Positions 1 to 41,014 of a DNA stretch of 41,014 nt are shown here, one piece after another. A model generated the notes under the pieces. That model ran no database searches, was not told the DNA's origin, and was given only the letters and a program-made list of their open reading frames with translations. Source of the stretch: Deltaproteobacteria bacterium (lineage in GTDB: Bacteria; UBA10199; SPLOWO2-01-44-7); the NCBI GenBank assembly GCA_023265595.1, contig JAHFSU010000005.1:1-41014 (forward strand), in the 5' to 3' direction. Both the position numbers and the translations under genes were made by a program. Positions within the stretch are counted from its first letter, which is position 1, and each line of letters begins with the position of its first letter.

Positions 1-213
1 GATAAACTTCAAGGATTGGCAGAGGCATTGCTTGAATTTGAAACCTTGTCGGGCGATCACATCGACAAAGTTTTAGCGGGAGAAAAATTGATGTCGGTGG
101 ACAAGCCGGCTCCCATGCCCCCCTTTCAACCGACGGCACCAGCACCCACCACCGAGAAACCAAAAAAACAACGCATTTCTCCCGTTATCAAACCGATTCC
201 GACGAAGGCATGA
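1..213 (+). CDS. ftsH: FtsH C-terminus (partial, 5' end outside window)
   Basis: Only the last 70 codons are present, open from base 1 to TGA at 211-213. The start of the visible part (LAEALLEFETLSGDHIDKVLAGE) matches the conserved end of the FtsH peptidase domain, where a helix with an LLEyETLsgdei-type pattern closes the M41 protease. It is followed by a Pro/Lys-rich tail with no clear fold, as is common for FtsH. FtsH is a membrane-anchored hexameric ATP-dependent zinc protease that degrades misfolded membrane proteins and regulatory proteins. The stop codon is the first three bases of a TGAGCATATG palindrome. In many bacteria folP follows ftsH directly; here folP is 4 kb further on, behind an inserted block. 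The assignment rests on the short tail only, so it is good but not certain. Confidence 0.72.
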   Translation, partial: DKLQGLAEALLEFETLSGDHIDKVLAGEKLMSVDKPAPMPPFQPTAPAPTTEKPKKQRISPVIKPIPTKA

Positions 214-237
214 GCATATGGTAGCTAACATATGCTC
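212..237. repeat. Family A palindrome, copy 1
   Basis: Inverted repeat with 9-base arms GAGCATATG/CATATGCTC around GTAGCTAA. It overlaps the ftsH stop codon by two bases. First of about eleven copies in the window. Confidence 0.85.
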
Positions 238-245
238 TGACAAAT

Positions 246-274
246 GAGCATATGTTAACAGGTACAATATGCTC
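246..274. repeat. Family A palindrome, copy 2 (GTTAACAGG variant)
   Basis: Arms GAGCATATG and ATATGCTC around the variant core TTAACAGGTACA. The 29 bases are identical to the copy at 4168-4196, so the two bound the block 275-4167 as direct repeats. The last codons and stop of the minus-strand vapC lie inside this copy. Confidence 0.85.
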
Positions 275-656
275 GCAGAGGGAAATATTCCGCGATTTGA
301 ATGAAATGCTTGTCTTGATGGAGTAATGGACATTTGTCCTGAATGGCTACTGCAGCAATGAGCAAATCTGTTGCGGGCGGCATCAACCCCTTTCTTAAAA
401 GTTGAAATCCCATTTGACTTGCAAAATGCCAATGTAAATCTTCAATCGGGAGCCAAACCATGGCTTGAAATTCTTCGAAAAGTTCTTTCCATTCTTCTTT
501 GTTCCGGCTTCCCCTTAATACTTCACAATAAATTATGCCGCAGGTTGCGAGGCGCTTGCTTTTTTTGGCATCCAGAATGACCTGTGTCACAGAGGCGTTG
601 GGATGTTTGGAAAAGGACTGTATCCATGCGGAGGAATCGACCAAAAGAGGTTTCAT
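255..656 (-). CDS. vapC: VapC-type PIN-domain toxin
   Basis: This 133-aa protein is a single PIN domain, the Mg-dependent ribonuclease toxin fold of VapBC systems. The four acidic positions are visible: D7 in LLVDSSAW, E45 in IYCEVLRG, D97 in PATDLLIAA and D115 in HQDKHF. It probably cleaves tRNA or mRNA when not bound by antitoxin, although its target cannot be read from sequence. The start overlaps the stop of the upstream antitoxin by four bases (653-656), the usual translational coupling. The last four residues (YCTC) are encoded by the family A palindrome at 246-274, so the native C-terminus may have been replaced when the repeat arrived. It converges on ftsH. Confidence 0.87.
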   Translation of the reverse strand: MKPLLVDSSAWIQSFSKHPNASVTQVILDAKKSKRLATCGIIYCEVLRGSRNKEEWKELFEEFQAMVWLPIEDLHWHFASQMGFQLLRKGLMPPATDLLIAAVAIQDKCPLLHQDKHFIQIAEYFPLRAYCTC

Positions 657-856
657 CCTTTTTTCCTGGATTTCTTTAGTTCTTTGAGCGAGATGCCAAA
701 GCCTTTGCCGATACGCCCCATGAGGCGGTTTAGTTTCTTATCCCGGACATATTCCTCCATGGCGGTGACAACGGCCCCCGATTTTGTGGCGGCGCCGCTG
801 ATTTTTTGGACATTTCCGAGAAGATCTTCGGGAAGCGTAAGCAGTGTTTTTTTCAT
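653..856 (-). CDS. vapB: VapB-type antitoxin, partner of the PIN toxin
   Basis: A 67-aa protein starting MKKTLLTLPEDLL, which resembles the ribbon strand and first helix of short ribbon-helix-helix antitoxins that pair with VapC. The following helix (TKSGAVVTAMEEYVRDKKLNRL) fits the second RHH helix, and the basic tail would be the toxin-neutralising part. The reading frame extends upstream to an ATG at 914-916, and an ATG at 905-907 has a possible GGTGA Shine-Dalgarno. The start at 854-856 is preferred because the domain begins there. The stop overlaps the toxin start. The complex is expected to repress its own promoter in the AT-rich 857-1076 gap, where no clear operator was identified. Confidence 0.75.
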   Translation of the reverse strand: MKKTLLTLPEDLLGNVQKISGAATKSGAVVTAMEEYVRDKKLNRLMGRIGKGFGISLKELKKSRKKG

Positions 857-1076
857 GTTTTCAGGATGTGCCAGCGGATATCTAATGTCAATAAAAAAGA
901 TATCCATTCCGTTCACCCTGTTTTTTACGAAAATAAAAAAATATTTTATTTGGATAACCCAATGCTTTTATTGTATTTTTCTTCCTTCTTTCCTTCCGCT
1001 ACGCAACTTATTTTGAGAAACGACGATTACTACTGTAGAAGTCGATAACAAAATTTTAACAAGCAAGGAGGATGTT

Positions 1077-1913
1077 ATGGTAGGTGAAACAACAATGTTG
1101 GAGTTAGGTCAGATGTTATTGAGCGGCAATGCTAGTCTGTTGCCAGCAGCGATTGCCACTGCAAATACTTCCCAATTGTCCCATTTTGGAGAAGTAGCGG
1201 CCGCGGCAGTCATGAATTTAGACGTTGAAAAGCAAGGGGACGAAGATCCCTTTAACCTTTTAAGAGACTATAAAGAAGGCCTGTCAGAAGTGGTGGCGGG
1301 TCGAAAAGGGATAGAAGATGTGAGAGCCTCAGCCCTTAGTCTTGCACAACTTTTTGCAGCGGCACCGGCTGACGCTCTACGCAGACTGCAAAAGGATTTC
1401 GTAATGCCTGACTCCGTATCTTCAGTTTCTGTTGTTGTTAATGGCAGGGCAATGGGATCGGTGAGTACGGTGGCGGCATTGAGAGACCTTGTATTCCGTG
1501 ATTTGACCTTACTATATGAGGCCGGAGTAACCGAGTTAGAGAGAAATGGTAAGAAGCCTGTTAGACTATGGTCTCCGGTACCGCCCATTCACTATAGAAT
1601 TGATCTGACCGGTGTTGCAACGGTAGAAATTGAACTCTTTTCCGAATCTGATCAATCAATCTATGCTCCAGCCCTGGAAATGACGAGTACTCCCCGTGTA
1701 TCGATATCGATATGTGATTCTGGCCTTGATAAGATTTTGAAAGGTGTTGAGAGATATACGCTTATTAAAGATGGGAAAGGTGATGTCATTGAGGCAGAGG
1801 AGTCTGTCAGAAACGGCGACTACAAATTTTCATTTAAAAAGGCTTCTGCAATAGTGGATTCTATTTTCGAAGTCTTAGCAGAGAGTGCGGCTGAACTGGG
1901 TTTGCGTCCGTAA
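1077..1913 (+). CDS. Hypothetical protein, 278 aa
   Basis: Translation signals are excellent: AAGGAGG at 1065-1071, five bases before ATG at 1077. The product has no signal peptide and no membrane segment. The N-terminal 50 residues are Ala/Leu/Ser-rich; the middle (about 120-170) and the region around RIDLTGVATVEIELFSES look like beta-rich soluble domain sequence. No family was recognised and no catalytic motif is visible. It lies in the block between the two identical family A palindromes, divergent from vapBC and upstream of the M49-like peptidase. A family D hairpin follows 16 bases after its stop. Codon use looks more AT-rich than the nearby folP, consistent with an accessory gene. Function unknown. 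Confidence 0.72.
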   Translation: MVGETTMLELGQMLLSGNASLLPAAIATANTSQLSHFGEVAAAAVMNLDVEKQGDEDPFNLLRDYKEGLSEVVAGRKGIEDVRASALSLAQLFAAAPADALRRLQKDFVMPDSVSSVSVVVNGRAMGSVSTVAALRDLVFRDLTLLYEAGVTELERNGKKPVRLWSPVPPIHYRIDLTGVATVEIELFSESDQSIYAPALEMTSTPRVSISICDSGLDKILKGVERYTLIKDGKGDVIEAEESVRNGDYKFSFKKASAIVDSIFEVLAESAAELGLRP

Positions 1914-1929
1914 AAGGTTTTAATCTACG

Positions 1930-2011
1930 AGGAGCCGCCTGCCCGCCGGTAGTGTGGCGGGGATATTTCATGAGGTATCCCCTCCATACAGCCGGCGGGC
2001 AGGTGGCTCCT
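1930..2011. repeat. Family D inverted repeat, full copy
   Basis: Arms AGGAGCCGCCTGCCCGCCGG (1930-1949) and its reverse complement with one mismatch (1992-2011). A second inner stem GGGGATA/TATCCCC fits between them. There is no T-tract on the + strand. Half copies occur at 23276 and 29331. It may double as a transcript-end structure for the preceding gene. Confidence 0.85.
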
Positions 2012-2057
2012 TATAAATTGATTCAAATCCATTGACTTTATTTTACAATAAAAGTAG

Positions 2058-4169
2058 ATGGTCGCCCTCATGAATCCTATTGGCGCTACTTTCCAGACAG
2101 CAATCTTCTCCTATGTCGGACTCTGCAACACCGCCGACGAAGCGGCTACTTTTTTGGCAGCCAACCCTGTTTACGATCCAACCGATCCCGTTCGTGAGTT
2201 AGAAACCCTTCTTCAAACAAGACCCCCTGCGGAAACATGGCAGGCGATAGCGGCCCGGTTTCGGGATAAACTGACCACCATCGGTTCAAACGCAACCCCT
2301 TCCTCAGAAGAAATGCTGCGGACCGAGAGGGCCGTGGCGCTGAGAGCATGGGGGGTTCCAAATCCGATCGAGGCGGCACGGCTTGAGGAGGCATTGAGAC
2401 TTAAAATTCCCTTGAGCCCCGAGGCGCCCGAGGTGGCACAAAGATTCTTCATCATCGCCAGGACCAATGAACTTTTGTTGGCCGACGTTCCCAATGCCAC
2501 CGATGTGGCAAGGCTGGAACAACAATGGGGGTTTAAACTCGATCTGGACCCAAGCAAAATCGAGGCGCGCGCAAAAGAATTGAGGAGCCTTTTTTCTTTC
2601 GTAACCCTGCCGGTGCCGGCCGCCTTTGACCTGCTCCCTCTCCGCCAAAAAGAGGCGATCATTAAAGTGGCCCGGGCCATGCGTCTGCTCAATGTTCCTT
2701 ATCGCTTACAGAGCAATGCCTATGGAGCGATTTTTGAAAAATTGGTGATGAACACCCCCGCATTGGCCCCTCTGCGTGAATATTATGTCCGATTTGGCGG
2801 CGTTTATAATTTTCTCAAGCCCGATGAGAACAGAAAGCCGCACAGTTTTCTCCCCGGCATGGAACAAATTGCCAGATACCCCGGCGGCGGGTTTTATCCG
2901 TACGGGATGACCGAAGAACAATTTCGTGAGCATATCCCAGCAGGCTCTTCCCTTGATAGAGAGATGAGGGTGCTTTTCCGTTTTAATGAAACAGGCGAAC
3001 TTGTCGCCATCCCCTTTTCCAAGGCTTATGCAGAATGGCTGCAACCCGCAGCGGAGCTTCTGGAGGAAGCCGCAGCGCTAATCGAACAAGAGAATCCGAA
3101 GATGGCCGTCTATCTCCGCTCTTCAGCCAGAGCCTTCCGCACCAACGATTTTCGGGATAACGATCTCACATGGCTTCAACTGACGGATGGACCGCTTGAT
3201 GCCAATGTCGGCGCCGTGGAACAATACATGGATGCCCTCCGCGGCTATATGGCCCAGTTTACCGGCACCATTCAGGTAAAAGATCCCGAATTGGAGAAAA
3301 AACTCTTTGCACTCAAAGAGGCTTATCCCGAATTGGAAGAAAATCTGCCGGTCCCAGCAAAATATAAAAAACCGAGGGCCCAGCGCATCCCGCCCCCCGT
3401 GTCTGTGGTCAATGTGATTTACGGTTCTGGCGATGATGTTTCCGGCGAGGGGATTGCCGTTGCCTACAACCGCCCGAATGATGAAGGAGTGCGTAGCAAA
3501 GGAATCCGCATTGTCCTCATGCAAAATCTTTATGATGCCCGCACCAAAGATGCGGTGGGTAAAAAATTGACGGAACTGGCCATCGATCCCTCACAACAGT
3601 CTTTGGCTACCTCCGAAGGGGGAATTTTGTCGATCTTTTTCCATGAAGAGGCGCACGGCAACGCCATTGAATATGTGCTCGGGACAAACAATCCTGCGAC
3701 ACAAGCGTTGGGAGAAATTGGGAGATCTTTTGAAGAGCTCCGTGCCGATGTGGTGGGGCTCCATAATGCCAAAACCGCTTTTGATTTGGGATTGATTTCG
3801 GGGCAGACGCTGCATGAAATTTATGTCAGCCAGATTCGCAGAGAGATAGGTATTTTGCGCAAGGGAATTGCGGGCGCACATGCCCGCGGGGCCTTGGTAA
3901 TCCTCAACTATCTACAAAATGCCGGCGCCATTGCCATCGATCCTGAAACAGGGATGACAAAAGTCGATTTGGAAAAAATGCCGTCTGTCATTGCCGAGTT
4001 CTCCGCTCTACTGATTACGATCAAGGGCGACGGCAATAAAAAAGTCGCGGAGGCTCTGTATGAACGCTGGGGTCAAACCCCGCCGGTTGGTCTCCAATTT
4101 ATTTATGATGCCATGCAAGATCTTCCGGTCGACAGCCTCATCCGTTTTGCCTTCGATGACAAGATATGA
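2058..4169 (+). CDS. M49-like zinc metallopeptidase (dipeptidyl-peptidase III-related)
   Basis: A 703-aa protein, the usual length of dipeptidyl-peptidase III. Two metal-site motifs appear in the right order and spacing: H529-EEA-H533 (HEXXH), and EELRAD at 559-564, which corresponds to the EECRAE motif that supplies the third ligand. The preceding AYNRPNDEGVRSKG segment also resembles the region before the M49 active site. Most M49 enzymes have a six-residue HEXXGH motif; the five-residue form is known from some bacterial members such as the Caldithrix enzyme. No signal peptide is seen, so it should be cytosolic and cleave dipeptides from oligopeptide N-termini. ATG 2070 is an alternative start; neither has a strong Shine-Dalgarno. 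The TGA stop is formed by the family A palindrome at 4168. Confidence 0.66.
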   Translation: MVALMNPIGATFQTAIFSYVGLCNTADEAATFLAANPVYDPTDPVRELETLLQTRPPAETWQAIAARFRDKLTTIGSNATPSSEEMLRTERAVALRAWGVPNPIEAARLEEALRLKIPLSPEAPEVAQRFFIIARTNELLLADVPNATDVARLEQQWGFKLDLDPSKIEARAKELRSLFSFVTLPVPAAFDLLPLRQKEAIIKVARAMRLLNVPYRLQSNAYGAIFEKLVMNTPALAPLREYYVRFGGVYNFLKPDENRKPHSFLPGMEQIARYPGGGFYPYGMTEEQFREHIPAGSSLDREMRVLFRFNETGELVAIPFSKAYAEWLQPAAELLEEAAALIEQENPKMAVYLRSSARAFRTNDFRDNDLTWLQLTDGPLDANVGAVEQYMDALRGYMAQFTGTIQVKDPELEKKLFALKEAYPELEENLPVPAKYKKPRAQRIPPPVSVVNVIYGSGDDVSGEGIAVAYNRPNDEGVRSKGIRIVLMQNLYDARTKDAVGKKLTELAIDPSQQSLATSEGGILSIFFHEEAHGNAIEYVLGTNNPATQALGEIGRSFEELRADVVGLHNAKTAFDLGLISGQTLHEIYVSQIRREIGILRKGIAGAHARGALVILNYLQNAGAIAIDPETGMTKVDLEKMPSVIAEFSALLITIKGDGNKKVAEALYERWGQTPPVGLQFIYDAMQDLPVDSLIRFAFDDKI

Positions 4170-4196
4170 GCATATGTTAACAGGTACAATATGCTC
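4168..4196. repeat. Family A palindrome, copy 3 (identical to copy 2)
   Basis: The same 29 bases as 246-274. It overlaps the stop codon of the M49-like gene (4167-4169) and contains the ATG at 4191 that opens the folP frame, so it joins two genes. Confidence 0.88.
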
Positions 4197-5012
4197 TCCA
4201 ATATGTTCTTAACTCCCAAAATCATAGGTATTCTCAATGTGACGCCGGACTCCTTCTCGGATGGGGGGCTTTTTGTCGATGGCAAGCATGCGGTGGCGCG
4301 GGCACTTCAGATGGAAAAAGAGGGGGCACACATCATCGATATCGGCGGGGAGTCGAGCCGGCCAGGGGCCCAGCCGGTTTCGGTTGAAGAGGAATTGGGA
4401 CGGGTGATTCCGGTTATTCGAGAGTTGCGACGCCGATCGCCTATTGCCATTTCCGTGGACACGCAAAAATCGATTGTCGCCGCGCGTGCCATCGAGGTCG
4501 GCGCCACGATGATCAACGACATTACTGCGGGATTGGGTGATCCCAAAATGTTTTTCGTTGCGGCAAAATTCGGTGTGTCGATTTGTCTGATGCACATGAA
4601 AGGAACGCCGCAAACGATGCAGGCCAGCCCGCATTACGATGATGTGGTGGGTGAGGTGAAACAATTTTTGGCGAGTCGCATTGCGGCGGCCCTGCAGGCG
4701 GGTATTGCCAAAGAAAAAATTATTATTGATCCGGGACTCGGTTTTGGAAAACGTCTCGAAGATAACATCGCCCTTTTGAAAAATTGCGACCACTTTTTGG
4801 AATTGGGATGCCCCATTCTGATCGGCGTTTCGCGCAAATCATTTATCGGGCAAATCACCGGCGCGCCGGTGGAAGAGCGCCTGCCGGGAAGTTTGGCCGC
4901 CGCCGCCATCGCCCTCCAAAAAGGGGCCTCCATTTTCCGCGTCCACGATGTCGCCGCTACAAAACAGTTTTTAACTACCACACTGGTACCCCATGGTTCT
5001 GCTTTTAGGTAG
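4191..5012 (+). CDS. folP: Dihydropteroate synthase
   Basis: Condenses p-aminobenzoate with 6-hydroxymethyl-dihydropterin diphosphate to give dihydropteroate in folate synthesis; cytosolic TIM barrel. Family signatures are clear: GILNVTPDSFSDGG near the N-terminus, DIGGESSRPGA, SVDTQKS, NDITAG, the lysine loop DPGLGFGK, and GVSRKSF. About 270 aa, normal length. The ATG at 4191 lies inside the family A palindrome; ATG 4203 (MFLTPKIIG) is an alternative and probably closer to the ancestral start. The C-terminal DVAATKQFLTT is repeated, with only synonymous differences, in a relic at 5925. The sulfonamide-target function is expected to be intact. The cdaA/glmM genes that often follow folP are absent here. 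Confidence 0.95.
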   Translation: MLSNMFLTPKIIGILNVTPDSFSDGGLFVDGKHAVARALQMEKEGAHIIDIGGESSRPGAQPVSVEEELGRVIPVIRELRRRSPIAISVDTQKSIVAARAIEVGATMINDITAGLGDPKMFFVAAKFGVSICLMHMKGTPQTMQASPHYDDVVGEVKQFLASRIAAALQAGIAKEKIIIDPGLGFGKRLEDNIALLKNCDHFLELGCPILIGVSRKSFIGQITGAPVEERLPGSLAAAAIALQKGASIFRVHDVAATKQFLTTTLVPHGSAFR

Positions 5013-5045
5013 CAACTTATTTGGAGGGGGGACGATAATAGCTCC

Positions 5046-5732
5046 GTGGAAAAGATCATCCCGACAAATAGCCATTTGGATGCTTATGCCGGTTTCAGTT
5101 CCGGCGAAGGGACTTGTGAACCGGTTCTTATTGATAACCGGGAGAAGAATTTAGGGTGTTACAATCATGAGGATATTTATACGGTTGTTTCACCTTTGGC
5201 GGCCACATCTATTGAAAGTGAACCCTTCAATCGCAATGAATGTATTATGGCAAGGCTGTTGCTTTTTGCCACAACCCTAACGGAGGGGGGAGGAATCACC
5301 GCTTTTATTTCTGGGCCGATAGCTGCTATTGGAGAAAAAAATCCAAAATGGATTGGTGTGGGTGCTTTAGGGCTTTTTTTAAGCAAGGCGATCATTCATG
5401 GTTACACCGGTTGGGGTTTGCATCCCTTATCCACACTTGCCGCTGTCGAAAACGTTCGAGAAAAATGTGGCCCTCCCAAAGCGAAATTGCGCCAAAAGGC
5501 TGGAGAATATGTAAAACCAGCGCCCTTGCCAGCATTGGAACCGATTCCTTCCCGTCATTTCAGGATACGGGATGACGTTGTCATCAAGCCGGAGACAATT
5601 GTGCCTGCCGCAGGTTTGACATTAGGGATGCTATTTTTGTTCCGGCTTTCACCCAGTTTAGCATTGGCAAACTCCTTTATAGCTACTCCTTTGCAGTCTT
5701 TTGCCGATCCGCAAGTTCCGGAAATTTTTTGA
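5046..5732 (+). CDS. Hypothetical protein with hydrophobic segments, 228 aa
   Basis: GTG start at 5046, with a purine-rich GGAGGGGGG about 13 bases upstream, which is a long spacing. The protein has hydrophobic stretches at roughly residues 68-95 (LLLFATTLTEGG...), 101-118 (IGVGALGLFLSKAI) and 190-212 (VPAAGLTLGMLFLFRL). It may be a small membrane protein, but the Gly/Pro-rich linkers are not typical of a transporter. No family recognised. It lies between folP and a MITE-like element, and may belong to the same inserted material, since a folP 3' relic follows 200 bases later. Coding status is moderately supported by length and lack of a better frame. Confidence 0.5.
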   Translation: MEKIIPTNSHLDAYAGFSSGEGTCEPVLIDNREKNLGCYNHEDIYTVVSPLAATSIESEPFNRNECIMARLLLFATTLTEGGGITAFISGPIAAIGEKNPKWIGVGALGLFLSKAIIHGYTGWGLHPLSTLAAVENVREKCGPPKAKLRQKAGEYVKPAPLPALEPIPSRHFRIRDDVVIKPETIVPAAGLTLGMLFLFRLSPSLALANSFIATPLQSFADPQVPEIF

Positions 5733-5745
5733 GATAGCAGGTACG

Positions 5746-5901
5746 GCCCCCGCAAAACAAAATGACGGTTTTTTTAAAGTAGTCATTGCGACCCCGAGCT
5801 TGTCGAGGGGGAAGCAATCTCCCTTTGAAATCAATTAGATTGCTTCGTCGCTAACGTTCCTCGCAATGACACCCTAATCGGACATTTTGTTTTGCGGGGG
5901 C
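5746..5901. mobile_element. Family E MITE-like element (156 bp)
   Basis: Terminal inverted repeats of 21 bases, beginning GCCCCCGCAAAACAAAATGAC at the left and its complement with one mismatch at 5881-5901. Inside is a second inverted pair, CATTGCGA.../...TCGCAATG, with AGATTGCTTCGTCGC in between. There is no ORF, so mobilisation would need a transposase in trans. A right-end copy stands alone at 7316-7336. Both copies are followed by a family A-like sequence. Confidence 0.7.
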
Positions 5902-5905
5902 TATA

Positions 5906-5922
5906 GCAGCTACCATATGCTC
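5906..5922. repeat. Family A half-palindrome, copy 4
   Basis: GCAGCTACCATATGCTC, the right half of the full 29-bp element. It directly abuts the MITE-like element on the left and the folP relic on the right. Confidence 0.75.
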
Positions 5923-5924
5923 TT

Positions 5925-5984
5925 GACGTCGCCGCCACCAAACAATTTCTAACGACATATGGATTCCGGCTTTCGCCGGAATGA
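5925..5984 (+). pseudogene. Relic of a second folP 3' end
   Basis: Codons 5925-5957 read DVAATKQFLTT, the same eleven residues as the C-terminus of folP at 4948-4980. The two DNA segments differ at seven of 33 positions, all synonymous. The frame then runs through a GGATTCCGGCTTTCGCCGGAATGAC-type repeat (YGFRLSPE) to TGA at 5982-5984. No upstream folP sequence remains; a family A half-palindrome ends two bases before it. This is best read as the tail of a diverged folP copy, or of the ancestral gene end left behind by recombination. Confidence 0.7.
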
Positions 5985-5992
5985 CAAAGATC

Positions 5993-6008
5993 TATGTTAC
6001 CTGTTAAC
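5993..6008. repeat. Family A fragment, copy 5 (decayed)
   Basis: TATGTTACCTGTTAAC matches the inner part of the GTTAACAGG variant in reverse orientation. Arms are degraded. Confidence 0.5.
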
Positions 6009-6064
6009 CTAAGTCGTTAAAAAACTTGCCTTTTGGGCCCCTTTTTTGTTAGCCCATCGATTCT

Positions 6065-7159
6065 ATGTTTGCCTCTCCTGTCTCTGTGCCGTTTGGGTTT
6101 ACGCTTTGGATCGATTTTGGAAATGTTGCGGCCGTAACACGCCATCTGATGAACGGTTGTGGCAAGGGGACCGATATCTCCCCTGCATGGAAACAGACAG
6201 CGGAAACCTTGAGCGAGGGAGAGGTGGCATGGGTGCAAGCGACAAAAGAGGGCGATTGGAAAAAAACCGTTGCGGCGGCGGCGCGTGTCGCCCCCTCCTT
6301 TGCAGAGGCCATGCGGCTTTTGCAGGGGAAAATCGCCGTTGCCGGAAAGGGGGATGATTGGGAGCCGGTCTTGTGGGAGGCTGTTTGGGAGAGGACCGTG
6401 CAGGTCTTTTTTCAAAAGGGAGAGTCGTATGTTAGCGTTGCTGATGCCTTGCGAAGCGTCGGTCTGGACCCTTTCCCGGAGAACAGAAGGGATCTGCAAC
6501 TCCATGTGCAACAGTGGCATCCGGGAGCTTTGCGTCATGTGACCATCCGCCCCATCCTCCATTTTTTTGACGATGAAAACCGTAGCCGATTTAAGGAAAT
6601 TTTATTGGCAATGCTGAAAGAGGCCGTGGAGGAGGAACAAAAATGGACTAAACCGGAATTGATGCGGGAAGCATTGAAGCGGATGGGGTTTGCTAATCCC
6701 CCCTCCTCAATCATTGTAGATCAAGCTATCGACTGGGTTTTGGATAACAATATGGAACTATGGAAGCAGGTGAGACGACATGGGAGTCAACAGGTAGGGT
6801 CTGTGAATAAACTTCCATCCCTGTCTGAGGGGGATCGGAAAAGGCTACGCAAGGCGATCGTTTTCATTTTGGAAAGGTATCTACAAGAGAAAGGGAAGTT
6901 ACCCCCAATAACCCTGCTGAAACTGTCTCAACTCTTGGCTGCGGAGGAGACGACAGCACCCATCATGAGGCGGTACCACGTTGCCGAGTGGGAAAAGCTG
7001 CCGAGCTACATGGAGCGTCATCCGTTGCAGGAGATGTTGGTCGCGGTTTGGAAATGGTTAAATGCTCCCGCGCCAATATTGCCAGATCCCAGTCGCCGGA
7101 AGGTCCTCCATTTCAATGCTTGGCGTTCCCTCGAAAAATCCCAGGGGAACGTCCCCTGA
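6065..7159 (+). CDS. Hypothetical protein, 364 aa
   Basis: A soluble, mainly alpha-helical protein rich in Trp, Glu and Lys (EVAWVQATKEGDWKKT, DDWEPVLWEAVWERT). No signal peptide, apart from a mildly hydrophobic first 25 residues (MFASPVSVPFGFTLWIDFGNVAAV) lacking a typical cleavage site. No domain recognised. The ATG at 6065 has no clear Shine-Dalgarno; the true start may be further in. It lies in an accessory stretch between repeat clusters and is followed by a family A relic, a 52-bp palindrome and an E-element end. The long open frame over 1 kb with plausible amino-acid composition supports it being a gene; function unknown. Confidence 0.6.
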   Translation: MFASPVSVPFGFTLWIDFGNVAAVTRHLMNGCGKGTDISPAWKQTAETLSEGEVAWVQATKEGDWKKTVAAAARVAPSFAEAMRLLQGKIAVAGKGDDWEPVLWEAVWERTVQVFFQKGESYVSVADALRSVGLDPFPENRRDLQLHVQQWHPGALRHVTIRPILHFFDDENRSRFKEILLAMLKEAVEEEQKWTKPELMREALKRMGFANPPSSIIVDQAIDWVLDNNMELWKQVRRHGSQQVGSVNKLPSLSEGDRKRLRKAIVFILERYLQEKGKLPPITLLKLSQLLAAEETTAPIMRRYHVAEWEKLPSYMERHPLQEMLVAVWKWLNAPAPILPDPSRRKVLHFNAWRSLEKSQGNVP

Positions 7160-7172
7160 TAGAATGTGATAG

Positions 7173-7190
7173 AATGTTACCTGTTAACAT
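7173..7190. repeat. Family A fragment, copy 6 (decayed)
   Basis: ATGTTACCTGTTAACAT, an imperfect palindrome sharing the ACCTGTTAAC core of copies 2, 3 and 5. Confidence 0.5.
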
Positions 7191-7235
7191 ACGTTGCAGC
7201 ATGGGGCCGCTATTTTCTGCATTATGGTATTTCAG

Positions 7236-7287
7236 CCTACTTTCTACCTGGTAGAAAAGGGCCCTTTTCTACCAGGTAGAAAGTAGG
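7236..7287. repeat. Family B: perfect 52-bp palindrome (RAYT-type REP pair)
   Basis: The 26 bases at 7236-7261 are the exact reverse complement of 7262-7287. Each arm contains the self-complementary core CTACCTGGTAG. The same core surrounds the RAYT transposase gene at 37367-37978. The layout (two REP cores facing each other with a short centre) is that of a REPIN. The remainder of the 7160-7358 gap is the A relic before it and the E-element end after it. Confidence 0.88.
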
Positions 7288-7315
7288 GTCGCAATGACAG
7301 CCCATGATAAAATCG

Positions 7316-7336
7316 GTCATTTTGTTTTGCGGGGGC
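7316..7336. repeat. Family E solo right end
   Basis: GTCATTTTGTTTTGCGGGGGC, the perfect complement of the left terminal repeat at 5746-5766. It is preceded by TCGCAATGACA, as in the full element; the left part is missing. Confidence 0.7.
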
Positions 7337-7358
7337 TATACCCCATGCAATGCTCTGG

Positions 7359-9854
7359 TTATTGGGAAAACCGCTTTATGATTTCTTGGGCCTTCTCGGG
7401 TTGGTGCATCGCTTGATAACAGTTTTTCAAACCGACCGAGCCCCCTTCTTGTGAGGGATCTGCTTTGAGGGCCTTGTTGTACCATTCCATGGCTTCTTTA
7501 AAGTCAGACGTGCTGTGTTTATAGTATTCATCCCCGATCCGAATGGCCATGGTGGCAATTAAAGGCCCGACTTCCGGAGGGTAGGGGTTGGAGAGGATGA
7601 GGTCGGTCATCGATTCAATCTCGGCTTGCATCTCCTTTGGATTCTTCAGGTCGTTGCGATGATCCCAAAAAGCTCTGAATAATTTTTGGGCAAAATCGAT
7701 GTGCCCCGATTTCACAAGGGGGTACAACATATCGATCGAAAATTCCGAATCGGGTCGCATGAGGGAGGTTTTGTAACGAACGAACAGAGAATCGGCTTCC
7801 TCTAAATTTCCCTTTTGCGCCTGAAGGATGGTTCCGAAAAATGCTTTATTGACCCCTGCTTTATTCATATCTTCCATCGTCGCCGAATTATTCAACAGAC
7901 GGATCATGAACCAAGCCATTTGTTCCCAATCCGTTGTCAGACTTTTTAAATCCATTCCTCTTTGTAACCATTTTTCAGCCCGTTCTCTCCAAAGATCGGT
8001 CTCCGGGGGGATGGGGGCAAAGCCGTGTTCTAGCAGTTGTTTGTAGAACAATTGAGTGTAGAGACCTCCCACCCATTTGGCAAACAACCCTTGGTTCGGC
8101 GCCTTTTCAAAAAGGGTTTCCGCTCTATTTTCAGCCTCCTCCCACTCCCCATGGTCCAGCGGAATCAGCACCAACATTTGATAAGGGGCCAGATTGGGAT
8201 CCTTTAAATAGACCGCTTGTTGCGCCTCATTTTCTGCCTCCTCAAAGCGTTTCATGGCGGCATAAGCCAGAGCGAGTCGTTCATGGTTCAAAAAGTAATC
8301 GGGTCTAAGGGCCTCTGCTTTTTTTAGATAGTCGAGAGCCTTTTCGGGTTGTTGTGCCGCAAGATAATAGAAGCCGATGCTGGAGCTATACTTGGCTGCC
8401 GCCGGATCGTTACGGTAAGCCTCTTCTAATTTATCGAGATACGGTTTTGACTCCTTGAGGATATCCGAATTGCCTGCGAGCACCGATAGTTCGATGAAAT
8501 TGGCTAAAGCGGTGAGGTTGGAGGGATCGAGATCAAAGGCCTGTTTACAATGTTCTCTTGCCCCCGGCTTTTGCAATTGCATCTCTGTCTTTGATAGCCA
8601 GTCGACTAATCTTTCTTGGGAGACAAAATTTTGACGGGTCCATATCTGTTTTTCAACGGCTTTGGTAAGAAGGGGAAGGGACTCTTCAAAACGATCATCC
8701 AGATAAAGGGCGGCAGATAACATGACTAGACTGTCTGGCTCTCCGATTCCTAAGGAGGCTTTTAGTGAGGTGCTGGCATCAAAACTGATAGAGGTCTTTT
8801 CAGATTCTGCTATAACCGCGGTGTGGGAAGAGTAGCCGTAGAAGGATTGCAAGAGGGGAATGGCCTCTTTTACATTTTCTTTTGTCAAACCTTTGTCCCA
8901 GAGCGCTACAGCCTTTGTAGACTCTGCCTGCCGTTCATGGGGTTTCAACTTCAATGCCTCCTCTGCATATTCCAGAGCCTCTGTTTTGTCTTGGTTATTC
9001 ACATAAAGCATAAAACTGTAGGCGCCCAGCATGTCGGGATTCTTGGGGTTGTCGGCGATCACCTCCTCCAACTCTTTTTCTCCCTTTTTTCTATCCCCCG
9101 CCAAGAATTTTATTATGGCGAGACTCGCCTTTTCATTTGTGCCGGTGGGGTGAGCATGGTTTAAGACTTCCTGCGCCAAATCGGTTTGTTTATTAAAAAG
9201 ATGGTTGAAAGCCAAAAATCGGTAACCGTCGAAATTATCCGGATATTTTTCCACCATTTCCTTAAACCGGACAATGGCCTCCGGATAATCTCCCTCCACC
9301 ATTTCCAGATATCCCGAGACGAACAAATAAAGATAATTATCCTGCGAAGTCGCTTTGAGTAGCTCATCGAGATGTGTTTTGGCCCTCTCTCTGAGTTGCA
9401 AGCTGATGTCACTCATGGCGCTCAGAAAGAGGGCCCCTTCATTTTCCGGATTTTTTTTGGAAATGAGTTTTGCAAGGTGGTGACATTTTTTAAATTGACC
9501 TTGGTTGAGCGCCTTCAATGCTTCTTTCAGAGCCATCTCCACTTCAGCATTTTGTTGAGAGGGGGAAGGAGGGGGAAAAGGGAGAAACGGCGGTATTTTT
9601 CCTAAATCAATCTCCGTGCCGGAACCGTTCCACTTTGTTTTGTAAAGATCGGGGGCCGGCTCGGGACTGAAAAACTGTATTCTCCCTTTGTTGCCCGTAC
9701 CTCCTTCTCCAAAGCGGATATCAAACTGGCGCACGGTTGTCGGCTCTTTTTCTTTTGGATTATCCGGTTTTTTTTGGAATGGAGGGGGCTCGGCTTGTGC
9801 TAACCGAAGAGAGTCGCGTGGGGAAACCGTATGTGGTAATAACCGCTCAACCAT
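7359..9854 (-). CDS. Large TPR-repeat protein, 831 aa
   Basis: Tetratricopeptide repeats run through most of the protein from about residue 105 to the C-terminus. Typical TPR helix pairs are visible: ALKALNQGQFKKCHHLAKLISKKNPEN, GDYPEAIVRFKEMVEKYPDN, QQPEKALDYLKKAEALRPDY, KRFEEAENEAQQAVYLKDPN and, at the end, DFKEAMEWYNKALKADPSQ. The first hundred residues are Pro/Lys-rich and probably disordered. There is no signal peptide or membrane segment, so it is presumably a cytosolic scaffold or a protein exported by a dedicated route. TPR arrays mediate protein-protein contact; the partner is not evident. It is the downstream neighbour of the helicase on the same strand, but 71 bases apart, and need not be co-transcribed. 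Stop at 7359-7361. Confidence 0.85.
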   Translation of the reverse strand: MVERLLPHTVSPRDSLRLAQAEPPPFQKKPDNPKEKEPTTVRQFDIRFGEGGTGNKGRIQFFSPEPAPDLYKTKWNGSGTEIDLGKIPPFLPFPPPSPSQQNAEVEMALKEALKALNQGQFKKCHHLAKLISKKNPENEGALFLSAMSDISLQLRERAKTHLDELLKATSQDNYLYLFVSGYLEMVEGDYPEAIVRFKEMVEKYPDNFDGYRFLAFNHLFNKQTDLAQEVLNHAHPTGTNEKASLAIIKFLAGDRKKGEKELEEVIADNPKNPDMLGAYSFMLYVNNQDKTEALEYAEEALKLKPHERQAESTKAVALWDKGLTKENVKEAIPLLQSFYGYSSHTAVIAESEKTSISFDASTSLKASLGIGEPDSLVMLSAALYLDDRFEESLPLLTKAVEKQIWTRQNFVSQERLVDWLSKTEMQLQKPGAREHCKQAFDLDPSNLTALANFIELSVLAGNSDILKESKPYLDKLEEAYRNDPAAAKYSSSIGFYYLAAQQPEKALDYLKKAEALRPDYFLNHERLALAYAAMKRFEEAENEAQQAVYLKDPNLAPYQMLVLIPLDHGEWEEAENRAETLFEKAPNQGLFAKWVGGLYTQLFYKQLLEHGFAPIPPETDLWRERAEKWLQRGMDLKSLTTDWEQMAWFMIRLLNNSATMEDMNKAGVNKAFFGTILQAQKGNLEEADSLFVRYKTSLMRPDSEFSIDMLYPLVKSGHIDFAQKLFRAFWDHRNDLKNPKEMQAEIESMTDLILSNPYPPEVGPLIATMAIRIGDEYYKHSTSDFKEAMEWYNKALKADPSQEGGSVGLKNCYQAMHQPEKAQEIIKRFSQ

Positions 9855-9925
9855 GATTTTCCTCCCTCTGCCGGCAAAGCTATTTCAAGATTGAATCAAA
9901 AGCGCAAGCATGAAATGATGCGTTT

Positions 9926-11476
9926 CTATTTATAGGGGCTTAGTTCCAGAATGCGGTCGACACGGAAATGTCTCTCTTCCTTCCGGCTTTCGCAAAAGGC
10001 CTTTAACCCCAGAAATGTTTTGCCGCTGTATTCCATGTCGCCTATTTCCATCGGGCGGATGACGCGTCTTGATTTTTCATCACACGCCTTGAGATAGACG
10101 ATTTCCAATGCCCCGCCGACTTCTATGGCCTCTTCGATGGCGGCGATTTTCTTTGCCAGAGGCATTTTTTCATCGGAAACAGCATATTGATGCCCGGTCA
10201 GAAATTTCATGATCCGATAATCGACCAGCACATGACGGCGCAACAATTTTGTTTTGAGAATCATCCCTTCCAGTGTGCGGCAGCGGCTTAAGGCCACATA
10301 CATCTGCCCGGTCGCAAAGGTGCCGCGCCCCACGTCGATGATCACACGGTCGAATGTTTTCCCCTGACTTTTGTGGATGGTCACGGCCCATGCCAAACGG
10401 ATGGGATATTGCGTGAAGGAACCGACATTTTCCGTCACGAGCGTTTTCTTTTTTGAATCGTAATCATAATGAAATAGATTCCATGTGAAGGGGTCGATTG
10501 CTTCCTCGCCGCCGGTTTCCAGACGCACGACAATTTTGGCCGTCTTCAAACGCGTGATCACCGCCATGGTTCCGTTGACCCATCGTCCGAGAGGGTCGTT
10601 GTTGAGGAGCATGACCTGCGCGCCTTCTTTGAGAAGGAGCGTTTCATCGGTCGGAAGGGTCCCTTGTTCGAACTGTCCAGTCACTTCACCATGGTAGCGC
10701 ACGGTTTTTGTTTTCAGCGAAGCCAGTTTTTCTGTATTGATTTGGCGGGCCTGATCGTTGATGGCGGTCAACGTGACATACAAACTGTTTTTGGGATCAA
10801 AATCGGGCTTGAATTGCCGGTTGAAGAGGGCCGCATCGTTGTCGGTTAGCGAATTGTTGCGCACGGCATTGAGCAGGCGGACGAACTCCGCGTCTTTCTG
10901 GCGATAGACTTTTTCCAGTTCGACCCTTGTGAGACTCATTTGGGGAAAAACGTGCGCGTCAAAAAAATAGACGCCCGGATAATGATCTGCAAAAATTTTT
11001 CTTTCGGTGGAGCGAACAACGGGGGGGAGTTGGTAAAGATCGCCGATAAAAATCATCTTGATGCCGCCGAAAGGGACATTTTTTTTGCGGCGCGCCGTGC
11101 GCAGAAAGGTATCGGCGCAGTCGAGAAGATCGGCCCGCACCATCGATATCTCGTCGATCAGAATGGCGTCGAGTTGTTCATAAATTTCCGTTTTGCCCTG
11201 CTTGCGCAGACGGTTGGCTGTTTTGGCGGCTGTCTCCACGGTGATATCGGTGCGGAAACGAAAAAAAGAATGGATCGTCTGCCCGCGGATGTTGACGGCG
11301 GCCACCCCCGTGGGGGCCAGCACGGCGACTTTTATTTTTGTCTGGCTTCGGAAATATTCGAGGAGGGTCGATTTCCCCGTCCCCGCCCGCCCTGTGATGA
11401 GACAGTGGGCGCCGGGTTCTTCCATCACTTCCAGCGCATGCAAAAATTCGGGGTTGAGGTCGAGGGTTTCGGGCAC
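9926..11476 (-). CDS. Pif1/RecD-like helicase with C-terminal WYL-like domain
   Basis: A superfamily 1 DNA helicase. Walker A GRAGTGKST lies near the N-terminus, followed by APTGVAA, Walker B/motif II DEISMV, GDLYQLPP (motif III), and C-terminal VTIHKSQGKTFDRVIIDVG and VALSRCRTLEG, all typical of the Pif1/Rrm3 group that unwinds DNA 5' to 3'. The last 70 residues (LEIVYLKACDEKSRRVIRP...FRVDRILELSPYK) look like a WYL domain, a ligand- or nucleic-acid-sensing module. The frame is open to ATG 11584, but its first part is encoded by the inserted element at 11516-11594. GTG 11476 (VPETLDLNPEF) is therefore chosen as the likely start, without a good Shine-Dalgarno. Probably a repair or defence accessory enzyme. 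Confidence 0.85.
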   Translation of the reverse strand: MPETLDLNPEFLHALEVMEEPGAHCLITGRAGTGKSTLLEYFRSQTKIKVAVLAPTGVAAVNIRGQTIHSFFRFRTDITVETAAKTANRLRKQGKTEIYEQLDAILIDEISMVRADLLDCADTFLRTARRKKNVPFGGIKMIFIGDLYQLPPVVRSTERKIFADHYPGVYFFDAHVFPQMSLTRVELEKVYRQKDAEFVRLLNAVRNNSLTDNDAALFNRQFKPDFDPKNSLYVTLTAINDQARQINTEKLASLKTKTVRYHGEVTGQFEQGTLPTDETLLLKEGAQVMLLNNDPLGRWVNGTMAVITRLKTAKIVVRLETGGEEAIDPFTWNLFHYDYDSKKKTLVTENVGSFTQYPIRLAWAVTIHKSQGKTFDRVIIDVGRGTFATGQMYVALSRCRTLEGMILKTKLLRRHVLVDYRIMKFLTGHQYAVSDEKMPLAKKIAAIEEAIEVGGALEIVYLKACDEKSRRVIRPMEIGDMEYSGKTFLGLKAFCESRKEERHFRVDRILELSPYK

Positions 11477-11515
11477 AAGGGGGAAATAGCGGAAAAAAAA
11501 GAGCCGGTCAACTGA

Positions 11516-11594
11516 CTTTAGGGGAGTGTTGGAAAATGCACTTTTTGTCATCCCTGCGAAAGCGGGAATGACATTTTCCACCACTCCCCTTAGG
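11516..11594. mobile_element. Family G MITE-like element (79 bp)
   Basis: Inverted termini of about 23 bases containing AGGGGAGTG(T/G)TGGAAAATG, left end at 11516-11538 and complement at 11572-11594 with about two mismatches. The centre carries GTCATCCCTGCGAAAGCGGGAATGAC, a hairpin. The element lies at the 5' end of the helicase gene and extends its open frame. Confidence 0.65.
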
Positions 11595-11611
11595 GAACCT
11601 CTCTAAAAACC

Positions 11612-11670
11612 GTTCGCCCTGTGTCCTGAGTCCTGAGCTTGTCGAAGGGTCGAAGGGTCGAAGGGCGAAC
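11612..11670. repeat. Hairpin with triplicated 8-bp unit
   Basis: Arms GTTCGCCCT (11612-11620) and AGGGCGAAC (11662-11670). On the right side, GTCGAAGG is repeated three times in tandem (11641-11664). This is the TCCTGAGCTTGTCGAAGGG type of repeat and stands next to the family C array. Confidence 0.7.
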
Positions 11671-11689
11671 TCGTTTATACTCCATTTAA

Positions 11690-11940
11690 ACCGTTCATGG
11701 TTCGACAAGCTCACCATGAGCGGTCCTTAAATTCACCATGAGCGGTCCTTAAATTCACCATGAGCGGTCCTTAAATTCACCATGAGCGGTTATCAAAGGC
11801 TCACCATGAACGGTCCTTAAATTCACCATGAGCGGTCCTTAAATTCACCATGAGCGGTCCTTAAATTCACCATGAGCGGTCCTTAAATTCACCATGAGCG
11901 GTCCTTAAATTCACCATGAGCGGTTATCAAAGGCTCACCA
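11690..11940. repeat. Family C tandem array (22/24-bp period)
   Basis: After an imperfect inverted repeat (ACCGTTCATGGT.../...ACCATGAGCGGT, 11690-11723), the unit CACCATGAGCGGTCCTTAAATT is repeated. Units begin at 11712, 11734, 11756, 11778, 11802, 11824, 11846, 11868, 11890 and 11912, with a broken one at 11936. Eight units are 22 bp; the fourth and tenth are 24 bp and end GGTTATCAAAGGCT. The start codon of the Bro-N fragment lies in the tenth unit. Confidence 0.92.
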
Positions 11941-12218
11941 TAAAAGGAAGGCAAATCCGAAAAATAATTCATGGGGATGAGTGGTGTTTTTCGGTTGTCG
12001 ACGTTTGCCATGCGCTCACCGACAGCCCGGATTCGGGGGCCTACTGGAGAAAGCTCAAACAGAGGCTCAAAGAGGAAGGAAGTGAGGTCGTGACATTTTG
12101 TCACGGACTGAAATTGCCTGCCACCGACGGCAAGAAATACGAAACCGATTGCGCCAATACCGAAGGGATCTTCCGGATCATCCAATCGATCCCATCCCCC
12201 AAGAAGGAAGAAGCATAG
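11916..12218 (+). CDS. Bro-N domain antirepressor fragment (truncated)
   Basis: A 100-aa product. From about residue 8 it is a clear Bro-N domain: KGRQIRKIIHGDEWCFSVVDVCHALTDSPDS, then a YWRKLKQRLKEEGSE segment, LKLPATDGKKYETDCANTEGIFRIIQSIPSPK. Bro-N proteins are phage and plasmid antirepressors or DNA-binding regulators, usually 250-300 aa with a C-terminal domain. Here the frame ends seven residues after QSIPSP in a TAG formed by a family A palindrome, so the C-terminal domain is lost. The first seven residues (MSGYQRL) come from the last unit of the family C array. Probably a remnant bounded by repeats at both ends; it could still bind DNA as a lone domain. Confidence 0.75.
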   Translation: MSGYQRLTIKGRQIRKIIHGDEWCFSVVDVCHALTDSPDSGAYWRKLKQRLKEEGSEVVTFCHGLKLPATDGKKYETDCANTEGIFRIIQSIPSPKKEEA

Positions 12219-12237
12219 GGTAGCAGCTACCCTATGC
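12213..12237. repeat. Family A palindrome, copy 7 (GCATAGGG variant)
   Basis: Perfect palindrome with 12-base arms GCATAGGGTAGC around a single A. Its TAG (12216-12218) is the stop codon of the Bro-N fragment. Confidence 0.85.
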
Positions 12238-12296
12238 AATAACGGTCCATCCCATACTTGACGGAAAACGCGTCAGAAGGTACCAAGCACCTTCCC

Positions 12297-13730
12297 ATGT
12301 CCGACGAGAATATTTACATCGAGCAGCGGCAGAAGAAGGCCGAAGAGATTCGCAAAAAAGGGGGGTCTCCTTACCCGCAAAATATCAGACCGACCCACAC
12401 GGCCGGGGAAATTTTGGCTGAGTGTGGCAATCTAAAAGGGCCGGAGCTCGAAAAATTACAGAAAACCTTTGCGGTTGCGGGGCGCCTCCTCTTCCTCCGC
12501 TCTTTCGGAAAAGCGGCCTTCCTTAAAGTAGCGGATTACACGGGCAAAATTCAAATTTACATTGAAAAACAAATCGTTGGAGAGGAACAGTTCGAACTCT
12601 TCAAAAGTCTTGATGTGGGCGATTTTGTCTGGGTCTCCGGGACCCTTTTTCGAACGAAAACCGATGAGCTGACCATTAAGGCGACGCAGATCAAACTGGC
12701 GGCAAAGTCGATCCGGCCGCTGCCGGAAAAGTGGCACGGGCTTCAGGATATTGAGACCCGCTACCGGCAGCGCTACGTCGATCTGATCGTGACGCCGGAG
12801 GTGCGTGAAACATTTGTCAAGCGTTCGAAGGCGCTGCAAATCATCCGCGAGTTTTTTTGCGCGAGAAATTATCTCGAAGTCGAAACGCCGATGATGCACC
12901 CGATTCCGGGCGGGGCGGCGGCGAAACCCTTTGTTACGCATCACAACAAGCTCGACATGCAGCTTTATTTGCGCATTGCGCCGGAACTTTATTTGAAGCG
13001 GCTCGTGGTCGGCGGGCTGGAACGCGTTTTCGAAGTCGGCCGTAATTTTAGAAATGAGGGGATCTCGACGCAACACAATCCCGAATTCACGATGCTCGAA
13101 TTTTATCAGGCCTACGCCACGTACGAAGATCTGATGAAACTGACTGAAGAGCTGCTGGGAGAACTGGCGATGCGGATTACGGGGGAGACGGCCGTCGAAT
13201 ATCAGGGGGAGAAAATTCAGTTCAAGGCCCCGTTTGCGCGCTACACGATGCACGAAGCGGTGAAAAAATTTGCGAAGACCGACGCGGAGACCGACCCGGC
13301 GAAATTGTCGCCCGTAAAATTGGTGGAAATTTTTGAGGAAAAAGTCGAATCGCAATTAATCCAGCCGACCTTCATCACACAATTTCCGACCGAAGTTTCG
13401 CCGCTTGCGCGCAAAAATGACGCACACCCTGAATTTGCCGATCGCTTCGAGCTTTTTATTTGCGGCCGTGAGATTGCCAACGGTTTCAATGAGCTCAACG
13501 ATCCGAAAGATCAGGCGGAACGTTTCAAGGCGCAAGTCGAAGCGCTGCACAAGGGAAACGAAGAGGCAATGCACTTTGATGAAGATTACGTGCGGGCGCT
13601 GGAGGTGGGGCTTCCTCCCACCGCGGGGGAGGGGATCGGGATCGACCGGCTCGTGATGCTCTTGACCAATTCGGCGTCGATTCGCGATGTCATTTTATTT
13701 CCTCAACTTAAAACCAAAGAGGGATCCTGA
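12297..13730 (+). CDS. lysS: Lysyl-tRNA synthetase, class II
   Basis: Charges tRNA-Lys. The N-terminal OB-fold anticodon-binding domain (about 45-135: VAGRLLFLRSFGKAAFLKVAD) is followed by the class II core. Visible elements are the motif 1 region (FFCARNYLEVETPMMHPIPGGAAAKPF), motif 2 (VGRNFRNEGISTQHNPEFTMLE) and motif 3 (GEGIGIDRLVML near the C-terminus). 477 aa, slightly under the usual 490-505. ATG 12297 (MSDENIY) is chosen; an in-frame TTG at 12258 would add 13 residues. The upstream AGGTACCAAGCACCTT is an inverted repeat overlapping where the Shine-Dalgarno should be. It is first in a run lysS-lolC-lolE-lolD-bamA, the order common in deltaproteobacteria-type genomes. Confidence 0.96.
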   Translation: MSDENIYIEQRQKKAEEIRKKGGSPYPQNIRPTHTAGEILAECGNLKGPELEKLQKTFAVAGRLLFLRSFGKAAFLKVADYTGKIQIYIEKQIVGEEQFELFKSLDVGDFVWVSGTLFRTKTDELTIKATQIKLAAKSIRPLPEKWHGLQDIETRYRQRYVDLIVTPEVRETFVKRSKALQIIREFFCARNYLEVETPMMHPIPGGAAAKPFVTHHNKLDMQLYLRIAPELYLKRLVVGGLERVFEVGRNFRNEGISTQHNPEFTMLEFYQAYATYEDLMKLTEELLGELAMRITGETAVEYQGEKIQFKAPFARYTMHEAVKKFAKTDAETDPAKLSPVKLVEIFEEKVESQLIQPTFITQFPTEVSPLARKNDAHPEFADRFELFICGREIANGFNELNDPKDQAERFKAQVEALHKGNEEAMHFDEDYVRALEVGLPPTAGEGIGIDRLVMLLTNSASIRDVILFPQLKTKEGS

Positions 13731-13778
13731 TGCGTCTGCTTTCACGACGGGTGTTGCCCGTGGGCTCGCAATGAGACG

Positions 13779-15242
13779 ATGAACTTCCTGTCAAGATTAA
13801 TGGCTTGGCGCTACCTTTTTTCCAACCGCCAGCGGTTTGTTCCGATTTTGTCCGCCGTGGCGTTGGGGGGTGTGGCGCTGGGGGTCTGGTCTTTCATTTT
13901 GGTGCTCGGCGTGATGCGCGGGTTTCAAGGGGAGCTCAATGCCCGCTGGGTAGGGCTGAATGCCCATTTGACGGTGACTCAAATTGGTGCTGCGCCGGAT
14001 CATGTCGCTCAAAATGCCACATTAGGCCAATTCAAACGAAACGCGCTGACTGCGCCGTGGCGCGCCTCTACCTTGAACCCGGCTGCGTTGGACCCGGCTG
14101 CGTTGGACCCTGCCGCGTTGGACCCGGCTGCGTTGAAAAAAATTCGGGGCTGGCCAGAGGTGGCTGAAGCGGTCCTTTTTGCCGAAGGGGAGGTGATTGT
14201 TCAAGCCGAGGGGATTGAGGGTGGGGAAGCGGTTGCGGCCAAGGTCCGTGGCTTGGAAAAAATCGGCCCCGAATTTTTGAAAAAGGTCCAGATTTATCCC
14301 GAAGAAATTTCGGATTGGGATTTGGCCTCTCCCAACGCCCCACCCAACTCTACTACCCTCAACGCCCCACCCAACGCCACGCAAATTTTGCCGCACGGTT
14401 CCGGAGAAGAGCGAACACCCAATTTTCAACCCAACGCCGCCTCCCATTCCAGACCGCCGCTGCTCGGCGGTCACGAGCTGATGGCCACGCTGGGCCTTCA
14501 TCCGGACAGTGACGATGCGTTGACCCTCATTTACCCGCTGGGCGACATCGGCCCCACGGGCGATTTTGTCCCGCGGCAAAAAACTTTTCGTCTCGCCAAC
14601 ATTTTCAAAACGGGGCTTTACGAGTGGGACGGGCTTCGGATGGTCGTCCCGCTCTGGACGGCAGAGGGTCTGCTCGGCGATCAGGGGGAGAAGGGTCTTC
14701 TGATTTGGCTCCACGATTTGTCCGATTTGGACGCGGTGAAAAAAGAGCTCCAAAAAATTTTTCCCGAATCGGCAAAAATCGAAACTTTTGCCGAACAGAA
14801 CAAGCGGCTCTTTGCGGCCCTTAAACTGGAGCGGCTTGCCATGACTTTTTTTCTGATCCTCTTTGGACTGATCGCCTCCTTTAGCATCACCGGCCTGTTG
14901 CTCCTCTACGTCGATTCGAAAAAGCGGGATTTGGGCATTTTGAAAGCGTGCGGGTTGTCTCCGTCTCAAGCCGGTAAAATTTTTCTCTCTCTCGGGGGCT
15001 TGATTGGCGGCATCGGCGCGGTTTGCGGCGGCATTTTGGGAATCGCCACCTCGCTTGTTTTGAAATGGCATCCCATCCCGTTGCCGTCGACTTATTATTT
15101 GGACACGTTGCCGGTTCAGCTGGAACCGGCCGGCGTTGCGGCCATTTTAATTTGTGGTTTTCTGCTGGCCCTCATCTCTTCTTTGTATCCGGTTTGGGTC
15201 GCTTCGAAAATGGATGTCTTGTCCATTTTGCGTGAGGAATAA
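13779..15242 (+). CDS. lolC: Lipoprotein-releasing ABC permease, LolC-like
   Basis: FtsX-fold inner-membrane permease of the Lol exporter, which moves outer-membrane lipoproteins to a periplasmic carrier. An N-terminal cytoplasmic/TM segment (MAWRYLFSNRQRFVPILSAVALGGVALGVWSFILVLGVMRGF) is followed by a periplasmic domain. Three C-terminal TM helices come last (LAMTFFLILFGLIASFSITGLLLL; the DLGILKACGLSP coupling loop; IFLSLGGLIGGIGAVCGGILG; VAAILICGFLLALISSLYPVW). At 487 aa it is about 70 longer than usual. The extra length lies in the periplasmic domain: a four-fold PAALD repeat (about 99-118) and an Asn/Pro/Thr-rich stretch (about 186-225, NAPPNSTT, NAPPNATQ). Start ATG 13779; weak Shine-Dalgarno. 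Same operon as the second permease and LolD. Confidence 0.87.
   Translation: MNFLSRLMAWRYLFSNRQRFVPILSAVALGGVALGVWSFILVLGVMRGFQGELNARWVGLNAHLTVTQIGAAPDHVAQNATLGQFKRNALTAPWRASTLNPAALDPAALDPAALDPAALKKIRGWPEVAEAVLFAEGEVIVQAEGIEGGEAVAAKVRGLEKIGPEFLKKVQIYPEEISDWDLASPNAPPNSTTLNAPPNATQILPHGSGEERTPNFQPNAASHSRPPLLGGHELMATLGLHPDSDDALTLIYPLGDIGPTGDFVPRQKTFRLANIFKTGLYEWDGLRMVVPLWTAEGLLGDQGEKGLLIWLHDLSDLDAVKKELQKIFPESAKIETFAEQNKRLFAALKLERLAMTFFLILFGLIASFSITGLLLLYVDSKKRDLGILKACGLSPSQAGKIFLSLGGLIGGIGAVCGGILGIATSLVLKWHPIPLPSTYYLDTLPVQLEPAGVAAILICGFLLALISSLYPVWVASKMDVLSILREE
14073..14132 (+). repeat. In-frame 15-bp tandem repeat inside lolC-like gene
   Basis: Four units of TTGGACCCGGCTGCG (first unit TTGAAC..., third with CTGCC), encoding L-(N/D)-P-A-A four times. 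Multiples of 15 keep the frame, so copy number could vary without loss of function. Confidence 0.92.
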
Positions 15243-15243
15243 A

Positions 15244-15292
15244 AGTGGGTAACAAAATTATTTTCGTGACGAAACTTATTTTGTTACGCACT
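15244..15292. repeat. Family F hairpin, short copy
   Basis: AGTGGGTAACAAAATTA (15244-15260) and TTATTTTGTTACGCACT (15276-15292) are complementary with two mismatches, around TTCGTGACGAA. The termini resemble those of the 211-bp element at 17196-17406. It lies two bases after the lolC-like stop codon. Confidence 0.7.
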
Positions 15293-15297
15293 CTAAC

Positions 15298-15364
15298 AGT
15301 GTGTTGACAAACCCCAAGTACCTTTTCGCGCGAAGTGAAAAGAGGTTTGTCACCACACTTTTAA
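15298..15364 (+). terminator. Long hairpin with T-tract between the two permease genes
   Basis: Outer arms AGTGTGTTGACAAACC (15298-15313) and GGTTTGTCACCACACT (15344-15359) with one mismatch. Inner arms are CTTTTC/GAAAAG. TTTT follows, four bases before the start region of the next gene. This fits an intrinsic terminator or attenuator inside the operon; it would also hide the ribosome site of the downstream gene, which has no clear Shine-Dalgarno. Confidence 0.55.
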
Positions 15365-15367
15365 AAA

Positions 15368-16522
15368 ATGGAAACTTTTTTATTTTTGGCAAAGCGATTT
15401 TGGTGGCGGGCGCAGCTTCCCCCTTCCGTCCGACGGATGCAGTGGGTGGCGATCACCGGCATTGCGCTGAGTGTTGCCGCCCTTTTTGTTGCGCTCAGTG
15501 TAACAACCGGGTTCGAACGGGAATATCGAAATGCGCTGCTCCATTTCAATGCCCATCTGATGATCCTTCCCGAGGAACATCTCTCCTTTTCACCGGACGC
15601 AATTGCCCAAACGATCCGCGCCGCCGGCATTGAAAATTTGGAGGTGACGCGAGTGACTCCTTACCTTTATCGCGAGGCCCTGTTGATTCACAAAGGAAAG
15701 ATCAAAGGGGTTGTGTTGAAAGGGATTGCCGATGGGCGCGAAGGCCTCGTGGCGGGCGATGCGCTCGCAAAAAATCTGGGGCTTCAAAAGGGGGATGTGG
15801 TGAAGCTGTTGCTGCCGATCGGCCGGGAACTCTCCGCAAAAAATATTCGGCAGATGAAAGTGGAGGGGACGTTTCAAACGGGGCTTTATGAATTCGATTC
15901 GCAATTTGCGCAGATCGACATCGAGACGTTCCGGAATCTTTTTCATCTCCCCAAAACAGAATCGGGTTACGAAATTTTTTTGAAGGACCCTGCCATGGCG
16001 CCGCTGGCCCAGCCGGTTTTGGAAAAACAATTCGGGCCGCTCGTCACGATTCAGAATTGGGTCGATTTGAACCAGCCCCTTTTTGAGGCCCTGAGCATGG
16101 AAAAGTGGCTCTTTCGGATTTTGATGGGGCTCATGATTTTTGTCGCCTCCCTCAATCTGATCGGTGTCGTGCTGCTGCTGATTTTTCGTCGCCAACGGAC
16201 AACGGCCATTTTGCGGGCATTAGGCCTCGATTCAAAAAAGATTCGGAGACTTTTTGCGGTACACGGTTTTGTTCTCGGTTTTTTGGGCATTTTTATCGGG
16301 GCCCTTTTGGGAGAGGGGATTATTTTTGGTGTGTCGCGTTATCATTGGATCCCTCTCGATCCCCAAATTTATTTTTTGGAACGGCTGCCGATGTTTCTGG
16401 CAGGCACTAGCATTTTCATCATTGTTTTTTTGGGGCTGTTGCTTGTATGGAGCGTCTCTTGGCTGGCCGCGCAACGGGCCCTTGTGGTTCCGATTCGGGA
16501 AGGGCTCCACGGCCCGGGATAG
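15368..16522 (+). CDS. lolE: Lipoprotein-releasing ABC permease, LolE/LolC-like (second permease)
   Basis: Same FtsX-permease architecture as the gene before it: an N-terminal TM helix (RRMQWVAITGIALSVAALFVALSVTTGFEREY), a periplasmic domain of about 200 residues, and three C-terminal helices (ILMGLMIFVASLNLIGVVLLLIF; FAVHGFVLGFLGIFIGALLG; IFIIVFLGLLLVWSVSWL). The coupling loop RRQRTTAILRALGLDSKKIRRLF is conserved. 384 aa, near the usual size and free of the insertions in the first permease. Many bacteria use a single LolF-type permease as a homodimer; two genes next to LolD suggest a heterodimer. Assignment as E rather than C is by position only. It is separated from the first permease by 125 bases holding two hairpins. 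Confidence 0.85.
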   Translation: METFLFLAKRFWWRAQLPPSVRRMQWVAITGIALSVAALFVALSVTTGFEREYRNALLHFNAHLMILPEEHLSFSPDAIAQTIRAAGIENLEVTRVTPYLYREALLIHKGKIKGVVLKGIADGREGLVAGDALAKNLGLQKGDVVKLLLPIGRELSAKNIRQMKVEGTFQTGLYEFDSQFAQIDIETFRNLFHLPKTESGYEIFLKDPAMAPLAQPVLEKQFGPLVTIQNWVDLNQPLFEALSMEKWLFRILMGLMIFVASLNLIGVVLLLIFRRQRTTAILRALGLDSKKIRRLFAVHGFVLGFLGIFIGALLGEGIIFGVSRYHWIPLDPQIYFLERLPMFLAGTSIFIIVFLGLLLVWSVSWLAAQRALVVPIREGLHGPG

Positions 16523-16526
16523 ATTT

Positions 16527-17195
16527 ATGCTCTCTGTTTCCGATTTACACAAAAGTTACCGCGAAGGCGATCAGATCGTCTCTGTGTTGAAGGGACTTTC
16601 GTTCGAAATCAAGAGCCCTTGTCGTGTCGGCATTGTCGGCACCTCGGGCGCGGGCAAGTCGACGCTGCTACATATTTTGGGCGGGCTCGACACGCCGACC
16701 GCGGGAAAAGTGAGGGTGGACCACACCGATCTTTTCTCCATCTCGGAAAAAAAGCGCTCCCGTTTGAGAGGAGGCTCGTTCGGATTTGTGTTTCAGTTTT
16801 ATCATCTTTTGCCGGAGTTGACGGCGCTGGAAAATACGATGCTTCCGGCCTTGATCGGCGGCCGGACAGCCGGAGAGGCAAGGGAGATGGCAACTGAGGG
16901 GCTTAAAAAAGTGGGATTGGCCTCGCGAAGCGCACACCGCCCCAACGAACTCTCCGGCGGGGAACAACAGCGGGTGGCGATTGCAAGGGCCTGCGTGATG
17001 CGGCCCAAATTTTTGTTGGCCGATGAACCGACCGGCAATCTTGACGAAACAACCGGCGGGGAGGTCTTTCAAGTTTTGGATCAGGTGGCAAAAGAGTCGG
17101 GCGGTATTTTATTGATGGTTACCCACAATTTGGCATTGGTGAAACAGATGGATGAGGTCTTCGAATTAAAAGATGGAACACTACATAAAATCTAA
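16527..17195 (+). CDS. lolD: Lipoprotein-releasing system ATP-binding protein
   Basis: 222-aa ABC ATPase that powers lipoprotein release by the two upstream permeases at the inner membrane. Walker [11 protein letters not shown]-loop [16 protein letters not shown], signature LSGGEQQR, Walker [13 protein letters not shown] and H-loop MVTHN are all intact. The [13 protein letters not shown] region is typical of the LolD/MacB branch of ABC proteins. The frame is open upstream into the permease gene, but ATG 16527, four bases after the permease stop, gives the conserved [11 protein letters not shown] start. Its stop codon lies directly before a family F element that separates it from bamA. Confidence 0.93.
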
Positions 17196-17406
17196 AGCGC
17201 GCAACAAAATAAAATGGATGACACGAAAGCGTTTCGCTTGCGAGTCTCGAAAAGACACAGCTCATTGTGGGGGTTCCGCCCCCACAATGGCTGTTCGACC
17301 CTCGGCGACTTTTTTTTGTAACCCCCGCAAGGTGAAAGTCGCCTGCGGGACGCTTTTCTCGACCCGCTCGCTTACGCTTTCTCCCCCCCTCATTTTGTTG
17401 CGTGCT
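17196..17406. mobile_element. Family F MITE-like element (211 bp) between lolD and bamA
   Basis: Termini AGCGCGCAACAAAAT at the left and ATTTTGTTGCGTGCT at the right, complementary with one mismatch. Inside is a strong hairpin CATTGTGGGGG/CCCCCACAATG (17263-17289) and further complementary stretches (CGAAAGCG/CGCTTACG type). It begins at the base after the lolD stop and ends inside the bamA signal-peptide region, so it replaces the normal intergenic space and leader. Confidence 0.68.
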
Positions 17407-19677
17407 ATTCCGCTCTGTTTCCTCCTCGCCCTTTTTCTCTTGCCGGTCTCTCTTTCGGCGCAAGAAGGGGGCGGTTACTTTGTGCAGGAGGTACGTATTC
17501 AGGGGGCGCAACGCGTTCCCGAATCGACCGTCCGAACCACGATCAAAACGAAACCGGGCCTCATCGTCAACCGCGACCAACTCAATCAGGATATCCGCCG
17601 TCTTTACCGGCTCGGTTATTTTCAGGATATTCAGGTGGAACAAGAGCGCGGCGCGCACGGGATGATCGTCACCTTTCGTGTGACCGAAAAGGCGATCATT
17701 AACAAACTGACCATCACGGGAAACCACAAGGTCAAGACGAATACGATCCGCGAAGTGGTCACGGTTCCTTTGTATCAGACCCTCAATGAAAAAAAACTGG
17801 CCGAATCGATTGCGGCCATCAAAGATCTCTACCAGAAAAAGAATTTTTACACGGTCGATGTGAACTGGCGTGTTCAGACAACGCCGGAAGGGGAATACGA
17901 ACTGGTGATTGAAATCAGGGAATACCCGATGGCCATCGTGCGGCAGGTCCAGTTTGTCGGCAATACGGTCTTTACCGACGATGAATTGAGACAAGTGGTC
18001 AAAACGCGAAAAAAGGGGATGATCTCTTTTTTGACCGGTTCGGGAAAATACAAAGAGGATGATTTGAAACAGGATGTTTTGCGGCTCACCTTTCATTATC
18101 TCAAAAACGGATATCTCAAAGTGCGTGTCGATCCGCCGCGCGTTTCGCTCACCAAAGATAAACGTTATTTTTTCGTGACCTTTCCGGTGGAGGAGGGGGA
18201 TCGCTACCGGATCGGAAAAGTCGGGATGGACGGCGATGTTTTGACGACCAAAGAAGAACTCCTCGCCAAAATGTTGACCAAGCCGGGCCAGATTTACAAT
18301 CGCGAATTTATCGAGAGAGACATGCAGACCCTCACGCGGCTTTACGGGGATCAAGGCTACGCCTTCGTCAATATCCAGCCGGTCACCACCACCGATGAAG
18401 TCGCCAAAACGGCCGATATCACCTACACCATCGAAAAGGGGAACCGCATTTTTATCGAGCGGATTGAAATTGCCGGCAACACATCTACGCGCGACAAAGT
18501 CATCCGGAGGGAGTTGAAAGTCAAAGAGGGGGATTTGTACAACGAATCGGAGTTGGAAGAGAGCCGTCAGAAAATCATCGCGCTCGGCTATTTTAAAGAG
18601 GTCAATTTTGCAACGCCGCGAGGCAATCGCGATGACACGCTGATTTTGAAAATAACGGTTGAAGAAAAACCGACCGGCAGTTTCAGCGTCGGCGCCGGTT
18701 TTTCGACGACGGAAGATTTCATTATTTCCGGTTCCATTGCCAAACAGAACTTTTTTGGGCGCGGTTGGAACGGAGAAATTTCTGCCGAGGCGTCGAGTCG
18801 CCGGCAGCAATTTTTGTTCAACATGACTGACCCTTATTTTTTGGATAGCGGATGGATCGTCGGGACCTCGGCCTTCAAAACGGCTTACCGCTTTACCGAC
18901 TTTAACCGTGATTCGTACGGGGGGAGCACCTCCGTGGGACACCGCTTTTTTGATTATGCCTCGATGTCTCTGGGCTACGAGGCGGAACAGGTGGATGCGG
19001 TCGATTTTGCGAGTTTCGTCCCGAACCGTTTCCGCGCTGATGCGAGCGGGCTGACCTCTCTCTTAAGTTTCACCTTGAACCGCGATACAAGAGACAACCG
19101 CATTTATGCCAACAAGGGGATGTTCAATCAGGCCAAGATGGAGGTCTCCGGCGCCCGGTTGGGGGCAGACAACGATTTCTGGCGTGTCACCGCAAAAACA
19201 CAATTTTACCAGCCGGTGGTCGGCAGTCTCTCTTTCAAAACCTATCTTCGCGTCGGTTACATCAAGAGTCTGGATAATCGGATCGTCCCCCTCTTTGAGC
19301 GTTTCTTTTTGGGAGGGGTGAATACGCTCAGGGGTTTCTATCCGTTGTCGATCGGACCGAGTGAACCGGTGACCGATTCGAACGGCAATCCGGTCAAATT
19401 TGTTTTCGGCGGGGATAAGATGATGGTGATCAACGCCGAACTGGAACACCCGATTGTCGAAGCGGTCGGTCTGAAATTTGTCGCCTTTTTTGATGCCGGC
19501 AATGCGTACGGCGAAGGGGCCAATATAAGTCTCAACAATGTCCGGATGGACTGGGGCCTTGGGATCCGCTGGATATCGCCGATGGGGCCGCTCCGCTTTG
19601 AATGGGGTTTCCCGATCGACCGCGAGGCGGGAGAACAAAAATCGGTCTTCAACTTCACCATCGGCCATTTCTTCTAA
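17395..19677 (+). CDS. bamA: Outer-membrane assembly factor BamA
   Basis: Essential Omp85 protein that folds beta-barrel proteins into the outer membrane. A signal peptide (RAIPLCFLLALFLLPVSLSAQ) precedes several POTRA domains, repeated VxxIxixGNxxv patterns such as INKLTITGNHKVKTNTIREVV, IVRQVQFVGNTVFTDDELRQV and IERIEIAGNTSTRDKVIRREL. A C-terminal 16-strand barrel follows from about GSFSVGAGFSTTEDF to a terminal phenylalanine (FTIGHFF). The conserved loop-6 motif reads LRGF, in the segment GGVNTLRGFYPLS. The open frame extends to ATG 17173, but everything before about 17395 is inserted-element sequence. TTG 17395/17398 gives a normal signal peptide; ATG 17287 or 17215 are alternatives. Operon partner of lolCDE upstream; skp, normally adjacent, is 3 kb away. 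Confidence 0.94.
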   Translation: MLRAIPLCFLLALFLLPVSLSAQEGGGYFVQEVRIQGAQRVPESTVRTTIKTKPGLIVNRDQLNQDIRRLYRLGYFQDIQVEQERGAHGMIVTFRVTEKAIINKLTITGNHKVKTNTIREVVTVPLYQTLNEKKLAESIAAIKDLYQKKNFYTVDVNWRVQTTPEGEYELVIEIREYPMAIVRQVQFVGNTVFTDDELRQVVKTRKKGMISFLTGSGKYKEDDLKQDVLRLTFHYLKNGYLKVRVDPPRVSLTKDKRYFFVTFPVEEGDRYRIGKVGMDGDVLTTKEELLAKMLTKPGQIYNREFIERDMQTLTRLYGDQGYAFVNIQPVTTTDEVAKTADITYTIEKGNRIFIERIEIAGNTSTRDKVIRRELKVKEGDLYNESELEESRQKIIALGYFKEVNFATPRGNRDDTLILKITVEEKPTGSFSVGAGFSTTEDFIISGSIAKQNFFGRGWNGEISAEASSRRQQFLFNMTDPYFLDSGWIVGTSAFKTAYRFTDFNRDSYGGSTSVGHRFFDYASMSLGYEAEQVDAVDFASFVPNRFRADASGLTSLLSFTLNRDTRDNRIYANKGMFNQAKMEVSGARLGADNDFWRVTAKTQFYQPVVGSLSFKTYLRVGYIKSLDNRIVPLFERFFLGGVNTLRGFYPLSIGPSEPVTDSNGNPVKFVFGGDKMMVINAELEHPIVEAVGLKFVAFFDAGNAYGEGANISLNNVRMDWGLGIRWISPMGPLRFEWGFPIDREAGEQKSVFNFTIGHFF

Positions 19678-19679
19678 AG

Positions 19680-19841
19680 GAGCATATGGGCACCTCTAAA
19701 AACCACCGTTCATGGTGAGCCTTTAATAACCGTTCATGGTGAGCCTTTAATAACCGTTCATGGTGAGCCTTTAATAACCGTTCATGGTGAGCTTGTCGAA
19801 CCATTAACGGTTTAAGCATATAGTACCTGCTACCATATGCC
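19680..19841. repeat. Family A element split by a family C array (copy 8)
   Basis: The left piece GAGCATATGGG (19680-19690) and right piece AGCATATAGTACCTGCTACCATATGC (19815-19841) are family A sequence. Between them, CCGTTCATGGTGAGCCTTTAATAA (24 bp) starts at 19706, 19730, 19754 and 19778. The last unit continues into CTTGTCGAACCATTAACGG, which closes an inverted repeat with AACCGTTCATGGT. The cluster begins three bases after the bamA stop. Confidence 0.85.
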
Positions 19842-19843
19842 TC

Positions 19844-19880
19844 TTGACATTATGTGTATGAAATAGGATATTATACACAT
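19844..19880 (+). promoter_or_regulatory. vapBC2 promoter with operator palindrome
   Basis: TTGACA at 19844-19849 and TATTAT at 19869-19874 (19-base spacing; GATATT at 17 is an alternative). A perfect inverted repeat ATGTGTAT (19852-19859) / ATACACAT (19873-19880) spans the spacer and the -10 and ends in the ATG of the antitoxin. This is the expected place for autorepression by the antitoxin-toxin complex. Transcription would begin at or within a few bases of the start codon, suggesting a leaderless message. Confidence 0.68.
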
Positions 19881-20082
19881 GCCAAAGGTTCGTAAACAAT
19901 TTATCCTTGATGCTTCCAAAATCCGGCGCGCCAAAAAAATTCTGGGCGTTGCCACGGATACCGAAGCCGTAAATACAGCGCTGGATATTCTCCTAGGCAA
20001 TGCCGAAATTGTCGATCTCCACAAAAAGTTGGCAGGGCGGCTGAACATTAAAGACATGGATCAGAGCAAATTCGGTGGCTAA
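19879..20082 (+). CDS. vapB: Antitoxin of second VapBC pair
   Basis: A 67-aa protein: VRKQFILDASKIRRAKKILGVATDTEAVNTALDILLGNAEI fits a ribbon-helix-helix antitoxin, the first strand followed by two helices with the TDTEAVNxAL pattern. The C-terminal DLHKKLAGRLNIKDMDQSKFGG is the likely toxin-binding tail. No Shine-Dalgarno precedes the ATG, and the operator palindrome ends at it, which agrees with leaderless translation. The gene overlaps vapC by eight bases. It differs in sequence from the antitoxin at 653-856, so cross-neutralisation is not expected. It is the first gene of the island inserted between bamA and skp. Confidence 0.85.
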   Translation: MPKVRKQFILDASKIRRAKKILGVATDTEAVNTALDILLGNAEIVDLHKKLAGRLNIKDMDQSKFGG

Positions 20083-20494
20083 GATTCTTTTGGACACATC
20101 GGTCTATATCCCCCTCCTAAGGCAAGGCAGGTCTCCCGGCGCCATTCTGAACACCCCCGGCTCCATCATTTATTTAAGCGCGGTTGTTGCCGAGGAGCTT
20201 TTCGCCGGGGCCGGAGACGCCGTAACCGTCAAAGCCCTTGAAAAACTCTGCCATATTTTTCAAAAAAACAGGAGAATGGTTGTGCCCGCCGAAAAAGACT
20301 GGTTCGAGTGCGGATCGATACTGTCGCAAATGGGGAGAAAATACGGTTACGAATCGATCAAGAAAGGCCGGTTGGTCAATGATATACTCATTGCGCTCGG
20401 CTGCAAAAATATCGGCGCCGCATTGCTCACTTCAAACCACAAGGATTTTCAAATGATCCACAAATTCGTTTCTTTTCAGATGATTGGAATATGA
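20075..20494 (+). CDS. vapC: VapC-type PIN-domain toxin, second pair
   Basis: 139-aa PIN domain ribonuclease. Acidic residues are D7 (ILLDTSVYI), E40 or E41 (VVAEELFAG), D103 (LVNDILIAL) and D124 (NHKDF). GTG start at 20075, inside the end of the antitoxin gene. A final ATA codon is followed by TGA, which is again the first part of a family A palindrome (20493-20521). Its closest functional partner is the overlapping antitoxin; the RNA target is unknown. Sequence differs clearly from the other PIN protein at 255-656, so the two pairs did not arise by recent duplication in this locus. Confidence 0.88.
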   Translation: MAKILLDTSVYIPLLRQGRSPGAILNTPGSIIYLSAVVAEELFAGAGDAVTVKALEKLCHIFQKNRRMVVPAEKDWFECGSILSQMGRKYGYESIKKGRLVNDILIALGCKNIGAALLTSNHKDFQMIHKFVSFQMIGI

Positions 20495-20521
20495 GCATAT
20501 GGTAGCAGCTACCATATGCTC
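20493..20521. repeat. Family A palindrome, copy 9 (perfect)
   Basis: 14-base arms GAGCATATGGTAGC and complement around one A, perfect. It supplies the vapC stop codon and ends one base before the stop of the convergent 411-aa gene, filling the whole space between them. Confidence 0.92.
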
Positions 20522-20522
20522 T

Positions 20523-21758
20523 TCACGAGCATACCTCGTGCAACAGTTCCTCCAACTTTGAAGCTACATTGTCGGCCTGCTCCTTTTTGGCATGTTTTAT
20601 TATTTTCCGCACAATGGCCTCTGCCTTTTGAGGATCCCCAAGAGCAACCAAACGAGCCACCTCATTCAATTCTTCACACTCTTTTACGGCCTTTGGATGA
20701 GACAAATCTCTCCTCGCCATCTCCAGACATTCTTGAGCCAACAGTGCAACATTATTTACTGCTGGAATCTGTCGACTTAAGCCTTCCAACATTCCCATAA
20801 AAATCTCTTCGATGCCAGCCGTCGCTGACTCACCTGCAGTCTCCCTTGAAAGTTTTTTTCTTATCGGTTGGACAATGTCTCTTTCCAACAAGTCATGGGC
20901 CTCCCGAAATTTTTCTTGGGCCACCAAAGGAGGTAATTGACTCATGACCTCTCCGGCTTTCCTCACAAGGATTGTCAGTTTCCTCTCACTTCTCATAAGA
21001 CTTTCCCGATCTTCCTCATCACACTTACCTAACCGTTCTTCTGTAAATGTTTTTGGTATTTCCTCTTGAAGGATGGATAACAAATGGGTGGCCAGCTCCA
21101 TCAATTTTTCAAACTCGAGCTGGTTCCACTCCACCCTCAATGCCAAGCGTATCGTTGGGTAGTCCGAGTTAACTAAATTGACTCCTCTTCTTAGCACTAT
21201 CTCTTCAAAAAGGATCCTTGCTTCCAGAACCCGAACCTCATTAATTTTTTCATAGATCGTTTTTATAACAGGCAAAAGAGAGGTCAGCAGACTCAATTGC
21301 GCAAGTGCATAGTCCGACAAAGGGATCCCCCTCGTTGCCATTTCTCTACAATAAGAAATGTGGTTCTGCAAAAATTGTTCAAAGATACGGATGGCGTTCA
21401 AAGCTTTTGCTTTATCCCATCCACCCATCGCTGTTTCCACAACATTACCCGAATCGGGAGGAGCAAGCCGGACCCTTTCATCTTGCGCGCTGGTTTCTCC
21501 ATCCGCGAAAGCGTAGCGCGTACGAGCGCCATACGTACCGATCGGCCTTGCGAGCATCGATCGGGGAGTTTCCGAAGAGAGCCAACCGGTCTGCAAATTT
21601 TTTAAACCGTCGCTTGAGGCCAACACCTCCAGTGCGGTCGCCGTGTCTGCATTAGCCGGGGCACTCTGAATGGCCGCTTGCAGAGAGGCCGCATTGGCCA
21701 AAGCGGCATTGCTCAGCAGGGGCAAACTCAAAACAACATCGGTCATGACAAAATTCAT
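20523..21758 (-). CDS. Hypothetical alpha-helical protein, 411 aa
   Basis: A strong TAGGAGGT Shine-Dalgarno lies eight bases before the ATG at 21756-21758. The N-terminal 50 residues are Ala/Leu/Ser-rich (LSLPLLSNAALANAASLQAAIQSA), followed by a variable linker (RYAFADGETSAQDERVRLAPP). From about residue 115 on it is long amphipathic helices rich in Glu, Lys and Leu, probably with coiled-coil or helical-bundle character (LEEEIP, KEQADNVASKLEELLHEV). No known domain was recognised and no catalytic motif is evident. The low-complexity N-terminus resembles in style that of the 278-aa gene at 1077. It stands between two family A palindromes in the bamA-skp island. Confidence 0.72.
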   Translation of the reverse strand: MNFVMTDVVLSLPLLSNAALANAASLQAAIQSAPANADTATALEVLASSDGLKNLQTGWLSSETPRSMLARPIGTYGARTRYAFADGETSAQDERVRLAPPDSGNVVETAMGGWDKAKALNAIRIFEQFLQNHISYCREMATRGIPLSDYALAQLSLLTSLLPVIKTIYEKINEVRVLEARILFEEIVLRRGVNLVNSDYPTIRLALRVEWNQLEFEKLMELATHLLSILQEEIPKTFTEERLGKCDEEDRESLMRSERKLTILVRKAGEVMSQLPPLVAQEKFREAHDLLERDIVQPIRKKLSRETAGESATAGIEEIFMGMLEGLSRQIPAVNNVALLAQECLEMARRDLSHPKAVKECEELNEVARLVALGDPQKAEAIVRKIIKHAKKEQADNVASKLEELLHEVCS

Positions 21759-21814
21759 TTTCTTATACCTCCTACCTTATCATCGTCCCCTCTCCAAAAA
21801 AGTTGCTCACAAAA

Positions 21815-21857
21815 GAGCATATGGTACCGAGCATATGGTATCTGCTACCATATGCTC
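21815..21857. repeat. Family A palindrome, copy 10, with adjoining partial copy
   Basis: A partial GAGCATATGGTACC at 21815-21828 is joined to a full 29-bp palindrome at 21829-21857 (one mismatch in the arms). It lies upstream of the 411-aa gene and of the NYN gene. Confidence 0.88.
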
Positions 21858-21871
21858 TTTAAAATCCCTTG
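21856..21871. repeat. 16-bp direct repeat, left copy, flanking the NYN cassette
   Basis: TCTTTAAAATCCCTTG, identical to 22642-22657. The pair encloses the NYN gene and its leader (21872-22641). Confidence 0.85.
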
Positions 21872-21926
21872 GATAAAATTGATGTTGCAGAGATCGGGCC
21901 ATTATCCTAGGATGTAGCTATCTTCT

Positions 21927-21968
21927 CCCCGTTGGATCAGCCTTAGGGCCTCTAACGGGGTTATTTTT
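21927..21968 (+). promoter_or_regulatory. Terminator-like leader hairpin of the NYN gene
   Basis: CCCCGTT (21927-21933) pairs with AACGGGG (21954-21960), with a small inner GCC/GGC stem. TTATTTTT follows and runs directly into the ATG at 21969. A possible promoter TTGCAG (21885-21890), 17 bases, TAGGAT (21908-21913) would start transcription just before it. The transcript would then be either a short RNA of about 45 bases ending at the T-tract or, on readthrough, the NYN message without a Shine-Dalgarno. Confidence 0.55.
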
Positions 21969-22619
21969 ATGCGCTCCGAACCAGCACCAAAAAGAACAAT
22001 CGCCTTTGTGGATGGGCAAAACCTTTTTTATGCGGTTAAAAAGGCTTTTGGTTACAATTATCCCAACTATGACCCCAAGGCGTTAGCCCAAAAAATCTGC
22101 GAAGAACAAGGTTGGCAATTAACAGAAGTTTTCTTTTACACAGGGATGCCTGATTCCACTGACGACGTTTTTTGGCATTCCTTCTGGACTAGGAAACTTG
22201 CTGTAATGGGCACAAGAGGTGTTAAAATCTTTACCCGTTCCCTGCGCTATCGAAATCAAACAATCGCATTGCCTAACGGGAAAATGACAACGGTTCTCGT
22301 AGGGCAAGAAAAGGGTGTTGATGTCCGTATCGCTTTGGATATTGTCCGAATGGCTCTTGATAATCGGTACGATGTCGCTTTGATTTTGAGTCAGGATCAA
22401 GATCTTTCTGAGGCAGCCGATGAAGTTAGGAAAATCTCAACTTCTCAAAACAGATGGTTAAAAGTGGCCTCCGCATTCCCAATTAGCCCTACTGCTGGCA
22501 AACCTCGTGGCATCAACAACACAGACTGGATAAAAATTAACCGCACTACCTACGACACTTGTCTCGACCCCAACGATTATCGTCACAACCCTGCAAGTGT
22601 CAGACACCCTCACGGCTGA
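21969..22619 (+). CDS. NYN-domain (LabA/DUF88-like) putative ribonuclease
   Basis: 216 aa. The PIN-like NYN fold is recognisable: AFVDGQNLFYAV with D15 and N18, an internal KGVDVRIALDIVRMA with the second acidic site, and the final ILSQDQDLSEAADEVRK with the SxDxD-type motif. These acidic residues bind Mg in the NYN nucleases, so RNA cleavage is the likely activity. No partner gene is next to it. The start codon follows a terminator-like hairpin without a Shine-Dalgarno. The last residues (SVRHPHG) are encoded in a GTGTCAGACAC palindrome, so the C-terminus is probably altered by a repeat. Gene plus leader are flanked by a 16-bp direct repeat. Confidence 0.83.
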   Translation: MRSEPAPKRTIAFVDGQNLFYAVKKAFGYNYPNYDPKALAQKICEEQGWQLTEVFFYTGMPDSTDDVFWHSFWTRKLAVMGTRGVKIFTRSLRYRNQTIALPNGKMTTVLVGQEKGVDVRIALDIVRMALDNRYDVALILSQDQDLSEAADEVRKISTSQNRWLKVASAFPISPTAGKPRGINNTDWIKINRTTYDTCLDPNDYRHNPASVRHPHG

Positions 22620-22638
22620 AAGTATTTGACACTTTCAG
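22597..22638. repeat. REP-like palindromes at the NYN 3' end
   Basis: GTGTCAGACAC (22597-22607) is self-complementary, and CTGAAAGT/ACTTTCAG (22616-22638) forms a second stem around ATTTGAC. Together they carry the NYN stop codon and may act as its transcript end. Confidence 0.5.
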
Positions 22639-22641
22639 ACA

Positions 22642-22657
22642 TCTTTAAAATCCCTTG
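22642..22657. repeat. 16-bp direct repeat, right copy
   Basis: TCTTTAAAATCCCTTG, identical to 21856-21871. It lies in the skp promoter region, so this is probably the ancestral copy. Confidence 0.85.
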
Positions 22658-22682
22658 TCTTTCACTGGGATAATGCTATATA
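22655..22682 (+). promoter_or_regulatory. Possible promoter of skp
   Basis: TTGTCT (22655-22660), 16 bases, TATATA (22677-22682), 46 bases before the skp ATG. Weak -35, good -10. A separate promoter would be needed because the island cuts skp off from the bamA operon. Confidence 0.35.
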
Positions 22683-22727
22683 GGCCCCGCTTTATACCCA
22701 CTTTAAACCGAAAGAAAGGAAGGTTGT

Positions 22728-23264
22728 ATGATTCGTAAAACACTTATTCTCTTGGCCGCTGTTGTCTTGGGGGTGGTTGCCTTCAAGGCGTTGCGTGCCG
22801 AAAGTACCCCCGGAATGAAATTCGCGGTGGTCGATTTCCAAAGGGCCATCAACGAAACTAACGATGGCAAAAAAGCGGAAGCCTCTCTCAATGCCGCCTT
22901 GGCCGAAAAAAAGAAAAAATTCGATCTCTTGAAGTCGGAACTCGACGCGATGAAAGCCTCTTTCGACAAAGACCGGCTTATTTTGACAGGGCAGGCCTTG
23001 GAGGACAAAAAACTGGCGCTCCAGAAAAAACTGATGGAAGTCGAACAGACCGGTTCTACTTATGAGCAGGAATTGGGCGCTAAAAAGTCAGATGCTTTGA
23101 AAAAAATCCTGACCGGTTTGCAGACTGTCGTTCAAAATATCGGCAAAAAAGATAATTTTAATTTTATTTTTGAAAGATCACAGGGTGGTGTCTTGTTTAC
23201 CTCCGGCACCCCGGACATTACCGATCGTGTGATTCAGGAATATAACGCCACAGCCGGTAAGTAG
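22728..23264 (+). CDS. skp: OmpH/Skp-family periplasmic chaperone
   Basis: 178 aa with an N-terminal signal peptide (MIRKTLILLAAVVLGVVAFKALRAES). A short beta segment (MKFAVVDFQRAINETNDGKKA, the family hallmark) follows, then a long charged coiled-coil (AALAEKKKKFDLLKSELDAMKASF...ALQKKLMEVEQTG). The C-terminal strands close the trimer body (NFNFIFERSQGGVLFTSGTPDITDRVI). Skp trimers hold unfolded outer-membrane proteins in the periplasm and deliver them to BamA. AGGAAGG precedes ATG 22728 by about five bases. In most diderms it directly follows bamA; here a 3-kb island lies between. The lpxD that commonly follows is absent. Confidence 0.92.
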   Translation: MIRKTLILLAAVVLGVVAFKALRAESTPGMKFAVVDFQRAINETNDGKKAEASLNAALAEKKKKFDLLKSELDAMKASFDKDRLILTGQALEDKKLALQKKLMEVEQTGSTYEQELGAKKSDALKKILTGLQTVVQNIGKKDNFNFIFERSQGGVLFTSGTPDITDRVIQEYNATAGK

Positions 23265-23275
23265 CAGTATTTTTC

Positions 23276-23336
23276 GCGAGGAGCCGCCTGTCCGCCGGCT
23301 GTATGGAGGGAATACCTCGTGAAGTATCCGGCTCTT
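23276..23336. repeat. Family D copy 2 (partial)
   Basis: GAGGAGCCGCCTG(T)CCGCCGG start, then CTGTATGGAGGG, a short loop and GAAGTATCCGGCTCTT. The right arm is deleted down to the last bases. It fills the space between skp and the FHA gene. Confidence 0.75.
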
Positions 23337-23354
23337 CATGAAAATAAGGGGGAT

Positions 23355-24068
23355 ATGTCCGTTTCGTCAAAATTGCTCGACATTTTGGTCTGCCCGCAAT
23401 GCAAGGGGAAATTGGCCCAAGTTGAAGGGGGGCGGGGTCTTTTATGCAACCGCTGTCAGTTGAAGTTCCCTGTCCGCGAAGGGATTCCGGTCATGCTCGT
23501 CGAGGAAGCGAGCGACATGCGGAGCCCGCAGGCCGCGCAGGCAACCCCATCTTCGTCTTCGCCGCAGGCGTCGAAACCGACAATGCCCCAATCCAAAACA
23601 CAAATTTTTGCCCGCAAGGTGAATTTCAATGTCATCGCCGGTCCCGATCTCGGATTTCATTTTGATCTCCAGTTGGGCGGTTGCCGCGCCGTGGGGCGCT
23701 CCATCGGCGATACCACAAAGACAGCCGTCATCAATGTCGATTGGGCCCTCTCGCTCGATGAAGAGACCAAAGGCCTTATTTTGCAATATATCTCCCAGCA
23801 GTTTCGCAAACCACAGCCGGTCCTGAAAGAAGCGCCGTCGCGCCCCGACCAGTTGGGGACTTTTCGGCGGAGCCCCGATGTGGTGTTGAAAGATATGACC
23901 CTTTCGCGCCTGCACGCGATGATTTTTTACGATGATATCGGGGTCGGCATTCTTGATCTGGTGAGCAAAAATGGCACCTTTGTAAACGGCGAAGAGATTG
24001 AATCGCGTCTTCTGAAAAAAGGGGATACGATCGAATTGGGCGAAACCAAAATTGTTTTCGAGGGATAA
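23355..24068 (+). CDS. Trm112-like zinc-ribbon / FHA-domain protein
   Basis: 237 aa. Residues 1-50 (LLDILVCPQCKGKLAQVEGGRGLLCNRCQLKFPVREGIPVML) are a Trm112-type zinc ribbon with CPxC and CNxC pairs. A Ser/Pro/Ala-rich linker follows (about 55-85). A C-terminal FHA phosphothreonine-binding domain comes last, with GRSIGD, LSRLHAMIF (S-x-x-H), VSKNGTFVNGEEI and LKKGDTIELGETKIVF. FHA domains read Ser/Thr kinase phosphorylation; Trm112 ribbons usually serve as methyltransferase partners or stand-alone small proteins, so the fusion is uncommon. ATG 23355 has AAGGGGGAT in front; an upstream start at 23319 would lie in the repeat. Three bases separate it from yicC. Confidence 0.82.
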   Translation: MSVSSKLLDILVCPQCKGKLAQVEGGRGLLCNRCQLKFPVREGIPVMLVEEASDMRSPQAAQATPSSSSPQASKPTMPQSKTQIFARKVNFNVIAGPDLGFHFDLQLGGCRAVGRSIGDTTKTAVINVDWALSLDEETKGLILQYISQQFRKPQPVLKEAPSRPDQLGTFRRSPDVVLKDMTLSRLHAMIFYDDIGVGILDLVSKNGTFVNGEEIESRLLKKGDTIELGETKIVFEG

Positions 24069-24071
24069 AAT

Positions 24072-24914
24072 ATGCGTTCCATGACCGGATACGGCCATGC
24101 CTCCGGCAAAGTGGGGAAGGGCCGTTTGTACATTGAACTCAAAAGCATCAACCATCGTTATTGCGATGTCGCCGCCCGCATCCCGCCGCGCATGGGAGGC
24201 TTGGAGATCAAACTGAGGGATTTTATCCAGTCCCGTTTTCAGCGCGGGAAAGTCGATGTGTATTTGAAAGAGCTCGAATCCGTTTTTGGCGGCCCGGAAT
24301 TGGAACTCGATGTGGCGCTCGCCAAAAAATATCTGTATGCGATTCGGCGTTTGCAAAAAGGCCTCCGTATTGGTTCCCATACCGATCTCCTTTCGCTGAT
24401 GGGTGTCCAAAATTTCGTGAAGGTCAAAGAGAAAGAGGGAAACTATATCGTCTTTTGGAAGCCGATCCAGAAAATTTTGTCTGAGGCCCTCTCCCATGCC
24501 GAAAAAATGAGGCTTCGCGAAGGGGGCCATCTTGCGGCGGACCAGAAAAAACGCCTGAAAATTTTTAAGGGGCATCTTGTCAAAATTGAAAAGCGGGCCG
24601 TTCACGATTCCAAAACGCGGCGGATGGCGCAGGTTGTGAATCCGGCCAACGGCAATCTCGAGACCAATCTGACGACCGATAAAATGGATATCACTGAAGA
24701 GGTGACCCGATTGCAAAGTCATGCAAAACAATACGAACATCTTTTGAAGGCCAAAGAGCCCGTCGGCAGAAAACTCGACTTTTTGATTCAGGAGATGCAT
24801 CGCGAGATCAACACGATCGGGGCCAAGGCCGGCAACGCCGCTATTTCCTCCCATGTGGTCGAATGTAAGGCGCTCCTCGAAAATTTAAGGGAACAGGTGC
24901 AAAATATCGAATGA
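24072..24914 (+). CDS. yicC: YicC-family endoribonuclease
   Basis: 280 aa, nearly the standard length of the YicC family. It starts MRSMTGYGHA, the family signature, with ELKSINHRYCDVAARIPPRM and, at the C-terminus, EEVTRLQSHAKQY, GRKLDFLIQEMHREINTIGAKAGNAAISSHVVECKALLENLREQVQNIE, all highly conserved. YicC and its relative YloC are metal-dependent endoribonucleases implicated in RNA turnover and stationary-phase survival. The stop codon overlaps the gmk start (ATGA at 24911-24914), and yicC-gmk is a widespread pair, so translational coupling is likely. Confidence 0.95.
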   Translation: MRSMTGYGHASGKVGKGRLYIELKSINHRYCDVAARIPPRMGGLEIKLRDFIQSRFQRGKVDVYLKELESVFGGPELELDVALAKKYLYAIRRLQKGLRIGSHTDLLSLMGVQNFVKVKEKEGNYIVFWKPIQKILSEALSHAEKMRLREGGHLAADQKKRLKIFKGHLVKIEKRAVHDSKTRRMAQVVNPANGNLETNLTTDKMDITEEVTRLQSHAKQYEHLLKAKEPVGRKLDFLIQEMHREINTIGAKAGNAAISSHVVECKALLENLREQVQNIE

Positions 24915-25483
24915 CGATGATATCTGCAAAAGGACGCCTCATCATCATTTCCGCTCCATCCGGAACCGGCAAAACTTCGATTATCCAAAAACTGCTGACC
25001 CTTCATCCCAATAGGGTCCATTCCATCTCCTGTACAACCCGCCTCAAACGGGGGCAGGAAAAAGAGGGGGTCGATTATCATTTCATCCAGACCGAATCGT
25101 TCAAAAAAATGATCAAGGGGGGGGAGTTTGCCGAATGGGCCGAAGTGCATAATCAGTTTTACGGAACCCCCAGAACCCCTCTTGAAAAATGGCTTTCCGA
25201 GGGGAGAGAGGTTTTGCTGGACCTCGATGTTCAAGGGGGGATGCGGCTCAAAAATCTTTTTGGCGAAAAAGCAATCACCGTTTTTCTCCTGCCGCCGTCC
25301 GTGGAAGAATTGATCCGAAGGCTTTCCAACCGTGGGACGGATAGCGAGGCGGAGCGGACATTGCGGCTTGAAAATGCAAAACATGAGCTGTCGTTCAAAG
25401 ACCAGTATGATTATCAGATCGTTAACAGCGATTTGGACCAAGCCTGCCGTGACATTGAAAAAAAGTTGTCTTTTTCCAAATAG
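24911..25483 (+). CDS. gmk: Guanylate kinase
   Basis: Phosphorylates GMP to GDP with ATP. Motifs: P-loop SAPSGTGKTSI (about 14-24), the GMP-binding SCTTRLKRGQEKEGVDYHFI, FAEWAEVHNQFYGTPRTP and the DLDVQGGMRLK segment, then the SEAERTLRLENAKHEL lid. 190 aa, within the usual range. The start at 24911 overlaps the yicC stop; ATG 24917 is two codons in. It shares the operon with yicC and the downstream (p)ppGpp enzyme. No rpoZ (omega subunit) gene lies between gmk and the next gene, although many bacteria have it there. Confidence 0.96.
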   Translation: MTMISAKGRLIIISAPSGTGKTSIIQKLLTLHPNRVHSISCTTRLKRGQEKEGVDYHFIQTESFKKMIKGGEFAEWAEVHNQFYGTPRTPLEKWLSEGREVLLDLDVQGGMRLKNLFGEKAITVFLLPPSVEELIRRLSNRGTDSEAERTLRLENAKHELSFKDQYDYQIVNSDLDQACRDIEKKLSFSK

Positions 25484-25505
25484 TTAGATAGTATAAATTT
25501 AAGTT

Positions 25506-27659
25506 ATGCTTCGCTTGGATGACCTCATCGAAACCGTTGCCGCCTATAATCCCGACGCCGATTTGGACTTAATCAAAAAAGCCTATGTTTTTGCCGCGAA
25601 GGCGCATGAAGGCCAAAAACGTAGGTCCGGTGAGCCTTATCTGTCACATCCCCTTGCGGTGTCCTGTCTTTTGGCCTCGATGAAACTCGATATCGCTTCG
25701 ATTGTTGCGGCGCTATTGCACGATACGGTTGAAGACACCGGCGTGACACTCGAAGAGGTGGAGCGCCTTTTCGGAAAAGAGGTCCGTCAGTTGGTGGATG
25801 GCGTGACCAAATTGGGAAAAATCAAATTCACCACTTCGGAAGAGAGACAGGCCGAAAATTTTCGGAAGATGATTATGGCGATGGCTCAGGATATCCGCGT
25901 GATTCTGATCAAACTCGCCGACCGTGTGCACAATATGCGCACGCTGGATGCCATGCCGGAGGGAAAGCAGAACGACATTGCGCAGGAGAGTCTCGATATT
26001 TATGCCCCGATTGCAAACCGTCTCGGTATTCAGGAGTTCAAAATCGAACTCGAAGATTTGGCCCTCAAGTTTCTGAAGCCCGACATTTTCAAAATGATCG
26101 ACGAACAAGTGAGTCAGCGGCGGGAAAAACGAGAAAAATACATCGCAAAGGTCAAAAAGATTATTCAGGATTCCTGCGCCGATCATGGCATTGTCTGTGA
26201 GATCTCCGGCCGCCTCAAACATTATCACAGCATCCACCGTAAAATGGAGGCGCAAAACATTCCGTTCGATGAAGTTCACGATATCATCGCGTTTCGCATT
26301 TTGGTCGACACGCTCCCGCAATGTTATGAAGCGTTGGGGATGATTCATTCCCTCTGGCGGCCGATCCCAGGCCGGTTCAAGGATTACATCGCCATGCCGA
26401 AGGCGAACAATTACCAGTCGCTCCACACGACGGTGATCGGGCCCGAAGGGGAGCGGGTCGAATTTCAAATCCGGACGCAGGAGATGCATGAAATTGCGGA
26501 GCACGGGATCGCGGCCCACTGGAAATATAAAGAGGGGAGACTCTCTTCGGATACCAAAGATGAGATGAAATTTCGCTGGATTCGGAGACTGCTCGAATGG
26601 CAAAGCGAACTGAAGGACCCGGCCGAATTTCTCGATACCGTCAAACTCGATCTCTTTGCCGATGACGTTTATGTTTTTACGCCGAAAGGGGAACTCAAGG
26701 AATTGCCGCGCGGTTCCACACCGATCGATTTTGCCTACGCCGTCCACAGCGAAGTCGGGAATAATTGTATCGGCGCGCGGGTCAACGGAAAAATTGTTCC
26801 GCTCAGTTACAGTCTCCACAGCGGCGATACGGTCGAAGTTTTGACGCGAAAAGATATGCGGCCCAATCGCGATTGGCTCCAATTCGTCAAAACATCAAAG
26901 GCCAAGGCGAAGATCCGCCAGTTTCTGAAGCTGGAGGAACATACGCAGAGCCGTCAGGTCGGCTGGGAGTTGCTGGAAAAGGGATGCCAGAAATATGGGC
27001 TTTCTCCGACAAAATTATTGAAAGAACCGGCTGTTCAAAAATTTGGAAAAGAAAACGGCTTTCATGACGAAGACGGTATTTTGTCAGCATTGGGTTACGG
27101 AAAAATTTTACCCGAAGACCTGCTCGCCCTTGTCTTGCCAAAAGGGGCCTTGGAGCCGAAGGAATCGGTCAAGGAGACCCCGTTTTCCAAACTGGTTCGT
27201 AAAATTACAAAACGCTCGATGGGGCAGGTTCGCGTGAGCGGCGTTGAAGATATGCTGATCACCTTCGGAAAATGCTGTAACCCCGTGCCGGGCGATCATA
27301 TCACCGGCTATGTGACCCGCGGCAAAGGGGTGAGTGTCCATGTGAGCGATTGTTCCAAGCTGTTGAGTACCGATCCCGACCGCCGCATTTTGGTTGAATG
27401 GGATACCGCAACGCCGATTTCGCGTATTGCCAAAATCAAGGTGGTCTGCGCCGACCGCCCGGGGATGTTACAGGCGATGACGGAGGCGATCACGAGCCAA
27501 GGGGTCAACATTGCGCAGGCCACCGCCCGCACCACTGAGGAACACAACGCGGTCAACACGTTTGATATTGAAATTACGGGAGTCGATCAATTACGGCATG
27601 TCTTGAAATCGCTCGAACGGGTCAAAGGAATTATTTCGGTGGAGAGGATGCGGAATTAA
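25506..27659 (+). CDS. spoT: Bifunctional (p)ppGpp synthetase/hydrolase, RelA/SpoT family
   Basis: 717 aa Rel-type enzyme of the stringent response. The N-terminal HD hydrolase domain is complete: HPLAVSCLLASM, HDTVEDT (about 71-77) and KLADRVHNMRTL. The synthetase domain follows (RLKHYHSIHRKM, DIIAFRILVD, GRFKDYIAMPKANNYQSLHTTV, with EHGIAAHWKYKEG). A TGS domain (DDVYVFTPKGELKELPRGSTPIDFAYAVHSEVG) comes next, then the Cys-containing zinc-finger region (FGKCCNPVPGDHITGYVTRGKGVSVH) and an ACT domain (VVCADRPGMLQAMTEAITSQGVNI). Intact HD residues suggest both synthesis and breakdown of (p)ppGpp. Its stop is three bases from a family A palindrome. Confidence 0.95.
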   Translation: MLRLDDLIETVAAYNPDADLDLIKKAYVFAAKAHEGQKRRSGEPYLSHPLAVSCLLASMKLDIASIVAALLHDTVEDTGVTLEEVERLFGKEVRQLVDGVTKLGKIKFTTSEERQAENFRKMIMAMAQDIRVILIKLADRVHNMRTLDAMPEGKQNDIAQESLDIYAPIANRLGIQEFKIELEDLALKFLKPDIFKMIDEQVSQRREKREKYIAKVKKIIQDSCADHGIVCEISGRLKHYHSIHRKMEAQNIPFDEVHDIIAFRILVDTLPQCYEALGMIHSLWRPIPGRFKDYIAMPKANNYQSLHTTVIGPEGERVEFQIRTQEMHEIAEHGIAAHWKYKEGRLSSDTKDEMKFRWIRRLLEWQSELKDPAEFLDTVKLDLFADDVYVFTPKGELKELPRGSTPIDFAYAVHSEVGNNCIGARVNGKIVPLSYSLHSGDTVEVLTRKDMRPNRDWLQFVKTSKAKAKIRQFLKLEEHTQSRQVGWELLEKGCQKYGLSPTKLLKEPAVQKFGKENGFHDEDGILSALGYGKILPEDLLALVLPKGALEPKESVKETPFSKLVRKITKRSMGQVRVSGVEDMLITFGKCCNPVPGDHITGYVTRGKGVSVHVSDCSKLLSTDPDRRILVEWDTATPISRIAKIKVVCADRPGMLQAMTEAITSQGVNIAQATARTTEEHNAVNTFDIEITGVDQLRHVLKSLERVKGIISVERMRN

Positions 27660-27662
27660 CAA

Positions 27663-27691
27663 GAGCATATGGTAGCTGCTACCATATGCTC
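27663..27691. repeat. Family A palindrome, copy 11 (perfect)
   Basis: GAGCATATGGTAGC and complement around one T. It begins three bases after the spoT stop and precedes the HEPN/MNT toxin-antitoxin pair. Confidence 0.92.
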
Positions 27692-27746
27692 CTTTCAGAT
27701 GCATAAGATAATTGCGCGACATTCTAAATGGTGGTATTTATCGCGC

Positions 27747-28136
27747 ATGGATAAAAAAACACAAACATGGCTTACGATTGCTGAAAATGATTTAGAATTT
27801 GCCGAGCAGATTTTACAAAATAAGCAACGTCCCCCCTATTCTCTCCATTTTTGTCATCAAGCAGTCGAAAAGATTCTGAAAGCGACAATACAATATGGTA
27901 CTGGAAAAGTTCCTCCCCGTACTCACAATTTGGAAATTCTTTTACAATTAATACAGAAGGAATTGCCCCCGGATAAAATGGATGCTTTAGTGAAGCTCGC
28001 CCCGCATTATCTTGGCACACGTTATCCAGACGATCTCGCAAAATTTCATCAACAATATTCGGAAGAATTTGTGCAATCTCGATTAGAAGAAACAAAGGAG
28101 CTATTTGCATGGATAAAAAATCATTGGCTGACATAA
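27747..28136 (+). CDS. HEPN-domain protein of a HEPN/MNT toxin-antitoxin pair
   Basis: 129 aa, all-helical. WLTIAENDLEFAEQILQNKQRPPYSLHFCHQAVEKILKATIQY is the usual HEPN opening, THNLEILLQLIQKEL and YLGTRYPDDLAKFHQQYSEEF its later helices. HEPN proteins of this type are partners or toxins of minimal nucleotidyltransferases. RPPYSLH is spaced like the catalytic Rx4-6H motif but lies in the first half of the fold, so toxicity is not certain. ATG 27747 (MDKKTQTW) is chosen; the frame is open to 27669 inside the palindrome. It overlaps the MNT gene by 28 bases, so the two are co-translated. Confidence 0.85.
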   Translation: MDKKTQTWLTIAENDLEFAEQILQNKQRPPYSLHFCHQAVEKILKATIQYGTGKVPPRTHNLEILLQLIQKELPPDKMDALVKLAPHYLGTRYPDDLAKFHQQYSEEFVQSRLEETKELFAWIKNHWLT

Positions 28137-28450
28137 ATGATATCGTTGTGAAATTTGTTAAGGAACTGGGAAAAAAAGGAATTCGCCCAAAAGAGATCAT
28201 TTTATACGGGTCCTATGCAAGTGGAAAGGCAGATAAATGGAGCGATATCGACCTTATTGTCATTTCAGAAGACTTTGCTAAAATTTTGCCGTTAGACAGG
28301 CTTACTCTGCTTTCTTATGCCGCTTGGCCTTTGCAGGCTGGTGTTGAAGCCCAAGGATATACCCCGCAAGAAATTGCTGAAAGAGGTCGGGACAGTATCC
28401 TGTGGGAGGAAATTCAAAACAATCACAAAGTTCTGTATAAAGCCGCCTGA
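28109..28450 (+). CDS. Minimal nucleotidyltransferase (MNT), HEPN partner
   Basis: 113 aa, with the nucleotidyltransferase core LYGSYASGKADKWSDIDLIVIS, the GSx10DxD motif. In HEPN/MNT modules the MNT protein neutralises the HEPN RNase, in studied cases by transferring AMP to it. The conserved first strand-helix is IRPKEIILYGSYA. The C-terminal half (GVEAQGYTPQEIAERGRDSILWEEIQNNHKVLYK) has a typical ending for this family. It starts inside the HEPN gene. The pair follows spoT and a perfect family A palindrome, as the two vapBC pairs are also next to family A copies. Confidence 0.88.
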   Translation: MDKKSLADINDIVVKFVKELGKKGIRPKEIILYGSYASGKADKWSDIDLIVISEDFAKILPLDRLTLLSYAAWPLQAGVEAQGYTPQEIAERGRDSILWEEIQNNHKVLYKAA

Positions 28451-28461
28451 TTTTTTGGCAG

Positions 28462-29208
28462 TTAGGCCGCTTTTTTTCGTGCCAGTCGGACTGCTTCCTG
28501 GTTCGTCGGCCAACCGAGTTGAGCGAATGTTTCTCCGAGAAGGACACTCGCATTTTGCCATGCGCTTTGTGGTGAGACGAAGACCGTTGCAACATATCGT
28601 AACCATCCAGTCTCTTCTTTGTAGGTTCCATCGGCCAACCCATTCCGGAGTTTCTCTTTTTCCCGATCGACCTCATTCACTTTGAGATAGATTGCTTTTC
28701 CCCATTCGAGTTTTTTGAAGTCGGTCTTGGAAAGGAGCGCGGAGGCGATGATGTAGGCCTTCTGCATATCTCCGTTGGCATGATCGGTGGTCACGGCCAA
28801 GGCCGAGAGGAGAAGAATCTGTCCGGCCCCTCCCTTGAAAGGAGAAAGCCCCTGATTGAGTAACGAAGGGTCAATGGAGCCGTAGTCGCCGCTCACCATC
28901 ATCCCCCCTTCGACCAGATTTTCGCTGTTGCGGAGAGCACTCAAGTGAACATCGAGAGTGGCATCGGGAAAAGAGATAAAGCGTCCGCCAGCCTTTTGCC
29001 ATGTGGCATGCATCGCCGTGATCGCCTCTTCCTGAAAGAGGTCCCTTTTTCCCCGGACCAGTTTTTTAAAATTGCCGACAAGGATATGCATCTCCGGTGT
29101 AGCGCTTGGCCCTAAAAGATCCTGCTCGGCCTGATATTCCACGGCATAATCTTTGACCAGAGGCGGCAAAACAGCCCGCCAAGCCATTTCACTGCCGGCT
29201 TGAGCCAT
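28462..29208 (-). CDS. Hypothetical protein, 248 aa (probably 5'-frameshifted)
   Basis: No family recognised. Sequence is soluble-looking, with mixed helix and strand; the centre (SGDYGSIDPSLLNQGLSPFKGGAGQILLLSALAVTTDHANGDMQKAYIIASALLSK) is the most structured part. The ATG at 29206-29208 has no Shine-Dalgarno. In the next frame upstream, from ATG 29282, the DNA encodes MSFFLNPVAALPILTQIESAYAAL up to the same point. Adding one base near 29210 would join that to GMAQAGSEMAWRAVL as a single N-terminus, so the gene has probably lost one G, either by mutation or assembly error. It converges with the MNT gene, 11 bases away. Confidence 0.6.
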   Translation of the reverse strand: MAQAGSEMAWRAVLPPLVKDYAVEYQAEQDLLGPSATPEMHILVGNFKKLVRGKRDLFQEEAITAMHATWQKAGGRFISFPDATLDVHLSALRNSENLVEGGMMVSGDYGSIDPSLLNQGLSPFKGGAGQILLLSALAVTTDHANGDMQKAYIIASALLSKTDFKKLEWGKAIYLKVNEVDREKEKLRNGLADGTYKEETGWLRYVATVFVSPQSAWQNASVLLGETFAQLGWPTNQEAVRLARKKAA

Positions 29209-29330
29209 ACCAACGCCGCATAGGCCGACTCAATTTGGGTCAGAATGGGAAGGGCCGCCACCGGATTTAAAAAGAAACTCATACAGAAGGGTTATCGGCA
29301 GGGTTAAAAAAAAGTTGTCTACTTTTTTTT

Positions 29331-29380
29331 ACGAGGAGCCGCCTGCCCGCCGGCTGTATGGAGGGGATACTTCGCGAAGG
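29331..29380. repeat. Family D copy 3 (left half)
   Basis: ACGAGGAGCCGCCTGCCCGCCGG, then CTGTATGGAGGGGATACTTCGCGAAGG; the right arm is missing. An A/T-rich TTTTTTTT run precedes it at 29323. The remainder of the gap up to rpmB shows nothing else. Confidence 0.7.
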
Positions 29381-29393
29381 TGTTGGGGATAAA

Positions 29394-29585
29394 TTAAGCC
29401 GCTTTTTTGACGAAGCCGGAGCGGATACAGCGGGTGCAGACTTTGATCCGCTGGACTTTTCCGGAGATGACCGTTTTGACCTTTTGCAGATTGGGGTAAT
29501 TGCGGGTTTTGGTCTTCATGTTGGAATGGGAGACCTTGTTCCCCGTGACCGGTTTCTTGCCGCAAATTTCACATTGTTTTGCCAT
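29394..29585 (-). CDS. rpmB: 50S ribosomal protein L28
   Basis: 63 aa. [37 protein letters not shown]...[21 protein letters not shown] is a standard short L28. It carries two CxxC pairs (CEIC, CTRC), the zinc-binding form. L28 sits in the large ribosomal subunit. AAGGA precedes the ATG (minus strand) by six bases. It diverges from yraN with only 23 bases between the start codons. Confidence 0.96.
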
Positions 29586-29608
29586 CGGATTTTCCTTAAA
29601 GTGGCGCG

Positions 29609-29998
29609 ATGTTTAGCAGAGCCCCCAAAAAAGTCAACAGAAACAACAGCAATCAAACACTCGGTTTTCAGGGTGAAGAATTAGCCGTAAACTATCTGAA
29701 AAAAAAAGGTTTTAAGATCAAAAAACGGAATTTTCGAACCCGTTGGGGAGAGATCGACATCGTGGCCCAAAAAGGGGATCATACCCATTTTGTCGAGGTC
29801 AAAACCCGGACCTCCGATGCCTTTGGACATCCTCTGGAAAGTCTCCCTTTTTATCGTCTGGAGCGGCTCAAAAAAATGGCCCTCCTCTACGCCGCACAAT
29901 TTTCGCTGATGGAAAACAGGTTGCATTTGTCTCTTTTGGGGATTAATTGGGCGGGTCCTGAACCCGAATATTTTTTTGTCGAGGATATTATTTCATGA
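29609..29998 (+). CDS. yraN: YraN/UPF0102-family nuclease-like protein
   Basis: 129 aa. The restriction-endonuclease-like core is clear: [56 protein letters not shown], with the E...GEIDIV...FVEVKTR motif of the family. The biochemical role is unknown, but a Holliday-junction-resolvase-like fold is accepted. The stop codon overlaps the next gene by four bases (29995-29998), suggesting one transcript yraN-ccsA-hemA. Confidence 0.92.
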
Positions 29999-30807
29999 CC
30001 ACCATCTGTCTCATCCCCGGCCTTGTCTTGTATGGCTTGGCGAGTGTTGCCTATCTGATTTTGTCTTTCGGATACCCTGCTGAAATGGCGGCATCGTGGC
30101 GCCATCGGTTGGCCGCTTCGGCGAAAATCTTCACCATTTTGGGGGTCCTTTTGCAGGTCAGCTATTTGATCACCTTTTATTTTTTTGAAAGGGGAATGCC
30201 GCTCGTGACCGGCTTGAGCGATAGCCTCTTTTTTATTTCCCTCGGTTCGGTCGTTTTGTTTTTGTGGCTTTTGTTTCGCTACGAATGGTTTTCACTCGGG
30301 GCTTTTTTTTTGCCGCTTGCCTTCATTCTGTTTGTGCTCGCCTTGGACCGAAGCCACGATTCTTTTTATCTCCTTTATCTGTTTGGCAAAAGCCGGTGGT
30401 TGTTGCTGTTGCATCTCTTTTTTGCGTTGATGAGCGTCGTGCTGCTGTTCGGTTGTTTTATTCTCGGCATTGTTTTTTGGCTCCACGAACGACGTCTCAA
30501 AGCCAAAAAAATTGATGCGTTGGCTTTGAATCTGCCGCCGTTGTTGCTCAATGAAAAACGGGCCTTGAATTTTTTGAAAGTCGGCTTTGTCTGTCTGACC
30601 TTTGTGTTGATTACCGGCTCGATGTTGCTCACCCATGTCGATTTGTCGTTCGGACAAAAAGGGTGGCATATCGCCCTTGCCATTGTGGCGTGGGGTTTTT
30701 ACGCCGTGGCGGTGAACCGGCGATGGCTGGGGCCGATGGGCCATAAAATTTTATTGTTATCTTTTTTGGGATTTTTCAGTTTGGCAGCGCTGATTTTATG
30801 GAACTAA
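29995..30807 (+). CDS. CcsA/HemX-type cytochrome c assembly-family membrane protein
   Basis: 270 aa, about eight predicted TM helices (CLIPGLVLYGLASVAYLILSF, IFTILGVLLQVSYLITFYF, LFFISLGSVVLFLWLLF, LGAFFLPLAFILFVLAL, LLLLHLFFALMSVVLLFGCFILGIVFWL, and three at the C-terminus). The arrangement resembles the HemX/CcsA (cytochrome c assembly) superfamily, which handles heme at the membrane. The gene is translationally coupled to hemA: its stop at 30805-30807 lies after the hemA start at 30798. HemX next to hemA is common, and in some bacteria HemX controls HemA level. The WWD motif of true CcsA is not seen, so HemX-like is preferred. Confidence 0.85.
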   Translation: MTTICLIPGLVLYGLASVAYLILSFGYPAEMAASWRHRLAASAKIFTILGVLLQVSYLITFYFFERGMPLVTGLSDSLFFISLGSVVLFLWLLFRYEWFSLGAFFLPLAFILFVLALDRSHDSFYLLYLFGKSRWLLLLHLFFALMSVVLLFGCFILGIVFWLHERRLKAKKIDALALNLPPLLLNEKRALNFLKVGFVCLTFVLITGSMLLTHVDLSFGQKGWHIALAIVAWGFYAVAVNRRWLGPMGHKILLLSFLGFFSLAALILWN

Positions 30808-31880
30808 CGGTTTTAGGATTTCATTTTAGAAATTCTTCTCTCGAACGAAGAGAGGCTTTGGGCATTGTGCCTGAACGGGTCCCCGATTTTTTGCAAACAC
30901 TCATTCAGCGGGATGGAATACAAGGGGCCGTTTTTCTTTCGACCTGCAACCGTTTGGAACTCTACGTCGCCGCGCAGGAGGGGATGGACGCCCGATTTTT
31001 GATCTCCGCTTGGGTCCAATTTTTGGGCCGCACGGAAGAAACGATAAAACCCGACACTTTTTTCAAGGGGGCCCATGCCTTTAAACATCTGGTCGAAGTG
31101 GCGGCCGGACTCGATTCGATGGTTTTGGGGGAACCCCAAGTTTTGGGACAAGTCAAAGAAGCCTACCTGCGGGCTTTGGAATTAAAAGTGAGCGGGCCTC
31201 TTTTGAATTTTGCTTTTCAACAGGCCTTTCGTATTGCAAAGCAGGTTCGCACGCAGACCGGCATTGCGCGCTATCCCGTTTCGGTCAGCACCGTTGCGCT
31301 CCTGCTCTTGGAGCAGATTTTTGGCGATTTCAAAGAGGTGACCGCTCTCGTTGTGGGGCTGGGAGAGATCGGAGAGCAGACGGCTAAATTGTTGTCCGAA
31401 CGGAATCCAAAAAAAATGATCGTGATGAATCGAACGCTTCAGCGTGCGCATGATTTTGCCTTACGGTGGAAAATGCAAGCCTGTCCACTAGATGCCATGG
31501 ATACCATTTTGCCGATGGTCGATATGGTTATCACTTCCACGCGGGCGCCGGCGCCGATTTTGTCTTGCGCCCAAATCAAAGAGGCGATGGCCCAGCGTTC
31601 CGACAAACCGCTCGTGCTGATGGATCTTGGCTTTCCAAGGGATGTCGAAACCGGTTCCGGAAATTGCGACAACGTTTATCTTTATAATGTGGATGATTTA
31701 AAAGGGATCGCCGAAAAAAACTTGGGGCAAAGAGAGCGGGAGGCCCGGTTGGCGCAGGCGATTATTGAAAAAGAGATTGCCTTTTTTGGCCGGGAATGGA
31801 TAAAGAGGGCCGGTATTTCCGAAAATGAAAAATGGAAAATAGAGGGAAATTTCACAAAAAGCGAAATTTCGGGCGCGTAG
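30798..31880 (+). CDS. hemA: Glutamyl-tRNA reductase, C-terminally shortened
   Basis: First step of C5 heme synthesis: reduces Glu-tRNA to glutamate-1-semialdehyde. FLSTCNRLELYVAAQ carries the catalytic C50; GLDSMVLGEPQVLGQVKEAY, the NADPH domain (LVVGLGEIGEQTAKLL, VMNRTLQRA) and LGFPRDVE...YLYNVDDLKGI are intact. Typical GluTR is about 420 aa and ends in a dimerisation domain. Here, after AQAIIEKEIAFFGREWIK, the similarity stops, and the last 24 residues (RAGISENEKWKIEGNFTKSEISGA) look unrelated. The stop TAG lies inside tRNA-Val. Either the gene has been cut by a rearrangement at the tRNA, or this lineage has a short form. The hemC gene that often follows is absent. Confidence 0.9.
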   Translation: MELTVLGFHFRNSSLERREALGIVPERVPDFLQTLIQRDGIQGAVFLSTCNRLELYVAAQEGMDARFLISAWVQFLGRTEETIKPDTFFKGAHAFKHLVEVAAGLDSMVLGEPQVLGQVKEAYLRALELKVSGPLLNFAFQQAFRIAKQVRTQTGIARYPVSVSTVALLLLEQIFGDFKEVTALVVGLGEIGEQTAKLLSERNPKKMIVMNRTLQRAHDFALRWKMQACPLDAMDTILPMVDMVITSTRAPAPILSCAQIKEAMAQRSDKPLVLMDLGFPRDVETGSGNCDNVYLYNVDDLKGIAEKNLGQREREARLAQAIIEKEIAFFGREWIKRAGISENEKWKIEGNFTKSEISGA

Positions 31881-31947
31881 CTCAATTGGTTAGAGTACGT
31901 CGTTGACATCGACGGGGTAGTAGGTTCGAATCCTACCGCGCCCACCA
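31871..31947 (+). tRNA. tRNA-Val (anticodon GAC)
   Basis: Full cloverleaf with encoded CCA. Acceptor GGGCGCG/CGCGCCC, D-arm GCTC...GAGT, anticodon stem CGTCG/CGACG with loop TTGACAT, T-arm GTAGG/CCTAC with TTCGAAT, and ACCA at the end. The first ten bases are shared with the end of hemA. A run of T (AATTTTTTT) follows. Confidence 0.96.
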
Positions 31948-32094
31948 AAATTTTTTTCGCCACTGTGTGTCATAACGTCATATAAATCTTTTATTGCCAA
32001 AGCCGAATCTATTATTGAGCCCATACCCATTTTTTTGTATCTTACCCGTCAAATAATCCCGCCACTCAATTTAAGGCGGGCAAGGGGGGTGCCT

Positions 32095-32787
32095 ATGGAA
32101 GGTCAATTTATGACGTGGCGGGATGCAGTGCTAGCGGCGCTGCAGGGGATTTGGGTCAATGTCCTTGGCAAATTGCCGGACATTGTCGCCGCAGTTGTGG
32201 TATTGTTTGCCGGTCTTTTTCTCTCAAGTCTTTTGGGGAGAATCGTCCGCAAGCTCGTGGAATATACGCGGCTCGACACATTTCTCCACAACGTCGTGGG
32301 GCTTTCCAAGCTCAAAGAGCGGGGGTTGGAGATTCATTCCGCCGCCCTTGTCGGCTGGTTTGTGAAATGGTTTTTTATCATCGTAACCTTTATCGCAGTT
32401 GCCGACATCTTGAAATGGAGCCAACTCACCAATTTTTTTGAACAGGTTGCCCTTTACCTTCCCAATGTCATCATCACCGTTCTCATTCTTTTGGCCGGTT
32501 TTATTTTGGGGGGTGGTTTACAGGAGCTCGTTGTTAAAGGGGTCAAGGCCTCTACGCTTCCCGCCACGTCGGCCGGCGTGCTTGGCACGTTTGCTCGCTG
32601 GTCGGTCATCATCTTCGCCTTTATGGCGTCGCTGACCCAGTTGGGCATTGCGGCTGATCTGATTAAAATTCTTTTTACCGGTCTTGTTGCGATGCTCGCG
32701 TTGTCGGGCGGTTTGGCCTTCGGTCTCGGCGGCAAAGATCGGGCCAGCCAGTGGTTGGATAAATTGCATAAAGAGATTAAGCACTGA
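32095..32787 (+). CDS. Mechanosensitive-channel-like TM-helix protein
   Basis: 230 aa with two copies of the MscS-like TM_helix repeat. The first is LGKLPDIVAAVVVLFAGLFLSSLLGRIVRKLV; the second is VALYLPNVIITVLILLAGFILGGGLQELVVKGV. An additional helix precedes the second repeat (GWFVKWFFIIVTFIAVADIL). Two further helices follow (RWSVIIFAFMASLTQLGIA; FTGLVAMLALSGGLAFGLGGKDRA). The Gly-rich end is typical of this family, which lacks the beta and C-terminal domains of MscS. A role in osmotic or ion transport is inferred. ATG 32095 has AAGGGGGG upstream; a 20-residue extension to 32035 is unlikely. It stands alone after tRNA-Val. Confidence 0.82.
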   Translation: MEGQFMTWRDAVLAALQGIWVNVLGKLPDIVAAVVVLFAGLFLSSLLGRIVRKLVEYTRLDTFLHNVVGLSKLKERGLEIHSAALVGWFVKWFFIIVTFIAVADILKWSQLTNFFEQVALYLPNVIITVLILLAGFILGGGLQELVVKGVKASTLPATSAGVLGTFARWSVIIFAFMASLTQLGIAADLIKILFTGLVAMLALSGGLAFGLGGKDRASQWLDKLHKEIKH

Positions 32788-32848
32788 AATCGGCCTTAGT
32801 TATAAATGAGGTATGAAGATTTGGCATCATGGGTCGCGAAGAAAGACC

Positions 32849-33550
32849 TTAAGGAGAGGCTTGCTCCTCTTTTTTCATGATGAAGAGGTAGTTGAAACCT
32901 CTTAGATAAAAATTCCCTTCAACAGCCGCCTTTCGGTAATTCCCCATTTTGAGCGTTTTGTTGTGGCGGGTGACCGCGATTATCTCTTTCGGAATAAAAT
33001 GTCGGCACAGTATTTCAAATATTTTAAAACCGATCGGGACAAAACCCGATTTTTTCTTGAACGAGTCGCAGATATAAAGCCCCATGTAGCGCTTCGGTTT
33101 TAAAATCCGGTCGATTTCGGCGATGACATCGGCCATTGCCTCAAAATATTTCGGATCTTCCGCCCTGATTTGTCCGATGCAACCCTCTTCGTCGGAATAA
33201 TCGATATGATCGGAATAGGGCGGGTCGATAAAGACAAAATCGGCATCTTCGTTTTTTAAAGGGAGATGGCGGGCATCGGCCTTCACGATATCTTTGCGAA
33301 AAGGGGCGATGTCCAAACCTTTGACATCCCTATCCATGTCGTTGGCAACATCGATCGTTGTTCCGGAACCGCACATCGGATCGACAATCAGATCCTTTTC
33401 ACGGGTGTAGCGTGTGAGCAAATTCCAGATAATGTAAGAAGGGGTGGCGCCGATATAACGCCGGTCTCCCTGCATCCGGTCGCCATAGTGTTGCGAAGGA
33501 TAATCCCATAACGTGGTCGGTTGAAGATTAAGGGGCGGCTTTTTTATCAT
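32849..33550 (-). CDS. DNA adenine/cytosine methyltransferase-like protein
   Basis: 233 aa. The SAM-binding motif I is VDPMCGSGTTIDVA and the catalytic motif IV is FVFIDPPYSDHIDYS, which point to amino-methylation (N6-adenine or N4-cytosine). The N-terminus (LWDYPSQHYGDRMQGDRRYIGATPSYIIWNLLTRY) resembles orphan methylases of the N-4/N-6 type. No restriction gene is adjacent, so it may be an orphan regulator or a phage-derived enzyme; an RNA substrate is not excluded. It overlaps the DUF4340 gene upstream by 23 bases, so it is co-translated with the Gld-like operon, an unusual partner. Confidence 0.75.
   Translation of the reverse strand: MIKKPPLNLQPTTLWDYPSQHYGDRMQGDRRYIGATPSYIIWNLLTRYTREKDLIVDPMCGSGTTIDVANDMDRDVKGLDIAPFRKDIVKADARHLPLKNEDADFVFIDPPYSDHIDYSDEEGCIGQIRAEDPKYFEAMADVIAEIDRILKPKRYMGLYICDSFKKKSGFVPIGFKIFEILCRHFIPKEIIAVTRHNKTLKMGNYRKAAVEGNFYLRGFNYLFIMKKEEQASP
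32852..32876. terminator. Intrinsic terminator between convergent genes
   Basis: AGGAG, loop AGGCTTG, CTCCT, then CTTTTTTC. The stem overlaps the 3' end of the minus-strand methyltransferase gene, so it may serve transcription from the left. Confidence 0.6.
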
Positions 33551-34148
33551 TTTTTGTCGGAATCCATCCCTCCATTGTTGCGGGAAAATAGGGACGCAAA
33601 AATTTATCGGCTAGATAAACTTCGTTTTCTCCTTCTTTGCGAATGTAACCCTCCATGAAGGCGGCCCCCGCTTTTCCAAGATAGAAATCTTCAAGCCGTT
33701 TATCGTTTTTGTCAAAAAACTGAATCCGCTCCCCAACCGGATTGACTTCAAAGTAACCCAGCTTTTCGGGATTGTCCCCTGCAAGGGAAATGGCCCGTGT
33801 ATCCATCAAAATATCCAATACGGTCTGAATCTTTTCGGAATCGGCCTTCTCCCATTTTTCGGTCTCTTCCGGCGGCGGATTTTTTTCCTCCGCTTTTTCG
33901 AGATTTTTCTTCATCTCCGTTTTGATTGGGGCGATCACCCACTCTTTACCCTCTTTTTTGAGTTGTACCCCGTTCAAAAGATGTTGGATGTCGATCCGGG
34001 CAATCTGATCGGCCTGCAAATTGGCGAAAAGAGGTTTGTTGAGGATATCCCCCGTTTTTTCCTCGGTCGGTTTTTCAATAAACCAAACAACCGCCGTTCC
34101 CAACAGAGCCAATAATAAATAGAGATAAGGTCTCGGAATTTTTTTCAT
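33528..34148 (-). CDS. DUF4340-domain membrane-anchored protein
   Basis: 206 aa. An N-terminal TM anchor (YLYLLLALLGTAVVWFI) is followed by the DUF4340 pattern: a PLFANLQADQIARIDIQHLLNGVQLKKEGKEWVI strand-rich unit and a later AISLAGDNPEKLGYFEVNPVGERIQFFDKNDKRLEDFYLGKAG unit. In many bacteria DUF4340 proteins follow a GldG-like protein and an ABC-2 permease; the same order is present here, so it is taken to be a periplasmic-side component of that system. ATG 34148 (MKKIPRPY) is chosen over an extension to 34196 that lies inside the preceding gene. It overlaps that gene by four bases. Confidence 0.85.
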   Translation of the reverse strand: MKKIPRPYLYLLLALLGTAVVWFIEKPTEEKTGDILNKPLFANLQADQIARIDIQHLLNGVQLKKEGKEWVIAPIKTEMKKNLEKAEEKNPPPEETEKWEKADSEKIQTVLDILMDTRAISLAGDNPEKLGYFEVNPVGERIQFFDKNDKRLEDFYLGKAGAAFMEGYIRKEGENEVYLADKFLRPYFPATMEGWIPTKNDKKAAP

Positions 34149-36331
34149 GTCTGAAAAGCCAGTCTCAATTTGGCCGATCTTCTTTTTCGCCGCCACCAGA
34201 TGACCGATCCGGCCATCAGCAGCAAAAGAGGCCCGATGAAGGTATTCACGATTTTGATGAAACCACGGGCTGTATCGGAAACCAACGCAATCGGTTCATT
34301 CACAATTCCTTTGGAACGGACGCCGATCAGCGCTTCGCCGGTTGAAAAAACATCGATCGCATTTTCAAGAAAAGTTCCGTTGTCCGGGAATTGCTGCAAA
34401 AATTGATTTTTTAAAAATTGAGTGTTTCCGACAACCACCAATTTTTGATCGGCCAATGCCCCCATCGGAATCACCCCTGAGTTTTCCAAAGTCATGATAC
34501 TATTCGCGGTCTGCGGATCGAGCGCTTTGTCCGGATGCATCGCGCCGGTCGCCACACCAAACGGTGTTGTTTTGAAAAGAATGGTCTGGTTTGTCAACTG
34601 GAGAGAGCTGGCCCATGGCAAAATCAGGTTCGTCAATTCGGAAACCATCGGTTGTTCTTTGTCAAAATTTTCAGGACGGATGGCGACCCAAAAAGGATAG
34701 GGGACGACAAAGTTGACCACGCCGCCGGTAAATGTTGCCGCCGCGTTTGATTTGTCCAAAACCATATCTTCTTTTACTTCAATCCCGTATTTTTTGAGTA
34801 AGGCCTCCAGAGGATTCGGACGCGGCGTCGGTTTTAAGCCTTCTCCCATCGCTACGGCGACACGCTCTACCAATACGATCGCCTTTCCCCCTTTTTCCAA
34901 ATAGTCGGCAAAAGCCTTTTTTTCGTTATCGGAAAGTTTTTCAGGGACGACAAAAAAGAGGACCGGCATTGTTTTGGGATCGAGTTGATCGAGCGATTTT
35001 TCATCAATAGTTTGCAAGGTATATCGACTCTCTAAACGTTCCTTGGCCATGCTGAAATCATCTCCCGTCGGAGAAGGGGAGGGGGTCCACCACCCGATCA
35101 ACGGTGTTTTGGGTTCCGTTATTTTAACGAACGCCGCATCGAGACGGTATTCCAAATTCCCCGTATTTTGCACCACAGCCAGAACCTCCTGCTTGGAAGC
35201 GAAATGAAGCGTCATCCCGAGATAAATTTTAGCGAGCTCCTGTTTGTCTTTGTGCAACACATTGAGTTCAATGGGGGGAATCCCCATCATCTGGACCTTT
35301 TGTTCCTCAACGGGATTCGCCTGTGGGTTGAAATATTCCACTTTGACGCGGCTCCCGCCATATTGCCGAAACTCCGCAAGCATGTCGTCCACATCTCGTT
35401 TTAAATTGGCCAGCGCGGGCGGCAAATCCTGAGTGAAATAGACTTTAATGGTGACGACGTCATTCAGATTTTTTAATATTTTTTTGGTGGCCGGCGCCAG
35501 CGTGTAATTTTTTTGCGCGGTCAGATCGAGCCGGGCCACATGCCGTGACGCCAACAGGTTTAGTGTAAAAATGGCAATCAGAAGGGACAAAACAAGGGCC
35601 CCCCTCTCTTTTTTCTTTTTTTGTTGCGGTTCTTCAAGGGCGAGACCGTTAAAATACAAAAAGAGAAAAATTAAAGAGAGATAATAGAGGCAATCTCTCG
35701 TATCGATGACCCCCCGTTCGATCGAATCGAAATGGGTATTGAGTCCCAGATATTTGAAAAAAGAGGCGGCGAGCGGGGGGAGGCCGGTTGTGAAAATCGG
35801 TTCGCCGCAGAGAAGCAGTATGAATGTAATGACCACCGCGACAATGAAGGCAATGATCTGATTTTCGGTCAGCGATGAAACCCAAAGGCCGATGGCAAGG
35901 TAAGCCCCTCCCATGAATAAAAGGCCCAAATAACCGCCGACGATCGGACCGAAGTCGAGGTGTCCGAGAAGGGCTAAGGTCGCTACCATCGGCGATGTCA
36001 GAAAAAGGGCCGTCGTCAAAAGACCCAACGTAGCCAGAAATTTTCCAAGAACCGCACCCCATTTTTTCAAGGGGAGGGTAAACAAAATTTCAATTGTCCC
36101 GTCCTTTTTCTCCTCGGCCCATCTTCCCATCGCAATGGCCGGAATGAAAAAGAGAAAAACCCATGGCATCAAACTGAAAAAACCGCGCAAATTATTTTGT
36201 CCCATCACAAAAAAACTCCGCCAAAAGAGCCATTGGGTCACAACGAGAAAGGCGATCAGAAAAACATACGCAATAGGGCTGGTAAAATAGGCTAGGAATT
36301 CGCGTTGGGCTATGGTTCGAATCGTTTTCAT
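34145..36331 (-). CDS. Fused ABC-2 permease / GldG-like auxiliary protein
   Basis: 728 aa. Residues 1-250 are an ABC-2 type permease with six TM helices (FLAYFTSPIAYVFLIAFLVVTQ; LMPWVFLFFIPAIAMGRWAEEKKDGTIE with the EEKxxGTIE motif; LFLTSPMVATLALLGHL; YLGLLFMGGAYLAIGLWVSSL; IAFIVAVVITFILLL and one more). A GldG-like soluble domain follows a TM anchor at about 270-285 (GALVLSLLIAIFTLNLLA). Its elements are DLTAQKNYTLAPATKKILKNLNDVVTIKVYF, VKVEYFNPQ, LIGWWTPS and PVLFFVVPEK...LEKGGKAIVLVE. The protein ends in a final TM (IVNTFIGPLLLLMAGSVIWW) with a basic tail. In Bacteroidota these are separate GldF and GldG genes. It overlaps the ATPase gene as ATGA. Confidence 0.85.
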   Translation of the reverse strand: MKTIRTIAQREFLAYFTSPIAYVFLIAFLVVTQWLFWRSFFVMGQNNLRGFFSLMPWVFLFFIPAIAMGRWAEEKKDGTIEILFTLPLKKWGAVLGKFLATLGLLTTALFLTSPMVATLALLGHLDFGPIVGGYLGLLFMGGAYLAIGLWVSSLTENQIIAFIVAVVITFILLLCGEPIFTTGLPPLAASFFKYLGLNTHFDSIERGVIDTRDCLYYLSLIFLFLYFNGLALEEPQQKKKKERGALVLSLLIAIFTLNLLASRHVARLDLTAQKNYTLAPATKKILKNLNDVVTIKVYFTQDLPPALANLKRDVDDMLAEFRQYGGSRVKVEYFNPQANPVEEQKVQMMGIPPIELNVLHKDKQELAKIYLGMTLHFASKQEVLAVVQNTGNLEYRLDAAFVKITEPKTPLIGWWTPSPSPTGDDFSMAKERLESRYTLQTIDEKSLDQLDPKTMPVLFFVVPEKLSDNEKKAFADYLEKGGKAIVLVERVAVAMGEGLKPTPRPNPLEALLKKYGIEVKEDMVLDKSNAAATFTGGVVNFVVPYPFWVAIRPENFDKEQPMVSELTNLILPWASSLQLTNQTILFKTTPFGVATGAMHPDKALDPQTANSIMTLENSGVIPMGALADQKLVVVGNTQFLKNQFLQQFPDNGTFLENAIDVFSTGEALIGVRSKGIVNEPIALVSDTARGFIKIVNTFIGPLLLLMAGSVIWWRRKRRSAKLRLAFQT

Positions 36332-37257
36332 TTTGTGAGCTCCAGAAAAATTTCTTCGAGCGAGGTGGTCTGCCGCTTGAGTTCCGCCAAACTCCACCGG
36401 TTGGCCACAACCCATTGGAAAATCGTCTCACTTTTATCTTCAGCCGTGTCGAGGCAGATCACAACCGTTTGCCAAACCCCGTTGGCCGACTCGATTTTTT
36501 CGAGTGAAAAGGGACCTAATTGCGGCAGTTCTTTTTGGATTGCCTCTTTTGAAGCCTTTATTTTTGCGGTGTAGCGGTTGGACCCCTCTCTTTTTTGAAG
36601 CAATTGATCGAGGGTGCCTTCCCCAACTAATTTTCCTTTAGCGATAATGAGGGCGCGGCTGCAGACAGCCTGCACCTCCTGCATGATGTGGGTCGATAAA
36701 ATGACGGTTCGCTCTTTGCCGATATCTTTGATCAACGAGCGGATCTCCTGAATTTGATGGGGGTCGAGGCCGGTGGTCGGCTCATCCAAAATGAGGAGGG
36801 GCGGTTTATGAATCAACGCTTGTGCGAGACAGACCCTCTGTTTAAATCCGCGGGAGAGTTCTCCGATCGGGCGGCCGACCACCTCTTGGAGACCGCATAA
36901 TGCGACCGCCTCTTTCAAATGGGCCGGTATTTCCGTTTTGCGAATGTTTCTTAATAATGCGGCATACGTTAAAAAATCGGTGACCTCCATATCATGATAT
37001 AAAGGGGCATTTTCAGGGAGATAACCGACCTGTTTGCTGGCTTCCAACGGATTTTCAAGAACCGAAATCCCATTGACCGTGATCTCACCACCGTTTGGCT
37101 TGAGATAACCGGTAATCAGCCGCATCGTTGTTGTTTTTCCGGCCCCATTGGGTCCCAAAAGCCCAACGACCTCTCCTTTGGCTATTTCGAAAGAGATATC
37201 CTCAACCGCTCTAACCGCTTTGAAATGTTTGGAACAATTTTTGACGCTGAGGATCAT
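36328..37257 (-). CDS. ABC-2 type ATP-binding protein (GldA-like)
   Basis: 309 aa. Walker A LLGPNGAGKTT, the Q-loop region GYLPENAPLYHDMEVTDFL, signature LSRGFKQR, Walker B LLILDEPTTGLDPHQ and STHIMQEVQAV (H-loop) are intact. A C-terminal extension of about 80 residues (after GEGTLDQLL) includes TSLEEIFLELT, the usual closing motif of ABC-2 exporters. It powers the fused permease encoded next. Start ATG at 37255-37257. The operon runs ATPase, permease-GldG, DUF4340, methyltransferase, with overlaps of 4, 4 and 23 bases. Confidence 0.92.
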   Translation of the reverse strand: MILSVKNCSKHFKAVRAVEDISFEIAKGEVVGLLGPNGAGKTTTMRLITGYLKPNGGEITVNGISVLENPLEASKQVGYLPENAPLYHDMEVTDFLTYAALLRNIRKTEIPAHLKEAVALCGLQEVVGRPIGELSRGFKQRVCLAQALIHKPPLLILDEPTTGLDPHQIQEIRSLIKDIGKERTVILSTHIMQEVQAVCSRALIIAKGKLVGEGTLDQLLQKREGSNRYTAKIKASKEAIQKELPQLGPFSLEKIESANGVWQTVVICLDTAEDKSETIFQWVVANRWSLAELKRQTTSLEEIFLELTK

Positions 37258-37304
37258 AACAGGTGCCGCATTTTAAGAATTTTTCCAAAGGTGTCAACCC
37301 TTAC

Positions 37305-37344
37305 CTCTACCTGGTAGAAAGAGTGCTATTCCTACCAGGTAGAG
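37305..37344. repeat. Family B REP pair downstream of the RAYT gene
   Basis: CTCTACCTGGTAG (37305-37317) and CTACCAGGTAGAG (37332-37344), perfect 13-base arms around a 14-base loop. A degenerate half, TTGGTAGAGAATCAATT, follows at 37351. Confidence 0.9.
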
Positions 37345-37366
37345 AATCAATTGGTAGAGAATCAAT

Positions 37367-37978
37367 TCAACGCTTCAGTTTTGTTAAAAGTAGTTCTTCT
37401 TCTTTAGCAATCATTTCTGGTCCTTGGTAGGTTACAAGATGTTGATATATTTGCTGCCTGGTTTTGGGTTTATCAGCTAATCCGAGATACGTTGGGGTGG
37501 GAGTCAAAAGTGAATTTGACTTTCCATAAGCATAAAAATGGTATCCGCACCACTCCCAATCCTTTGGGTGTTTAACAATGCCAGCTTTTGGCGCATTTTG
37601 CGGAAAATAACGAAGCAAGGAAATTGCATATTGGTCATTATCCACAACGGCGGCTTTATAAGGGCCCATCCAAAGATGGCCGCAACGGCCTCTTTTCTTG
37701 TTATGTTTTACGGAAAAACTGCGATTGATATCCCACATGATAACATCTAGTAACACTGGGCCAGGTGTCATGAGAAAGAGATGAACATGCGTATGCATCA
37801 GTGCATAATCATACAAAGTAAAATTGTGTTTATTTTTAACCAGTTTGATAATCGACAAATAATCAAGAAAATCTTCGTCATTTTGGAAGCGGAATTCCTT
37901 ATTGTTGCATTGTATCCAGACATGATATGCAAGGCCTTCAGATAATAGTCTCGGAGTTTTGTATCCCATCACTTCCAT
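37367..37978 (-). CDS. REP-associated tyrosine transposase (RAYT)
   Basis: 203 aa, Y1_Tnp (IS200-like) HUH nuclease. The HUH motif is H64-V-H66 in MHTHVHLFLMTP. The catalytic tyrosine is probably Y124 in LLRYFPQNAPKAGIV, followed by the WEWCGYHFYAYG motif characteristic of RAYTs. Domesticated RAYTs act on nearby REP palindromes through single-strand cleavage. Here CTACCTGGTAG copies stand on both sides (37305-37344 and 38073-38133). The frame opens at ATG 37978; ATG 37969 (MGYKTPRLL) is an alternative. It is a single-copy, non-IS-like gene with no terminal repeats of its own. It is intact, so active. Confidence 0.9.
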   Translation of the reverse strand: MEVMGYKTPRLLSEGLAYHVWIQCNNKEFRFQNDEDFLDYLSIIKLVKNKHNFTLYDYALMHTHVHLFLMTPGPVLLDVIMWDINRSFSVKHNKKRGRCGHLWMGPYKAAVVDNDQYAISLLRYFPQNAPKAGIVKHPKDWEWCGYHFYAYGKSNSLLTPTPTYLGLADKPKTRQQIYQHLVTYQGPEMIAKEEELLLTKLKR

Positions 37979-38072
37979 CGATCTTGCAAAGGTTGTGCCA
38001 ATCTTTAAACCATATTAAGTGGTACCGAAGCTTAATAGTGTACGAAATCCGTCACCTCCCTGACCAATTCCG

Positions 38073-38133
38073 CTACCTGGTAGGGGAAGCCGTTTTTCTA
38101 CCTGGTAGAAAAAAGGGTTATCCTACCTGGTAG
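38073..38133. repeat. Family B REP cores upstream of the RAYT gene, 25-bp period
   Basis: CTACCTGGTAG at 38073-38083, 38098-38108 and 38123-38133, exactly 25 bases apart. Each core is itself a palindrome. The rest of 37979-38186 shows no gene. Confidence 0.9.
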
Positions 38134-38186
38134 AGAGGAGAGGGAGGGCTTGCCTCTCATGGTCAATTCTGCTACATCGCATCGCC

Positions 38187-39179
38187 ATGATTATTGGACT
38201 CACCGGAAAAAATGGGTCGGGAAAAGGGGAGGTGGCCAAGTTTTTGCAGGATGCCGGTTTTTCCTATCACTCCCTCTCCGATGTTTTGCGCGAAGAATTG
38301 AAAAAAAATAAAAAAGAGATCACGCGCCAAAATTTGACCGAATTTGCGAATGAACTCCGCCAGCAAAAAGGGGCCGGTTGTTTGGGAATTCTGACAGCCG
38401 CCAAACTCAAGGCTGATAAAAATTATGTTGTCGATTCGATCCGCCATCCCGAAGAGGTGGCGGCATTAAAACAGCTCTCCAACTTTTATCTATTGGCCGT
38501 CGATGCGGAATCGCAAGTCCGTTTTGAGAGGATCCAATTAAGATCGCGCGAAAAAGATACGGTGACTTACGCAGCTTTTGTGGAACAAGAGGCCAAAGAG
38601 GCCGCTGGAAAAAAACCGACCGACCAGCAGCTCAACCGAACGCTTGAAATGGCCGATGCGCGTATTGACAACAACGGCGCACTCGAAGAGCTACATCAAA
38701 AAGTCCGGCAGATTATCCAGACGTTGGCAATGGATGTGAAGAGACCAAGCTGGGATCATTATTTTATGCAGATTGCCTGTCAGGTGGCGCTTCGTTCCAA
38801 CTGCATCAAACGAAAAGTGGCCGCCCTTCTTGTAAAAGACCAGCGGATTATCTCGACCGGTTACAACGGCACGCCGCGCGGCATTAAAAATTGCAACGAA
38901 GGGGGCTGTCCGCGTTGCCATAAAATGGGAACCTCCGGCGCTAACTTAGATGCCTGTCTTTGCTCGCATGCCGAAGAAAATGCGATCGTCCAATCGGCCT
39001 ACCACGGTGTTTCTATCAAAGGGGCCACTTTATATACCACATTTTCTCCCTGTCTCGGTTGTACAAAGATGATTATCAATTCCGGCATCGGAGAAGTGGT
39101 CTATTCTCATGCATATAATCTCGAAGAAATTTCCTCCAAATTGTTGAAAGAAGCGGGCATCATCATAAGACAGCTTTGA
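38187..39179 (+). CDS. P-loop kinase-like / dCMP deaminase fusion
   Basis: 330 aa. The N-terminal half is a P-loop kinase-like domain (IGLTGKNGSGKGEVAKFL, Walker A at about 5-14; later VVDSIRHPEEVAAL and LLAVDA, as in dephospho-CoA-kinase-like proteins). The C-terminal half, from about 190, is a dCMP/cytidine deaminase: QVALRSNCIKRKVAALLVKDQRIISTGYNGTPRG, HAEE with H261 and E263, and SPCLGC with C289 and C292, the zinc ligands. It likely converts dCMP to dUMP. The same two-part plan occurs in yeast Dcd1 and, in longer form, in the anti-phage AvcD deaminases. The TGA stop overlaps the TTG start of the AsmA gene. Confidence 0.87.
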   Translation: MIIGLTGKNGSGKGEVAKFLQDAGFSYHSLSDVLREELKKNKKEITRQNLTEFANELRQQKGAGCLGILTAAKLKADKNYVVDSIRHPEEVAALKQLSNFYLLAVDAESQVRFERIQLRSREKDTVTYAAFVEQEAKEAAGKKPTDQQLNRTLEMADARIDNNGALEELHQKVRQIIQTLAMDVKRPSWDHYFMQIACQVALRSNCIKRKVAALLVKDQRIISTGYNGTPRGIKNCNEGGCPRCHKMGTSGANLDACLCSHAEENAIVQSAYHGVSIKGATLYTTFSPCLGCTKMIINSGIGEVVYSHAYNLEEISSKLLKEAGIIIRQL

Positions 39180-40960
39180 GAAGAAAAATTAAAATTGCCG
39201 TCCTCTCTTTGGCCATTGTTATTACCCTATTGGTGGCCATTCCCTTCGTGTTGCCGCAAAGTGTCTATCGGAGCTGGTTTGTCAGTCAGCTTCAATCGGG
39301 TTTGAATCTGAAATTCGATGTGGAGACATTTCGTTTGACCCTTTTACCGCTCCCTTCACTCACGCTGAAAAATGTAAAAATTTATTCGGTCAAGGATCCG
39401 TTTGCCGATCAGTTATTGGCGGAAACCAAAAAAATTTCGGCTGATGTAGCGTTGAGCCCTCTCTTGAGCAAAAAAGCGATTGTCTCTCTGTCGCTCGAAG
39501 AACCGATTCTCTATTTTCGCACGGCAAAAGAGGGCTCTAATTTTTCTGATCTGATTATCAAAAAAGAGGGGGGAGAAAAAAAGACAACATGGCAACTGAG
39601 CGTGACCTCGTTTCAACTGGAAAAAGGTCATCTGCAATATTTTCCGGAAGGGGCTGAAAATCCAAAATATACTTTGCAAAATGTCGCTCTCCGTCTCAAA
39701 AATTTGGCGCTGGCCGGAAAGAGTTCCATCCCGCTGACCCTTTCTTTAGGCCTTTTGGGCGGTTCCGATAATTTTTCCTTGAAAGGAGATATAGAAATCG
39801 ATCTCGATCGGAAAAAATTTAGCACCGACAATTTGCAAGGGAAATTGGGAAGCACGATTATAAAACTCAGAGGCAATTTTGATGCCCAAAAAATGTCGGC
39901 GAGTCTTACCCTGAGGGCCGATGCCGCCAAACTGGATGGCGCAACACTGTCCGATGATTTCCCTGCAATTTACGAACATGTTTTGAATATCGAAAAAGGG
40001 GACGTTCCCCTTTTTGATGACCTTTTTGTCGAAGGAAATCTTTCGTGGACTCTTAAAGGCCTCGCAATCGGCGGAACACTGCATGCCGACCGGCTGACTT
40101 ACCAAAATTACCCGCTCAAAACGGTAAAAATCGATTTTTATTTCACGCCGCCGCGGTTGGATATTCATTCTTTAAAAGCGACTGTATTTGAAGCGCCGAC
40201 CACTGCGAAGGGTTTTGTCCGTTTGGCCAAACCGCTTCACTATCAATGTGATCTGAATTTGGCCGGTGTCGATCTGACTCAAATCGGTTTTTTGAAAAAA
40301 CAGATTCAGGGCAAGGGGAGTTTGAACGCCTCGCTACTGGGAAAGGTGATTGCAAAAAGAAATCCGGTTCAGGACCTGAATGCCGTCGGCAATATTATGG
40401 TGACACACGGTTCGATTCCTTCTCTCAAATTGGGAGAGGCCATTTTTGGAAGTTCCCTCTGGAATATTTTGTCCCCCGTGGCCGGGTTTAATAAAGAAAA
40501 ATTGAACAACCTGAAGGGACTCGATGCAACGGTGGAGCAACTCACCATTCCGTTTGTGGTCGAAGGAGGAAAGACAAAAATTCCGAATGCGCGTTGGCAA
40601 AACCCCCGCTACCAGATTCAGATGAATGGCGCCATTGGGCTCAATCAAACTCTTTCCGGCAGTGGGGCCTTTTTACTCTCGTCGAAAGAGACTCAAGAGC
40701 TGATCAAAAATGAAGACATTCGGAAGACATTGTCTGACAAGGAGGGGGAGTTGGAATTGCCGTTTTTGGTGAGCGGTACTTTTGAAAATCCCAAAATGGA
40801 ACCGGACAAAAAAACACTGACTCCCCGCTTTACCAAAGCGATGGCTCTTCGCGGGATCGACTTTCTGAAACAACAGTTAAACCCGGTAGACGATGTCAAA
40901 GAAGGCGAAAATGCCCTTGAAGCACCGGTCAAGATACTCAAGGGCATTTTCGGGAAATAA
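39176..40960 (+). CDS. AsmA-family envelope protein
   Basis: 594 aa. An N-terminal TM anchor (KIAVLSLAIVITLLVAIPFVLP) is followed by the AsmA pattern: LKFDVETFRLTLLPLPSLTLKNVKIYSV near the N-terminus and, in the C-terminal half, KGKGSLNASLLGKVIA, VTHGSIPSLKLGEAIF and IPNARWQNPRYQIQMNGAIGLNQTLSGSGAFLLS. AsmA-like proteins form long hydrophobic grooves across the periplasm and are thought to move phospholipids to the outer membrane. The start is TTG 39176, overlapping the TGA of the deaminase gene, so the two are probably co-translated. A family C array begins at the base after its TAA. Confidence 0.88.
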   Translation: MRRKIKIAVLSLAIVITLLVAIPFVLPQSVYRSWFVSQLQSGLNLKFDVETFRLTLLPLPSLTLKNVKIYSVKDPFADQLLAETKKISADVALSPLLSKKAIVSLSLEEPILYFRTAKEGSNFSDLIIKKEGGEKKTTWQLSVTSFQLEKGHLQYFPEGAENPKYTLQNVALRLKNLALAGKSSIPLTLSLGLLGGSDNFSLKGDIEIDLDRKKFSTDNLQGKLGSTIIKLRGNFDAQKMSASLTLRADAAKLDGATLSDDFPAIYEHVLNIEKGDVPLFDDLFVEGNLSWTLKGLAIGGTLHADRLTYQNYPLKTVKIDFYFTPPRLDIHSLKATVFEAPTTAKGFVRLAKPLHYQCDLNLAGVDLTQIGFLKKQIQGKGSLNASLLGKVIAKRNPVQDLNAVGNIMVTHGSIPSLKLGEAIFGSSLWNILSPVAGFNKEKLNNLKGLDATVEQLTIPFVVEGGKTKIPNARWQNPRYQIQMNGAIGLNQTLSGSGAFLLSSKETQELIKNEDIRKTLSDKEGELELPFLVSGTFENPKMEPDKKTLTPRFTKAMALRGIDFLKQQLNPVDDVKEGENALEAPVKILKGIFGK

Positions 40961-41014
40961 ACCGTTCATGGTGAGTCTTAGAGACCACTCATGGTGAGCT
41001 TTAGAGACCGCTCA
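40961..41014. repeat. Family C tandem array (23-bp period), continuing past the window
   Basis: ACCGTTCATGGTGAGTCTTAGAG (40961-40983), the variant ACCACTCATGGTGAGCTTTAGAG (40984-41006), and a third unit cut by the window end. It starts directly after the stop codon of the AsmA gene. Confidence 0.88.

Follow-up and report, generated by a model that had tools for sequence, protein, structure and literature searches.

An NYN ribonuclease gene preceded by a conserved small structured RNA, probably a toxin and its RNA antidote, in a deltaproteobacterial genome

The NYN cassette upstream of skp

The window analysed here is a 41,014-nucleotide stretch of DNA from a Deltaproteobacteria bacterium, and it carries, directly upstream of skp, a small cassette containing an NYN ribonuclease gene (Table 1). 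The original prediction, made from the sequence alone, had described this cassette as a nuclease gene with a possible promoter, a terminator-like hairpin touching the start codon and REP-like palindromes, enclosed by a 16-base direct repeat, and each of these features is present. The two copies of TCTTTAAAATCCCTTG are identical and enclose 770 bp, and the T-tract TTATTTTT that follows the hairpin abuts the ATG of the NYN gene at 21969. The hairpin CCCCGTTGGA/TCTAACGGGG together with TTATTTTT has a folding energy of -21.8 kcal/mol (z = -3.7), and none of 200 shuffled sequences folded as well. The cassette is adjoined at 19879-20494 by a gene pair for a VapB-like protein (67 aa) and a VapC-like protein with a PIN domain (139 aa), and between this pair and the NYN gene lies a 411-aa ORF on the minus strand (20523-21758) for which no match was found in Pfam, NCBIfam or PADLOC. 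The window also holds tandem arrays at 11711-11911 (22-bp units) and, just after bamA, at 19705-19779 (24-bp units).

Table 1. Features of the NYN cassette and its borders, in window coordinates
Feature	Positions	Strand	Basis or remark
Palindromic repeat copy, arms GAGCATATGGTA..TACCATATGCTC, full GAGCATATGGTATCTGCTACCATATGCTC	21829..21857	.	>20 further genome copies; not NYN-specific
Left 16-mer TCTTTAAAATCCCTTG, possible target duplication	21856..21871	+	Exact match to 22642-22657
Predicted promoter TTGATG-18 bp-TATCCT	21879..21908	+	Consensus scan; start predicted ~21912-21917
Conserved small structured RNA, ~50-55 nt	21914..21968	+	Covariation in 26 homologues; 5' end and transcript predicted
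RNA parts in order: 5' tail, P1, P2, T-tract	21914..21968	+	
P1 5' arm CCCCGTTGGA, pairs with 21951-21960	21927..21936	+	Folding and covariation
P2 hairpin GCC-TTAG-GGC	21940..21949	+	Compensatory changes in 3/3 pairs
P1 3' arm TCTAACGGGG	21951..21960	+	Folding and covariation
T-tract TTATTTTT, intrinsic-terminator-like	21961..21968	+	TTAT conserved in RNA alignment
NYN ribonuclease gene, 216 aa	21969..22619	+	Pfam NYN, PADLOC HEC-09, alignment, AF2 model
REP-like palindrome CTGAAAGT..ACTTTCAG, cassette 3' end	22616..22638	.	Relatives on contigs C39, C57
Right 16-mer TCTTTAAAATCCCTTG, upstream/-35 region of native skp promoter	22642..22657	+	Matching sequence before skp in G001, G003, G004, G005

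The NYN assignment of the ORF is supported by a match to Pfam PF01936 (E=4.8e-12; score 47 bits, cut-off 24.2). The three catalytic aspartates, D15, D118 and D143, are invariant among 19 homologues, and they agree with the D13/D118/D143-type active site described for NYN proteins (PMC11346440). A sequence search of the PDB with the window protein returned no match; the AF2 model (pLDDT 87.5) has its best PDB match in 2QIP and is that of a typical NYN fold. The PADLOC profile for HEC-09 (PDLC04163) matches residues 8-160 with E=1.1e-16, and a search of phage records for relatives found none. The protein is predicted to be a metal-dependent NYN (PIN-like) endoribonuclease.

The right copy of the 16-mer had been placed in the skp promoter region and the left copy read as a target duplication. 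The first part of this claim stood, since the right copy corresponds to a conserved -35 region and matching sequence, with drift, is found upstream of skp in the same-genus genome G001 (CTAAAATCTCTTGTATTT), in G004 (CTTAAAACCCTTGTATTT) and in G005 and G003. Because the right copy belongs to the native skp promoter, the left copy may plausibly be a target-site duplication. The possibility that the 16-mer is a common repeat was rejected because its 15-base core has just two exact copies in the 1.87-Mb genome. Among Markov-2 random versions of the window, 4% contain a direct repeat this long or longer with its copies no more than 1 kb apart, and the 16-mer pair is the sole such repeat in the real window, tandem arrays aside. 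The first two bases of the left copy are also the last two of the palindrome that precedes it. This palindrome, GAGCATATGGTAGCNGCTACCATATGCTC, occurs in the window at 20493-20523, 21829-21857 and 27661-27694 and more than 20 times genome-wide, often right after stop codons, and resembles a REP or terminator-like family; the palindrome at the cassette's 3' end likewise has relatives elsewhere in the genome.

In G001 the site is empty: skp directly follows bamA, with no vapBC, 411-aa ORF or NYN gene between them, and the NYN cassette is absent from G003 and G005 as well. The cassette could have been inserted here or lost by lineage elsewhere, and its absence from G003 and G005 favours insertion. 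Direct repeats of 16-168 bp flank 8 of 29 cassettes, among them repeats of 50 bp (L041), 62 bp (L043), 32 bp (L045) and 168 bp (L085), compared with 8 of 76 control ORFs (Fisher p=0.04). Since control genes also have flanking repeats, target duplication is rejected as a general rule for these cassettes, the excess is suggestive only, and mobility by this route is a lead. In the Peribacteria locus L043 the cassette follows a superoxide-dismutase-like gene, and a second copy (84%) of that gene's 3' end stands behind the NYN gene (3799-3860, 4649-4710); in L085 the 168 bp repeated around the cassette come from a thioredoxin-like gene.

A conserved RNA directly upstream of NYN genes

The hairpin belongs to a predicted small RNA with the consensus ACUUSCUCCCCGyysGACnyGCCGnAAGGCCUCnrrCGGGGUUAUUUUUU, which on consensus folding forms a hairpin with an inner helix. 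The original prediction had proposed covariation analysis and a search for the hairpin next to other NYN genes, and both came out in its favour. Among 26 distinct RNAs, 96.4% of the alignment cells at paired positions are paired and 9 of 13 pairs show double changes; no shuffle out of 500 reaches any of the five measures used, and pairing falls to about 50% when the partners are shifted by a single column. One P1 pair is GC in 10 RNAs, CG in 9, GU in 4 and UG in 2. A model (R2) from which the window and its class were withheld recovers the window RNA at 21909-21973 (52 bits, E=1.3e-9), and it also matches L023, L024 and L026 with E-values from 2e-6 to 5e-11. An Rfam search of the window and 20 further loci found no family that matches the RNA. 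At 25 loci the highest promoter score upstream of the RNA averages 8.2, compared with 6.6 (sd 1.0) in shuffled sequence, and in most loci transcription is predicted to begin no more than a few bases from the conserved ACUU. The RNA consists of a single unit, no tandem repeats having been found upstream of the NYN gene, and each of its positions is conserved or covaries.

Homologues of the window's NYN protein were gathered from three collections, and among those with 46-71% identity the RNA lies directly upstream of every one examined for which the 5' flank is present. The same hairpin and T-tract were found shortly 5' of the gene in 13 of the first 13 homologues, and later ones were likewise preceded by them. 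According to their records the hosts include Deltaproteobacteria, Omnitrophota, Peribacteria, Pirellulales and Caldilineaceae (Chloroflexi), together with alphaproteobacterial loci, one of them on a Methylobacterium plasmid. When 385 genomes were searched with an RNA model (R1), the RNA was present in all 12 in which NYN gave a strong match. Among 195 relatives of another host (G130), the RNA accompanies every strong NYN match with an intact 5' flank. Two genes stand apart: the one in G440 is cut by the contig end, and the one in G474, a distant homologue, shows a hairpin and T-tract by eye. Distances between RNAs correlate with those between the proteins (Mantel r=0.65, p=2e-4). Several genomes carry two copies of the cassette, and in cassettes at unrelated sites DNA homology runs from the predicted 5' end of the RNA to the NYN stop codon and no further. 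The reading of the locus as an RNA plus a nuclease is supported by these results. Of the roles first suggested for the RNA (substrate, guide or regulator), that of a guide is unlikely, the RNA having no variable segment.

Loss of the nuclease and a possible wider HEC-09 pattern

The NYN gene has been lost repeatedly while the RNA was kept. A search with the RNA only in the G130 set gave 15 loci, at which the NYN gene is intact in four, interrupted by one stop in one, truncated or internally deleted in four and absent from six. Most of these 15 RNAs have perfect helices, and P1 mismatches are seen in several RNAs beside a lost NYN gene (L118, L122, L127, L178 and L179). At one ancestral site the gene is intact in L175, internally deleted in L173 and gone from L178, and the RNA is kept in all three. 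In L046-L048 the NYN gene has in-frame nonsense codons (two, at different positions, in L048) next to an RNA that is still present, and in L127 the RNA remains with the last 20 NYN codons. The reverse situation, an intact NYN gene of the window subfamily without the RNA, was not seen in the genomes searched. This asymmetric loss is consistent with a toxic nuclease and a harmless or protective RNA, and part of it may be due to chance because the RNA, about 13 times shorter than the gene, is a small mutational target. Three of the NYN-less RNAs lie next to other genes, all named by eye: one of 58 bits (L118:1501-1565, minus strand) has a DUF433-like ORF on one side and a RelB-like antitoxin/RelE-like pair on the other, one (L122:1373-1437) lies beside a Cas6-like gene, and one (L129:1501-1577, minus strand), whose helix is fully compensated and whose predicted promoter is strong, precedes a STAS/ATPase-like gene.

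A second NYN subfamily, represented by seven loci, has its own two-hairpin RNA, ACCCC..GCUUCGGC..GGGYGCGAGGCC, which ends in a terminator and shows compensatory changes. Its proteins match HEC-09 over nearly the full length (E=6e-43), as do NYN proteins from E. coli plasmids (E=2e-48), and directly upstream of the genes on small E. coli plasmids there is again a hairpin pair with a terminator, kept in two diverged versions. The small plasmids with a HEC-09-type NYN gene and this upstream arrangement come from E. coli, Klebsiella and Salmonella (L104, L106, L107, L140 and L143). Beyond its seven members, the model of the second-family RNA (R3) gave weak or off-position matches, none of them convincing, so the wider association of NYN genes with RNAs rests on inspection. 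One R3 match (L145:1109-1184, 38 bits) lies on the minus strand just after an NYN gene in a Mycobacterium prophage and could be an antisense element or a terminator. We raise only tentatively the possibility that many bacterial NYN/HEC-09 nucleases, beyond the window subfamily too, have a cognate small RNA with a built-in terminator, and that together they make up a large and so far unnoticed class of toxin-antitoxin or defence systems in which an RNA is paired with a PIN-like RNase.

Relation to known systems and possible mechanism

The order of the predicted elements recalls type III toxin-antitoxin systems (ToxIN, CptIN and TenpIN/AbiQ), in which a promoter is followed by a small RNA, a terminator and the nuclease gene (PMC5086642). 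The short RNA, the intrinsic terminator and the endoribonuclease gene come in the same order here, the promoter and terminator being predicted, and a single promoter (again predicted) and a mobile, patchy distribution are also shared. In contrast, the type III toxins have the ToxN/AbiQ fold whereas the window protein is an NYN (PIN-like) protein, a fold not known among type III toxins. The type III antitoxins consist of tandem pseudoknotted repeats; here there is a single unit, for which consensus folding gives a hairpin, followed by a terminator of its own. The cassette is type III-like in layout and, with no tandem repeats and another toxin fold, is not classed as type III. A second parallel is AbiF, whose RNA (RCd22, Rfam RF03085) precedes the toxin gene in the same promoter-RNA-terminator-toxin order, is co-transcribed with it and neutralises AbiF in cis and in trans by direct binding (PMC12373285). 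Both loci place a conserved RNA and terminator just 5' of a toxic or potentially toxic nuclease-type protein; however, AbiF is an Abi_2 (Cas13-related) protein and not an NYN protein, RCd22 has two motifs where the window RNA has one, and the RNA families are unrelated, the window RNA having no Rfam match.

Of the catalogued NYN proteins, the candidate defence system HEC-09 is among the closest, and the window protein matches its profile as a divergent branch. HEC-09 has candidate status only and goes unmentioned in the main text of PMC8565338, and its library entry is a protein profile without an RNA. The CRISPR-associated NYN proteins and VPA0982 (PDB 2QIP) share the NYN fold and the D15/D118/D143-type active site; reports on them describe no cognate leader RNA, and the window gene is not linked to a CRISPR array. 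In the literature searched, made up of published papers free of subscription, no RNA partner is described for any bacterial NYN gene. Against this literature the NYN gene and the small RNA form an undescribed pair, which probably acts as a toxin and its RNA antidote.

On balance, and by analogy with the type III and AbiF systems, we lean towards reading the locus as a horizontally acquired module of an RNA antitoxin and an NYN RNase toxin, in which toxicity and neutralisation are inferred. The VapBC-like pair beside the cassette is in keeping with this reading. A single promoter would drive both the structured RNA and the endoribonuclease. The RNA's own terminator would end most transcripts, giving a free RNA, and rare read-through would yield a little NYN mRNA. 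The RNA, presumably in excess as in the analogous systems, would bind the nuclease and block it. A drop in the RNA, for example after phage shutoff of host transcription or loss of the cassette, could then release the RNase, which would cut RNA of the cell or of an invader. The co-inheritance of the RNA with the NYN gene suits any RNA-protein partnership, not neutralisation alone, and other readings have to be weighed.

The strongest of these, which we nonetheless consider unlikely, is that the hairpin is a cis-acting attenuator only, holding expression of an ordinary RNA-decay enzyme low, perhaps with autoregulation through binding or cutting by the NYN protein. A T-tract ends the hairpin upstream of the NYN gene everywhere, the only SD-like GGGG in the window locus lies inside the P1 3' arm next to the ATG, and a few of the RNAs (L118, L122 and L129) are upstream of other genes. 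However, the predicted leader before P1 is just a few bases long and leaves no room for an antiterminator, so a classical or riboswitch-type attenuator is unlikely; moreover, P2, the ACUU at the 5' end and the TTAT are kept across phyla beyond the needs of a terminator, and the RNA stays where the NYN gene is gone. Rather less probable still is an RNA-dependent defence effector, in which the RNA would serve as cofactor, guide or sensor and either activate the nuclease or direct it against foreign RNA. The listing of related NYN proteins as a candidate defence system, the co-inheritance noted above and the ability of NYN proteins to process CRISPR RNA (PMC11346440) fit such a role, but an activator would not explain why the RNA is kept after the nuclease is lost, and a guide role is unlikely, a programmable guide having been rejected for want of any segment that varies or could be programmed.

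We give very little weight to the idea of a minimal mobile element, in which the RNA and nuclease would aid insertion of a unit of about 0.7 kb, leaving repeats of variable length, with the internally deleted copies as non-autonomous forms. The flanking repeats at some cassettes, the sharp boundaries of the unit, the duplicate copies in several genomes and the empty site in G001 would suit it, but the repeats vary in length and also surround control ORFs, there is no transposase, and terminal inverted repeats were not seen by eye. Hairpins followed by a T-run are common, and the weak RNA-model matches L124-L126 resemble plain terminators, but the notion that a neighbouring gene's ordinary terminator precedes the NYN gene by chance is ruled out by the conservation data, namely the held-out model, the covariation and the linkage to NYN genes in unrelated phyla.

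This widespread nuclease family, so far listed as a candidate defence gene of one protein, appears to have a conserved RNA partner that annotation overlooks. If the RNA is an antitoxin, the pair would be an NYN/PIN-like toxin module with one of the smallest RNA antitoxins. Such a pairing would account for the safe carriage of a mobile RNase across phyla, and the function of NYN genes cloned without the RNA would be missed or distorted.
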